Assembly: GCF_020921035.1 (NCBI RefSeq)
Contig: NC_063155.1
Span: 7,301,001 to 7,365,000 of the forward strand
DNA: 64,000 nt
From: Rhodamnia argentea
Lineage: Eukaryota; Streptophyta; Magnoliopsida; Myrtales; Myrtaceae
Direction of reading: 5' to 3'
In this document: piece by piece, positions 1 to 64,000 of the stretch
How positions within the stretch are numbered: position 1 is the first letter of the stretch
Layout of the letters: each line of letters begins with the position of its first letter
Notes under the pieces: model-generated
The model's input: the letters and a program-made list of their open reading frames with translations, nothing else
The model's database searches: none
Told to the model about the DNA's origin: nothing
Program-made: the position numbers and the translations under genes

Positions 1-1395
1 AATTACATACGACATATGTTGCGAGACAAGAAGTACGAGAATCCGTTCTTTTTTTTTTTTTTCTTTGGATGATAAAGCTTATGATTTTTCTGCGCGATTA
101 AATTCTTCGTGCTTCGTGAAAAAAATGTCTCGATACGCGAGGTGGCGGTCGTGGCGTGGCAACATCAGAGTGAGGGGGCGAGCGTTGTGGATTCGGGCTC
201 GGATGTGATCTTTGTGACGATACCCCGGGTCATGATTCTCGACTTATGCAGTGGAGGTGTTCATGGTGTGGGTGAGCATTGGTTTTGAGATATAATAGGG
301 AATCGAATAATCGGAATGGTGGGAACCGATCCGATTTCAAATTTTAAGGTTTCAAAAACTGAAAATTTAAAACTTGGAACAAGCCTTCGTGATTATTTTG
401 TTCAATGTCTCCACTCGATCTTGCAATGTTCTAGTGTGTAATATGAAATCACTTTGAGCTTCACATTTATGATTGAGATTTTTACTTTGTTAATGTTTCA
501 TAATTTCGGCGTGTCTAAATATGAATTGTAGTCAGTGGATTGTAATATTAAATGAAAGTTATTAGAGATGATGATTCACTGTACTCGTTTAATCAAGAAT
601 ATATGTGAAATTAAGATAAAACTTTTTGGATTTTAAGAATTGAAGAATCGATTTCGACGAGTAAGTTTTCGATTTTAATGAAAGCTGGACCAATTCTGGA
701 ACCGTCCACTTCTCATTCATGGTAGGGCGGGTGAGAATGGGCAGCATGACGAGCCGATCACAATTATGTACGTCGGGCTTAGGTCGGCAGGGCAGGCGAA
801 ATATCTTCACTTGCGCATGAGCCCTGGGGAGGGCGTCGCGGGGGGGATGGGGACGGATCGGATGACGTGGAGGGGGCCAGGTGGGGCCCACGTTAGGTGT
901 GTGGGTGGTTGCTGACTGGTGGGGCCGGCCACGTGCAGCGGAGGGAAGAGTGGGGGGCGGTGTACGTGCAAGACGGATTTGGCGCTTTTGGCGTGGGGGT
1001 CGTGGGGGCGGCGAGGATGTGTGGATTTGAGATCCTCCCCGCCACCACGTCGGTTCATCCGCCCCCTCGCCCAAAAAAAAAAAAAAAAAAAGAAAAAAAT
1101 CTAGTTGGGATTCTCATGTACGTATCGAATTCGAACAACTGCCTACATCGTTAGCGAGCTTTGTAATTCATGCGCGTCATCGCATCACGCGGCCGATCTT
1201 TCATGACGAATCTCTCGATCGGAACTGTCGACCATACGGTTCATCACGCGCCGGGGCTTGCGCAGGCCGGGGGCCGGGGGTGTCCCCTTCGCCTCTCTAC
1301 GCACGCAACCTCTTGGTAAGGGCGGGCGACCCATCGCCATTAATGTCTGTTCCTATCAACCACGTCGCCCGTAGCCCCATCATCCTACGGCAAAA
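1..1395. other. Intergenic left edge with a GC-rich patch
   Basis: I see no gene here. The first 780 bases are ordinary AT-rich sequence with a poly-T run near 50. From about 796 to 1065 the composition turns G/C-rich and includes a GGGGCCCAC site (TCP-factor-like, near 883), a CACGTG G-box near 930 and a poly-A run at 1073-1090. Open frames across the patch read as low-complexity proline, arginine or glycine and have no family resemblance. It could be a promoter for a gene to the left or a GC-rich repeat core; sequence alone does not decide. Confidence 0.4.
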
Positions 1396-1401
1396 CATGC
1401 C

Positions 1402-1614
1402 TTGAATGAACTAGAAAAGCTAGCTGACGGCCAGAAAAACCTAACCCACGTTACCTTGGAAGGGCAAGGAGGGGGAATTAAATTTTGGGACCGGAACATG
1501 TTAAACCTCAAGGAGTGGTCCAAGGAATGGTTTGTCAGAGCGATGATGCAGCAGCATCGGCCACCCCTCTCAGAAATTCCTGCAAGGTGTTTGATCGTGA
1601 CCCGCCATTACTAG
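1402..1614 (+). pseudogene. Possible remnant of an NBS-LRR resistance gene (LRR part)
   Basis: A 70-codon open frame contains the stretch LNLKEWSKEW followed by a glutamine-containing PPLSEIP segment and a cysteine. This order resembles a leucine-rich repeat of plant CC-NBS-LRR (RGA-type) proteins, where a 'PNLKEW' strand is followed by an acidic or glutamine-rich insert and 'PxLSxL'. No NB-ARC motif, second repeat or splice partner was found within 2 kb, so if the likeness is real this is a fragment. The match is short and from memory of the family pattern; chance is a fair alternative. Confidence 0.25.
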
Positions 1615-2245
1615 GGCTTTGCCTAATTTGCAGGGGCTAATTCGATCTTGGGTTTGCTTCTTTTTTTCCACCTAACGTGCTTGACAATGGAGGATCAGGG
1701 GTGTCCTTGATGATGGAATTGATGGCACGGTTGAAAGTGCGCTCTGATGTGGTGACTAGTCCCCCGCCACCCCTTTGATCTCCATGAAAATTCCAGATGG
1801 GGATGATACGAGGGCGCGCGCTGAGGCGGAACCTGCGACCAAGCGACCGATCTATTGAGACGTAGTTGTGTTCTTTCTGCGTGATTGTGATCGACGAGTT
1901 ACCTTAACTTTGCCTGTCGATGAACGGATTCATCTTCGTTCTGTTCAAATGCCGCGCCATCCGCAACGATCATGGAGCTCCGTCGTTTAGACGAAGTCCC
2001 TCTGTCGACAAAGGACAATCGGTTTCGGCTGACCGTTGGTGAAGGCCATTAGCTTCATTAGTCTTTACCAAAGTCACCAGATGCATAGGAACTTTTGTAT
2101 CACAGTATTTCGGCGAAAGCAAGACCAACAAGCAAAATACAATTGACCAACAACGTCAATGCTCCCAGAAGTATATGATATATGACTGTAGTTGAGTCTC
2201 TCACTGCACACATGAAGAATAATAATGCAATTTGTGGTGCGGTGA

Positions 2246-3664
2246 CTATTTCGCGATTTCGTGAGCAATCTCATCGTCCGGATCGCATCGGCCTATGAAC
2301 TTTGGTTTGCAGCAGGCGAAGAGTGTCCACCACGGCCTGTTCCGCTGCTCCTGCGATCTTGTCCGGTCGGCTTTTGCCATCTTTAGTGGGCTGCCGTTCC
2401 ATTCGAAGGGTAATCTGTTCATGCGCGAAAGACTCAATTTGATAATCCTCTTGGTATTGTATAGGATGTGTTGGGAGGGAATTGAAGCTTACAATGGAAA
2501 TGAAAAGGACCTGGAGCTGGTTGTACTGCTATTTGATTTCGAGCGGAGGGAGATGCTACGCAAATACGGTGCCGTATCTGACTCCCTGGGAGGAGTTGCG
2601 ATTGGACTAGCAGCAGAGAAATAGGCATCGCCGCAAACCTGTTTCGTTACGAGTATTTGACCTGATTCCGTTCCGGTTTCTGACATCACGCTTCCGAGCG
2701 TCAGCTTACTCTCCACTTCAAAAGCATTTGCAAATTCCAAGCTCCCAGGACACTCTTGTCTTTGGTTTTTGTCGGGAGGAACATCGGGCTCGATTGCTGC
2801 CGCCGTATATGATGCTGAAGAATTTGGCGTTGCTGATGTCTGGCCTGGAATCTGTTACATCAGACGATACCATTTAAATTACCGCGAATAAGATGGTGTG
2901 CGGCATGCCTGTGCGTTCAGTATTCACAGAACCCTTCCTGGTTTATGTTTTCTAAGCATCGACATGCCGAGTGGAAGATGAATATTATGAAATTCAATGA
3001 GAAGCCAGCATGTTCTTACATGTCCGTGTATCGGCGGCATTTCAGGTGAAGTATTCTCAGCTGGGATCTCGTCTTTCGCAGGAACATCTGCTTTCTTCTC
3101 CGTCGCAACCTGTGCAGGACTGCGTATCTCTGTTCGTTCCTTGGCGGAGCACTTGCTTTGCCTTGGATTTTAAGACATACGAACTAGAAGTCTCTGTCCA
3201 TAGAGCATGTCTAGCCACTTCGCTCCCGCTGCCCGCATCTGAGTCAAGTATGCATGAAATGGCGTTGTGGTCGAGTTCACAACCTCGCACCTCGCTCTTC
3301 CCGTGAGAAGGTTGTCGCTCACCAGGAGCGCTTGTTTCTTGCAAGAATGCGACTAGCTCTGGGAGCCCCAGGTCTATAGTGGACTGGTTATGTACTTCCT
3401 TGCACCATTTTGTGTTGGCACAAACTGCAGCATGCTTCACTAAGTTGTCTGTCTCATCAAATTTTCTACTTACACCGAGTCTATTGCCGGCAGAACGATG
3501 CAAGAGCACCCCGTGACGTTGGCTTTCTAAGTCGAGAACAAAGGGATGCATGTCCTCGTAGCCCTGTTCCTTCAACTTCCTCATCCTGCAAGAACTTTGA
3601 GGTTGACAAGCTAGCGATTGGTCGGCGGAAAATAAGTTATCTGTTCCGGGATTTATGTCTAAAC
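2246..3664 (-). CDS. gar2-related plant protein, 3' half (multi-exon)
   Basis: The C-terminal half of a spliced gene. The last exon (2414-2246) encodes LPFEWNGSPLKMAKADR, a basic/tryptophan stretch and a Cys-Cys pair, then stop. The exon before it (2851-2493) ends in SLRSKSNSSTTSSRSFSFP at a GTAAGC donor in phase 2, matching the phase of the last exon. An exon at 3109-3020 (30 codons, acidic/lysine-rich) joins 2851 in phase 0 through a GTAAGA donor. The signature 'SLRS-S-STTS-RSF-FP-L--EWN-SP--MAKADR' is typical of plant proteins annotated as '18S pre-ribosomal assembly protein gar2-related'; their biochemical role is not established. Further upstream a long open frame (3664 to about 3150) contains LPELVAFLQE, perhaps the family's LPELV-C-KE region, but I could not join it in frame to the 3109 exon, and the start codon is not identified. 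Confidence 0.6.
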
Positions 3665-4529
3665 CTGTAGGAAACACAAAGTGGACAGAGTAAGCGTCAA
3701 AACCCCTGAAAGGGCTTTTCCTTGTAACTATGTTCATTGTTGCTGCAGAACTTGCACAAATTCAAAACCAATATTCTTCCTCATTCTTTACGGATCGAAT
3801 TCTACACCTCGCAGTAAATGTCATGACGCAGGATGATGTATTTTCTACCGTTCTTACACCAGTAAAGAAGATAAGAGTTGATGGAGTAGCGGCATACAAC
3901 ATATACTCTTGCAAACAGACTAGTTCTGTAATGCAGTATAATGTAGACTTCTATTGGTATTGCATAGATATACCCGTTGATCGACCTAACCATCGACTTG
4001 AGCCGAGCTTCATAAATTTCTTCGAGGATTAACGAATATATTGAGCAATACACGCAAACAAACTGGAGGGCAATGCAGAGAGGCAGAACCTTATTCTGCA
4101 ATTGTCTTCAGAGGCCTAAGTACCAACCTGTTGCATCCTGAGGATGCGAAACGGAACTCAGGCCAAGCCTACCCGCTTTGCAACCTTTCAAAGATTGAAT
4201 GTCAAATGAACAAGGATAAAAAGCGACGTATCCTTGAAGTGTCAATGTCAAAGAAGATGATAGAGCGAAACTGCACCGGGCATAAAATCAGCATGAGAAT
4301 CCCTTCGGCATCTGTTGTCCATCTGGTTAGCGCTAGTTAAACCGGCATGAGAGGACCAGATCCTTGCAATGCCGTAATATCAAGACCTTTTCTTTCCCTT
4401 TCCATCACCGATTTTCGTTCTTTTCTCGTCTTTCGGCATGAACTAACAAAGATAAGGCCACTGTCATGAAGCAGAAGCGTCTCTTCTACTCTCGGAATAG
4501 ACGTCACCCATTGGGAAATATGTACTCAC

Positions 4530-5000
4530 AGTAACGAATAGCACATGACCCTTCAAGCAGTTGGGCTCTTGCTAGATACATGACCATTTCCAGGAATGCA
4601 GTTGATTTGCATGACCACCTAGCAAAGAGACAATGGAGACGTACAGAGTTCGAAGGACCGCCGATCAAAACCGCTCAGTGAATCCGAAGATGTTTATTCT
4701 GTCTCAGACGAAAGCGGAAACAGAAAATAGCTACAATGAAGAACCCGAAATGCACATAACAAGCAAACCAGAAAAAATAAAATGCGGCAATAGTTTGTCA
4801 TCTCTATCTTACCATAGGAGAATACAGAAGAACATGGAGCACACAAGACACCGGCATAATCAGCTCAGCAACTTACCCAGATTACTCCAATTCTGTCCGC
4901 AGGCCTCCGGCCTCAATCTGAAAAAAAGTTGGGGAAGGGCAAGAAGTTGAGCGACGGAACGAAAGACGACGGGGAACGAGTTGTGGAGAATGGAGGAAAA
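4530..5000 (-). other. Possible 5' leader exons of the gar2-related gene
   Basis: On the minus strand a pyrimidine-rich stretch near 4990-4920 leads to a strong donor (CTGG|GTAAGT, last exon base 4877). An 89-base candidate exon follows at 4618-4530, bounded by CTAG and GTGAGT. It holds one short closed frame (from the ATG at 4612) and one frame open through the donor (ATG at 4587). Together these look like leader exons with an upstream ORF, but no transcript evidence exists and the link to the coding exons near 3.6 kb is inference. Confidence 0.3.
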
Positions 5001-5354
5001 CAGTTTAGGTGATTTGAAATGGCGACCCAAATGTTTCCGGTCGAAGATTCGGATCACATGACCGGCTCTTTCTATCCTAATCATCGGCAAAATCAGCTGA
5101 AACATCTTCAAATACTCTTGTGGACACAGTTCTTTCTTTTCCCCTATTACTGCAGCTGGTTTCTCATAAAAGCTCATGAAACTTGACTGGCTCTTCTGGG
5201 TGCATTGCTCTAGAGCAGAGTTGTTACAGATTTGATTGTAATAGAGGTCCCTCAAGAAAACCCTCCGGTTTACCGCAAACTTAATTATTTCGACCGCTGA
5301 AAATTCCCAAACTAGCATAAATATGACAAATTTACTTTCTGTTAGATTCCGTTA

Positions 5355-5643
5355 AATTGGATTTATACCACAAAAAACCTCAAATTGATACACCTTTTAT
5401 GAATAGAAGGTAAAAATCTTAAATGTATACATCCGAGAATTATCATGTGTCATCCAACTTAACAATTTGGAGATATAATTTTACGGAAACTAACGGAAGG
5501 TAAATTTGTCACATGTATACCGATTTGAGGTAAATTTGTCAAATGTGTATCGGTTGTAGGGTTTTTGGTGGCCAAAAAAAAAAAAGTTCGGAATAAATTT
5601 GTCACAAGAATACCAGCTTGGGATTTTTTGTGGTATTAACCCA
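5355..5643. repeat. Inverted-repeat element, family A, copy 1
   Basis: The left end reads ATTTATACCACAAAAAACC and the right end reads TTTTTTGTGGTATTAACCC, which are near reverse complements. Inside are AT-rich segments with 'gtaaatttgtcacatgtatacc' type words in alternating orientation. The same end sequences recur near 15.3, 26.7, 43.0, 45.7 and partly 56.5 kb, so this is a dispersed miniature family. It lies just beyond the 5' side of the gar2-related gene. No coding capacity. Confidence 0.7.
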
Positions 5644-6009
5644 TTTAATTGCATTCCCGTTGCCGAGCAGGGCTCTTCAATGATAAGTTCAGATTGAGCT
5701 ATCCAATGCCAGTTCATTAGCCTTCCAGTACAGCATGATGATCAATTAGAAAGTGGGCTATAAAGAAACGAAACAGAGGAACCGGAAAGGAGGACCAGCT
5801 TCATTGATGCTAAAAGCAGAGACGCCCTGCTTTTTTCAAATGGGTCGTGGGCATATGTCAACTAGAAGTGCAAGCCAGGATTAATTTTCTTGGATCAGTG
5901 TTTGATCAATACCAGAGAAGTTTTGTGACCGTGCAGACTAAAGTCTGTCTTCTGTCCCTTCTCATTTAGTCTCTCTCTTGGGAAAAGTATCACAACAAGT
6001 CCGAGACAT

Positions 6010-6545
6010 ATTGCATCGGTATAAACTCAATCCTAAACGTTTCAATTGGTTCAATCTAGTTCTAAACCTCTTCACATTAGTGACAATTTAGTCCACCTGG
6101 CCAATTTAGGTTGGAAATCGTTGATGTGGATTCCGGCTGTTCTATGTGGCACGGCCGATGCTACCTTGAACTTTGTCTTTAATTTAAATATTCATATTTA
6201 TTTTTTTAATTTTTTTTTTATTTCCTTTCTCTTTTTGCCAATGGCTAGTTGCCGGACACCAGCAAGGGTCGGTCTCATCGGGCCGTGCCTAGGCAAGGGT
6301 GAGTGCTAGGAGGCCGACCCTCATTTGTCACCGGCCACCAGCAAAAATAAAAGGGAAGGACAAAAGAAAGGAAAAAAAAATGTAAACAAAAAAAAATTCA
6401 TGTCGGCGCCAATCATGCCTCGAAGGACGGACGACATTCACATCAGCAATTTCTGACCTAAATTGGCCGGATGGATTGAATTGGTACCAATGTAAATAAA
6501 TTTTAAAATTTAAATTTGCCTAGGTAAAAGGTGAACGACTGAATT
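6010..6545. repeat. Inverted-repeat element, family C, copy 1
   Basis: Arms contain 'gtccacctggccaatttagg' on the left and 'cctaaattggccggatgg' on the right, i.e. inverted copies. Between them are an AT-rich stretch and a GC-rich core near 6240-6345 with repeated 'ccggacaccagcaaggg / ggccgaccctc' words. Related copies lie at about 12.36-12.79, 32.28-32.66, 47.93-48.39 and 61.85-62.21 kb. The open frame crossing it is a by-product of the repeat. Confidence 0.6.
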
Positions 6546-6764
6546 GATATCAAATTAACAATACAACATGTTTACGACTTTTCTTGGGTGCTTTTCCCTC
6601 ACTCTCTTCATTCCATCACTCTTTCTATGGGCTTCCTTCTCGTTAGTTCTTTGTCTTGCATATTCGAGAATTCAGAGTCCATTCACATTTGGGCTTCAGC
6701 TTGCCTTGATACGGCATTCGACTGGCTTGAAGCGGGTGAAATGAATCCCATGAAGCCCCCATTC

Positions 6765-6965
6765 AATGGCGCATGCATCGGGTCCGGTTTAATCCGGAAA
6801 CTGGACCGAACCAGCTTTGACCGGCCCGATTCAAGGCCGGTTCCGGGGAGCTCAGGTTCGGTTCCCGGTTTCAAGACCGGAACCGCCGGTTCTACTCAAG
6901 AAACAGCTTAATCCGGTATCAAATTGGCTCAACTAGTCTTGCTCCCGTGTTAAACTGGCTCCGAA
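6765..6965. repeat. GAACCGG-rich degenerate repeat
   Basis: A 200-base stretch built from many short variants of CCGGTTC and GAACCGG in both orientations. The same vocabulary recurs near 9220-9600, 9845-10300, 29340-29540 and 44700-44840. It looks like the remains of a dispersed repeat; no ends or target duplication were seen. Confidence 0.45.
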
Positions 6966-8371
6966 CCATTTTTAAACCCTTTTTTCAGGGAAGAATAAAA
7001 AAAAGGAAAGCACTATTGCATTCATAGAAAAACAGACCTGTCTTCAAATGTAGAAACAACGACATAACTACTTGACCAAAATATGTTTTCGTAGTGAAAT
7101 TGTGCAACTTTCGTATTCTGTTAAAAAAAAAAAAATCATTTCTTACGAAACGAAAAATGGACTGCTTGCCGGTTCCAAAATTTTGGAATCGCGGGAGTCA
7201 CGGGATTGGTTCCCTGTACTAGATTGGGACATAATCCATCCGGGAATCGATCACATCTACCTGTTACCATACTTTTTTACTCGATGCGACCATAATTTCT
7301 CTCAACACTCGAAATGACCATGACTTATTGACAATAAGTTCTATTATCGAGCTAGTAACTCCTGGAGTAACCATCACAGGTTCATTGAAAAAGAATAATT
7401 ATTGAAAATATAACGTTCGATTTCGAAATACTATGGAGAGCTAGAGAGACATTAAGACATAGCTTTGCTCGAGATTTCAGTGTAACCCTTGCTTGGATAA
7501 GTTCGTACGGTAACAAGTATATCTAATCCTCAGTTGAATCTCCTAATTCCGAGTAAAAAACCTTAAGTAAAGGAAATTTGGAAAAACAAAAGCCTCAAAA
7601 TCTGCAGCACTGAAAGCGGACTCGTGGAACTCTTTGCTTCTTCGAGTACGGCAATCCCTCCCCCTCTGGCTTTGGCATTTGCACTGGACTTCCCGTCCAC
7701 TCCCACCTCAATCTGCAAAATTATTTCAAGATCAAACACTTCATTTACGCAAATGTTCGCGGGTTGTTCCATCCGAGGACTAGGTCAGATCGACCAGGCG
7801 CTGTCGCAAATGGTCGAGTCTTACATGGGGAAGGAGAAAGAGCCGCGGCCGCTGCCGTCTGATTTAATAGAATCCGTCCGTTCCGTCGTCTCCTTTCTGA
7901 TGTCGCTTCCATCTTTCTTGTCCTAATGAGTTTATTTAGAGGAGGAAGGAAAACGAGTGAGCTCTTGTACTTGTACTTGCAGTATGATAACATTAGCACG
8001 TAGGGTTCCTATCTTTATGATGATTTTTAGAAGATCGAGAGTTCGTCAACTTCTAGGGTTTATGAACTCGACCTTCTTATTCGTGCTTTCGCATTCCACG
8101 CCGCCTCTCGATCCGCTGCCTTCGTCTTTAGACCGAGTATTGTTGACGACTTCATTCCTTAATGCTTCCATCTTGCTGTGACCAAGCTGCATTCGGGAAG
8201 ATCGAGAGTAAATAAGATCGATATCAGACCACTTCCCTAGTGCAAAAATTCGAAAGACTTAGATCTCTCGCGACGTACGTGTTCTATCTGCATGACACGG
8301 GCAACAATGGAACGATTTTCATGTCATCGGCGATTGCCAAATATCGTGTGAGCGACATCAATTATCGTAAC

Positions 8372-8842
8372 TTAAACTTTTGGAATAAACTTGGATGGGG
8401 GTGATGTACCGACCTCTGGCCGGTTGACGGGCCTTGGAGCAGTCGAAGTCGCGCCATCGACCTGAGCCGACGACTTGCTGTGGTGGTTATCCTTGACCAC
8501 GTCGAACGCGCCGTCGTCTCTGAAACAGAACACTATGTAGTCTTCATCCTCAGGAAGGACTTTCCAGCTAGTCGTCTTGGTCATCGCCGCCGCACCATCA
8601 CCTCTGATCTTGGCCACAGCATCGCACGATCTCTTCTTCATGGTCGTATTGCATCTGCTCTCGTCTCTCTGATCAACACCCATGTCCTTCTTCTTCTTCT
8701 TCTTCTTCTTCTTCTTCGTCTTAGAAAAACGAGAGGAAATTTCTGTAAGTCCAAACCATGAAAGCTTCATGATCATATATAGTGGCCCAGTGTTGTCGGT
8801 CTTGCATGCGATCTCGCAAGTCTCGTGACTCTCATCATCCAT
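8372..8842 (-). CDS. Uncharacterised small lysine-rich protein
   Basis: A single open frame of 156 residues if started at the ATG at 8842. I chose this start because the longer frame upstream runs through a CT microsatellite (encoding alternating Leu-Ser) that is more likely the 5' leader. The N-terminus is acidic (MDDESHETCEI). Residues about 42-52 are an uninterrupted lysine run encoded by an AAG microsatellite (8687-8717 on the plus strand). The C-terminal half contains SWKVLPEDEDYIVFCFRDDG, an acidic-aromatic segment that looks constrained and resembles a conserved stretch in small unknown plant proteins. The end is polar and proline-containing. No membrane segment or known domain. An intron around the lysine run cannot be excluded. 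Confidence 0.5.
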   Translation of the reverse strand: MDDESHETCEIACKTDNTGPLYMIMKLSWFGLTEISSRFSKTKKKKKKKKKKDMGVDQRDESRCNTTMKKRSCDAVAKIRGDGAAAMTKTTSWKVLPEDEDYIVFCFRDDGAFDVVKDNHHSKSSAQVDGATSTAPRPVNRPEVGTSPPSKFIPKV

Positions 8843-8913
8843 GGATTGGACTACTGAACGGTCCGTTGGCTTTGCGTTTCTGGGTAGAATCTCTTTGAAT
8901 GATGATGGCGATG

Positions 8914-8915
<2 letters not shown>

Positions 8916-8961
<46 letters not shown>
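8916..8961. repeat. (GA)n microsatellite, about 22 units
   Basis: A perfect dinucleotide repeat. Read on the minus strand it is a CT tract lying 74-120 bases upstream of the start codon of the small lysine-rich gene, in its probable 5' leader. Confidence 0.95.
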
Positions 8962-8964
<3 letters not shown>

Positions 8965-11070
8965 ACGGGGATGGGATTAAATGACGGCGAGAGGGAAATG
9001 CGCAGATTTTGAATTTCGAAAATAATATGGAGAAATGAATCAGAGGAATTTGCATGGGATTCGGATCGTATTTATTGCTTTTATTGTACTAAAAGCAAGA
9101 AAAAAAAAAGGAATAAACAGTGGACGATGAACGCTTCTAACGACGGTTGCATAATCCCATGTCTCATGAACCGAGGTTCCATGCTTCGTGCATACGCACG
9201 TAGGATTGTGCATCGTTCTGGTCCGACCAGGGAACTAGACTGAACTGGCTAGATCTGGTTGGTTCTCGGGCGACCTGTCCGATTCCCGTTTCAACATAAG
9301 GAACCGGGCTGGATCGGATTGAGGGACCGGTTGACTAAGATAATTGACTTTTTTTTTCCTTATCCTAAAGCAAACTCTAGTTAAAAAATTATTTTTCTAT
9401 TAACGTCGAGAAACTCCTACTTGTAGGGAATAGAAGAAAAAAAAAAAGAAATAGAAGAAATCATCGGCTCCGGGATTGACCTTGGAATGGGACGGACCTA
9501 GCCGGTCGGTCCAATCCGGTTCGAGGACCGAGTAGGCCGATTCCCAATCCCACAAACTGAGAACTGACCCTGCCCGGTTAGGTTACAAGTTTTAGAGCGA
9601 GAATCAACCCGGCTTGAAGCTGACCAACATTGCATACGAGTCAGCTACGTATCGTCGCTTGAATGGGATGATTCGCCAAAAGTACTTTCGGATGACTGAA
9701 CTCGAGATAAAATCGAAGATCCGATTGACTTTTCTCGAGATGCTAAAACTTAATTGTCTCCGAACCGTCAACTTTCGCCCATGCGCATCTTCTTGGCTAC
9801 GTGCATAAAAGGGACATGCGCAAATTGAAAATTCACCTTTCATTTTGAAATTGGATCATTTTGGGCCTGAGAGCGGAGAGAGGTCCACAGTCCGACGGAG
9901 AGGAGACCAGCTGGCCCACAAAATAGTGAACTTGGATCGGCCCATAAATCCCCGTTCTATTACCGGTTTGACCGGGTCCCATTGCTCTTGTCTGAACCGT
10001 CGGGAGGATGAACCAGTCAAAAACGGTTCAACCGGCCCAATAGGTGCCGTTCGATCACATCATGGTGTTAAATCGAATGAACGATGTACAAGGCGAAGGT
10101 CCAATCCCTAGGTCGGACCGTTGGACGTGGATTCCGAACAAGTGATCTTAAAATGTATTAAGACATCTCGATTTGGTGAAAGAACATACCAACAGGTCAC
10201 ATCGCACTAGATCAACCGTTTCGTGCTCTTCGTGATATCGATAGGCCGGTTCAATTGGTCGAACAAGCTGAATCGAGGATAGCCCGCTCGTCCAGTGTGG
10301 TCATCGATACGATTTTAAAACTTTATTTCTCGCGTCGGCGCATGAGAAAATGTTTTGTTAACAGATCATTAATAAAGGAAAACAACCCCCTTCTCACCTA
10401 ACTATCCGAATGGAATCTGCTCCCATTTGAATCAGAACAAGAGAAAAGGACATGAGGAAATGTTCGTGACAAGCTCTTCCATCTATGCCGACTTTAAACA
10501 AAGAGTCCTCAAGTTGCACATTTGTGCGTGGCAAAGCCTTTGTTTATGCCATCCGAGAAGGACATGGCAAAAGGTTAATACCAAGTCTTTTTTGTTTTTC
10601 TTTTCTACTAAATTAGTAGGGTACAGACATTGAGACCGGATTACCCGAAATCATGTCAAACGACCCCGCAAATCCCATTAGTCGGTTAATTTCAGACCTT
10701 TCGCTTATTCATGTGTCTCCGACTCGGAGCATTTGCGCGCTAGCGATGGGATCTGAACGGATGACTTTCGATTTTCCGAACTGAAAATCCTGAATGTTCG
10801 ACCAATTGCGGGCACATTGAAGAACGTTCCTTTTTTTTTTTTTTTTGGGTGGTCTTGCTTTCATGGAAAATGAAGTTTTGGCTTGCCGATCATGATAACT
10901 TACAAAAAATATATTTTTCTCACGTGGGAATCTGTGTTTTTCTTTTACGGGAAATTCAAGCATGGGATAAATCCACAAGCACCAGTGGACACAGACGAGT
11001 TTGCTTTAATCCAATGGCTTAATTCTCACAAAAAAAAAAAAAAATCAACTTTACGTTCGGTCTCAATTCT
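8962..11070. other. Intergenic, degenerate GAACCGG-type repeats
   Basis: No gene recognised. From 9220 to 10300 the sequence is dominated by scattered CCGGTT and GAACCGG words in both orientations. Short open frames here share no family motif. The stretch 10330-11070 is AT-rich with poly-T at 10829-10846 and poly-A at 11031-11044. Confidence 0.4.
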
Positions 11071-11079
11071 ATCCTAATT

Positions 11080-11910
11080 TTTTGTCATCTTAAAAAATTT
11101 CGACTTTCACTCCAGTCTCAAATATGTCAATGCATCCAAAAATCGTAACTAGTTTCTTCAAAATTATGAGCATAAGGACAATTAGAATTTCATTATTAGA
11201 ACTCGTGTAATAATAAAAACCCTCACCTTCGCATAGAACAACTAGGGGTGTCAAAACTAAATTGAACCGTGAATCAAACTAAACTGAAAATTTCGTGCAT
11301 TTCAGTCGAGGTAATTGAAAAATAACAATTCTTTTTTCTAATTTGGTTAATTTTGATTTGGTTAACCAAAACGAATTAAAAATCTTTAAATAACTATTCT
11401 TCTTTTTTTATCCTTTTTCTTTCTTTTATTTTATTTTCTTTTATTTAGGGCAAAGGGCCGGCTGCCGAGGGCTAGCGAGGGCTTCGTGGCCCTCGCCCAG
11501 GGGCCGGCGACCTTGTCTCGGCCCGGTGGCCGGGCTTCGCCGTATTTGAACAAAAAATGCAAAATGCAAAGAAAAGAAAAAAGAAAAATAAAAAATCGAA
11601 CCGAACCGAACTGGATTTTCAATTTAGTTCATATTCGGCTCAGGGCGAGATTTGGTTTAGTTCAAGTTTACACCTTAATGGTTCAGTTCGATTCGATTTT
11701 TTTGAAAAACCAAACTAAATTGAACCATTGACACCCCTAAGATCAACAACAACAACCATCTTATGTGGATTAGCTTGAGGAAACCAGTGTCGATTTTTTG
11801 ATGCGGAAGCAGGTTCGGGACAAGAGTGAAAGTAGTTTTTTTTTTTAGAAAAAAAAAAAGAGGCTCAAGGACAAAATTGAATTCGAACTTAAAGTTGAAA
11901 TTAACCCTTA
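11080..11910. repeat. Inverted-repeat element with a second element inserted inside it
   Basis: The outer arms (about 11080-11180 and 11760-11860) carry 'atgcatccaaaaatcg' on the left and 'tcgattttttgatgcgg' on the right, inverted. Inside lies a second element at about 11241-11742 whose ends are CTAGGGGTGTCAA and TTGACACCCCTAAG; the next bases (AACTAAATTGAACC) also match in inverted orientation. The inner element has a GC-rich core at 11450-11545 made of 'ggccggcgacc / ggcccggtggccgggc' words. The outer arms match the element at 24.75-25.88 kb and the arms near 30.6-30.9 kb. Confidence 0.6.
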
Positions 11911-12234
11911 TTCCGTACGTTCTCAAATTTAAATTTGCTTCATGAAAGTTGGGGCCATTTCGTGGTTGAACATATTAAAGAGGCTACAAGCTCAGTTATA
12001 ATTATAAGTGATTTTCATTCGCTTTGCCTTTTAATTCAAGTTATCAAATACCATAATAAAAAAAAGAAGAAGGGAAAAATGGCCTCGTCCCCATCGTTTT
12101 CGTTCCTTGTAAGCAAACAAGACCTAAAATAGAAAACTAAAATCATTCCATGAAAACAATTTGTACGTCATTTCGTATAAGAACAATACAATGCAAATGC
12201 AATCTTAAACACATAAGCCATATTTCAATACCTA

Positions 12235-12900
12235 GGGCCCGTTAACTGTTTCCGGATAATAATTCTCCGATTATCCGGCATTTGAATGAGAAAACGTTAT
12301 CTAAAAATTTGAAAAATTTGAAAATTTGAAGGAAAGTATTTTCTTATTTGGCCAATATTAATTAAATTGGCAAAAATATTGATGACATTTAGATGCTACC
12401 TTTGAATGTGAATGTCTTAATTGGCAAACCTATGACATGGTGCCGGCGTTGACATTGACAAATTCAACAAATTTTAACAATTATTTTTAATTTTTAATTT
12501 TTTCCCTTTTCTTTTGTTTTCTTTTATAAAATCTTTAAATGAGGCCGGCAACTCTAGCAAGCGCATCGTGGCCCTTGTTGGCCACTGGACAAGGGGTTGG
12601 GCCAAGCCCTCACGGTGGCTAGTGAGGGCGTTGCAATTGTCATCCAGATCCGGCAAGGTAGCCCTCACTTGCGGCCGGCGATTGCCGAGGCTACAAACTG
12701 GTAGAGGAAAATAAGAGAAAAGAAAAAAATTCAGAAAAATTACAAAAATTATCCACGTCAACACCGGTGATGCTACGTAGGACGGCCGACGTCTATGAAA
12801 AATAGATTCTTTATATCTGTTACTTTTCCGTCATTCAAATGCCGGAAAGTTAGAAAATAATTTCCGAAAATAATCGACTTTCAAACAAACGGATCCTCGT
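12235..12900. repeat. Inverted-repeat element with GC-rich core
   Basis: The left end contains CCGGCATTTGAATGA and the right end contains its inverse TCATTCAAATGCCGG; GATTATCCGG/ATTATTTTCGG-like sequence flanks both. Between about 12355 and 12790 there is family C-like sequence with a GC-rich core at 12540-12700, so this may be one element inserted in another. Open frames through it are repeat shadows. Confidence 0.6.
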
Positions 12901-13398
12901 AAGGAAAGTATGTCGTACCGATCAATTGATCGAGGGACTGGCTGCTGGAATCGCGATGGCTGTCGCTGGTGCGTGGAATGAACATCTCTCTCTCTCTCTT
13001 TCACTCGCACGTACTCACATACATATTATGCGCTATGATTTGTCACATCCTCCCCTATCATGATTCTTTGTTGTTATCTTTGTATTAGAGAAGAGGCATG
13101 CGGTAGTTCTTGCCATATTCAGAACTTAAAATAATTGTAGGAAACAATGAATTGAATTTGTTTCTTGCAACAATTTAAACTTTAAAATAATTGATTGCAC
13201 ACTTCACTTCAAATTTAATACGGCATCGTTTCACTACAAATTTGCCGAACTATATAAGCAAATGCCTTGACTGGACACTCTTTGTAACGGCCCATTTTCA
13301 GCCCGTTTTATCCTTGGCAGAAAATTCTTCCTAAGTCAAATCTCATCAGACCCTATTCGACATTAAATTCTGCCAAATGCCACAGTTGATAAATGAAC

Positions 13399-13430
<32 letters not shown>

Positions 13431-15280
13431 CATACATACATACATACTCGCCATCATTCAATTTATTGTCATTGAGGTTGCTTTATTCTTATGTATAGTA
13501 GCTCATCAAATGCATACGTTGTAGATAGAGTCTAATTTCGAGCCAAGCCTCAAACTTAATCATTCAGTAAATGGATAATCTTCGTATCTCATTCTACGGT
13601 CTTGAACCTGGACTTGAGCTCCACGGCTTGGGCCACAGTTTGCATATAGGATTTGTTTAGCAAGATCCATGCAATCATCTCAATCGGGTTTTGTCAATGC
13701 TCCGTTGCATGCTTCATGGCCGTAGCAAGAACCATGGTTAGTGTAGTTATTGTAAGCGTTTTCTGATGTATGCAAAGCATTTAGTGTCCGAAAACAATCC
13801 AAAGGTCGTCGGAATATAGGTTGATCTCACTACTATACGCCTTTGACTTCGTATTTTAGACACCAATTTATCATTATAACCGCACTTGACAATAGTGCAA
13901 GAACAATTCAACCAAAAAGACAGGAGTGGTTTCACAATATGTGGAGATATTGTATTCATGGTTGGACCATTTACACCTTCACTTTCCGGTTACGTTTGTT
14001 TTTTCTCCATTCTTTGTTGCCTCTCTCTCTATTCTTTAGAGCAATATTTTTATAGAAGAATGGAGAATGGAAAATAGAGTTGAAAATTTTATTTTGATGA
14101 ATGGGGAACGAAGCTTTTATAATTTATGTGTTATCTTATGTGTTTGAACTTTTTATTGTTTATAATTGTATATGGCTACATGTTTGAACTTTTCATCATT
14201 CATAATTGTAAGTGACCACCTATTTGGCGGATAGGGATTTATGTTGATCATCTTTTACGTTGAGTTGTTTTGCTACTCTTTTTAGTTTGATCATCTTTTA
14301 CGTTGAGTTGTTTTGCTACTCTTTTTATTTTGCTTTAAAAAATGAAATCAAAAAAAGGAAAAAAAAAAAAAAGTTCACGGATAGACCCTAAAACCATATT
14401 GAAAAAATTGGTTGGGTTCTAGAATCAATTCTTAAAAAACAAGGTAGGCTTCGGGTTCCAAAAATTGAGAACCGATTATAACATAGTAGGTTCTAGACGT
14501 AGAACCTAGCCACCATGGAACCGATCGCTCTTGGTATGCATACAAATTAACCCATCCTCACCGTTCAATAATGTTCACTTCTTGTGCACAAGTCTCATAT
14601 GAGGAAGAACTAAGTCAATTCCATTTCATGATGACCGTGTTTCGATGCCAACCGTGTCACCCAGTTGAGCCTTTTTCCCAGACATGGCTTTCTTTTGATG
14701 CCAATCGCACAATCCTTGTCCAGTATTGTTCGCATCGCTCAATTACTGTTTCGTATGCCACCTGCATCGACTGCTTTCTGTTTCCCCTCCGATGTTCGAC
14801 TTTTTCGCTGCTCATTTTGAGAAGTCACCACTACCACCAGACTTGTTGCCCTCAGACGAGCAAGAACCTAAAGTTTCACCACAAACATACGTCAAACACC
14901 ACCCCACCGTAGATCCACCAAGCCGACGTCATTAGAGGAACAAGTTTTCATGGTACTTTGACATTGATTTCAAATTCGAATTGACTCTTTTGAAATCATC
15001 TTGAGCTTGAGGGGATGTTACCGATATTATAATATTTACTAGATTCTTTATATTTTTTTAGATCATGCATATACCTCTTTCCATTGTGGATATCTGTGAT
15101 TAATTATATTTGGCATTATACTTATCTATTTATCTTATATATTAATCTAATGAAGCCTATAAATAGACTTCTTCTTCAAGATTGGAATATACATTAAAAT
15201 TCTTTATTTCTCTCTTCCGCATTATTATTCTCAACTCATGTGACAAGAGGAAGAGAAAGGAAACATATTTAATAAGAAAT
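12901..15280. other. Intergenic, no gene seen
   Basis: AT-rich sequence with a short CT run near 12990 and a tetranucleotide array at 13401-13447. A direct repeat of about 45 bases ('ttgatcatcttttacgttgag' and following) occurs twice, near 14240 and 14288. Frames of 60-113 codons near 14.6-14.9 kb show no recognisable domain. Confidence 0.5.
13401..13447. repeat. (TACA)n microsatellite, nearly 12 units
   Basis: An uninterrupted tetranucleotide repeat of 47 bases in non-genic sequence. Confidence 0.95.
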
Positions 15281-15282
15281 AT

Positions 15283-15588
15283 TCATTTTAATACCACAAA
15301 AAACGTCAAACTCATACACCCATGTCACCTATACCCCCAAACTAATTTTTGTGTTAGGAAAAATTCCTAAACTGATACACTCATGTCACACTTTTCCCCA
15401 AATGGTGCCACATTTACAATGTAATTTTTTGGGATAAATATAGTACGGATATGCTAATTTTGGATTTTTTCCTACACGAAAAGTATATGTAACATGGATG
15501 TACTTGTTCGGGAGTCTTTGTGACACAAAAATTAAACGTGGTAGGATGTTCGGATTTAGGGATTTTGTTGGTATTAACCCTTCAAGTG
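15283..15588. repeat. Inverted-repeat element, family A, copy 2
   Basis: Begins TTAATACCACAAAAAACG and ends GGGATTTTGTTGGTATTAACCC, inverted relative to each other. The interior has the 'catgtcac...ttttccc' words seen in the other copies. Non-coding. Confidence 0.65.
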
Positions 15589-16579
15589 GAAAAGAACCTA
15601 AGTAGTATCGACATTGACATGTGACACACCACACTACACGATACGACACCTCGACAAGTCATTTTTAAAAAAAATAGAGAATTCCGACATGTTGGGACAC
15701 ATTGTATTTATCATGTACTTATAAAAACATCAACGGTGAGTTACTTCTTATTCTTCTTCCGTTAAGGATTCACGATTATGTTTTTTGGGCTAGCTGTGTA
15801 TATTAATATTAGGGTAGTTGAGTATCCGACTTATTTTTGGGTCGAAAAGTATATGACTTAAGTATATATATATTTTAAATAAATTTAAATATCTCTAATT
15901 TAATGAAAATGTTTAAAATTGATCCCGTGCGTATCGTAATAGCATGTCGAGACGCTAGACTCTCATGTTGTTGGCGTGTCTTGAGCGCCGACTACGTATC
16001 GATCGCATGTCGACTAATATCAAGAGAGTGTCGGAGTGTCGGACATCACACGAAAACCTTCAGAGAGTATTGGTGTTTTCTAGAAAAGGACTACCTCATC
16101 CTAGACCGATTCAGCCAATTGAAATTGCTTTCGCAAGCAAGAAGGCGGCAAGCCTACTTACCAGGTGCTTCTTGCATATTTTAGGTCCACTCAATACTAG
16201 CTTAAACTTTTTGTCAAGATAAAGTAGTCCTATCTCGTGTTTACTCCTCTAAATCGAGATTTCTGTGGAATGTATAATGCAATCACACCTTCATACTCAA
16301 TTACAATAAAGGGTCACAATGTCATTAGACTGTTTTAAGATGCTTTACGAATTACGATGTTTTTGTTCTTAACTACCGACCAATCATAGCGAGGACAAAT
16401 ACGGTTCTGATTTTTCTTTTATGGGAATAAAATTTTCGTTTTGTCCTTTTCTTTGGTAGGGTCGGCAAGTATCTGAGGTAGGCCCTGATCGCCTTATTGG
16501 GTCTCGGCTGTCCCTGACACACACAGGCGTTGTTGCAGAGAAGAGAGAGAGAGAGAGGCGCTGGCGGCGGCGGCGGGGA

Positions 16580-19067
16580 ATGGGGTGGGCGATAGCACTG
16601 CACGGAGGAGCAGGGGACATCTCGCTGTCTCTGCCGCCTGAGCGCCGCCTCCCGAGGGAGGCCTGCCTCCGCCACTGCCTCCAGCTCGGCGTCGACGCTC
16701 TGAAGTCCAAGAAATCTCCCCTGGACGTTGTCGAGCTCGTGGTAATCGATTCACGCTAGGTTTCTCTGTGAGCATCACTTTTACGTGTTTCGCGATGGCA
16801 TACCGAGTTCTTTTAGCTAATGGGCAGAGGAAAAAAAGAGGAAAAAAGATATATTTTTGAGCTGATTGGAGAGTTGTAGATCTCAAATGACCCATCTGCT
16901 TTCTTTTTCTTACTTTTATATTTCTTTGTTTTTAGTTTATGATGGTGTTCAAAGCAGTTTGAGTTGTCTAGTTTTAGTATGAGATCAAGATATTTGAGTT
17001 CTACTTGTACACTCTGTTTTATGTAAATCCGGTGTTCTGAACACGAGTATGGCTTGCTTCATCTTGCGCTCTAGTGTCTCTTTGAGTACAGTGAATAAAC
17101 CTGGAACCAGATCGAGAACATCCTAGCCTAAAAAGGTGTTTCGCTCTTGTTGATTGGAAAATTTCTATGGAAGAATTTCAGGTCTTGCTTGAAATTAGTG
17201 CTCAAAAAACATCAGTACACAATTGAAGGAGGTTAAACAGATTTTGGTATAAGAAACAAAGAGGGAGAGCCAAAAGTTGCTGGCTTTATACCTGCCGGTG
17301 TCTTGAAAGTCTTGAGACATCTTCCCTGTAGGTTACATGATTGATGACTTGCTTGAAATGTGAACTATGCTCTTTGAATTTTTCCTATGATGCGCAGCTA
17401 CAGTTTTCCTGCGTGAGCCTATTCCTTCACTAAAAATTTGGTTGTACCCTTCTTACCGTGTTCGGGGATAACCAGGTCCGTGAGTTGGAAAACAACCCTC
17501 ACTTCAATGCGGGCAGAGGGTCGGTCTTAACCAGCAATGGCACTGTTGAAATGGAGGCTTGCATCATGGATGGAAACACAATGAAATGTGGAGCTGTTTC
17601 TGGGCTCACCACTGTTGTCAACGCCATATCTTTGGCACGACTAGTCATGGAACGAACTCCTCATATATACCTGGGATTTGATGGGGCAGAAGCATTTGCC
17701 AGGGAACATGTGAGTTTACCTTGAGTTACCAGGTTACTCTCCTTAAGTGGAGGAGGTTTGATCTACTCTAGCATTTCTGTACTCTGGAACTTAATTGGTG
17801 ATCAGAAGACAAGGGCAGACCTTTTCTTTCTTGGCCGTGTTTCATATTTCGCTAGATGTTATTGCTCACTGATTCTACCTCTCTAATTCAATCAGGCCCT
17901 TTTAGCTTGCTAAATCAATTCTTCAAAGATATAAGGATTGTGCATCTCTTTAGCTTCCTTCCCAATTCTGTAAGCACATACACATGTTGCATCACACGAT
18001 GCATTCGAACCACTGATAGAATTGCCCTTTCAGTTTTCTTGTTTTACAATTCATTGAGCTTCTAATGTTGTGTTCGGTGGAAGTTTTGATCTTTGTTGAC
18101 TTCTCAAATATGCCAGGGGGTAGAAACTCTTGATGCTTCTCATTTCGTCACTCCAGAGAACATTGAAAGGCTAAAACAGGCCAAAGAAGCAAACAGAGTG
18201 CAGGTACTTCCCTCATTTGAATTTCTGTGTCTGCAAATTGGATTTCACATCTTCAATCCTTTATAAGTGCCCTATTTTCTATTGTTTACCAATAATCAAC
18301 CAATTTTTAGGTTAGTGCTAATTCTCAAGAACCCAATTATTCATCACACTAACTTCGGAGAGACAGGCAAAAGAGTTAAGCTCCCGTATGCAGAGGTCAA
18401 CAATTATGGGAGATGACTTCCTCCTGCTATACATTTTGTGGTGGCTGAAGCATCAGATCCTTTTAACCCCGGAACATTACAAAGCCCCTTGAAGAACTTG
18501 TTTTTCTTGCTTGTTTGGTTCAAGAATCACTAGATAACCCTAGTTGGAATTTCTTTCTGTGCTCACATATCTGTCATATAACCACAGATTGATTATACGC
18601 AACCCATGCAAAAGAATGGGAAGGACACTGCCACTGCCAATGGCGACAGCCAAATTGGTACTGTGGGATGCGTCGCTGTAGATAATGATGGAAATTTAGC
18701 TGCGGCAACTTCTACTGGAGGTTTAGTCAACAAGATGGTTGGAAGGATAGGAGACACGCCCATCATAGGGGCGGGGACGTATGCCAACAGTCTATGTGCA
18801 GTATCAGCTACGGGCACAGGTGAAGCTATAATTCGTGGAACTGTCGCGAGGGATGTGGCCGCACTCATGGAGTTCAAAGGACTCTCCCTGGAAGAAGCGG
18901 CCGCCTGCATTGTGAAAGAGAGGGTTCCGAAGGGGAATGTTGGCCTCGTCGCTGTTTCTGCAACGGGAGAAGTCACCATGCCTTTTAATACGACTGGGAT
19001 GTTCCGAGCATGTGCTACCGAGGATGGGCACTCGGAAATTGCAATATGGCCTTCAATGAAAGATTGA
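16580..19067 (+). CDS. ASPGA1: Isoaspartyl peptidase / L-asparaginase (plant ASPGA1 type)
   Basis: Four exons: 16580-16741, 17476-17709, 18117-18203 and 18588-19067. All junctions are GT-AG in phase 0, giving 320 residues. This Ntn-hydrolase cuts isoaspartyl dipeptides and L-asparagine, recycling asparagine nitrogen in sink tissues. The family precursor cleaves itself just before a threonine that becomes the new N-terminus and nucleophile. Here this is Thr186 in [11 protein letters not shown], giving an alpha chain of 185 residues and a beta chain of 135. Other family landmarks are HGGAGDI near the start, [37 protein letters not shown] and ATGTGE. No signal peptide, so probably cytosolic. The fit in length and sequence is closest to Arabidopsis At5g08100 (memory-based). 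A GA tract at 16541-16556 lies in the leader. The start has the HGGAGDI motif seven residues in, as in relatives. The gene is convergent with the galacturonosyltransferase at 20.4 kb. Confidence 0.95.
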
Positions 19068-20420
19068 AATGGTTTAGTTGTTTCGGGCAACATCTTATCT
19101 TCACCATGATCAAATGCTTGTGGTATATGCGGCAGTTGTAAAAGAACTGCGCTCGAAAGATTGTCCAATTTGTCAATGTTCAAGTGTCGTACCTATATAC
19201 TGCCATTATGGTGGCTGTTGCGATGAAAGAGCGGCTTTCGACTGTCTTCCTCGTCCTTAAAATCCTTATTTCCTTTCGCAATAACTGAGTTTAAGTACCT
19301 TTGCAGATCTATCAGTAGCTTGATCTTTTGCATCGCCTTGCTAAAGTTTCTATCACTGTATTACTTACTTCCATCAAGTTTGATCCTTGTTTGGCCGAAA
19401 AAAGAGAAAAAAGAAAAGCTTTGATCCTGAAGTTTGAAATGTCTCAGAAAGAAGGCACTCCAGATTATCAGATTTTACTGCAAAATGAGCCTTCTGTCAT
19501 TTTTGCTTAAAGTCAATATGTTTGTCAAGAGAACCACTGAGATCTCGACGCTGAGCGAGCAGCAGCCTATGGTCATCTGTAATTGCAGTCACCTATGTTG
19601 TCCAGAACAGATGACAGACTGCCGTGGTTCGATAAAGATGATCTATGAACAACTTATGAAACCAGGCATATCGCACAAACGTGATCATCCAATGGCTTCA
19701 TGTAGTTACCAAATGATGGTCAGAAACCAGCATAAATATTTGCTGGAAAAAACCGAGCATAAGATGACGGAAGGGCAATGGTTCAAAATAAAAAGAAAGT
19801 CCACAATCTATATCAAATTATGTTGTCCTCCAGTGAGATCTCAGAAGATATGTCTCAGTTGATGTGCCATCTTAACCCTTTGGCCCTTCGGTCCTTCGGA
19901 TCATGCATCTCACATAACATATAACTTGGACAGGAGATATGACAATAAGTTGAGCTTCAATACGCAGCAAAAGCAAGTAGAATGCCAGCATAAGTATCAG
20001 AAAACCATCATCTGTCTAACTGTTTCTCCAATAGGAACCGTCACAAAAATGCCTCCACAGGCCAGACGAGCATCGTAAGACAACCAGTAACTTTTCCATT
20101 CCCTCTTAAAAATGAGATGAGATTATTACAAAATCCGCTATTCAAAGGGGGGGAAAAAGAATATCTCTATACTTGTAGAAAGCTAACAGAAAATTCCACC
20201 AGAAAAATTTGAAGCCTCATATCTTTTAATGAATTTCACTATCTCCTCTATAAGAATAATCCTAATAATTTGACATATAATTAAGGAAAAAGAAGAAAAG
20301 AAAACCTCCTAACAACATTCAAAATTTTTCTGCTTGTAATAACCCTATGCTAGAGCTGCAGCAGCTAGGTGAAAGTGTTGGTCATTGCATGAGCCACCAA
20401 CAATCAAGAGGTAGAACATT
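19068..20420. other. Convergent intergenic region (two 3' ends)
   Basis: The stop codons of the asparaginase and the galacturonosyltransferase are 1.35 kb apart and both genes point into this interval, so it holds their 3' untranslated parts. The 142-codon frame at 19434-19862 has no family resemblance. No repeat arms seen. Confidence 0.6.
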
Positions 20421-22778
20421 TTATGCTGTGACACAGTCCTGGAGAAACGGATGGCTTGTATTCACATACCTTTCCCACAGAAGCTTATACTTGCCAACAC
20501 CCAACTTGAGCCACGGCTTCATATTGCCATTGAAGTGAATGACAGCTGCGCTCTCTATTAGACGACTATCGATGTTCATGTCATAGCCCAAACCCAGCAC
20601 ATGCCATCGTCGATCAAGTGGCTCTGTGAGTCCATAAAAGGCTAAAAGGCCAGGTGGAAGCGTGCCAAGCTTCCACAGTGTCCCATCTGCATTCTGCCGT
20701 AGCCAATAATGATACCAAGACGTAACATTTGCTTTCCTCCACGCAATCAGATCAAAGACATTCATTCCGAATGCCCACCCACATGCTTGAGGATCAAACT
20801 TGGTGCTTATGAGTGGATTCGAAAAATTAAGATACCTGTAGTAGCGATGAAATGCCTCCAGGCATGTCTCCACCGCTCCATTAACATTTCCATGCAATTC
20901 CAACGAAAGCAGCGGTGTCAATTCCTTCTGGACGACAACATCATCTTCAAGAAAAACCACCTTCTCCAACTGCGGGTAGATATCAGGGATGTAAAACCGG
21001 AGGTGATCTAGTAAAGATAAATACTTTTGGTTCCACATCTTTGGCTCAGCATCTGCATCCGACAGCTGTTTTACGATAGGAGCAAAAGAAGCATTCAGCC
21101 AAGTAAACTCCTCGATATTCTGCACTTCTATGGTCGCTCCTTTGAAGTCATTGCGGTGAAACCATGCCTGCATCGCTCCATAACTTATTCCATTCGTAAC
21201 AATATGGAAGACAAGCTGTTGGGGATGATCAGCATTAGAGACAGTAGAATTGACAACTACAGATGTTGCCAGCAAATTATCAGAAAATATGCAGAAGTGA
21301 TACAGATTGTTGTCGACAAGCCGAGGAGAATATACAGTCTCTTCTGCGAGTTTTTGCAGTGATGGGTTCCTAATCCAATTGACGGTGAGTTTGACATTTA
21401 GGCAATGGAGGCTTTTTGGTAATGCTTCCGCTGCCAGTTGTCCAAATACTGTGCTCTGAACTATAGCTGCATTTGCACGATCTTCAAGGGCTTGGATATG
21501 GGATTTCATTGTTATTATTGTGGTTGCTACATCATAGTGCGCATCTTGTGCCTTAAAAATTAGAGAAGATAGGCTTTTGATGATTGGCTCCGCCTCATCG
21601 AACGTGACAGGGTCTCCTCTCATTGCAGCTTTTGAGAGTAAGAGTTGGCAACTTCGTATTCTTGAGCTCAGTTCCCAAGCAAGGTGAAGGTTGTTGTGTT
21701 CCTTTGCTATGACGACATATGCCTTGGCAAGTGTCATTTGCTCTGCCAATTGCCGAGAAAGTGAGGTTGTGCTCACTAATTCTTCAGTAAAATTTGAAAC
21801 CCGATGAGCTTCCCGTTGAGGACTTTCTCTTCTTTCCTGAGATGCATTGTCGAAATTTATACCTATATTGATTACAATGCCAACAGTCCAGCAACAGGAA
21901 AGCAATGGGAAATTTTCAATTCAGTTTTGACAGGGCATAAAAAGTGAGGAGAAGTGACCATTTTGATCCTAAGTACATCAAAATGATTATCAGCTATACT
22001 AGAAACGCCAATCTACACATTCTGGCATCGAAAGCTACGCAAAACTTAGCAGAAGAGACAACATATCTAACTCTGCCAAAGTCAACGAACCATCTCAGCA
22101 AACCACGGCAAGCATACATCTGTTACGCTCGCTCATAAATCCTCTACCTCTAAGTGCAACAATGTCAAGAAGTATGATCTAGCTAGTTTCTCAGCCACAT
22201 GCCAGACAGATTAACTTCCTCATATTCCCCTGACCTTTCCTTCTCCATCTAATCCCTCTTAAAATTCTCTAGGTAGAAAGCATAGTTCAGAAGAAAAATT
22301 ATCAGGACTAAAACGATCAATGCGGTCACACATGCGAGTAATTAGCTACCAGAGTTACGGTAAGAGGTTTATCTAAACGCAAGAGGAACTAATGCCAAAG
22401 GGCAGAACGTCCACAAGTTAAAAGACAAGCAATTCAACCAAGACACAGCCAATTCAAGTAACAAGGGACTGGAGATCGCAATCTGAAAATCAAATTGAAT
22501 CCGCACGAGGCCCCGGTAGTGGCACCACCAATCAACTAAAATCAAATTGGTACTAGGGATTTCCCTTTAATTACCGTGGTCAACAAACGAAACAGAATCA
22601 TCCACAGAGAACCCTGCAATTATACCTGCACAGGATTCACGCTCCGATCCTCATTTTGAATGTGCTGAACCACGAACAACAGCAACCCCGCGACCAAGAA
22701 CAAGCCAAGAAGTGCCCAGACCCAACACCAATACTTCCTCCGCACCGGGCGCCGGAAATCGGCGGCCCGCCGCCTCAT
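20421..22778 (-). CDS. GAUT11: Galacturonosyltransferase, GAUT10/11-like (GT8 family)
   Basis: Two exons, 22778-22626 and 21836-20421, joined in phase 0 across a 789-base intron (donor CAG|GTATAA, acceptor CTCAG), give 522 residues. Family members are Golgi type II membrane proteins that add galacturonic acid during pectin (homogalacturonan) synthesis. Exon 1 encodes an arginine-rich cytosolic tail and a hydrophobic segment (about residues 17-38). The rest has a stem with EQMTLAKAYV and HLAWELSSRIRSCQLLLSKA, then the GT8 catalytic part: NLYHFCIFSDN, FLEDDVVVQKEL (metal-binding acidic motif), GNVNGAVETCLEAFHRYY, FDPQACGWAFGMNVFDL, PPGLLAFYGLTEPLDRRWHVLGLGYD and IHFNGNMKPW. The end PFLQDCVTA is typical of GAUT10/11. 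Two oddities: Glu replaces the first Asp of the usual DDD, and the loop before EPKMWNQKYLSLL is about 15 residues shorter than I expect. An upstream in-frame start in the intron is less likely because exon 1 supplies the expected anchor. Confidence 0.93.
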
Positions 22779-24100
22779 CTTACGGCCACTCCCCCCACGG
22801 TTTTACCACCGAATCAAGAATTCACGAGCACCCATTTCCCAGATTCGATCAAAGAAGCTGTCAAAAGGGTGTACTTTCTCGTGCACGCCACACGCGCGTC
22901 AAGAACCCATTGGTGCGGCGTGGCGCAGCGCCACCGATTCTTGAATCAAGAAAAAAGACGACGACGACGGCGACTGACCGCGGAGCTGAGATTGGGGAGC
23001 TCGACGTGGTGCGAAATTACGTACGAGCGATTGGCGGGTGTGTAGAGAGGATCGGAAAAGAGAAGATCTTTGAAGGGAACGGACGCTTTCGAGTTGAATT
23101 GAAAGCGATGGGGGTGGGGTCGAGGGGCGTTGGGGTCAGAAAATCAGTTCCAGTGGGAGGGAAACAGCACAAAGGGCGACGGCAAAACACGAACATGTCA
23201 TGTGAAACCACGTGCCGCCAAGTCACGTTGTCTTGCTTTTAAACAAGGTTTTACAGACACATCCTAGGATTAGGGAATCCCATTATCCTTTTAACAACGA
23301 AGAGGTCCTTAAATTTGTGATTTTTCCAATCATAAAAAGGAAATTGTTATCACCCCTTGTTATGGAAAGCTACTAAAATCAGATAAAAATCTGTTTTTTG
23401 AAGAAAGCTATTGAAATGGTCAAAATCACCTCTTGATCATGGAACAATCTTGGTTCGAGGTGAGTAGTTTGAAATTATGTAAGCTAGAGCATCGGGTTAC
23501 TAAGATTATGGCCGATGCCCCACTTTCTACTATTCAAAAAGGCGAGCGACCTTGAACAAGAAAGGTGGCTGAGGGCTCTTTTTTCATATACAACACAAGC
23601 CATAAATAGTCTTGATAATCGAACTCTACGACTTGTTACTAAATTACCTCCTCAATCCTTGATGTGTAAATGAGGATGCAAGAGAGGTATAGTTCTCTAT
23701 TAGACAATGGATTGTGTTTTGTCACAATTTTTTTGTGGATTAGATTAGACTTGAATTCTTACCTTTTTTATATATTCCTAGATAGTGGATATGAGCCTTT
23801 GATTTTTTTTTTTTTTTTTAATTTCTTCTTCGCTTTCTAAACCGGTGGCTCGCTTTTTCTAAGTAACGAGGAAGAGGATCCACCAAGAGCCACCTTCATT
23901 AGTATTATGACACCAAGCCCTTAACATGATAAGTAGTTATAACTCGAGTCAAAAAGATATAGACATTCAACTAATGAACTTCTCATGAAGCTCATGGGAA
24001 GGTTGACCTAGTGGATAAGGCTTGGGAGTCATTCTTCCCTCTCTTCTTCAATATTTCTGCTCGTGATACGGTTAACTTTTTCTGGTTGATTAGTAGATGT
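22779..24100. other. 5' side of the galacturonosyltransferase gene; intergenic
   Basis: The first 450 bases are GC-rich and on the minus strand would be the promoter and leader of the galacturonosyltransferase. Overlapping frames here (129 and 176 codons on the plus strand) are shadows with no family signature. From 23250 on it is AT-rich and I see no gene. Confidence 0.5.
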
Positions 24101-24107
24101 GTTAATG

Positions 24108-24537
24108 CTTAGGCTACGTATGGAACGTTTTTGTTCCTGGAAAACATATTTGGAACATAAATATTTTTTTTGTATTTTTGCTCCTAGCTACGATTTTCGG
24201 GAATAAAAATGCGGTTGGCAAGTACAAAAAAAATATTTTTTTCATCAAAAGGACGGATTTGCAACCGGTGGTGGCGCGATGTCAACTATGCCGACTATTT
24301 CGAAGATGGTGGGCGGTGGGGGCTTGCACGGGCTCGCCCTCGAGTTGTTTCTAAAAAGTGTTCTAAAACCTAGAAATAAGTTTTCTTTGTTTCTTTTTTT
24401 GGCTTCAAAAGTGTTTCTTTTTTTTACAAGGAACACTTTTGGAACATTTTTTAACCACACGCATTTCTATTCACTTCCGGAACACTTTCGAAACAGAAAT
24501 ACTTTTCAGGGAGTGTTACCATACAAGCCCTTAATTA
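24108..24537. repeat. Inverted-repeat miniature element
   Basis: The left end reads CTTAGGCTACGTATGGAACG; the right end reads TGTTACCATACAAGCCCTTAA, an imperfect inverse. The interior has GAACA/TGTTCC words and a GC-rich core at 24255-24345. Non-coding. Confidence 0.5.
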
Positions 24538-24744
24538 CCTATTTCATATAAAAACTTACCTACAACATATAAATAAGTTGAAAAGCATTGTTCTCCACGG
24601 AAAGTTGCTAATCAACTTAATGCTGTTTTGTAACTATTAGGTGTCATTAGGAACTTCTTTGTAAAATATCAAATATATCGACTAGTTTTTGTTAGTTTTT
24701 TTCACAATGGACTAATTCCCTGGCAAAATCTTCAACTTTATGTA

Positions 24745-25875
24745 CAACTCCAATTCTATCATAAAAAGTTTTTCGTCTAAAAAAAAAAAATCTCCAACTT
24801 TCTCTCTAATCCCAAATCCACCTATGCATCCAAGAATTGCCATTGATTTCTTTAAGATTATCAACATTATAAGACTTAGGGAGTGTTTGTTTGTGGGAAA
24901 GTATTTTTTTGAAATTAGTTTTTCGGATTTTCACTCATTTGGTTCATCGGAAAATGATTCAGTCAAAGGAAAACACTTTCCGATCAATGAAAAGTTTATG
25001 TGCAAAATCGGGAAAGTGAATTTCCCAATCTTAAAAGGTGAAAACACTTTTTGAAATTGCTCATCTTTAATTTTGATATTGTACTTTAATGTTTTAATAT
25101 TATTTTATGTTCTTTTTTTCCTTTCTTTTCTTTTCTTCCTCCATTGCCGACGTTCGGATGGACCACGGTCTAGCCTCAAAGGCCGTCGGAAGAAGAAGTC
25201 ACATAAGGATGAAACCCTCACCCAAGGCCGTCGAATTTGGTGACCTTGAGGCTCACCGGTGGCCTCGACCTGACCAGGTGGCCTCGAGGAACGTCGGTGG
25301 CCTCGGGTAGATCTAATGAACCTCGAGCTCACCCATGGCCGCCGACATTGCAGAAGGAAAAGGGATGGAGGCAGGAGGAAGAAGGATGATGAAGTTGCAG
25401 AAGGCAAAAGGAAGAAGAAGAAAAAAAGAAAAAAGAAGAGTAAAAATATAGAATATAATTTAAAAATTCGATTTTTTGTTGCCTAAAATAAAGTCATGAA
25501 AGTGAAATCATTTTCCAAGTGAAAATCAAACACAAAGAAAACTTTTTCCATCACATATCACCAAACAAAGGAAAACAAATTGTTTTCTTGGAAAATGATT
25601 TCCCGAAAAATCATTTTTCGAAAAACATTTTAAGTGAAACAAATGCACCCTGAGATTGTTAATGAAGATGCATGCCCTAATAAAGAATCTCTTACTAACC
25701 TCAATATTGATAATTTTGAAGAAACTAGTAAAGATTTTTGGATGTGTGGACAAGTCGAGACTAGAGTAAAAGTTGGACTTTTTTTTTTCTTAATAAAAGT
25801 AGTTCGAGGAAAAATTGGGATTGAACCTAAAATGAAGGAGTTTGTAGGAAACTGGTGCTTTCATGGTGGTATTAG
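24745..25875. repeat. Nested inverted-repeat elements
   Basis: Outer arms at about 24760-24870 and 25660-25860 are inverted ('ttgatttctttaagattatcaa' left, 'ttgataattttgaagaaac' right) and flank an inner element at about 24877-25653. The inner ends are TTAGGGAGTGTTTGTTTG and AAACAAATGCACCCTGAGA. The inner element carries a GC-rich core (25140-25400) with repeated 'ggcctcgaggaacgtcggtggcctcggg' words. The outer arms are the same family as those at 11.1-11.9 and 30.6-30.95 kb, so one element landed inside another. Confidence 0.6.
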
Positions 25876-26149
25876 AGTTAGTTTTTTGAGGAAAAAAAAT
25901 TAATGAATTTCATAAGTAAATAAAAAAAATTCCTACCAACCTCTCATTACCGAGTCATCCACATTATTAGTGACTTTGTCATAATAACTCAAAAGTAAGT
26001 ATCGATGTATCATGTGATCATATTAGATGACTTTCACAATGTTGAAGTACTTTTTTGTATCGCAAAAATAGGCATAGATTTATCCAATGTTAGTAAATCC
26101 CTCGCATGATAAGTACATTATCATCAATTGCTTTTCACAATAAATGGGA

Positions 26150-26640
26150 AAATTTTCAATCAAGGACCTAAAATATCATCATTTTTCAAAAGAATGGTTA
26201 CAATGTATTTTGTTTTACTAAGGGCTTGAATAACCAAAATAACATTAAATAAATGTATGAAGTAGACATTGTTATTTTAATTAAGGATTTGACCTCGCTA
26301 GCTAGTTAAATATTGCGGCATGTCAAATGAATTTTCGTCTAAAGATAATTTTAATTTTAAATTATTTATTTATTTCATTTTTCTCATTTTTTGCTATGTT
26401 GCAGCCTACAAGGGGCTGCGGCCATCGCCCAGTGACCCTCTTCGGACATCCCGGTGGCCGATCATCGCCATTGTAGACTAGCCAGGTTGGCCTTATTAAA
26501 AGTATTAACAAAAAAATATAAGAAAAAAATAGAAAAAAATTCATACAAAATAAAGGACGTAAATGCCCATGACTAGTTGAAAGATTTGGCCAGCCAGCTA
26601 TGTTAGAACATTCTTTGAGACTAATGTGATGACTTCAAGC
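26150..26640. repeat. Inverted-repeat-like element, family D, copy 1
   Basis: The left part contains 'ttttcaatcaaggacctaaa' and 'aagggcttgaataacc', and the right part has matching 'gaaagatttggccagccagc' words. A GC-rich core lies at 26400-26490. The same structure appears at 57.4-58.05 kb. Ends are not clean. Confidence 0.4.
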
Positions 26641-26654
26641 TTTTATTTTTGAAA

Positions 26655-27175
26655 GGGTTAATTCAACGAAAAACCCTAAATTGGTATAAAAGTGACAAAT
26701 TTACCCAAAACTATTTTTTTTCCAATGAGAAAATCCCAAACGGATACGTTTGTGATAACTTTTCACAAAAATGGTATATTAGTGATAAATTTACTCTTTG
26801 TTAGCTTTCGTTAAATTTAACCGTCAAATTACTAAGTGAGATGGCTCGTGGCTGTTTATGGGTATACCACTTTAAGGTTTTCATCCTCTGTTTATCACAA
26901 GTGTATCAATTCGGGACTTTTCGTGCTATTAACCCAATTTAACGAAGGATAAATTTGTCACAAATGTACCAATTTGGGATTTTTTGTGGCGAAAAAATTA
27001 GTTTGCGGTAAATTTATTACGGGTGTAACGGTTTAGGGTTTTTGATTGTCAAAAAAATAGTTTGGGGTAAATTTATCACAAGTGTACCGGTTGGGAGTTT
27101 TTCGTGATTAAAAAAATAGTTTGAGGTAAATTTATTACAAACGTACCAATTTGAGGTTTTTTGTGATACTAACCC
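26655..27175. repeat. Inverted-repeat element, family A, copy 3
   Basis: A long copy (about 520 bases). It starts GGGTTAATTCAACGAAAAACC and ends GGTTTTTTGTGATACTAACCC. The right half holds four tandem sub-copies of a roughly 60-base unit ('ggtaaatttatcacaagtgtaccgg' and variants), the left half inverted ones. Confidence 0.65.
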
Positions 27176-28868
27176 TATATGAAATAATGTCCATTTTGAA
27201 CTCACTCTTGAGAAAATAGTGACACTTCATACCCTTATTTAGAATTTTTCTTAATAAATGAAACTTAAATATATATATGTAATTATGTTTTTGTGGATTG
27301 CTATGAGAATCTAACATTTACTATAAAAGGAAGGTGTGTGAACGAATATGTATGGATATTTGTATAGAGTCTTTTAACATTTGCTAGCTCGTACTATTAT
27401 TTATTATTATTTTTTGGATTGTTGCTTTTGGTGTATAACAAGTTTTTTGCTATTTATCAATGTATTATTTTGATGCAAAAAAAACAAAAATAGGTTGTGG
27501 ATCTATGATTGAGATTGTATCATCCCTAATAGAACTGTCAAGAAGGCATTTCCGTTTAATCTAACGGCCTAGTACATTGAATGATGTGAGGGCCAACTCC
27601 TTAGCCTTTTCAAAAAAAATGAGAATTTAATTATTTTGTCGTACGGACGAATCAAGTCTGGAGGATCATTTTAGTCAAATCCGATTTCTTGGGCACTTTT
27701 TGTAAGTAATTGAAGAATGTGTCTTGCTGATCTCACTTATAAACGTGTTCAGACCCTAAATTAAAATTTTTTTTCATAACGAAACTTAAGTATTCTTATT
27801 TTAATAAAGTTTTGTCGATTGCAATGAGGATATAACATTTACATATTAAGTGGCTTGTGAGTTTATAATTTGAAAAAGATTTAAGGTGTTCGACATTAGA
27901 TAAAAGTCAAATCGATTCAATAGATCAGGCTTTCTATTGAGTCGAGAACTCAATTTTTAACCGTACGAATTGACAAATATGGAGGATCGCATGCGTCAAT
28001 ATGATGTCCTACCACTAAAATCTTTTTTAGTAATTGAAGAATGTCTAAGCGTCTATGTATAACTAATGGTTCCGTATTTTTTTCTACACAAACAATACAT
28101 TGATTTTAAAAAACCGAATCGGTGGCATATTAAATGGTTCGTGAGTTTATAATTTGCAAAAGAGTTAAGGTGTTCAAACATTAGTAAAGTCGGCATCTTA
28201 CTAGATGTTGGGCTCGAGACTCGTGGTGGTAGGCTCTGAAAGCTAGCCCCTCCATGCGTAATACGTGTCCTACCTAAAATCTTGTTTGAGCTAAGCTCAT
28301 GTCAATATGGTTGCATTTTCTCTAAAAAAACAATTCATTGAAAAAGAAAATTCATTAGCTTATTTCCCTTCTAGCTAAAATATATGACTAATCATGTCTT
28401 TGTCTTTGCTTGGCAAAAGACAATGCATACATAGACATTGTAAAGCAAGATGATAGTACAAAGATTATGTTTGGACTTGGCCTCTCTCACCCTAAAAGGC
28501 GGCTCAAATGATGAAAATTTTCTTTATACTTATAAATCGACCCCAACTCCTCGAGTCCGTATGTGTGGGTCCAAATTTGTTGCTAACCCGATCTCCGATA
28601 CTAGTATTGGGTGTTTTTGGACATCTTTCACCCCAAAAACTATTTTAAAGGATGAAGGCTTTCATTCATATTTATAAACCAACCACCAATCTATTGCACA
28701 ATCGATGTAAGATAACTCCAACAAATTTAAGGGAGAAATATATATTATTTGGAAAACATATGTAAGTCTATGTGAATTCATTAACAATTGCAACGAACCC
28801 CATGGCTTATTCTAATTCGAATAGATTATAAACGATTCGGGGCGAGTACTTATTTATTTATATTAAAG
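27176..28868. other. Intergenic, no gene seen
   Basis: AT-rich sequence with two loosely similar stretches (27720-27900 and 28060-28170, sharing 'gtgagtttataatttg'). No coding signature. The right end is the 3' flank of the universal-stress-protein-like gene. Confidence 0.5.
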
Positions 28869-30164
28869 TCAAGCTAAAAGCCAAAAATTCTTGTGACGCT
28901 TGGTGGTGATCAAGTACCCACCAAGACTCTTACTCTTCCTCCTCACACCGACGGTCATGCAATTAGCATTCTCAATGCAGTACTCCACCACTCCTCCACA
29001 GCGGAGCCGCCTCCGGGACCACCGCCTCGTCAGCCACCACATCATCGACTGCTTCCTCTGGCCGATCGCCAGCAACGACACCTCCCGCCGCTTGGCCTCT
29101 TCCACTATGATTGGACCCTTGTTATTTCTCCCTTCTCTTATGACCACCTCCACTTGTACCTAAAAAAAAAGGACGGATAAGAAAATGGATGAATAATGAT
29201 CTTGAGATTGAAGACGTTCAAGGCCCAAAAAGCAGATGGATCAAAGGAGGAGGATCCACCGACCCACTTCATTGACAACAAGCAAGGCAGAAATGCCCAT
29301 AATGACCAAGTGAAGTCTCATCGTCCCAATTGGTACCACCATTTCAAAAACCGTACCGAGCCGACCGGATCAGCCGATTCGATCGAGTATTGGTCCAGTT
29401 CTTTCGCCGGTTCAATCTTATAGTTAGGTATTGCTTGGCAGTTCGATTCGATCTTCAATACAGTTCAAAAACATTAACCGGTCACAACCGGACTGACACC
29501 TATTCCAGCAGGCGGTGTCGCCCGAATTTCAAAACCCGAATCGGCACATTCTTGGCCTTGCTCATGGATTTTATCCGCATTGTATTCTACAAATCAGCCG
29601 CTATCTACATTGTTCTTTAACTCTTAACTAGTCAAATGAGACTCACCCCTGGCCTTCTCTTTTGGCACGTGCTCTTCATGGAATGCAAAAGCTCCCGAGC
29701 TCTCCCATCAATCTGCCTCCTGCACTCTGCAAACGAAAAACAAATTCAGATACCAAATTTCCTATAAATTTCCAAAATTTCATTTGTGACGTCATAAAAA
29801 GGAAAAGAAAGAAAGCAAACTCAATTTATTTCAATTTACCTCCTTCATGGGGCTTGGCTACGTGAAGGAGAACAATAGCGTCGTCTTGGCTTTGGACAGT
29901 TAGAGAGAGCGCCCATTCAAGAGCGCCCTTTGCTTCGGGGCTCGAGTCCACCACCACCATCACCCTGTTTCCCCCGCCGCCACTGCCGGGGCCGCCACCC
30001 GAGGAGACACCATCTTCGCCACCGCCCGAGAATCTGGGGTTCGGGGCCTCACCGTCGTCACTGCTGCTTCGAAAAGAGCTATGGTTGATCTTGAGTCCGG
30101 CGCCGCTGTCATCGACGGCACAAGCAGCGCAAAATCTCGGCCATCGGATGCGCACCTTCTTCAT
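28869..30164 (-). CDS. Universal-stress-protein-like (adenine nucleotide alpha-hydrolase-like) protein
   Basis: Three exons: 30164-29840 (phase 1 end), 29726-29647 and 29159-28869, with junctions GGAG|GTAAAT, GCAG|AG, GGG|GTGAGT and TTAG|GTACAA. This gives 231 residues. Residues 1-45 are basic then polar; 45-67 are a Gly/Ser-rich linker; from about 68 the USP fold begins with RVMVVVDSSPEAKGALEWAL, followed by VLLHVA, a helix (RRQIDGRARELLHSM) and KGPIIVEEAKRREVSLLAIG. The subfamily tail GQRKQSMMWW, CMTVGVRRKSKSLGGYLITT and HKNFWLLA matches plant proteins like Arabidopsis At1g44760 (memory-based). The glycine pattern for ATP binding in UspA-type proteins (G-2x-G-9x-G-S/T) is not present after AIG, so nucleotide binding is doubtful. 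Role unknown; no signal peptide. Confidence 0.88.
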
Positions 30165-30584
30165 GTCTTCTCTTCTAGGGATCCCTTTGTTAATTAGCAG
30201 ACTAGAATGTGATTTGGTTTATATAGGCTTCCACGCTTGTCTTATTGACTTTATAGAGCGTAGTGTTTCTAGGAAAGGTCTTCATTAAATAAAGAAAGGT
30301 CTTGTCTTGGTTTTGAGCTTGTCTCTTGTGTTTTCCAACGTTGTGTGGGTTTCGTCCGTTGATCGTGCTTACCATGTTCTCCAACAGATGTTGAGTTAGG
30401 TAGAATAATCGAGAGCAAGATGCCCATGAATACACACACATATAGTTTAAATGGTTCACACGTTTGGGTTTAATCATATGTCAAGAGTGCACGAATTGGT
30501 ACTCACACGTTTTGGACCTAATTATTGGTACAACAATGCTTCGTTGAATAGGTCTAATTTCCTAATAAAATTCCTAACTTTAGG

Positions 30585-30955
30585 TCTAATCCTAATTCCG
30601 ACCCCGCTCTTTTTTTTGTCTAGAAAATTTTTTAAATTTCACTTCAATCCCAAATCTAGCATGCGTCCAAAAATAGCCACCAATGCCTTCCGAATTATCA
30701 ACGTCGGGGCCAATTAGAGGTCTCACTTCTTCATCAACACCCTCACATTCATATGAACCAACAACATCCTCTTGATGTGGTAATCTTGAAAAAATCAATT
30801 GCAATGTTTGGACGCATGGGTAGATTGAGAGCTAGAGCGGAAATTGGGAATTTTTTCCAAACAAAAAAAGTTCTGCGTAGATTTGAGATTAAATCTAAAG
30901 TTGTGGATTTTTTTAGGGAACTAGATGTTATTAAACCGGACAAATGATGCATTGA
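30585..30955. repeat. Inverted-repeat element
   Basis: The left half contains 'agcatgcgtccaaaaatagcc' and the right half its inverse 'gtttggacgcatgggtag'; flanking words 'ccaaatctag'/'tagattgag' also match inverted. It shares arms with the elements at 11.1 and 24.75 kb but has no insertion in its centre (about 30710-30780). It lies 420 bases upstream of the universal-stress-protein-like gene. Confidence 0.6.
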
Positions 30956-31842
30956 TCCGCTAAAATCTAGATCAAACTCAAAATAGATTTACATACCTCT
31001 TCGAATTTGAATCGAACTTACATTTGAATAAATACTTCTTATGTACATTACGAATTGCGATTTGTGTTAATCCATTTTCACCTTATTGTGTATATTACTT
31101 AAGATTGCAACATTTAGCAAAAGTCCAGGATCATCGAGAGAGAGCCTCAAGTCTGAACACATCGAAAAATCCTGTTGGATCCATCGTCACTAAAAAATAT
31201 AAATTAATAAATTATGTGTCAATTAAGATTATTTCTTGCTCTACGTCACATCAATTCATAACTCATATGTGATTTCCGGCGGTAAATGCGCATTGTACGA
31301 GTCTGACACCAATGAGGACTTGGATCACAATTCACACCCAGAGTCTAGTGCCTCCCTTTGGTAATTATCAATCAATTAATTACAGAAGAGAAGAGGACAA
31401 ATTACAAGGACAGCACCCACCTTCTAATGTCAAACATCGTTGTTGTACTCGTAGCAGCAGACAAATCACGGGTCGTCCTATCACCAGCAGGAGTTTCCTC
31501 AATTCGTTAATAATCAAATGGATGAATTCAAGACCATTTAATCAGAAGTAGCTCCAAGTCGACTTCGTGGTTGGAGGTCCTGTTGATCTGTCACGCCCCA
31601 GACGTGTCCAATTCACTTGTTTTTTTTTTTTTGTTTGGATTAGGACACGAAGTCAAAGCATCCCCATTGATGATGAATTTCTCAACACTACGCCATATCT
31701 TGTCAATTATTGATGTTCTGATTTTTATTGTCTGCACGAAGTTATTTTGGAAGCTCTAGAGTATTTTTTGTTGTCTGGACATTTTTACCGGACAAGATGG
31801 ACAAGATAAGATAGAATAAGATATAGATTGAATATTGATTGA
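30956..31842. other. Intergenic, no gene seen
   Basis: AT-rich sequence with short frames that have no family resemblance. A poly-T run at 31620-31632. Confidence 0.5.
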
Positions 31843-32004
31843 ATGTCAACAAAATGGCTCTCGCCACCGGCAAAATTTCATCTCACTCTACTTGTCGTCC
31901 TCAACCTCCTCCTCCTCGTTGCTTATGCTGGGATGAATGTTGATCGGTCAGATCTCCGAGCCCTCTTATATGTCCAAAGCTACTCGAGCATCACCATCCT
32001 GTAA
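31843..32004 (+). pseudogene. Short ORF resembling the N-terminus of a secreted receptor-like protein
   Basis: A 53-codon frame starts with MSTKWLSPPAKFH, followed by a strongly hydrophobic run (LTLLVVLNLLLLVAYA), i.e. a good signal peptide. Then comes MNVDRSDLRALLYVQ and soon a stop. In plant leucine-rich-repeat receptor-like proteins the signal peptide is commonly followed by a 'D--DL-ALL--' helix, which is what this resembles. No LRR follows in any frame within 500 bases, and a family C repeat begins at 32283. It is either a truncated gene piece or a small secreted peptide. It was missed by a 60-codon cut-off. Confidence 0.35.
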
Positions 32005-32282
32005 AATGAACCACTAGTTCGGTCACCATCTTAACACTTGCTGCAGATAACTCGAGTGAGGCTCAGCTGCAGTTAGATGAAGGTGCGGCTGCTCATGCAA
32101 GTAGGTGTGTGAGACACGGAGGACAACAACTATTGGTCAAGATCTAGCCATGGTGCTCGAGGTCTGGTTGAGTTGAACTCAGGCAAAGTGGAACTTCATG
32201 GCCGAGATCGAGTTGAGCTTGTCACCAAGAAAAGTCTCATTGGGGGCGACCAGACAAAGCTGGGTGGGTGGCTATGAGGAAA

Positions 32283-32662
32283 ATTATCAAAATAGCCATA
32301 ACCCTATTGCAATTGTGTCGATTCAGTCATTAATCTTTGTTTTTGTCAATTGAGTCATTAACCTTTTGCATTTGTGCCAATTTAGTCCATTTGGCCAGCT
32401 AGTCTTGAAGTGGATAAATTTTAATAATAGTTTTTAAGAATTTTAATTATTAGTCCTATCGGCCCCAACAAAAAGAAAAGAAAGGAAAAGAAAACAGATA
32501 GGAAAAAAGGTTTTCAAAAATATAAAAACTATTATTAAAAATTATCAATGTCGGCACCGGTGGCGCCACCGGTGGCGCCACGTCAACACCGACGGACTAA
32601 ATGGAGTGAATTGGCACAATTGCAATAGGTTTATGATTTTTTTTTAATGCAATTTTTCCTAA
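32283..32662. repeat. Inverted-repeat element, family C, copy 3
   Basis: The left arm includes 'ccctattgcaattgtgtcg' and 'gtccatttggccagc'; the right arm includes 'ggactaaatggagtg' and 'ggcacaattgcaataggtt', an inverse. The centre holds the palindromic GGTGGCGCCACCGGTGGCGCCA-like cluster near 32560 (ggtggcgccaccggtggcgc). Non-coding. Confidence 0.65.
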
Positions 32663-35298
32663 AATTGAGTGATGCTTGAATTATGTAACCTTTCCGTGTG
32701 GTAAAATTGAAATTTTAAGTTTGCAAAAAGACAACATGGAGTAAGAGGTTGCCGGTGACCTGTCCCTGTATCCAAAATTATCGGTGGCTATCATCTTATG
32801 GATTAGTGGATTACTGAAGCCAAGAAATAAAGGGTGATTATCACATTTTGAATCAATAACATTTCTTTAAATATAAAGGTGGATACCAAATTCAAAAGTT
32901 TATCTTATGATTAGCATAATTATTGTGCAAAGTCGATCATTATACTGATTATAGATTGCAATGTTATGATTTCAAAAAGACATGCTAGGATTATGCACTC
33001 CTAAAAACCTTCAAAAATAAATAAGAAAATCACGATTAGGAAACATGCATTTATAGACAAAAAATTGCACACAGAGGGTTCGAATCCTAGAAAAGATATA
33101 TCATAATGGATGTAACGATTACATATTCATGAAATTCTAAAGGCTATGTTTGTTAATCTAGGTAAAAGTTATATGTTCGATTCCCGTCCGAGACAAGATA
33201 AGGCGTTTGCGAAGATGACTTTACATGCATCTCGTCCACCGTCGCTTCATTATCTTCCTTTTGACTTTTATGGGAACCATCATTGTCCGACCACGTCGTC
33301 GTTTGCGAACCGCCATGTGGAATCATGGAACGAGACTTAAAAATCACAGGAGACATTCGAGGACACTCGTCGTCTTCCTTATTGGCTGAGCACGAGGGAA
33401 CCGACCACATGGCCCAAAAAGGTTCTAGAAGTCCGGTTGGGAATCCAGTTCCGTCAATTTCGGAATCGATTTTCAATGGGATACATAAATCAGTTTGATT
33501 CTGTGAATTATGATGGGATTGACAAGAGGGTAATGTCCGTAGGAATTCTCCTTTGTAGTTATCATTTCTCTATTGGAATGATTGGTACCACTGGGATCAA
33601 TTTGATCATTAATTAGCTGTCGAATTCACGTTAGTTCAATATTAATCCTAATGAAGTGTACCTAATTAAGTTGATCGTGAAGTCCCCGTAGTGTTAAATC
33701 ATTTGAAATTTTGATTCGTACACTCTTATGCCGCTTGCAATTTGGACCGTCGAATTCGAAAAGAACGTATAGGTGGTTAGACCATATTAAAGGAAAAGAT
33801 GACATTCGATTAAACCGTTGAGTAATATTGTATATCGGTTAGGAACTTGTTATGAAAAGACTTTTCGAATTGAGGTGTCTGAAGATTTTAATCGGTTATT
33901 AAGCAAACGGAAAAAATCATATTAGTAAAATTGCTTGATCAATTTACTCTTTTTTTCTTCGCTTTTTCTTAGATTTATAAGCTCTTCTATTTGAGTTAAC
34001 ACTTCTATTTGTCTGGTTTGTTAACTTATTTTAGTTAGAAGCGTAAACTATAGTGGTTAGCAGATTTTTCCAATCCAGTCACTAATTAGTTTTCGTTGTC
34101 AATTTTTATTTGAAATAGTCGCCAGCAACCATTTGATTTTTGATTTATAAATAATCAATTTCTCTTATCTCTGACAAAAGAATGACATCTCCATTTACCC
34201 TTAGCTATTTTTTATTTCCTTTGGAAAATGCCTAATTTTATCGACTATCATACGAAATTAGCAGCATTTTTTCCGTGTGACTTATCAATTTTCTCCGACT
34301 TTGTTAGCAATTGGATTTTCAATTCTCATGTGGAGTGTGTCTATTTCACTGAAAAGTTCAGAATAAAAGAAAATAGTTAGTTTTTATTTATTTGGTAGTC
34401 GATGGAAAGTGATTTCCTTTTGCCAAATGGAGAAAATTTTTTTGGTCATATCCAAAAAGAGAAGTCGTTTTCCCCCGATCTAAACTTATTGCTTTTAGAC
34501 AATGGAAAACTTTTTCCATAAATCGATTCACCTTCCACCATCCAAATAATGAAAATCAAGATATAATTTCCTGAAAGTAATTTTCCTTCAAACAAATGGA
34601 CCTTTAGAAACAATTTGTTAGTTACCTCTCCACGGTCAACCAATTTTTTGTTGCTTCTCTTATCTTTGAAACACACACTAAATTCTCTTATTATTTACCA
34701 ACGTTTGTATAATTTTTTATTTAGTGACTGACCAATCGTTGTAGTGACAAGATAATCCAAATGCAAAAATTGATAAGTTAAACAAAACCAAATACATGAT
34801 AATAGCTAATTCAAATGAGAGTTGTTAATCCGGAACTAGTCGATAACTCAATCGAAAAAAAAGGTTAACAAATCACTTATATTAAAATGAGTAATTCCAT
34901 GCAAGGATGATAAATTAAATGTGTTCACTAAAAATTTATAAATTTTAGTAAGTAACTTAAATGAGAGTTGATAAGTCTATATTACTTTGTAACTTAAATA
35001 TAAAACAGTTGGCAAGTCACTCTAATTAAGGTCTATTCTAAAAAAGCTAGTAAATTAGACATTGCCAACAAATGCAAATAAAATTTTATAAACAATACCA
35101 AAAGTTGGAAAGTTCTAAAAAAAATTATCTCTACTAATTATTCATGGAGGTGTCGGATGGATGCTTCCCCGTTTGGCGGTACGAGGATTATCCAATGCTC
35201 GTGCACCCCATCCCATCCAATCTTTCATTGGATCAAGGGCAATTGCATGTCGACATATCTAAACTCGACCCATCTGTTACGTTGAAGACTCTCAATTG
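32663..35298. other. Intergenic, no gene recognised
   Basis: AT-rich. The minus-strand frame at 33153-33476 (107 codons) is protein-like in composition but has no recognised motif. Sequence near 34380-34600 resembles the arms of the 'aaacaaatgg' type repeats. The stretch 34690-35120 is rich in short recurrent 'gataagtta / taagtcac' words. Confidence 0.4.
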
Positions 35299-35695
35299 AC
35301 GGGAAAAATACACTAGAAGTGCCATAACTTTTGTACGGCGTTCACTTGAGTGCCATAACTTTCAAAACTTTTACTTAAGTGTCATAACTTTTAAAAATCG
35401 TTCACTTGAGTGCCATGTTGACGTGGCAGCTAGAAAAGCTAACGTGGCGGCCGGAAAAGTAAGCGTAGCATGCCGGAAAAGTAACCGTAGACACCCGAAA
35501 GCTGATGTGGCATGCCGTAAAGGCGACGTGGCAAGCTGGAAAAGTGCCGTAGCACTCAAGTGAACGATTTTGCTCCGACATAGCACTCAAGTGAACGATT
35601 TTTGAAAGTTATGGCACTTAAGTGAACGTTTTGAAAGTTATGGCACTCAAGTGAACGCCGTACACAAGTTATGGCACTTCTAGTGTAGTTTTCCC
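35299..35695. mobile_element. Mutator-like miniature element with long inverted repeats
   Basis: About 397 bases. The two ends are near-perfect inverted repeats of roughly 70 bases (left from GGGAAAAATACACTAGAAGT, right the inverse ending in CTAGTGTAGTTTTCCC) and weaker inverted similarity goes on towards the centre. CTCAATTG flanks both ends (35291-35298 and 35696-35703), with the ninth base A versus G. An 8-9 bp target duplication with long terminal inverted repeats starting in G fits Mutator-like miniature elements. The centre (35415-35550) is made of 'acgtggca / ccggaaaagt' words. No transposase. Confidence 0.75.
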
Positions 35696-36265
35696 CTCAA
35701 TTGGCTAAGGAATAAATGTTCATAAGTAATTGAAACAAGAGTCGTAACACAAAATTAATAGATAATTTAATGAAAGAAAAGTTGAAAAAAGTTGAGCTAA
35801 CTTAGGTTGGTAATCTCTAAAAGGAATTGCAAACGGTTATTAATTAAGGTAGAAAATATTTAGTAACACAATAGAAAAGTTGGTTAATTAAAAAAAAAAG
35901 TAAGCACTGTTACGTAATTCAAATAAGAGTCTACAACAAAAAACTAGTAGGTAATTTAATTTGAAAAAAGTGTATGCACCACTCTTAAGTTAGGTTGATA
36001 CTTTCATAGATTTAGTAAATTCGAAGTTTTGGTAAGTCATGCAATTAAAATTTGTTGAGCTAGTAGAAAAATTGATAATTTACAAATTACAAAAATTAAT
36101 AATTTAATAAAAGTGTTGGTTAAGTTACCAGTAAGTTATTCGGCAACAACGTCACCGCGTTCTTTTGACCAGTGGTTTTTGTTATACTTACTAGGAGTTA
36201 GTGAAATTTAATTGCACAAAAAATATTTTGTATCTTTTTAGCTCATAACTATAGAATTTTGTAGC

Positions 36266-38142
36266 TCTGTTTGTTTTGCGAAAAATATGAAATTTCTGAA
36301 AAATATTTTCCATGAAATAATTTTCTTATAATATTTTTTTGCGCTTGGCTCAAACCCGAAAGTGAACCGAAAAACAGTTTCGTCGATTCATAAGGACTTG
36401 CGCTAGTGACTTGCACATGGGTATCCTACAATTGGGCACGGTTTCCGGCATCCCGAGCCTCGATCCTCGGCTCTCGAGCACTAGCAAGAGCACCAATCCC
36501 AAGAACATGGTACATGTGCCCGGCTCCTTAGTGCCTTGGAGGGACCCCGACGTTCGGGCTCAAATTTATCAAGGTACGGCTTTGGGGTGCCTAGGTCCCT
36601 AATGACACAAGTTGAGCTCGGGTCCATAGAGATCGGGCTCAATACCCCGACACTAATGCTCGGTTAGTCTTTGGCGCCGGCACTCGAGTCCATTGAGGCG
36701 GGCCTCGGATCTCGGCACTTGTTCACAAGTCTATCAAAATCGGCCCTAGATCCCGGGCACCCGGGCCGTGTTCATCAAGGTCGGGTCCTTGCATGGGACA
36801 CCGAAGCCGGGATGTGGGGTCCATGTCCATCAAGGGTTGGCGGAAGACCCTAGTGCCTGTGGCCGGGTCCTCGATGCCTAGGCCCAAGCCCATCGAGGTT
36901 GGGGCTAGGTCCCCGTCAACTAGGTCCTAACATTGGGTACCCGGGGCCCAACCTTTATGGACTCAAGGCTAGGGCGCCGAATACCAAGCCTAGCCTTGAT
37001 GTACCCGAGTTGGGGCACTAGGAATTCGTGCAAAGGCACAAGTCTTGGGCTTGGCCTTGATGGACACAATCACGGACGTAAGGACTCGGGCCCAAGCACT
37101 AGGGTTCTAGGCCTAGCCTTGACATACTTGGGTCTTAACTTGATTGACCCGAGCAATGGTGCTAAGAACCCGGGCATAAGCATTGGGGTCTTGGGCCTAA
37201 CATAGACGGACTTAGGCTAGGCACTGGGGACCCGGGCAAGGGCGTCGGGGACCCGAGCTCGACCATGATGGACCCCTAGGCCCAAGTGTTGAGGACCCGG
37301 CTTCGATGGAGTCGGACATGTGCACCGAAGACCTAGGCATGAGCATTGGGTCCCGGTTTGGCCTCGATGTACCCGGGTAGGGGCACCAGAAACCCGAGCA
37401 CTTGCACCGGGTCCTCAACCCCGCCTCAATGGGCTCGGGTGCGGAGGCCGTGGACCTTCACCTTGGCACTAAGGGCTCGAGCCCGACCTTGATGGGCTCA
37501 AGCGAAGAGGCTGTGGACCCTTGCCTTGGCGCCAAGGTCCTCGACCGGCCTCGATGGGCTCAAGCGTAGAGGTCGAGGACCCTCGCCCTAGCTTTGGGGT
37601 CCCGCACCCAACATAGATGGACCTAGGCTTAGGTGTAGGGACAAGGACACACCCGGCCACGATGGACTCATATTCGGGCGCGCGAGATCTCGGGCTCACT
37701 TTGGTGGACCCGGGTGTGAGCACCGAGGACACGAGCCTAGCCTTGATGTACCCAAGCTTGACCTAGATGGACTCGTCTTTGGGCGCTAGGATCCCGGGCA
37801 CGAGAGTTCCGAACCCAGTAGTGATGGACCGAAGCTTGGATCTTGGCTTTGTCTCGACGGATCTTGGCTTCTCCTCGGTGGACTTCGATAGACCCAGCTC
37901 TAACATCTAGACCTGGCCCCGCTACCAAGGGTTGGAATAAGCATTGGGTTTTCCATGCTCAAGCGCATAGTTTCTGATATAAGTGTCGATAGCTAGTCAT
38001 ACTTTGAAAAATGATTTTCGATGTTTTAAAGAGGCAATCAATTTTCCTAAGTTTAAGTACAAATTTTCTATTGACTTATTTTCCTGAGTGATCCAAACAT
38101 CGAAAAATGGGAAAAATATTTTTCGTGAAACAAACGGAGTCT
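36266..38142. mobile_element. Inverted-repeat element carrying a minisatellite
   Basis: The left end reads CTGTTTGTTTTGCGAAAAAT and the right end, read inverted, CTCCGTTTGTTTCACGAAAA, with ATATTTT(T)CC following in both. These ends frame the GC-rich tandem array at 36.4-37.94 kb. The same end motif defines the small element at 62.88-63.07 kb, so this looks like an expanded member of that family. No transposase and no clear target duplication. Confidence 0.5.
36400..37940. repeat. Degenerate GC-rich minisatellite, unit about 62 bp
   Basis: The clearest copies lie at about 37430-37570, where 'gatgggctcaagcg-agagg' recurs at 62-63 base steps. Variants of 'ccttgatgga', 'cccgggc' and 'ctagg' recur through the whole stretch, implying about 25 units. 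Open frames on both strands (60-90 codons, rich in Gly, Pro, Ser, Arg) arise from the repeat and are not genes. Composition contrasts sharply with the AT-rich flanks. Confidence 0.75.
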
Positions 38143-38409
38143 TAGTCCTCGTAATGCTTGTGAACTGTATTAACCAAGACAATGGCATTCATATGCTTCT
38201 CCATTTACTTCATGAGTATTAACTTCCATGTATAATTTGACATCCATGTACATCGTTATACATAAATGTAATGCGTGCTACACATATACGGAGGACACAC
38301 TGAGGAATACAGAATGCTGCAAAATGCAGATCTAAGTTTATTTCCCCTAGAGCAAGGGGTGAGAGTCCCATATGATATGGCAGCAGAACTTTCCCTTTAT
38401 GTTAAAGCC

Positions 38410-38899
38410 TTAACTTAGATGGCGGAGCATCCATGGAGGAAGAAGTGTACCGGCCCGCGGCTGAGTCAGGTTTTCTCTGTCGTCGTGCCTGTTGTGTCTC
38501 GCTTGATAAGTGCCACCACTGCATAATTTCACACACATCTTATTGTTTAGAACAGGCAATGGAAACCAGCTAATCTGCTAAACTACTTGCAGAACATAGC
38601 TTTCAGAATTTAGATAATTGAAACTGGAGATATGTCCCAATTGTCAACTGCACTAGATGCATTCACTTGACTAACTTTATAAGCTGCATTCAATCTGAAA
38701 TGCTACAAGACTCAGGGAAAAAAGTACCTCATACCGAACCCTTTACTATAATAAGTACTTGAGAAGTGCTATACTGTTGTGTAGAGAAAATAGTATGTTT
38801 TAGAGATTATCTCGTCAGTTTCACGTGGCAGAACGAGTGTCGGTGTGCAGACATGAGAGCATCCTAGCGTATGTGCCAGCATTCGAGAGATTGAAATCT

Positions 38900-38939
<40 letters not shown>

Positions 38940-41900
38940 GATGTCCAGAGATGGCAAGTTGAGGGGTCGAATAACAGGTGAGTCAAGTGCATGGTCTTGC
39001 TGCTCCCACTGAGCTTGCAGGGCTAGGGCCTTCTCCTTCTCCTTTACCTGTTTTCAGCAAAATAATTTCAAAAAGCCATGAGCATGTACTCTTTTTCTAA
39101 ACATATATCTCCAAAAAGGTGATTTTACTTAAATATAATGAAACTAAAAGAAACTCTTCAGGCAAATTCATTGAAGCAATGCTAATGCTTCACGAGATTT
39201 TGAGAAATTTTGCTACATCAGTACCATTACCAAAAAAGAATACCATCATAACCCTTACACCAACCATTTGTCAAGTCATAGCTAACAAATATATGTCTCT
39301 GGTCAAGCAACGGTGAAATACGGTCATCGTACATCGGGAAGCTAGTTTTTGGACGGGTTATAGAGAGCTAGCTCAAATGACTACCGACTTCTTTTAATTT
39401 GTCATATGTCCAGATGTATTTGACTCAAAAGGTGAGTCCATTGAAGAAGATTAATTACTCACTTTCTTTGTAAGCAGGTTGTTTTGCTCCTGCAATGCCC
39501 TATCCTGTGGGAAGACGAAAACAGTCAGCAGATCTTCAACCACTATACTGGTATCTGGAAAAACTGTTGCAGGGTTTAAATTTGTCCTCAACGTGATGAA
39601 CATGGTCAATCACAAAACAACAATCATATATTGGTCAACATCTCTCACCCATCTAAAGCCCTATTATTTGTGCTTGAGCCACTCTAAATATAGTCAACAT
39701 ATTTGCCTATCTAGATTAAAAAGATAGCCATCATGTTCTAAGTATCACGTGAAAATTTTCTTCTACTGTGCCAACAAATTTGATAGGCATACCTTTTTCT
39801 GAAGCACTGAGATTGATTCATGCATGAGCTGATTCTGTTCAGCAAAGTTTAGAGTGCAATCAGCCACACCCAAGACCTGACAATAGTAACATTGGCTTTC
39901 AAATGAATCTCGCTTGTACGTACCTTTCTCGATCTTATGTGTTTAAGAGCAGAATCAAGTTGCTGCTCCAAATTTTGCAGGTCTTTGAGGCTCAAAGAAT
40001 CAAGATCTTCTCCCATGAAATGCCTGAAACAATCAAGCAAATATCGAGATTCGTTAGCTTCGAATAATTTTCAGTTCTGGCAGTAACTTCGTCTCAGTAC
40101 ACATATACCTATGATTTCTCTGTAAAACTTCAAGTCTGGCCTTGAGCTTAGCATGCTGCAAAGTCCAGCTACCCTGAAACACTCAAACGGATTTCTCTCT
40201 TAGTGGATATAGAAGCTTCTGCGATCGGGTAGAGAAAGCCACAGCTAAGGTACGGGCTTGGAATGATAGCAAAGAGAAAAAGAAATCAAATACGAAGAAC
40301 CTATTCTTTATTCGTGCTTGTTTCTACTACTGATCTAGGATTTAGTGCTAACTGATTTGTCATAGCAAAAGGAGCTCTTTTTATTTATATGTGAAACTAT
40401 AACAAGATGCCATTCTTGCTTCTATGATTCTTGCATATCAAATTTATCAGCAAATTTAAAGACTTGCACGTCCAGTGATATGCACAGATTCTGCACATTG
40501 CAGCTCGATGGGTAAGTACTAAAAGTCGAGCGGAACATCGTTGTTGGAATTTATGATCCAATTTCTAGAAACATCTAGCATGGATGAGATATTCGGCATA
40601 TATATTTGGGGAATAGTCTAGATTTTTGTTGAAATATCGAAGACATTCCTGAAAGTAGCATTGAGATATTCGTAGAAAAGTCTAGATATATCTAGGAGAA
40701 ATCTAAGATATTTCTAGAAAAGCTCCACAGAATATTGAAGACATATAAAAAGAACAGAAGAAGAGGCTAATTCTTTAGGTCTATCAGAAGTTTCTGGTTG
40801 GGTGTCTTACTATCGATTCCGTCTCACTTGCAAGAACTTGGCGCTCCGCGTGCGAGTATCTTTCATAGCGTTCGAGAATTCTCTCCATGCTGTGAAAAGA
40901 AGCAGAACCGAAACATGTGTTACGAAGTAAGTACGTTTAATAAGATGAAGCGTCTACAAGATAGAAAATTGAAATAAGACTTCCAAATAAGATCATAACC
41001 ACATAGGCAGATGGAAGTATGGTATTGCAGTTCCCTCACAAGTCTATATATATGTAGAACGAGATTATTATCGAATTGGACACGTACTTAGCCTCACGAC
41101 TAGTTGATCACTGTCGATGAGCACTTGAAAGCAGGCTTGAGAATAGATTAAAAGCTGTTAATCGACAAGATTATGAACGAGCTTAAAGAGCAAGTTTAAT
41201 CATGAGCCACGCTCGTAGCTGGAGTTTTGCTTTACTACGAAAATGGAGGTCATCAAAAGTGGCAGCATGAGGGGCATTGAAGACGACCCAGTACGCAATC
41301 CGGACAATAGTGATCAGCATCAGTGGCCATCATGGGAGAGGAACAGAAAGAGAAAGTTTTTCTTGTACAATAGTTACCCCAAGTCAAGATAGAAATGCCG
41401 GATGTCTGTCAACTGGGTCAAATGGTAATTTCACGCTCGTACCACCACCACCCTCTTGAGCCATCACGTTCCACAAGCGACGTTGTCACAGTTTGGAGTG
41501 AAAATGTATGTTCCAAAGATATAGGAGGATGCTTACATCATCCTTCCCTCAATTTGAGAATCACAAATTAAGGATTTGGTTCACTACTTATGTTTTCTAA
41601 TCCTTCCCGGCCCCGTCTTCTTCACTACTAATCTCCATCTTCATTGGAAAATCAGTGTTAAAACCTGTTAATGAACTTCTCAGGGAAAATCTTTTGGAAA
41701 TAATATCATGATTCCTACCATTTTCGAGAAAGTTCATGCTTTCCATGGTATTCCTCTAGAAAATTTACTTATAGTCAAAACAAATTTCACCCAAAAAAAA
41801 AAAAAAAAAAAAAAAAGCTCGAGAAGATGAGTTGCGCTGCACAATTCCTAATCTACTGCCTGAAAGCAAGTTAATTGCACTTATTCTAAGCATAAACTAC

Positions 41901-44156
41901 AAAACCTGTACTTTCTAGCCGAATTCATGCAATTAGCCTTAACGTTCAAGGTTAGACCCAAGTCCAACCAACCCCACAAGAGAAATTGCATCTTCAGCCT
42001 CTTCTTTGTACAGACCCTGATAAGAGTTCAAACTCCAGTTGCTATATAGAGGATTTGCCTACACTTCTTAATCCCTTAGCTGTCCTTGATCACGAATGCA
42101 TTATCACGAAAATGATTCATTTAGATCGAAGATGAAATTACAAGTTGAGAAAGGCATATTCTACTTTCTTGACATCCAAAAAGGAAAGTTGATTCATCAT
42201 GGCAAATTGTGACGGATGGGAAACAAAAGCATATAATCATTTTCACTGGAAAGTGAGATTCTTTTGTCTTCTCATTGCAAGAACCAAATTAATCACAACA
42301 ATTCACTAGGATAGTCAATGTTCTCCGATGCATATCGACACAAATGGTCACTGAATTTCAGAAAAATATGAGATTCAATCCATTAACTTTTAATTTGTCT
42401 AGTTTAGTCCCTGAGTTATTGCGCTCATATTCAATTTAGTCTTAATTATACAAAAATGTACAATATTGTTATTCTACTAATTCAAGTTTAGGGACGATAT
42501 TGACCCATTTTTATATAGTCTAGTGACTAAATTGAACATGTGTCAAAAGTTCATAAACGATATTGCACATTGAGCTAAATTTTAGGAATCATAATAAATA
42601 AATTAAAAGGTTAGGAAGCATGTTGCACATTAAATCATAATTTTGTATCATTTTTTCCTTACCCAGAACAACAGTTTAGCCGCATGAATCCACTGACTCA
42701 AGCGGTGGAAGAAGACAAATGAACCAAGACATGTCTCTTCAAACAAGAAAACACATCACATCATGATTAAACTTCTGGGTTATCCAGAAAGGAATTCTAG
42801 CTGCGTAAATAGCCTTCCCTACGAAGAAAGCTCCAGCTGGATGATTAGGCCGAACGAATCATCCTCTCCAAACTTCAAAAATCACGCGTTGGAATAGTAG
42901 GGAACAGATTGGAATGCTAGTGAACAGATCCACCATCGCTTGCAAACTTGCCGAGTGCTCTGTGCACAATATTTAGTGTGTGCATAGAGTCACCATCCGT
43001 CCATTCAGGAGCATAAATTAGAGTTAATACCATAAAAAATTACAAATTTATTTATTTAAAATAAATTTATCTCAAATTATTTTTTTTATCCTAAAAAATT
43101 TCAAATCGATGCACTTACAACAAATTTATCTCAAACTACCAAAAATTTGAAGTTGGTACACACATGATAAATTTATCTTTGATTAGTTTTCATTAAATTG
43201 GATTAATTTAGTGAAAAAACTTTCAAATTGCTACACAAATGACAAAAGGATGGTAAAAATTCTCAAACTGTCATACTTTATTCAAATCAACAATTTGACG
43301 ATAAAATTTAATGAAAATTAACGAAGAATAAATTTGTCAAAAGTGTATCAATTTGAGATTTTTATTGATTAAAATATTAATTTATGATAAATTTATTACC
43401 AATGTACTGGTTTAAAGTTTTTTTTTTAAAGTATTAACCTTTTAAAATACAGACCCGAATGCTGTTTAGATTGTAGAGTGCCCTAACATCAGTTAACAGC
43501 AAGCATGCTTTCTTCATATCCAGTTCTGATTATACGCAACATCTCCGAGGACGACGAAAAAGATGGTGGAGATGAATTGATCTGTTCAAAACTGAGCCCT
43601 TTTATGCAGAATTAAGAGCTCTTTCACCACGTTACAGATGGAGTTTATATTCGCGTTGCGCCTTCGCACTTCAAAACGCGACATGCTTTCTGCTTCATTT
43701 TTCATCAGGTGCAAGCACAAAGGAAAAAAAAACTTTCTGGAATTGGTAAAGAAACAGCAATCACGACACGACACCTCTGAATGCCCAAACCTGAACACGC
43801 AAAGAAACAAGAAGCCACGAAAACCGCGAGGGCGAGAGGACATTCAAAGGAAATCAAGAAGTGTTCCAGAACGGGGCGGGCGGGCGGGCGGGCGGCGGAG
43901 ACGGCGGGGAAGGAAGGAAGGAATGGTGATGGAGGCGGGGTTTGGGGGGGTTGGGTTGGAGGGAACGTTACCAGGAATCGGAGGAGTACTCGAAGAGCTT
44001 GCCCTTGGTGGAGAAGACGACGAGGGCGACCTCGGCGTCGCAGAGGACGGAGATCTCATGGGCCTTCTTGAGCAGACCGGTCCTCCTCTTGGAGAAGGTG
44101 ACCTGCCGGTTGATCTTGTTCTCTATCCTCTTCAGCTGAAGCCTGCCCCTCCCCAT
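38410..44156 (-). CDS. FUL-like: MIKC MADS-box factor, FRUITFULL/APETALA1 clade
   Basis: Eight exons: 44156-43972, 40889-40811, 40173-40109, 40023-39924, 39834-39793, 39504-39463, 39047-38938, 38518-38410. Lengths are 185/79/65/100/42/42/110/109, the usual pattern of the AP1/FUL group, giving 243 residues. The MADS domain (1-61) starts [20 protein letters not shown] and ends FEYSSDS. The I and K regions include [53 protein letters not shown] and [10 protein letters not shown]. The C-terminus carries LPPWMLRHL, the paleoAP1/FUL motif, and lacks the CFAA end of euAP1 proteins, so I place it nearer FUL. Such proteins bind CArG boxes in DNA and control floral transition, meristem identity and fruit development. 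Intron 1 is 3.08 kb. Intron 7 begins inside a CT microsatellite (donor AA|GTCTCT). The gene lies 5.6 kb downstream of a SEP gene in the same direction. Confidence 0.95.
38901..38936. repeat. (GA)18 microsatellite at a splice donor
   Basis: On the sense (minus) strand this is a CT tract that starts at intron position 3 of intron 7 of the FUL-like gene; the donor GT is at 38937-38936. It is uninterrupted. Confidence 0.95.
41793..41816. repeat. Poly-A run in intron 1 of the FUL-like gene
   Basis: 24 consecutive A on the plus strand, poly-T in the sense of the gene. Confidence 0.9.
43022..43440. repeat. Inverted-repeat element, family A, copy 4, within intron 1
   Basis: Starts GAGTTAATACCATAAAAAATT and ends with the inverse AAAGTATTAACCTTTT. 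It lies inside the first intron of the FUL-like gene, an intron that often holds control sites in MADS genes. The copy is more AT-rich than the others. Confidence 0.6.
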
Positions 44157-44460
44157 CCTCTCCCCCGCCGCCAAAACGGCAAGAAACAAAACAAAGAGAG
44201 AGAGAGAGAGAGAGATGGGGTTGATGTTCTGTCTGGTCTGGTCTGGTCTGGTCCCTAGGGTATATTCTTGGAGGAGGAAGGAGCCGGGAGCGATCAACGG
44301 CAGGGGGACCAGGGAAGAAGAAAGAGCAGAGTGAGAGAGGAGGAGTGGTGGCTTCTGAGTGCCATATGTGGAAACGGCAGTGGCTAAAAACAGGCCTTTT
44401 TCGGAGGTCGGAGGTGGTTTTCGGATCCCGGCATTGGAAAACCGGGCCGGTTTCGTCAAC
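44157..44460 (-). promoter_or_regulatory. 5' leader of the FUL-like gene with two simple repeats
   Basis: Upstream of the start codon there is a CT tract (44195-44215, 39-59 bases upstream on the sense strand) and a five-fold GTCTG/CAGAC repeat (44231-44253). GA/CT tracts are known binding sites of plant BPC proteins; whether this one is used is inference. No clear TATA box was chosen. Confidence 0.4.
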
Positions 44461-44657
44461 AACGTTGTCGATGCCTGATTGGATCCGGACCCGCTCGTGA
44501 ATAGCGTCCGCGGTTTTTTTCTCTTCTCTCTCTCTGTGCATGCATACCTTTTCACCTGTACGTCTCGCGTCTTTCCTCCTCTTTTTCTCTCTTTTCTTGT
44601 CCTTGCCAAAATCTACCATCACCATTCAAAATATTACTATAATCGTATAAGCTAACA

Positions 44658-44660
<3 letters not shown>

Positions 44661-44693
<33 letters not shown>
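44661..44693. repeat. (TA)16 microsatellite
   Basis: Perfect TA repeat about 505 bases upstream of the FUL-like start codon. Confidence 0.95.
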
Positions 44694-44697
<4 letters not shown>

Positions 44698-44699
44698 GT

Positions 44700-45240
44700 A
44701 TGTAGACGTGGCCGGTTCCGGTTCGGAACCGCCGATTCTTAGGCCCAATGGCTCTTTTCTCCCGAGGCTCCTCTTTTTTTTTTTTTTTTTAACGGGTAGG
44801 AATCGGCCCGAAACTGGAGATTTCGGGCCCACGGTTCCATTTGGCCATATCTATGTGTATATGATAAGTGTGTTATAAGTCTTAAAATTTGTCACGAAAG
44901 TGCGATTGAGTTCTAAAACTTTTAAAAAGTGCAATCAAGTTCTTAAAATTGTCGGGAAGTGCAATTGAGTGCTAAAATATTCAAAAAGCGCAATTGATAG
45001 AATGACTTGATTCCATCAATTTGACAAGTTTTTAGGACTCGATTGCATTTTTTTAAAGTTTTAGGACTCGATCGCACTTTTGTGACAAGATTTGAGACTT
45101 GATTGCATCTTTTGAAAAGTGATAGGATTCCATTGTGCTTTCATGCCAAGTTTTAAAACTTAATTATAACTTTTGAAAGTTTCAGAACTCAATTACACTT
45201 TTCGTGACAAGTTTTAGGATTTCCGGTGCACTTATCCCTA
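44700..45240. repeat. GAACCGG-type remnant followed by family E element
   Basis: 44700-44840 carries CCGGTTCCGGTTCGGAACC and related words. From about 44866 to 45240 there are alternating 'aagtgcgattgagttctaaaac' and inverse 'gttttaggactcgatcgcac' segments, the family E pattern also seen at 58.16-59.19 kb, but without a GC-rich core. Confidence 0.55.
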
Positions 45241-45724
45241 TATAAACTACATGTGAGCATCACGATTGACTACATAGAATAAGTACATATTTCGAACCTA
45301 CGTATTTGTATTACCCCGGTTAGTTCGGTATCTAATTTCAGCAAGTACGAACGATTCCATGTTTAGGTCAATAATAAGGATGTATTTATATGCTTTCCGT
45401 CCCCACTTGCTTCTCTGAGTTTTGCCTCCATTGAATTTCTCTGGGACCAACGTACATTTATAGAAATCGTGTAGGAGAAATTGCACTGACAAATCTATAA
45501 AAGTTAATAAATGCTCTTAAAACCAAGATGTTATAAAATAAAAAATAAAAGGCCTAACATTGATTATTATCGGACTTTTTCGAGTGTAAGAAACACTGCT
45601 TCTATATATAAAACAAATGTACTTAATTTCTTTGCGATTATAGATCATATTAGCCCTCGTTGAGAAAAAATTAAAGTTCTGTAGTTGGCTTGCATGTTAC
45701 GGCTATTCCAACTTCTATTAAATT

Positions 45725-46262
45725 GGGTTAATACTATGAAAAATCCTAAATTGGTGCACATGTGCCAAACTTATTCAAAACTATTTTTTTAACTACAAAA
45801 AATCCTAAACCGACACACATGTGATAAATTTATCCCAAACTATTTTTTTGACCATAAAAAATTCTAAACTTGTGTATCTGTAACAAATTTACCATACACT
45901 AATTTTTTTACCATGAAATACCCAAAACCAAGATACCTGTAATAAATTTGCCCTCTGTTAAATTGAATTAATATTACGAAAAATCCTAAATTGATAAATT
46001 TGTGACAAACAGAGGGTAAAAACCCTAAATCGGTATACTCGTCAACCGCCATGTGTCATCCAACTCAGTAATTTGACAGCTAAATTTAATGAAAACTAAT
46101 AAAGGGTAAATTTGTCACGGATGTACTAGTTACGGATGTATCGGTTTAGGAAAAATTTGTCAAAAATGTACTAGTTTGGGATTTTTTGTGGTTAAAAAAA
46201 TAGTTTTGGGTAAATTTGTCACATGTATATCAGTTTGAGATTTTTTGTGGTATTAACCCTAT
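45725..46262. repeat. Inverted-repeat element, family A, copy 5
   Basis: The best preserved long copy. It starts GGTTAATACTATGAAAAATCC and ends GATTTTTTGTGGTATTAACCC. Both halves contain several roughly 60-base sub-repeats ('taaatttaccacaca / tgtgataaattt') pointing inward. Confidence 0.7.
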
Positions 46263-46750
46263 TAAATTTCGAGTTGTATTCTCATACCTCACCTCTCCCG
46301 GATTAGGTTATTGCAGATTTTTTGTCTCGATTTTTTAGTTAAATTTGTGCTTTATCAACGATAATCTAGTGACCATTGTAATAATCATCACCATTCTAAG
46401 AAAATTCCAAGAAAATCTCTTTTTCTTTACATTGCAAGTTTATGAACTGAAAATGAGGTTGTAAAGCAAAATTTGCTAATTATTTCTTCTACGGCCAACT
46501 TCCTAAGGACTAGATGTTAAGATGTTCGATTTGCAAAGGGGTATCACGCAAAATCCATTCTTCGCATAGCAGAATCTCTTAGGTGAATGTATATGTAGTA
46601 AAACGATGATGGACTAGTTAAAATGTTTGGCTCCGTATGATTAATGTGGGATTCCACCAGGCTCCAGTATTTGCTAGCAACAACACACTGGAAGCAGTCA
46701 ATCGATGTAGATGGATTTGAAATCTTATTCAAATCCAATATAGCACCTTT

Positions 46751-47080
46751 GGATACATAAGAAATGTATGGAATCGATTCTTTTTAATGAATAGGTCTGA
46801 TCGCAACTTCGAATATGGAAATTCAAAAGGATCAAATAGGAAATGATACTTTGAATCATAGAATTATAATGAAATATATGATGGACAAGCATTTATCGAA
46901 TTTGAAAAGGAGTCAGACGAAATGGTTCCAATCCTCTTATTTTTATTTCTCAATCCGAGAGATCCATGAATTGGGATCCTAATGTGTAAAGATATAAATG
47001 GTCCAATGGGAGCAAGAATTTCCAAGAACATTTTGAACATTTTGAACATTTTGTTTCCAAGCAAAAGAACCGTTTTCAAT
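46751..47080 (+). pseudogene. ycf2: Plastid DNA insertion: fragment of ycf2
   Basis: About 330 bases match what I know of the plastid ycf2 gene. Read in frame they start [20 protein letters not shown], and later blocks encode 'LSNLKK(S)Q-KKW', 'ERSMN-DP' and '[10 protein letters not shown]' with small changes. An extra A near 46820 shifts the frame and stops it, and substitutions are spread through the rest. In the plastid ycf2 encodes a very large essential protein; this short copy cannot work. It sits between the two MADS genes. Confidence 0.85.
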
Positions 47081-47925
47081 TAATTTCTTTCACAGAAAAT
47101 GAATATTTTGGAACATATTTTCTTAAAAATGTTACTTATGTCATATAAAATAAATAGTCCATGGAAAATGTTTTCATGACCGACAACGGTTTATATGTAA
47201 ACATTTTGGTGCACGCTGAAAACAATTTACGAGTCACTCATGAGTTTTTAGCATTGCAAGGAGGGACTGCCAGTGATGTATACTGGAGTAAGGTGGGGAT
47301 GATGACAAGTTCGCATGGCGCTCGTGGGTTAGGCTACACACGTAATGTAAGCGATAATTTTTTCGTTATAAGTGATACAAGCGATCATTTCTAGAAAATT
47401 AATTTTCAAATCTTTCATTTCCCACGAAACCAATGGAGAATGTTATTGTTTTCGACAACAATTTATGTATAAATATTTTTTTGAATAACGAAAATATTTT
47501 CGTATAGTCATTTTGAAAGTGATACAATCTAGCATTTTTCAGAACATGTTTTTTAAATTCATTATTTTTCTCTAAACAAACGAAGGCTAAGTATATAAAT
47601 TTTCTCCGTGAAGATTCTTGTTGTATTGTCTAACTGCTTAACTAAACAAAAAAAATTAACCCTTAACCCTAATTAGTCGCAAGAAATTTTTTCCTAGGAA
47701 AGAGGAAAAGCTTTTGAGTGGCATGCAGATACCAAGCCAAAATATTTTCTTGTTGCCATTAGCCGCAGTTTAAATCTTCAGATAAAATTTAGCTATCCGT
47801 ACCATATTGGTGCCCTTTGTGAATTTGAGTGATCCAAAATCCAGCCTCACGTCGCACATGGAAGTGATGTAGGAGATTAACATAATAACTTTTTATTCGA
47901 ATTTTTCGTCGTGATCTAGAATTTT
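47081..47925. other. Intergenic with arms of a degraded repeat
   Basis: 'gaatattttggaacatattttc' and 'tttttctctaaacaaacg' type arms, near 47095 and 47560, suggest an old inverted-repeat element of the 'aaacaaacgga' type. No gene seen. Confidence 0.35.
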
Positions 47926-47929
47926 CACC

Positions 47930-48388
47930 GTAATCCGACATGCTCGAATTCAGTCTTGTACATTTTGTATTTATGTCAGTTCAATCCATCCGGCCAATTT
48001 TGATAGGAAATTGATGACGTGAACGTTGACTTGTCTTACATGCATGGCCGGTGCTGGCGTGGATAGTTTTTAATTGTGATCTAACATTTTCGAATATTTA
48101 TTTATTTATTTATTCTTCTTTTATCTTTTTTTTTTAATTTTCCTTTAAAGTGCCCTGCGTGAATAAATAAATAAATGGAGAAAAAAATATCAAAATATTA
48201 TCAAAATTGTCCACGACAAGACCGTCCGCGTCACATAAGACGGTCGACGTCTACGTCAATAGTTTTCGGCTAAAGTTGATCGGATGAACTGAATTGACAC
48301 AAATATAAAAGGTTTGTGACTCAATTGACAAAACCAAAAATATTTATGACTGAATTGACATAAGTACAATAAGATTAGGACTTCTTTT
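47930..48388. repeat. Inverted-repeat element, family C, copy 4
   Basis: The left arm has 'gtcagttcaatccatccgg', the right arm has 'cggatgaactgaattgacac', inverted. The interior is AT-rich. Confidence 0.65.
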
Positions 48389-49711
48389 GGTTTCTCAACT
48401 GACACGTGGATCCGAACATCGAACCGTCGCACCATCAAGAAAGCGCAGCCCGCGCCGCTCTCGAGAGGCCCACGAGACCATTGGGCAGTTGGAGGGGTTC
48501 CTATTTTCTACACGCGAGGTGTGGGCCCGGCCCAGTAAATAGTATGATATTGCAAAGCATTTGTGCTTGCTTTGTTGTCGACATCGACAGCTTGTTTGGC
48601 CAAAACTAGGATAAAGAGGGGGGTGAGAGGAGAAAATATTCTCTCTCTCGCCCTCAAGCTGCCCCCATCAACTCTCCTTTGTCAAAGAAAAGAAGACATG
48701 GACGTCGCGTCGTGTTTGCTTCTTAAAGCCGACCGGATACAGAGCGGTAGGCGAGCCACCGCCAGTGATCTAAAGATTCCAGCTTTCGAGTTTACGTAAT
48801 CGTTGCGCGTTACTTGCCGCCATCCACCGAGCCACCGCCGGTGACTCTCTGCCTCCCCTCCCCTCCCCGTCAACGAAGAAGGAGCCAAAGCCTAGTGGTC
48901 GAGGTCGAAAATTGTCCCAACGGTGAAAGTTGGTGTCTTTTTATGTGACGCCCGAAAGTTTGAGTCAAAGTTATCTCTCAAATGAAAATTTTGTGTCTTT
49001 CTATGCAACATTTGAAAGTTAAAGTCGAGGTCAAAATGGTCCCAAACAAAGATTGGTGGCCTTTTCTTCGTTGCGCAGCAGCCTTTGATTTTGCTATCAA
49101 TGAAAACCCTTGCCACTCAATTTCGGAAGGCGGTATAAAGATGAGCTGCAATGAATAAGACCGGAACGTGATGTATGGTTTGTCATATAATCGTGGCTAT
49201 ATAGATGCTTCCCAATGATTTACACAGCAGCAAGAGGCCGAGCGACAGGACCATTGGTGGCAACAAATTTTTGCGCTTCAACGAAGCCAACTGCGTTGAC
49301 AATCCGATAACCGTGCCTAACAGGACTTTCCGGGTGATAAGAGCTTGTCGATCGACAAAACTTCATGTACTAAAATGGAAAATTTGAGGGGAATCGTTGA
49401 ACACAAGCGACGGATAGAGGGACTAAAGTGAATGCTTCGCCGTCGACGATACATTGTAACAGAAAGTTATGCAGCTCGATATTGCAGGCAGCGGGTTCGA
49501 AAAGAATTACAAATGCTTACCTTGTTTCGATTACAGGCTACACAAACATTATCAAAGTCCTGATCATCAGAGAGGAAAGTGTGGCCTTCCTCTTTTTATG
49601 TCATCAACAGCGCCGAAAAATACGTACTTATTGTCTTGCGAATGACAAACTACAAAGTACACATGCACAAAATCACCAGCTTGATTCAGACTCCAGGTTT
49701 ATGCAGCAAGT
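48389..49711. other. Intergenic, 3' flank of the SEP-like gene
   Basis: Short frames around 48.4-48.9 kb have no family motif. Two short copies of 'aaagtt..gtcgaggtc' occur near 48900 and 49020. No gene recognised. Confidence 0.45.
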
Positions 49712-52700
49712 TCAAACCATCCATCCCGGAATGAATCCGGCGCCGTTTTGGCTTGAAACCATAGCATTCATCTCGTCCAGACATGCCGGATTGTATCTGA
49801 AGAGTAAGAACATAAACAAGAAAAAAGAAAAGAAAGTCCCATCGGTCATTCGTGGCGTCACGATGCTATAAGATGTCTGTACATGTAGTCTTTAGTGAGT
49901 AAGTGGAATGAGGATGCGAGTAGTCACCCAATTTGCAGCGACAGGTTGCTGTCCATTGGGTGGAAGAACCCTTCCGGTTGAGGAGGAAAGAGGCTACATG
50001 GAATGCCGCCACCGCTGCCGCCGGGACCTGCTACTTCCCAGGCAAGTTGAAAGGGAATTTGCGGACCCGCTTCTTCCAGCTAATTGTGAAGTACAGAATT
50101 TTTCAAATTCAATCAATAAGTGTTTTTGAAGCAGTGGTATCACGATGATGAATCGAATTCGATTATTGTATTTTCCCACTAATCCACCATGCTTACTGCA
50201 TCCATTAGTCTGCTTGTCATCAAGATTTCTAAACTACAGTGAGGTTTATGCCATAAGCTCAGGTTTAGGAAGCGGATACAATGGGAATTACACAATCAAA
50301 AAGCTATAAATTTTCCAGGAAAAGCAACTTCTACGAGTCTTATGCTATCTACCAATGCTCTAAGCTTGGCAACCAAATGAATGGCAATGGAATAGTTCTA
50401 CTAAAGATTTCATGATTCAAAGAGAATGTGAGCATTACAGGGACAGCATACTAAGCTATCTTGTCACATCACGAAGTAAGTTTGTGTGATTGGCCCCAAA
50501 ATGCGACTTGCGAGTACCACAAGAGTCTTCCGTTGGTAATTTTCTTCGAAGGACGGCACGGCAACTCTAGGGAGAGTATGCGTGCGTGCACATGTGAGAG
50601 GAAAATGCCGCACAAGAAACAAGATTTAGGGTGCTAAAATAGCAATAATTTGCGACAGAAGCTATAGTCTGAATGTTCAATCGAGTCCTTCCTAGTTTCA
50701 TATTCCACCATTTAATTGCAGGAAACCATTTTTCATTGCAATGATGGGTAGCTTCGCATTTGCAGACTCTGAGGACAATGTGTTAATCTCAGTTCCAGGA
50801 ACTAATAATAATGCGAGCTCTGTGAGGACAGTGTATCAAGTTATTCTGTTTATGTCTGTGTGTCGATATGTAACTCCATGCCGGTTAAATAGTTGAAACA
50901 TTCAACAGCACTCAGTATAAATCGTGAGTTTGTAATTAATACATGGCCAAAATGCACAGCAGGAAAGATTCAAGACAAAAAAATACTGCAACATGAATAG
51001 GAGGCGAGAAGTGTGATTAGGTGCCATACCTTCCTCTTAAGGACTTTGTTGGTCTCTAGTAGCATGTGCTCCTAAGTAGACAGACAGCATCCATCATTGA
51101 GCAAGGAGAAGAACAAAAGAAAGGGAGTGAAACCTACTTCCAATCTAAAATGCCCGATAATAAATTAATTCGTACCCTGTTCTGGAGATTGGCGAGTTGA
51201 TCGAGCATGAACTGGGTCTGCAAGATTAATCAAGAGCAATCTAATCATCCAAGCGATAGCAGGTTACATTACAAAAATATGCTCATGACTCATGGGAGCT
51301 TCCTTTCTGATTACCATCTCTCTTTTCACAAGTTACCTTTGTCGACCGGATGTGCTTCAATGAACTCTCCAGCTGAAGCTCCAGATGCTCAAGCTCTTTA
51401 CTGTCTAGTGAACCCAAATCTTCCCCAAGCAGGTTCCTGTGACTCACTCATATCCAACCTCCAGTTAGTAATCCATGGAACTTTGATCACAGTAATTAAT
51501 GCATAATTTTTTGAGAATGTTGTAGGAGAGGCGGACGTATAAATTTAGATTAAAAGGGCAAGAAGAAAATTTCTGTGAATCTTGTTATCGGCCTTATGAT
51601 AGCTCGAAATTATTTAAACAAAACACAAAGTGACATGTATTTTTGCGAACATGCAAGATCAATTTGACACTTGTGGAAATTTTATTATCAGATTCACAAT
51701 AGTAAATGCTGTACTTACTTTGTCCTGGGATTTTCATGTACTTAATCTCAAAAAATTGCCAATCGTGCCATGAACGTACCAACTCAAACTGCAGATAGAG
51801 AGGGATTCAAACCTTTGAGATCGCTGGAGGACCTCAACTCTTGCTTTTAGCCCTAAGTATTCCTGGTAGCTGCTCTGCTTGGCAATATAACTAGGATTAA
51901 AGCTCCATATACTAAACAAGTTAGCACAACAACCTGATAAACACTGGCCCTAGTAAGTAAATAAGCACCTTACTAGGGATAAATCCTGCTCTAATCTTTT
52001 TGTAGTGGTCAGGTGGTATGCTCTAAGCCAGGTTTCGCGCACCAAACTATGTTCACTTCGTTATTTTCGTCACTTTCATAAGCGAATCATATAGAAATGG
52101 ATTTATTGAAACAAGATCTCTCTCTCTCTCTCTCTCTCTCTCCCTCTCCCTCACACACAAATACACATACACATGCGGGCGGGAACGTGCCCAAAGAACG
52201 AAGAAAGAAAAGACCAAAGGTACCTGTGTCTCATCGATTGAGCGGCTTGTGTTGAGTTGTGCACCATAGCTGCACTTTTGGTACCTTTCAAGTGTTTTCA
52301 TCATGCTAGGGCAAGAAGGCGAGTGGTATCAGGAAATTAACACAAGATTGAGCAAAAGAGCACTAGGTTATTACAAGAGATGGAGAATATGGGAGATGAC
52401 ACAAAAACCATGTTATGCTTCAAAAGATGCCCGGTTCAAATCCAGGAGTACATAGAAAGGCACATGCGTGTATCGAAACCGATACTTAGTAAATTACACG
52501 CCCGTACTTCTCATTGCCCCCGAAGAGAAACAAGATTACGCATACTTTTAGCGATCCTTATTGATGATGATGATGATGAGGTTGGGCCTACCTTTATTAT
52601 CAAATGCCAATGCGAATAGAAAGGATGTATGATAATTATAAGACAATCAATCACGTCTAGTCCTCTTAATCAATCAATGCGAAAATTAAGGTCAACTCTA

Positions 52701-54698
52701 TTTAGTATGTTGTCAAATGATGGCTAAATAACTCGAGTTGAACGACACATGCTAAACATCTTGAGGTATAGCGTTCGAAGATCCAAAAGAGCTATTATTG
52801 GGACGGGAGGGATAGATAATGTAATCTAATGGCGGGGTGAAGAATGATCTATCTAATGAATCTCTATTGCTTGCCCTATGTGAATAGCAATAGATCCTCA
52901 TTCTATAGAAGTTAATTGTCATTAGCGGCCTTTAAGGATGGCTTGTTTTATTTTTCCATTTGGTGGATATATAAGTTACATAATGTGTGTTTTTCTCTAA
53001 TGGCTTAAATTTTTAGAACAAAAGATTCAATATTGCTTCTGTAACACACCGTCAAAGAATAAGTTTTCCACAATTCTTTCTCCCCCGACTATCTAGTTTG
53101 CATTCTTAATTAAGAAATAATATGAAATTAGTTTCTCTAACAGATTTAGTTTTTAGAATAGATGGTTGCACATTCAGTTCCAACACTTGCATAATATGTT
53201 CATATTACATGTCTCCGATCCATTCTGTTAATCGATTTTCCCTTACTCCAATAAACCTCGTTAGTGAATTCGAAGCATCAAGTTGCATTTGGTAACAACC
53301 AAAGAAAAGGCAAACATTTAACCTCAACAGGGTCAATCAAAAATCAAGAAAAGGGTGTGAATCTCGATTGCAACCCACGCGATCATGCCTCGAGAATATA
53401 TGGTCGTGCCTCGAGAATATATGGTCAAAAAAGCCTTAAATCAGGATGTGTCGTGTAAAAATCTGAACCCGTTCCATTAATTAGTCTATAATGTTTTAGT
53501 ACATTACAAAATGTAGGGAAACAAAGAAATATCCAGGACTCCAATAAACACTGTTCCAAACAAATAAACATGCAGGACGCTAATACACACTGTTCCATCT
53601 GGGTCGAACAACGTTATACATAACAGAGTAACCAGAAAACAAGGAAACCCCATGCACGCTGAAGTTTCAAAAGCAGGTCCAGGCCAATGCATTTGATAAA
53701 TGGCAACAGCTTGAAGAAACACAGTAGTTCGAGAATGAATTTGCAGACAGCTTGAGTTGACTTTTTCCCCCTTGTTTTAGCTTGTAAATTGTAATCAAGC
53801 CGCAAATTTTCACTGTGCATGCTTCTAGGGTTTTCATTGTTCACCAGACAAAAGAAAGAGTAGTCTTTCCTCTGTCGTTGCAGTCATGTCAAATTTAACA
53901 GCACAAGTGAAGTTGTTCAGTGAAGTATTGCAGATATATTTACTGGAGAAACATCTGATCTTGAATTGGGTTTCCATGGCGAATGTCAGCGGAATTGACA
54001 GGGAGAAAATATCATACACCATGCTACTGAAAGAAACCCTTTGAGGGGTTGATCACTAATCCTGGAAACCCTTTCCATGAGCCCAAATGAGATAAAAAAA
54101 AAATTTATAGGAAAAGGAAAGCCACGGACCAAAAAAAAAAGGGGATAAGATCTGAATCTGATCGTTAGTGGACCGAAGAAGAACCATTTTCTGAGAGCTT
54201 TGCCTTGTTTAAATCTCTAGTCTGAGAAGATCAAAGACACCAAGAACCCAAAAAAGAATAACAAAAAGTTTGATGGGTGCTCAGAGTTTCAAAAGACAAG
54301 ATCCAACACCAAGAGATCTAGCAACCCTCCTGATAAATGGGGAAAAACCCACAAGCAGAAAGCTAGAAATAAAAAATAAAATAAAGAAGGAGGTTTTCTT
54401 GATGATGAGGTGTTCATGTTGAAGAGGGTTAGGATTGCAAAAGAGAAAGCGGGTGATCAGATTCAAAGAATTCAAGGAAGAGATCAGAGCTAGAGCAGGA
54501 GACAAAAGAATACCTAGAGCTGCTGCAGAACTCATAGAGCTTGCCACGGCTGGAGAAGATGATGAGAGCGACCTCGGCATCACAGAGGACCGAGAGCTCA
54601 TAAGCCTTCTTGAGGATCCCATTCCTCCTCTTGGCAAAGGTCACTTGCCTGTTGATTTTGTTCTCTATCCTCTTCAGCTCCACCCTCCCCCTTCCCAT
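49712..54698 (-). CDS. SEP-like: MIKC MADS-box factor, SEPALLATA clade
   Basis: Eight exons: 54698-54514, 52305-52224, 51874-51813, 51436-51337, 51217-51176, 51071-51030, 50079-49928, 49796-49712. Lengths 185/82/62/100/42/42/152/85 give 249 residues with every phase matching. The MADS domain starts [20 protein letters not shown] and ends KLYEFCSSS. Then follow [69 protein letters not shown] and EHMLLETNK. The C-terminal part has both SEP motifs: [19 protein letters not shown] and [12 protein letters not shown] at the very end (usual form NGFFPGWML/V). SEP proteins bridge other MADS factors in DNA-bound tetramers for floral organ identity, and some drive fruit ripening. The tandem with a FUL/AP1-type gene suggests the SEP1/2/4 rather than the SEP3 lineage. 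Intron 1 is 2.2 kb. A CT tract lies 39-83 bases upstream of the start codon. Confidence 0.95.
52117..52142. repeat. (TC)13 microsatellite in intron 2 of the SEP-like gene
   Basis: Perfect dinucleotide repeat, about 80 bases downstream of the donor of exon 2 in the sense direction. Confidence 0.95.
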
Positions 54699-54730
54699 TT
54701 TTAACACACTCACACACTCTCAATAATAAA

Positions 54731-54736
<6 letters not shown>

Positions 54737-54781
<45 letters not shown>
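54737..54781. repeat. (CT)22 microsatellite in the SEP-like 5' leader
   Basis: Perfect dinucleotide repeat, AG in the sense of the gene, starting 39 bases upstream of the start codon. Confidence 0.95.
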
Positions 54782-54783
<2 letters not shown>

Positions 54784-54942
54784 CAGTCTTGGTTAAGAGA
54801 TGAGAAAACTTTATGAAAGGAGCATGAGAGCAGAGAGTACCCAAAAGGAGATAAGAAAGGATGAGTGCCTTCTGTGGAAGAAATGGAAACCCTGGGAAGG
54901 TTTTGCATTTATAACCATGTTTCTGTGTTTGGGTATGTATGT

Positions 54943-54946
<4 letters not shown>

Positions 54947-54976
<30 letters not shown>
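54947..54976. repeat. (AT)15 microsatellite
   Basis: Perfect AT repeat about 250 bases upstream of the SEP-like start codon. Confidence 0.95.
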
Positions 54977-54981
<5 letters not shown>

Positions 54982-57395
54982 ATATTTATTGGGATTGTGA
55001 TATTATCTTTGCCCTTGCTCACTCCACCACAAACACACCCAAGCTCTGGAAGCCTAGGTTTTCCACTGGTGCAAACACATTTGTTTCTGCATAATTCAAT
55101 TACCTGCATCAATCCCCTTTTCTCTCTCCTCCCTCACCTGTTAATCTACCTAAGATCGGAGGTCTCATTGTATTGATCATCTTAGATCTCTTCTAGTGTG
55201 AACCGCTTATCACGGACTGTTGGATGTGCGAGTGAAATTCGTATGTACTTCTGCTGCTGCTGCATTGTGAAGGTTATACTGTTGTTAAATTCACTTCGAT
55301 GTACATAAAAACTCATGTACCTAAAGATTGAGAACGTGGTTAGAATTAATGAGACAAGGCATTGCGAAATAACGTCCTGAACCGGAGTCACTAGAACCGA
55401 ACCATGCAAATCCCCTTGAAAAAAGCTCGAGTGGATCCGGAAGCGCGAGATAAGTCGAGAAGTGCCATCGGATTCATCGTATTAATGTTCAAATTTTCAT
55501 ATAACAGGTTTGTTGCGCCCAGGAAGATCATGGACTGGAGTGATCAAGATTAGCCTCCATAACAGTTTGGTCTGTGGTTTTTGAAACTCTTTTGAGGGGT
55601 GGGGTGTGGTAAATCAAGACGAAAGAGGTGGGAGAGAGGACTCCATGTATGATCCGGACATCCCAGGTGACCACACTGTCACGTCACGCGTTGTTTTCTC
55701 ACTGCGCGACTGTACACAAAGTGGAACATGGGATTGTCCAAGGTTGCACCATTGTCTCTTTTGGATGAAAGCACCGCCCTTAGGAAAGGAAGTTGGAACT
55801 GACTGTACACGTGTCAACAACCCATTCGACTTCTGCAATTAGAAATTTTGAATCCCCCTGCTTCTTCTTCTTTTGTTTATTTATTTATTTTGATTATATT
55901 TCTGGTCATTTGCTAATATAACTTATCTTTTAAAACCAATTAATGTCACCCTAAACTTCAAGACAAATTTTGCATCACTTTTTAACATTTGAAGTTTTTA
56001 GAATATAAAAAAAACGATGATATCTTTCGATGCATAAAAAAGATGATGCAGTTTACGACAATCTTAATCATGTGCCCTAAAAACGACGTAGTTTTAATCA
56101 CATATGAGCAATGTAAGGATCGTTCTCATTAGTACATATAGGCATGTTTGATTGATTGACTCCACATTCCACGTCTAGCACAATATGGTAGAGTACATAT
56201 CCATTTCAGGTGCGTGATGTAATTAATAATATGATATGATATGAGCGAGATATATCATCACTTGACATGTGACTTGAAACAACATACGTACTCACACGGC
56301 AAGATATGAAATTAAAGCATGTCGTTCTATTAACCCTAATCCGTGCGCAAAAAACACAAAAAGTCCAAAGACTTGTCAATTCACGACACGAATCTCATCT
56401 CATACTTACCGAATACAACCATATGTTCTTGGTTAAATCTATACGTGTGCAGTTTGGTTTTTTTTTTTTTGCCTTTTGCCCAAAAATAAACCATTTGAAT
56501 TTTGTCAACCCTTCAAAATCAAATTATTTTTTAATAGAAAGAGCAATAAAAAACCCCGAACTAAAACCTGAACTTTTTTTTTTTTTTGTGACACAAAAAA
56601 TCTAAAATTTATACATGTGTGATACATTTACCATTCGTCAATGAATACCGTTAAAAATACGCCTATATGGACGCCGAAAAGCAAGCAGTATTGTCATTGC
56701 TCACGTAACTTAAGTGAAATAAAAAAAACGTTGCTTTGGCTGAAAAATCATCCGATCGAACCTTGACAAAGGGTAAATATGTCACATAACTAGAAGTTTT
56801 GGAATTTTTTGTGTCATAAAAAATTACGATAAACGTGTTACACAAATATAAATTTGAAATTAATGTGTCAAAGCGAGTACAGGCTGAATTTTGTTTTAAT
56901 TATTAAAGATGTGTGATAAGTGCCACGAGGTTATATTACTAAGATTCATAGAAGAGACTGAAGGACAAAGGGGGCTCTTTTCTGCTGTGTCTGTCCATGG
57001 GCTTGCATGGCTATCGAAATCCGTCCTTAATTAGACTGATTAATCGGAGCGAGATAGTGAGGAGTCACAGTGGACGCACACGTGTCTCCCTGTGACTGGT
57101 TGGTGGGGGCACTGCTGGTCCAATCTTCGGGTGACGCAGACCAATGGGTGTTGGAAGAAGTGCAGAAAATTACGGCTTCTGGATTCGCCAAGGACACGTG
57201 TCAAGATGGGCTCACGCTGTGATCCAGCGGTAAGAAGAAGCTAAAGTAAAAACTTTCTTTTTCCTTTTTCAATTACAAATGATGGTCAGTAGACTCAGTA
57301 CTCTGAAAGGAGAAATAGATTCTTCCATGAAAAGTGTCTTAGGGTTTTTTTTTTGTGATTTTTAATGTTAACTTATTTTTTATTTGTTATAGACT
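54977..57395. other. Upstream region of the SEP-like gene and intergenic DNA
   Basis: No gene recognised. 56545-56835 is a partial family A element ('aaaaaaccccgaac' left, 'ttttttgtgtcataaa' right). 57060-57210 is less AT-rich and holds two ACACGTGTC G-box sites (near 57077 and 57194), which may be promoter-like. The 78-codon frame at 55606-55842 has no family resemblance. Confidence 0.4.
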
Positions 57396-57404
57396 TTAGG
57401 AAAA

Positions 57405-58055
57405 ATTTTAATTAAGGGTCCAAAATGTCCTTATTTTCACAAATAAGATCATGAAGTGGCATTTGATTCGAATAAAAGTCTAAAGTGTCATTATTATTTT
57501 AAATAAGGGCTTGAAATGGTTATACCTGTTTCAAATAATGGCTTGACCTCACCGGTTGGCCAAATATTCCAATCGACCAAGGGCATTTTTGCCAAAATAC
57601 TTTTTTTAATTCAATTTTTAGTTAAATTAAATTAAAATAAAAAAAAAAAAAAACACAAGCGGGAGGCTACCCTCCCTCCCGTGGTCGCAGTCCACCATCG
57701 GTGGGGTGGCAACGGTTGACGTTGGGGTCACTAGTGCCTTGGCGGGAGCCGAGGACCCTATTAACCAAGGGCGAGGCCGATGTTTACCTTTTTTTTTAAC
57801 TTTGTTTTTAAATTTAGAAAATAGTAAGAGGAATAAACAAAGAAAAAATTAAAATAATTTTAAAATAATATAAATGATGAAAATGCCCCTAACTAATTGG
57901 CAACACACCTTTTTTGAGACCGATATGATCACTTCATGCCCTTATTTGAAATAATATCCACTTCATACTTTTGTATGAAATAATAAGGCACTTTAGGCGT
58001 TTATTTAAAATATGATCCACTTCGCACTCTTATTTGAAAATTTCCCTAGACTTTA
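57405..58055. repeat. Inverted-repeat element, family D, copy 2
   Basis: The left end reads GGAAAAATTTTAATTAAGGG and the right end CTTATTTGAAAATTTCCC, inverted. Repeated 'ataagggcttgaaatgg' and inverse 'ccacttcatacttttgtatg' words lie inside. A GC-rich core (57655-57790) contains 'gggcgaggccgatg' type words. Confidence 0.6.
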
Positions 58056-58157
58056 TGGCACTTGCAATTTGATTCTTATTTAATCCGTTGAAACACTTGA
58101 AGCCTTTGTAAAATTTATGTATTGAAAGATTAAATCTTATGAAGCTTATAATATACT

Positions 58158-59192
58158 TTCTAGGGATAAGTGCATCAAAAGTCCTAAAACTTGTCATGAA
58201 AATGCAATTGAGTCCTAAAATTTTTAAAAAGTGCAATCAAGTCCTAAAACTTATCAAATTAGTGCAAACGACTCCTTCCGTTAACACTGTCAATTTATTT
58301 AACAGAAAATGCTAACGTGACATTTTTAAATTAAATTTTCTATCGTACATGGCATTTGTTTGTTCTTTTCATTTCAAATCTTATATAAATCAAATTAAAA
58401 AAACTAAAAAGAAGAACAAATATTAAATTTAAAATGATAAAACAGAAAAAAAAAAAAAATTTACAGGGCAAGGCTTTGCCTCGTCGATGAGGCCGCCCCT
58501 GGTGCTAATTGCTGGAGGGGCCAACAAAGGTCATCAACCCTGGGCGAGAGTGGTCGGCTCTTGCCAGCTTCGAGCAAGGGCCATCATCACCCAGCTCTAG
58601 GTCTCCTCAACCGAGATATGGGCAAGCCTCGCCCGGCTTAAAGAGGGTCATCGGATCTCCCTCGGTGACGCCTCACTCGTGCATAGCGAATATCGCCGGT
58701 TGTCGGTGAGCCGGCGAGGCCTCCCTAGGGGCATGCAATGGTCGCCAACCCCATGGGAGGGTCGGCATCACCAAGATCTAGGCGAGCCTAACCAAGGCCT
58801 AGCAAGGGCCGGCTACCCACCCAAGGCCGGCGACCTACCTCTACGAACCTTTGATAATGAGCATGAGCGGCGACAACCGCTTCTCATCGGCAACGCCCGG
58901 TTTGCCTTTTTTTTTTCCCCCTTTTTGTTTTAGCTTTTTAAATTTGATATTTTAGTCCTTTTTTAGTTTTTAAATTTGATTTAAATCAGATTTGAAAAAG
59001 AAAATAATTACAAAAAATGCCACGTAGGATAAAAAATTAATTTAATAGACAAATTAACGATATTAACAAAAGGACTCGATTGTACTAATTTGATAAATTT
59101 TAGGACTTAGTTATATTTTTTTGAAAATTTTAGGACTTAATTATACTTTCGCAATAAGTTTTAGGACTTTTAGTGTATTTATCCCTTTTTTT
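58158..59192. repeat. Family E inverted-repeat element with a GC-rich core
   Basis: The left end reads GGGATAAGTGCATCAAAAGT and the right end ACTTTTAGTGTATTTATCCC, a clear terminal inverted repeat; the next segments ('cctaaaacttgtcatgaaaatg') also match inverted. The centre (58470-58890) is GC-rich and repetitive, with 'ggcgaggc / gcctcgcc / ggccggc' words; open frames there (66 and 84 codons) are repeat shadows. At 1.03 kb it is the largest member seen. Confidence 0.7.
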
Positions 59193-60336
59193 ATCAAGTT
59201 GGAATTTTGAATAATCCATAGAAAGAATAAGTGGTAAGTAGCTTTTTTGGCTATCAAATAGGTAATGTTGTTTGGCAAAAGTTACTATCCAACTTTTCCA
59301 TCAAATCTTACGTACTACTTTTGAAACACATTATGAAGAGATAGTGAATGATTTTAAATATCAGAATTAGTATATTTGTAAACACTTGAGGTTGCTCAGT
59401 ATTAATAGAATTTGAACATTGAAAGAGAAAAGGCGTAAATAAGTTAAGAAGTCATACGCCTACATTGGCTATTTGTAGCGCGGCAATTCTTCACCCGATC
59501 ACGAACTAGCTAGAATGAGTTAGTTTTCTTCTTTACTTTTTCCACGCTACAACAACGATTGGATGTCATTATACGAATGTTTTAATCAAGCTAAGAAAAC
59601 TTGAGTGCATGAATTGATGACACATAGGTGTTGTCTAGTCTTAGAATTGGACATGAGACACGACATGACTATAGAATTACCAATTTTATGACGAGCTACG
59701 TGAGTATGCAATGATAATTATTTGTGTGTTTATATAGTTATACCTATGATGATTCCCTCAAAAGTAATTTTAGGCTCAAAATCCACTTCGCCCGTGACAA
59801 TCTTCACTAAATCTATCACTATCGCCATCGTGATCCACTTATCTAATCGTAAAAAGCCAAACGAATTCCGAAACCCCGTTTTATCTTGCAATTTAGTCCT
59901 TTTATATGCCATATAAGGAGGAACTTCAGCTCGGATTCGATCGAATATTCCAAATCCATGCATTTCAAATTCAACCCTAGTTAGTAGATCCATCTTAATT
60001 AGCCCCCATTAGTTAGCTACCTTAAATTTAATGATGTGGTTTCAGATTCTCCTAATGGAGCTGGCACCCATCTGTTGGAGGAATAGACATCCCTGAAACG
60101 ACATCTGTGATAGCTACTGGTCCGTGTGTACGCGTGGATGGATCAAGGTCATTGTCATGGCCATGTTCAGCTATTCCATTTGTATGGACACGAAAAGATT
60201 ATACCAAAAGAGGATGAATTGTTCTTTTTTCGTACCCTTTTAATATTTGGAAATCTGGGTATCTGTTAATATTCCTGAAAATTGTTTTTTTTTTTTTTGA
60301 GAAAGTGTTTCTGGACCTTAGGACATGTTTTTCGGG
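59193..60336. other. Intergenic, no gene recognised
   Basis: AT-rich. A minus-strand frame at 59730-59993 (87 codons) and frames at 60.83-61.04 and 61.0-61.29 kb share a TMAI...I segment and might be scraps of one old gene, but I recognise no family. Confidence 0.35.
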
Positions 60337-60748
60337 GCTAAAGTACATTAGAAGTGCCAAAACTTGTGTACAACGTTCATTTTAGTGCCAAAATTTTAAA
60401 AACGATCACTTAAGTGCCAACTTCTTCTAAAAACGATCACTTCAGTGTCAACTCCAATTTGAGCTGACGTGACTTGTCAAAAATCCGACATGTGTTATTT
60501 TTTATTAATATTTGAGCTAACGTGTCTCGGTAGAGTTGACAATGAAGTGATCGTTTTTTTTTAAATTGACATTTAAATAATCGTTTTTAAAAAAAAATTG
60601 GCACTTAAGTGATCATTTTGAAAGTTTTGGCACCAAAGTGGTCGTTTTTAAAAAAAATTAATACTTAAGTGATCGTTTTAAAAGTTTTGGTAATAAAGTG
60701 AGCGCCGTATATAAATTTTGACACTTATAATGTACTTAAGCCCATTTT
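60337..60748. repeat. Inverted-repeat element related to the Mutator-like element
   Basis: The left end reads GGGCTAAAGTACATTAGAAGT and the right end TATAATGTACTTAAGCCC, inverted. Inside, 'gtgccaaaacttgtgtacaacg' and its inverse repeat. The word pattern parallels the element at 35.30 kb ('agaagtgccataacttttgtacggcg'), so the two are diverged relatives. Confidence 0.6.
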
Positions 60749-61844
60749 CTGGGGTATTACAATGTCGATCTCAGTACAAAATTGGACTGAGAGAACTATT
60801 ACGCAGGTACGAACCTTCTTGTTGTCATTATAAATATCGTAGAAGGACACGAACAATATAGACAGAGTTTATCTTTATCGCCATCGTGATGATCTGCATT
60901 TTACTCGCCTTCCTCAGTAGAAGAACTTCTTGATCTGCCTCTCTGCATGGGCTCGGAAGTCGGAACATCGATCCTAATGCGAAACTGGAGCCTCTTCTAG
61001 TCGACTCTACATAGAACAGATCGAGTTCACTTGATGACACCAAAGTGAGATTTCAAGCAAGTCCCCCCCCTCTTTGATTTTAAATCTCTCCAACAACCTT
61101 CCAGAATGATCAAAAGTTTGGTTAAAGAGGAAGACATGAATGTTTACAAAGGCGATCGACACTGATGATGACAGAAAAGTTTTAGTTTTCGGTCGAGCAG
61201 TTTCAGGAGAGACCGGTACAGGCTCAAAGTCAGGGATGATATCGAAATTCCAAGGGAGTTTCATGAGCAGATTAAAACCCGAGGTCACAGGATGTGAGTG
61301 TCGTGCTCTTCCCGCAAGGCGATCTTGAGGCCTCCGTCATTCTCTCCGGTCGCTTCCCCGCATCAGCATTCCCTCTTTCATGTATCCAACCATGTTCAAG
61401 TATCCCCCCAAAGCCGACCATTTTGAAATGCGTGATCAAATGTTTTACGACTTTTTTAATACTTTTCCCTAACGAATTGCATCATAACTCTATTTCCTAA
61501 ATTCTTTTCTGGATTCTAAAACGGTACGAGAGTCATGAAATTCCGCCTAGGATATCAACTGTGGAGCATGGGACCGACGCGCACCACGGCAACCCGATGT
61601 TGTATGCAATCATTTTTGTTATCTTATTCCCTTTTAGCTTTTGGATCATAAACATAAGCCGGGACATCGGCCCATCATGACAAATTGTAGGGACGCAACT
61701 TCTTATCATACCCATGTTTCCAAAGCGCTAGCTGGAATGAATATATCAATCTACATGAACACCCTTCAATGATATCAACATACCCTAAAGCCATCAATAA
61801 TCTGATCAGTCCATGAGAACTTGAACTTTCAAAAGGCAAAATTG
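60749..61844. other. Intergenic, no gene recognised
   Basis: Mixed composition, with several 60-90 codon frames on both strands that lack family motifs and splice partners. Confidence 0.35.
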
Positions 61845-62212
61845 TCAATAAAAATTCGTAAACCTATTATGATTGTGTCAATTCGATCCTAAACATTTTG
61901 CATTTGTGCCAATTCAGACCATTACACAAATTTTGACTGGAAATCGCTTGATGTGGCTTGGCAAGTGCTGATATGGATTGGTGATCGGCTGGAGGAAGGA
62001 GGAAGAATAACAAAAGAAAGAGAAAGAAAAAAATGAAAAAATAATTAAATAGATAATTTTTAAAATATTAAAGTATTACTAAAAATTATCCATGTTAACG
62101 CCGGCAACACCATGTAACACCGCATCTGCTATTTTTGGCCAAAAATTAGCCGGATGGACTGAATTGACACAAATGCAAAATGTTTAGGACTCAATAGGCA
62201 TGCGGCCCTGCT
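61845..62212. repeat. Inverted-repeat element, family C, copy 5
   Basis: The left arm has 'gtgtcaattcgatcctaaac' and 'catttgtgccaattc'; the right arm has 'ggactgaattgacacaaatg' and 'tgtttaggactc', inverted. Confidence 0.7.
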
Positions 62213-62876
62213 AATAAAGAGATTGATGGGATGAAAATTGTAGAATCATAGGTAGAGGGTTCGACTCCCGCTCTCTGTAAAGAGGCAGAGCAATAGTCAA
62301 GAAAAAAAGAGTTAGAGACATGGAAGACAAAAAAAAAATTAGAACCGAGTTGACAATTACAGTGGATTTAGAACTTTGTTTTTTAAGTAATTCTCCCCTT
62401 CCAAGAAGCAGAGATTCATGTCCCTGTACAAGGAAAAGAAAACCACATCACTCATTTTTCAAATGCCGAGCATGAACTCTAGTCATCAAGTCCGTATCAT
62501 CAGCCCTAGGGAGCTCCTATCTCAGACAAGAACAAAAGGAAAAGTGCCCCCATTCAGTTCAGATCAAATCAAATGCAAGGTGCATTGACGCGATCAGCAA
62601 GATTCTTAGCCAGGGAAGCCACTATTTAAAGCACCCAAAATAAAAAACAACAAGAACAAGAACAAGAACAAGAGATAAAGTGAACAGTCAATGTATAGCA
62701 TCAATCTTTTCAATTCAAACATTGAGATTCTCATAAGGAATGGGAGGTATCGACCATTCTACCTATTGACCATTCTACCTACTATTTCTTCATCGAGAGA
62801 CCGACTTTTGTTAACTAGGAATGGCGTTCGTTGTACAGTGGACATGACTAGACCTATCAGATCGTCAAAGCAATTT

Positions 62877-63068
62877 AGGCTCCGTTCATTTCGCGAAAAA
62901 TAGTTGATTTTAAAAATATTTTTTAAAAAATATCGCTTATATCGCTAACAAAAATAAACTATGAAAAATATTTTTGTCTCATTCATTAATTATTTCAAAC
63001 AATACATGTGATCATTTTTAGGAAAATGTCTTCCTAATTGCTCATTTTCGTTAAATAAACGGAGCGTT
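62877..63068. mobile_element. Small inverted-repeat miniature element (about 190 bp)
   Basis: The left end reads GCTCCGTTCATTTCGCGAAA and the right end, read inverted, GCTCCGTTTATTTAACGAAA. The interior is AT-rich with 'aaaatatttttt' stretches. This compact form has the same ends as the minisatellite-bearing element at 36.27-38.14 kb. No clear target duplication was found. Confidence 0.65.
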
Positions 63069-63854
63069 ATAAGTGTTTTTGGACCTAAATTGTGTGCCAT
63101 CTATGAACTTTGTTTGATTCTTGATAATTCATTGTGTATCTCTTCAACTCCCTCCTTTTTTGCTTGGATCGGTAGTATGCATCGGAATGTGGCGAATTGT
63201 TGTTTTGATAAAAGTTTCAGGGTGTCCACTTTAACATGGAGCTCTCCGCACATCCTGCTTCGATCCAGCGATCGATCGATCAATCGATCGGATTCACCTT
63301 GTTTCCCGAAACTGTAGGCTGTAAGAAGTTTCATTTTGTCACCCGCCACCCTAGAACAGTCGCCAATACAGTCGTTCCACAATCATTCCATACAACTTAC
63401 ACAGCGGTTGACTACAATGTCGGCCCTGAATCCACATCAATCTAGTATTTGCAAAGGAATCAGATCATTCATATCCTCGTGTTTTAATGTCCGTCTCTGA
63501 AAGTTATTGAGCATACCAGGTATCTCAATGTTACCCCATCAAGCATGATTAATTAGCTCATGATTCCCAACAATTTACTCTCTTTTTCCTTTTCAAAGTT
63601 TGATGGGTCGTGATCCTTCTTGCATGGAATTTCCATCAACTCTGGGAAGAACATAAGTGAATTCACAAAGCAACACAAACAAGCCTTTGGTAATGTTAAA
63701 TGAAGAGACTTATCCCTTGTTACATTTCTGCACAGGAGCTGCTAGAATAATCACAGATTTGGCTAAACTGGGGAGAAAACAGAGTACTCACCAAGGGTCA
63801 GACTGAAGACAACAAAAATTTTAGCCCCAGGAGATAAGAAGAGCAACTCTCGGG

Positions 63855-64000
63855 TCACACAGTTTCAGGTGATACGAGGCTAGGCTCATAACCGCGAACC
63901 GTCCTGAACATCGGAGGGAGGCCAGGGATGTCCAGCGGCTGGTAACTCACCCTTTTCGGGAAGAAATAAGTGAAGTGCATTTTTCTGTTGAAAGGGTTAC
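63855..64000 (-). CDS. Possible 3' end of a gene cut by the window edge
   Basis: A frame open from the right edge encodes 48 residues including KMHFTYFFPKRVSYQPLDIP and GLPPMFRTVRGYEPSLVSPE before a stop. The composition is protein-like but I recognise no family. Splice-like sites complicate it: an acceptor-like CAACAG at 63990-63985, a donor-like AGG|GTGAGT near 63950, a pyrimidine-rich acceptor TTGTTGTCTTCAG near 63807, and a donor GTGAGT near 63795. So part of the frame may be intron. A further acceptor near 63652 (TTCCCAG) opens a short lysine-rich frame. Confidence 0.3.
   Translation of the reverse strand, partial: NPFNRKMHFTYFFPKRVSYQPLDIPGLPPMFRTVRGYEPSLVSPETV

Follow-up and report, generated by a model that had tools for sequence, protein, structure and literature searches.

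Can a dinucleotide repeat serve as the intronic side of a 5' splice site in a floral regulator, and if it does, can its length influence splicing? The question is raised by a FUL-like MADS-box gene located within a 64,000-nucleotide stretch of Rhodamnia argentea DNA (referred to below as the window; this copy of the gene lies on contig C6), as the last intron of this gene opens directly into a CT microsatellite. Coordinates of the relevant features are collected in Table 1, where, as throughout the text, a slash marks the boundary between exon and intron. Translation of the assembled exons, including the join of exons 7 and 8 (...LPSLDIN-GGTYQ...), gave an intact 243-aa protein that matches the Pfam families SRF-TF (4.7e-26) and K-box (8.3e-30). 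The protein therefore has the domains found in euFUL proteins, and near its C terminus it carries LLPPWML, which differs by one substitution from LMPPWML, the sequence given for the FUL motif in PMC4071287. With a MADS domain, a K-box and a C-terminal FUL motif, the window gene resembles the euFUL genes of the AP1/FUL lineage, to which Eucalyptus also contributes: EAP1 and EAP2 are assigned to euFULI and euFULII (PMC4071287).

Table 1. Positions of the features discussed in the text, numbered along the window unless a contig is named
Feature	Position	Strand	Remarks
FUL-like MIKC MADS-box gene	38408..44156	minus	8 coding exons, 243 aa; exons assembled and translated
Exon 7, 110 nt	38938..39047	minus	ends ...CTG GAC ATC AA, phase 2
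Alternative upstream phase-2 GT, TCA/GTGGGA	39008..39009	minus	U1 duplex -3.8; predicted 219-aa protein with exon 7 cut short
5' splice site GT of intron 7, CAA/GTCTCT	38936..38937	minus	upstream of the read-through stop, the sole GT through which a complete exon 7 joins exon 8 in phase
(TC)18 tract	38901..38936	minus	shares its first T with the donor GT; match of 100% in Tandem Repeats Finder
Intron 7, 419 nt	38519..38937	minus	
In-frame extension on intron 7 retention, K(SL)n...	38769..38936	minus	stop codon starts at 38771; 263 aa in total (computed)
Exon 8, end of the coding sequence, encoding the FUL motif LLPPWML	38408..38518	minus	
Tandem SEP-like gene (paralogue control)	49712..54698	minus	last-intron donor TGG/GTGACT after 49928, phase 2, without CT tract
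FUL-SEP tandems	window 54698-49712 and 44156-38408; C7:22974650 and 22995592; C11:15743330 and 15728228		

Intron 7 is of the U2 type, with a GT donor, an AG acceptor (TTATGCAG/TGGTGG) and a preserved coding phase. Pyrimidines make up a fraction of 0.44 of the 18 bases preceding its final AG, the lowest value among the seven introns of the gene. Introns of the U12 type are marked by GTATCCTT at the donor and TTCCTTAAC at the branch site; this class was considered for intron 7 and rejected, as the donor agrees with the former at 5 of 8 bases and the best branch match agrees with the latter at 6 of 9. Among the matches listed in a protein search of the assembly, exon 7 and exon 8 of this gene were each represented by one copy. 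The start of exon 7 (39047) reads CAG/GTAAAG and is donor-like as well as acceptor-like, and a similar sequence, AAA/GTAAAG, is re-created once exons 6 and 7 are joined. Other repeats in the window include a CT/GA tract at 44195-44214, within ~40 nt upstream of the FUL-like ATG, and AT-rich tandem arrays with units of ~30 and ~60 bp at 35318-35678, 44880-45216 and 57930-60727.

A first-pass annotation of the window had placed the donor of intron 7 by reading phase, and the assembled gene confirms this placement, with the whole of exon 7 joining exon 8 in phase 2 through CAA/GTCTCT. The SEP-like tandem paralogue, located upstream of the FUL-like gene, joins its own exons 7 and 8 in phase 2 (49928/49796), and exon 7 of two FUL paralogues described below ends in phase 2 by homology; these genes therefore support the phase-2 reading of the window donor. 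The annotation had further stated that no better phase-2 GT lies downstream. This is correct from the CT tract to the in-frame stop at 38771, an interval in which no phase-2 GT and three phase-2 GC dinucleotides are present, but the statement passed over the phase-2 GT upstream at 39009.

To place the strength of this donor in context, 62 donors of MADS genes, FUL and others, were located by homology and scored, comprising the 3 FUL last-intron donors and 59 others. The set omits donors that could not be placed, namely all those of gene L048, those of L047 past intron 1, some of L043-L046 and, in the SEP genes, intron 2 on C11 and intron 6 on both C7 and C11; two less certain placements, L044_2 and L045_1, were kept, the second of them among the tract-positive controls. 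The donor had been described as weak for its lack of a purine at +3 and of G at +5, and it was indeed the weakest of all 62, both by a position weight matrix (PWM) built solely from MADS genes (-5.25, with the next at -1.80) and by its U1 duplex (-1.4, with the next at -1.9). It is the only one of the 62 with C at +3, and the only one in which G-1, R+3 and G+5 are all missing together. Its longest pairing run in the canonical register is 2, compared to 3 to 9 in 52 other MADS donors. When only 12 comparators from the window were used, the margin was small by PWM (-1.12 versus -0.65) and large by U1 duplex (-1.4 versus -4.5 or stronger), and by a count of hydrogen bonds the donor was not the weakest of the seven in its gene (14, versus 12 for the donor of intron 2). 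Plant 5' splice sites have been divided into two classes, AG//GU and //GURAG, and U at +4 is favored when U6 is unmethylated (PMC9803359). The window donor, a GU site, does have U at +4, yet AA//GUCUC belongs to neither class, having no G-1, R+3 or G+5.

The repeat itself had been described as 18 CT units directly after the GT. A pure (TC)18 tract does lie at the donor; this count includes the T of the donor, however, so that 17.5 CT units follow the GT. Slippage of the tract had been proposed to change the bases that pair with U1 and U6, and this proposal was not supported, as positions -3 to +8 were identical at all tested repeat numbers from 4 to 40 and were altered only at 3 units or fewer. 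Because the sequence offered by a pure dinucleotide tract is GTCTCTCT at any length, repeat length cannot retune U1/U6 pairing. Extended pairing of UCUCU with the AGAGA stretch of U6, for which 5-base matches exist in many registers, was set aside, as it would not be in the canonical register. Control of donor folding by repeat length was also considered and rejected, the predicted mean unpaired probability of -3 to +8 being 0.49-0.54 at tested repeat numbers of 10 or more, at both 25 and 37 C. Repeat length could thus act only via CU-binding proteins or via the frame of an intron-retained product. Overlapping CTCTCT words number 15 in intron 7, versus 0 to 1 in each of the other six introns of the gene, and the computed length of the retained product is 230, 245, 263, 232 and 247 aa at 16 to 20 units, respectively. 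A related case is that of rice Waxy, where the (CT)n microsatellite RM190 is present in exon 1 and the donor of the next intron is variably spliced. The functional change in Waxy is a G/T SNP in this leader-intron donor; taken by itself, the repeat accounted for 74.9% of the trait, but it contributed nothing beyond the SNPs and is described as a linked marker without function (PMC3904453). The Waxy repeat lies in exon 1, whereas the window repeat is the donor's own downstream sequence, but the outcome for Waxy calls for caution in assuming that repeat length tunes splicing.

The 346.7-Mb assembly (74 contigs) was searched with the FUL protein, a search that scores only the best candidates, and at least two further FUL-lineage genes were found, on contigs C7 and C11. 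Both were assembled with 8 exons, yielding proteins of 245 and 243 aa; their exon 8 acceptors, of which the C11 one is less certain, were chosen such that the frame is maintained. The last-intron donors of these genes are TGG/GTATA(CT)11 on C7 and TGG/GTATA(CT)12 on C11. A CT tract is therefore present at the last-intron donor of all three FUL genes found, starting at +2, +6 and +6 and containing 18, 11 and 12 units in the window, C7 and C11 copies, respectively. The first 28 intron bases are identical between C7 and C11, and pairwise blastn across the three last introns returned no shared stretch besides these bases and the tract. Ks (NG86) was 1.40 for C6-C7 and 1.35 for C7-C11, and was not computable for C6-C11. 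A MADS gene of the SEP type lies within some 10-21 kb of each of the three genes, such that a FUL-SEP tandem occurs three times in the genome. Compared to the C7 and C11 copies, the window copy has AA instead of GG at the end of the exon and has no ATA after the GT. From these two copies we infer that the ATA was lost, and, because this spacer is absent, the window copy appears to be a degraded version of an older arrangement of donor plus CU. The combination of a donor with an adjoining CU-rich tract probably predates the three FUL paralogues.

The frequency of CT tracts at the FUL last introns was compared with that at the 59 other donors, using one-sided P values that serve only as a guide, the tests being post hoc and the genes related. 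Runs of at least 8 CT units starting within 40 nt were found at 4 of the 59 other donors versus 3 of 3 FUL last introns (P 9.3e-4), and those starting within 10 nt at 2 of 59 versus 3 of 3 (P 2.6e-4). With a threshold of at least 4 units, the other donors gave 6 of 59 within 40 nt (P 0.0022) and 4 of 59 within 10 nt (P 9.3e-4), again versus 3 of 3. A second comparison set 10 last introns, from FUL, SEP, SEP3-like and AGL6-like genes and one more MADS gene, against the 52 other donors. At the 8-unit threshold, tracts were present at 4/10 versus 3/52 within 40 nt (P 0.010) and at 4/10 versus 1/52 within 10 nt (P 0.0017); at the 4-unit threshold, the counts were 5/10 versus 4/52 within 40 nt (P 0.0036) and 5/10 versus 2/52 within 10 nt (P 0.0007). 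Under the same rules, a GA run followed none of the 62 placed MADS donors.

Tracts outside the FUL genes are described here under the labels SEP-, SEP3-, AGL6- and Rab7-like, which are presumptive, being based on characteristic motifs and not on a family call. One of the two SEP3-like genes (L044, C6:24288950-24294950) has a tract at its last-intron donor, seen from about base 5377 of that interval on, the intron starting as GG/GTAAACCTCTCTC with 27 CT units. In the AGL6-like gene (L045, C3:35249400-35255600, minus strand), the last intron starts GG/GTACTCTCTCTTTG with 4 CT units, and a 25-unit CT tract lies shortly past the likely donor of intron 1. The last-intron donors of the three SEP partners, the SEP3-like gene L043 and gene L046 are without a tract. 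In first introns, the C11 SEP gene (L034, C11:15733500-15743400, minus strand) has 22 CT units starting at +11 relative to its exon 1 donor, and a 19-unit tract lies further into intron 1 of the C7 SEP gene (L033, C7:22974600-22984500). Other donor-linked CT runs were seen in intron 5 of L043 (8 units) and in intron 1 of the C7 FUL gene (6 units).

The explanation that we favor, and to which, with one genome compared, we give an even chance of being right, is that a position-conserved CU-rich element assists or regulates excision of the last intron in FUL-lineage genes. The tract would be an intronic splicing element acting at the pre-mRNA level, where CU/U-binding proteins of the PTB or UBP1/TIA type may bind it and help or regulate U1 at the donor. 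Pyrimidine binding by TIA-1/UBP1 is known to help weak 5' splice sites. Sites helped by TIA-1, PTB and plant PTB1/2 likewise consist of a weak donor followed by a pyrimidine tract. In Arabidopsis, PTB1/2 levels alter the splicing of many transcripts (PMC4598772), and PTB-dependent splicing of a plant reporter required pyrimidine-rich motifs downstream of the cassette exon (PMC10914923). Among the three FUL genes, the window copy, without a spacer and with a very weak donor, would depend most on its tract, and for this reason its last intron would be the likeliest to be retained. Changes in repeat length could alter how many protein sites there are and in which frame the retained product is read, leaving the bases paired with U1 and U6 as they are.

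The main rival to this explanation is that the tracts are neutral, recurrent microsatellites, in which case CT runs would be born often after donors, expanded by slippage and without function, with splicing in the window either inefficient or rescued by exonic signals. We regard this as a real possibility, although somewhat less than probable. The repeat class is ordinary in the window, since pure CT/GA runs of at least 8 units occur at 6 places there, and A(CT)11 is found at 2199 genome sites on both strands, about 3 per million strand positions, versus 2446 for its reversed control. Runs of at least 8 units also lie within 40 nt of 3 of the 52 MADS donors outside the last intron. CT runs follow unrelated donors as well, including several first introns and that of exon 1 of a Rab7-like gene (L041, C11:2433166-2433187, minus strand), which makes recurrent birth near donors possible; this exon ends in LKVIVLGDSG, and its intron starts with GTATAC and then a CT run, matching the intron start of the C7 and C11 FUL paralogues. 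In addition, the purine-rich GGAGAAGGAGAAGG present in exon 7 of the window gene could act as an enhancer.

How distinctive the donor sequences are depends on the length of context considered. The 22-mer GGTATACTCTCTCTCTCTCTCT has 7 genome sites, two of which are the C7 and C11 FUL donors and a third the end of the Rab7-like exon 1, and its reversed control has 4, so only a longer context is distinctive. Such a context, TTGGGTATACTCTCTCTC, has 3 sites in the 346.7 Mb and none for the reversed control, these being the C7 donor, the C11 donor and one place on C10. The C10 site (L040/L062, C10:22777321-22777338, minus strand) precedes a 16-unit CT run. The window-type start AAGTCTCTC... (26 bases) has 80 genome sites versus 121 for its reversed control, and at the 12 of these 80 sites that were inspected, by eye, no splice donor was recognized. 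Dinucleotide repeats in introns usually turn over fast. Against a neutral origin stand the presence of a tract at the same place in three old paralogues and the exact GTATACTCTC start common to C7 and C11, where the rest of the intron has no blastn match. Furthermore, at least 4 CT units within 40 nt are present at four MADS donors that are not those of a last intron, and three of these four belong to first introns.

A further reading, which is not exclusive of the others and which we consider unlikely, is that the window donor is little used. Most transcripts would then use the GT at 39009 (219 aa), skip exon 7 (209 aa, with a frame-shifted end) or retain intron 7 (263 aa), all lengths being computed. 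The better U1 duplex at 39009 (-3.8 versus -1.4) and the donor-like start of exon 7 are in line with this reading; coding sense is nevertheless maintained over the junction (LPSLDIN-GGTYQ), in the same phase as in the paralogues, which suggests that the full junction is still made. Finally, (GA/CT)n repeats are known as GAGA-type sites for BASIC PENTACYSTEINE proteins and Polycomb recruitment, and MADS genes are Polycomb targets. That the tract is such a DNA-level element, its position at the donor being incidental, appears very improbable: CT/GA tracts do occur within ~40 nt upstream of the ATG in both the FUL (44195-44214) and SEP (54737-54780) genes of the window, and CT tracts shortly past exon 1 in the SEP genes on C7 and C11, but CT is on the sense strand near the donor in 3/3 FUL genes, and the lack of GA runs after all 62 donors fits RNA better than DNA.

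If the tract is a CU-rich splicing element, as we favor, the product of a retained intron 7 is also of interest. By translation, both the MADS and the K domain persist in this product, and exon 8 gives way to K(SL)n or GYTLSLSLS..., such that retention would exchange the FUL motif for a Leu-Ser tail. Decay dependent on exon junctions is not expected, because the stop would fall in the last intron with no exon junction downstream. On this strand, CT repeats encode alternating Leu and Ser in every frame; an LxLxL pattern would therefore arise at any repeat length, and the LSLSL of the retained tail is a putative co-repressor motif of the LxLxL, EAR type. The tract may then have been kept for two roles, as a CU element setting last-intron removal and as LSLSL coding sequence that, when retained, turns an activator-type FUL into a repressor type, an idea we hold to be highly doubtful. 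Eucalyptus EAP2 offers a possible parallel. Kyozuka 1997 is reported to describe two EAP2 proteins, one long and one short, that arise from differential splicing at an intron, and the short form reportedly leaves the long form after residue 197 and stops after 206. The window protein would diverge after residue 207-211, and a link between EAP2 splicing and intron 7 is only a lead. The short EAP2 form is also said to have accelerated Arabidopsis flowering all the same, and this would argue against a repressor form.

Searches of open-access papers brought up no report of a FUL gene with a CT repeat as a donor. The present analysis corrects the view that the length of a dinucleotide repeat at a donor tunes pairing. 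What this locus offers instead is a CT repeat at the same donor in three paralogues, whose Ks is near 1.4 or beyond reach, and which is a candidate splicing element in floral regulators; the window copy, having no spacer, may serve as a natural experiment on the extent to which a donor can rely on such a tract.
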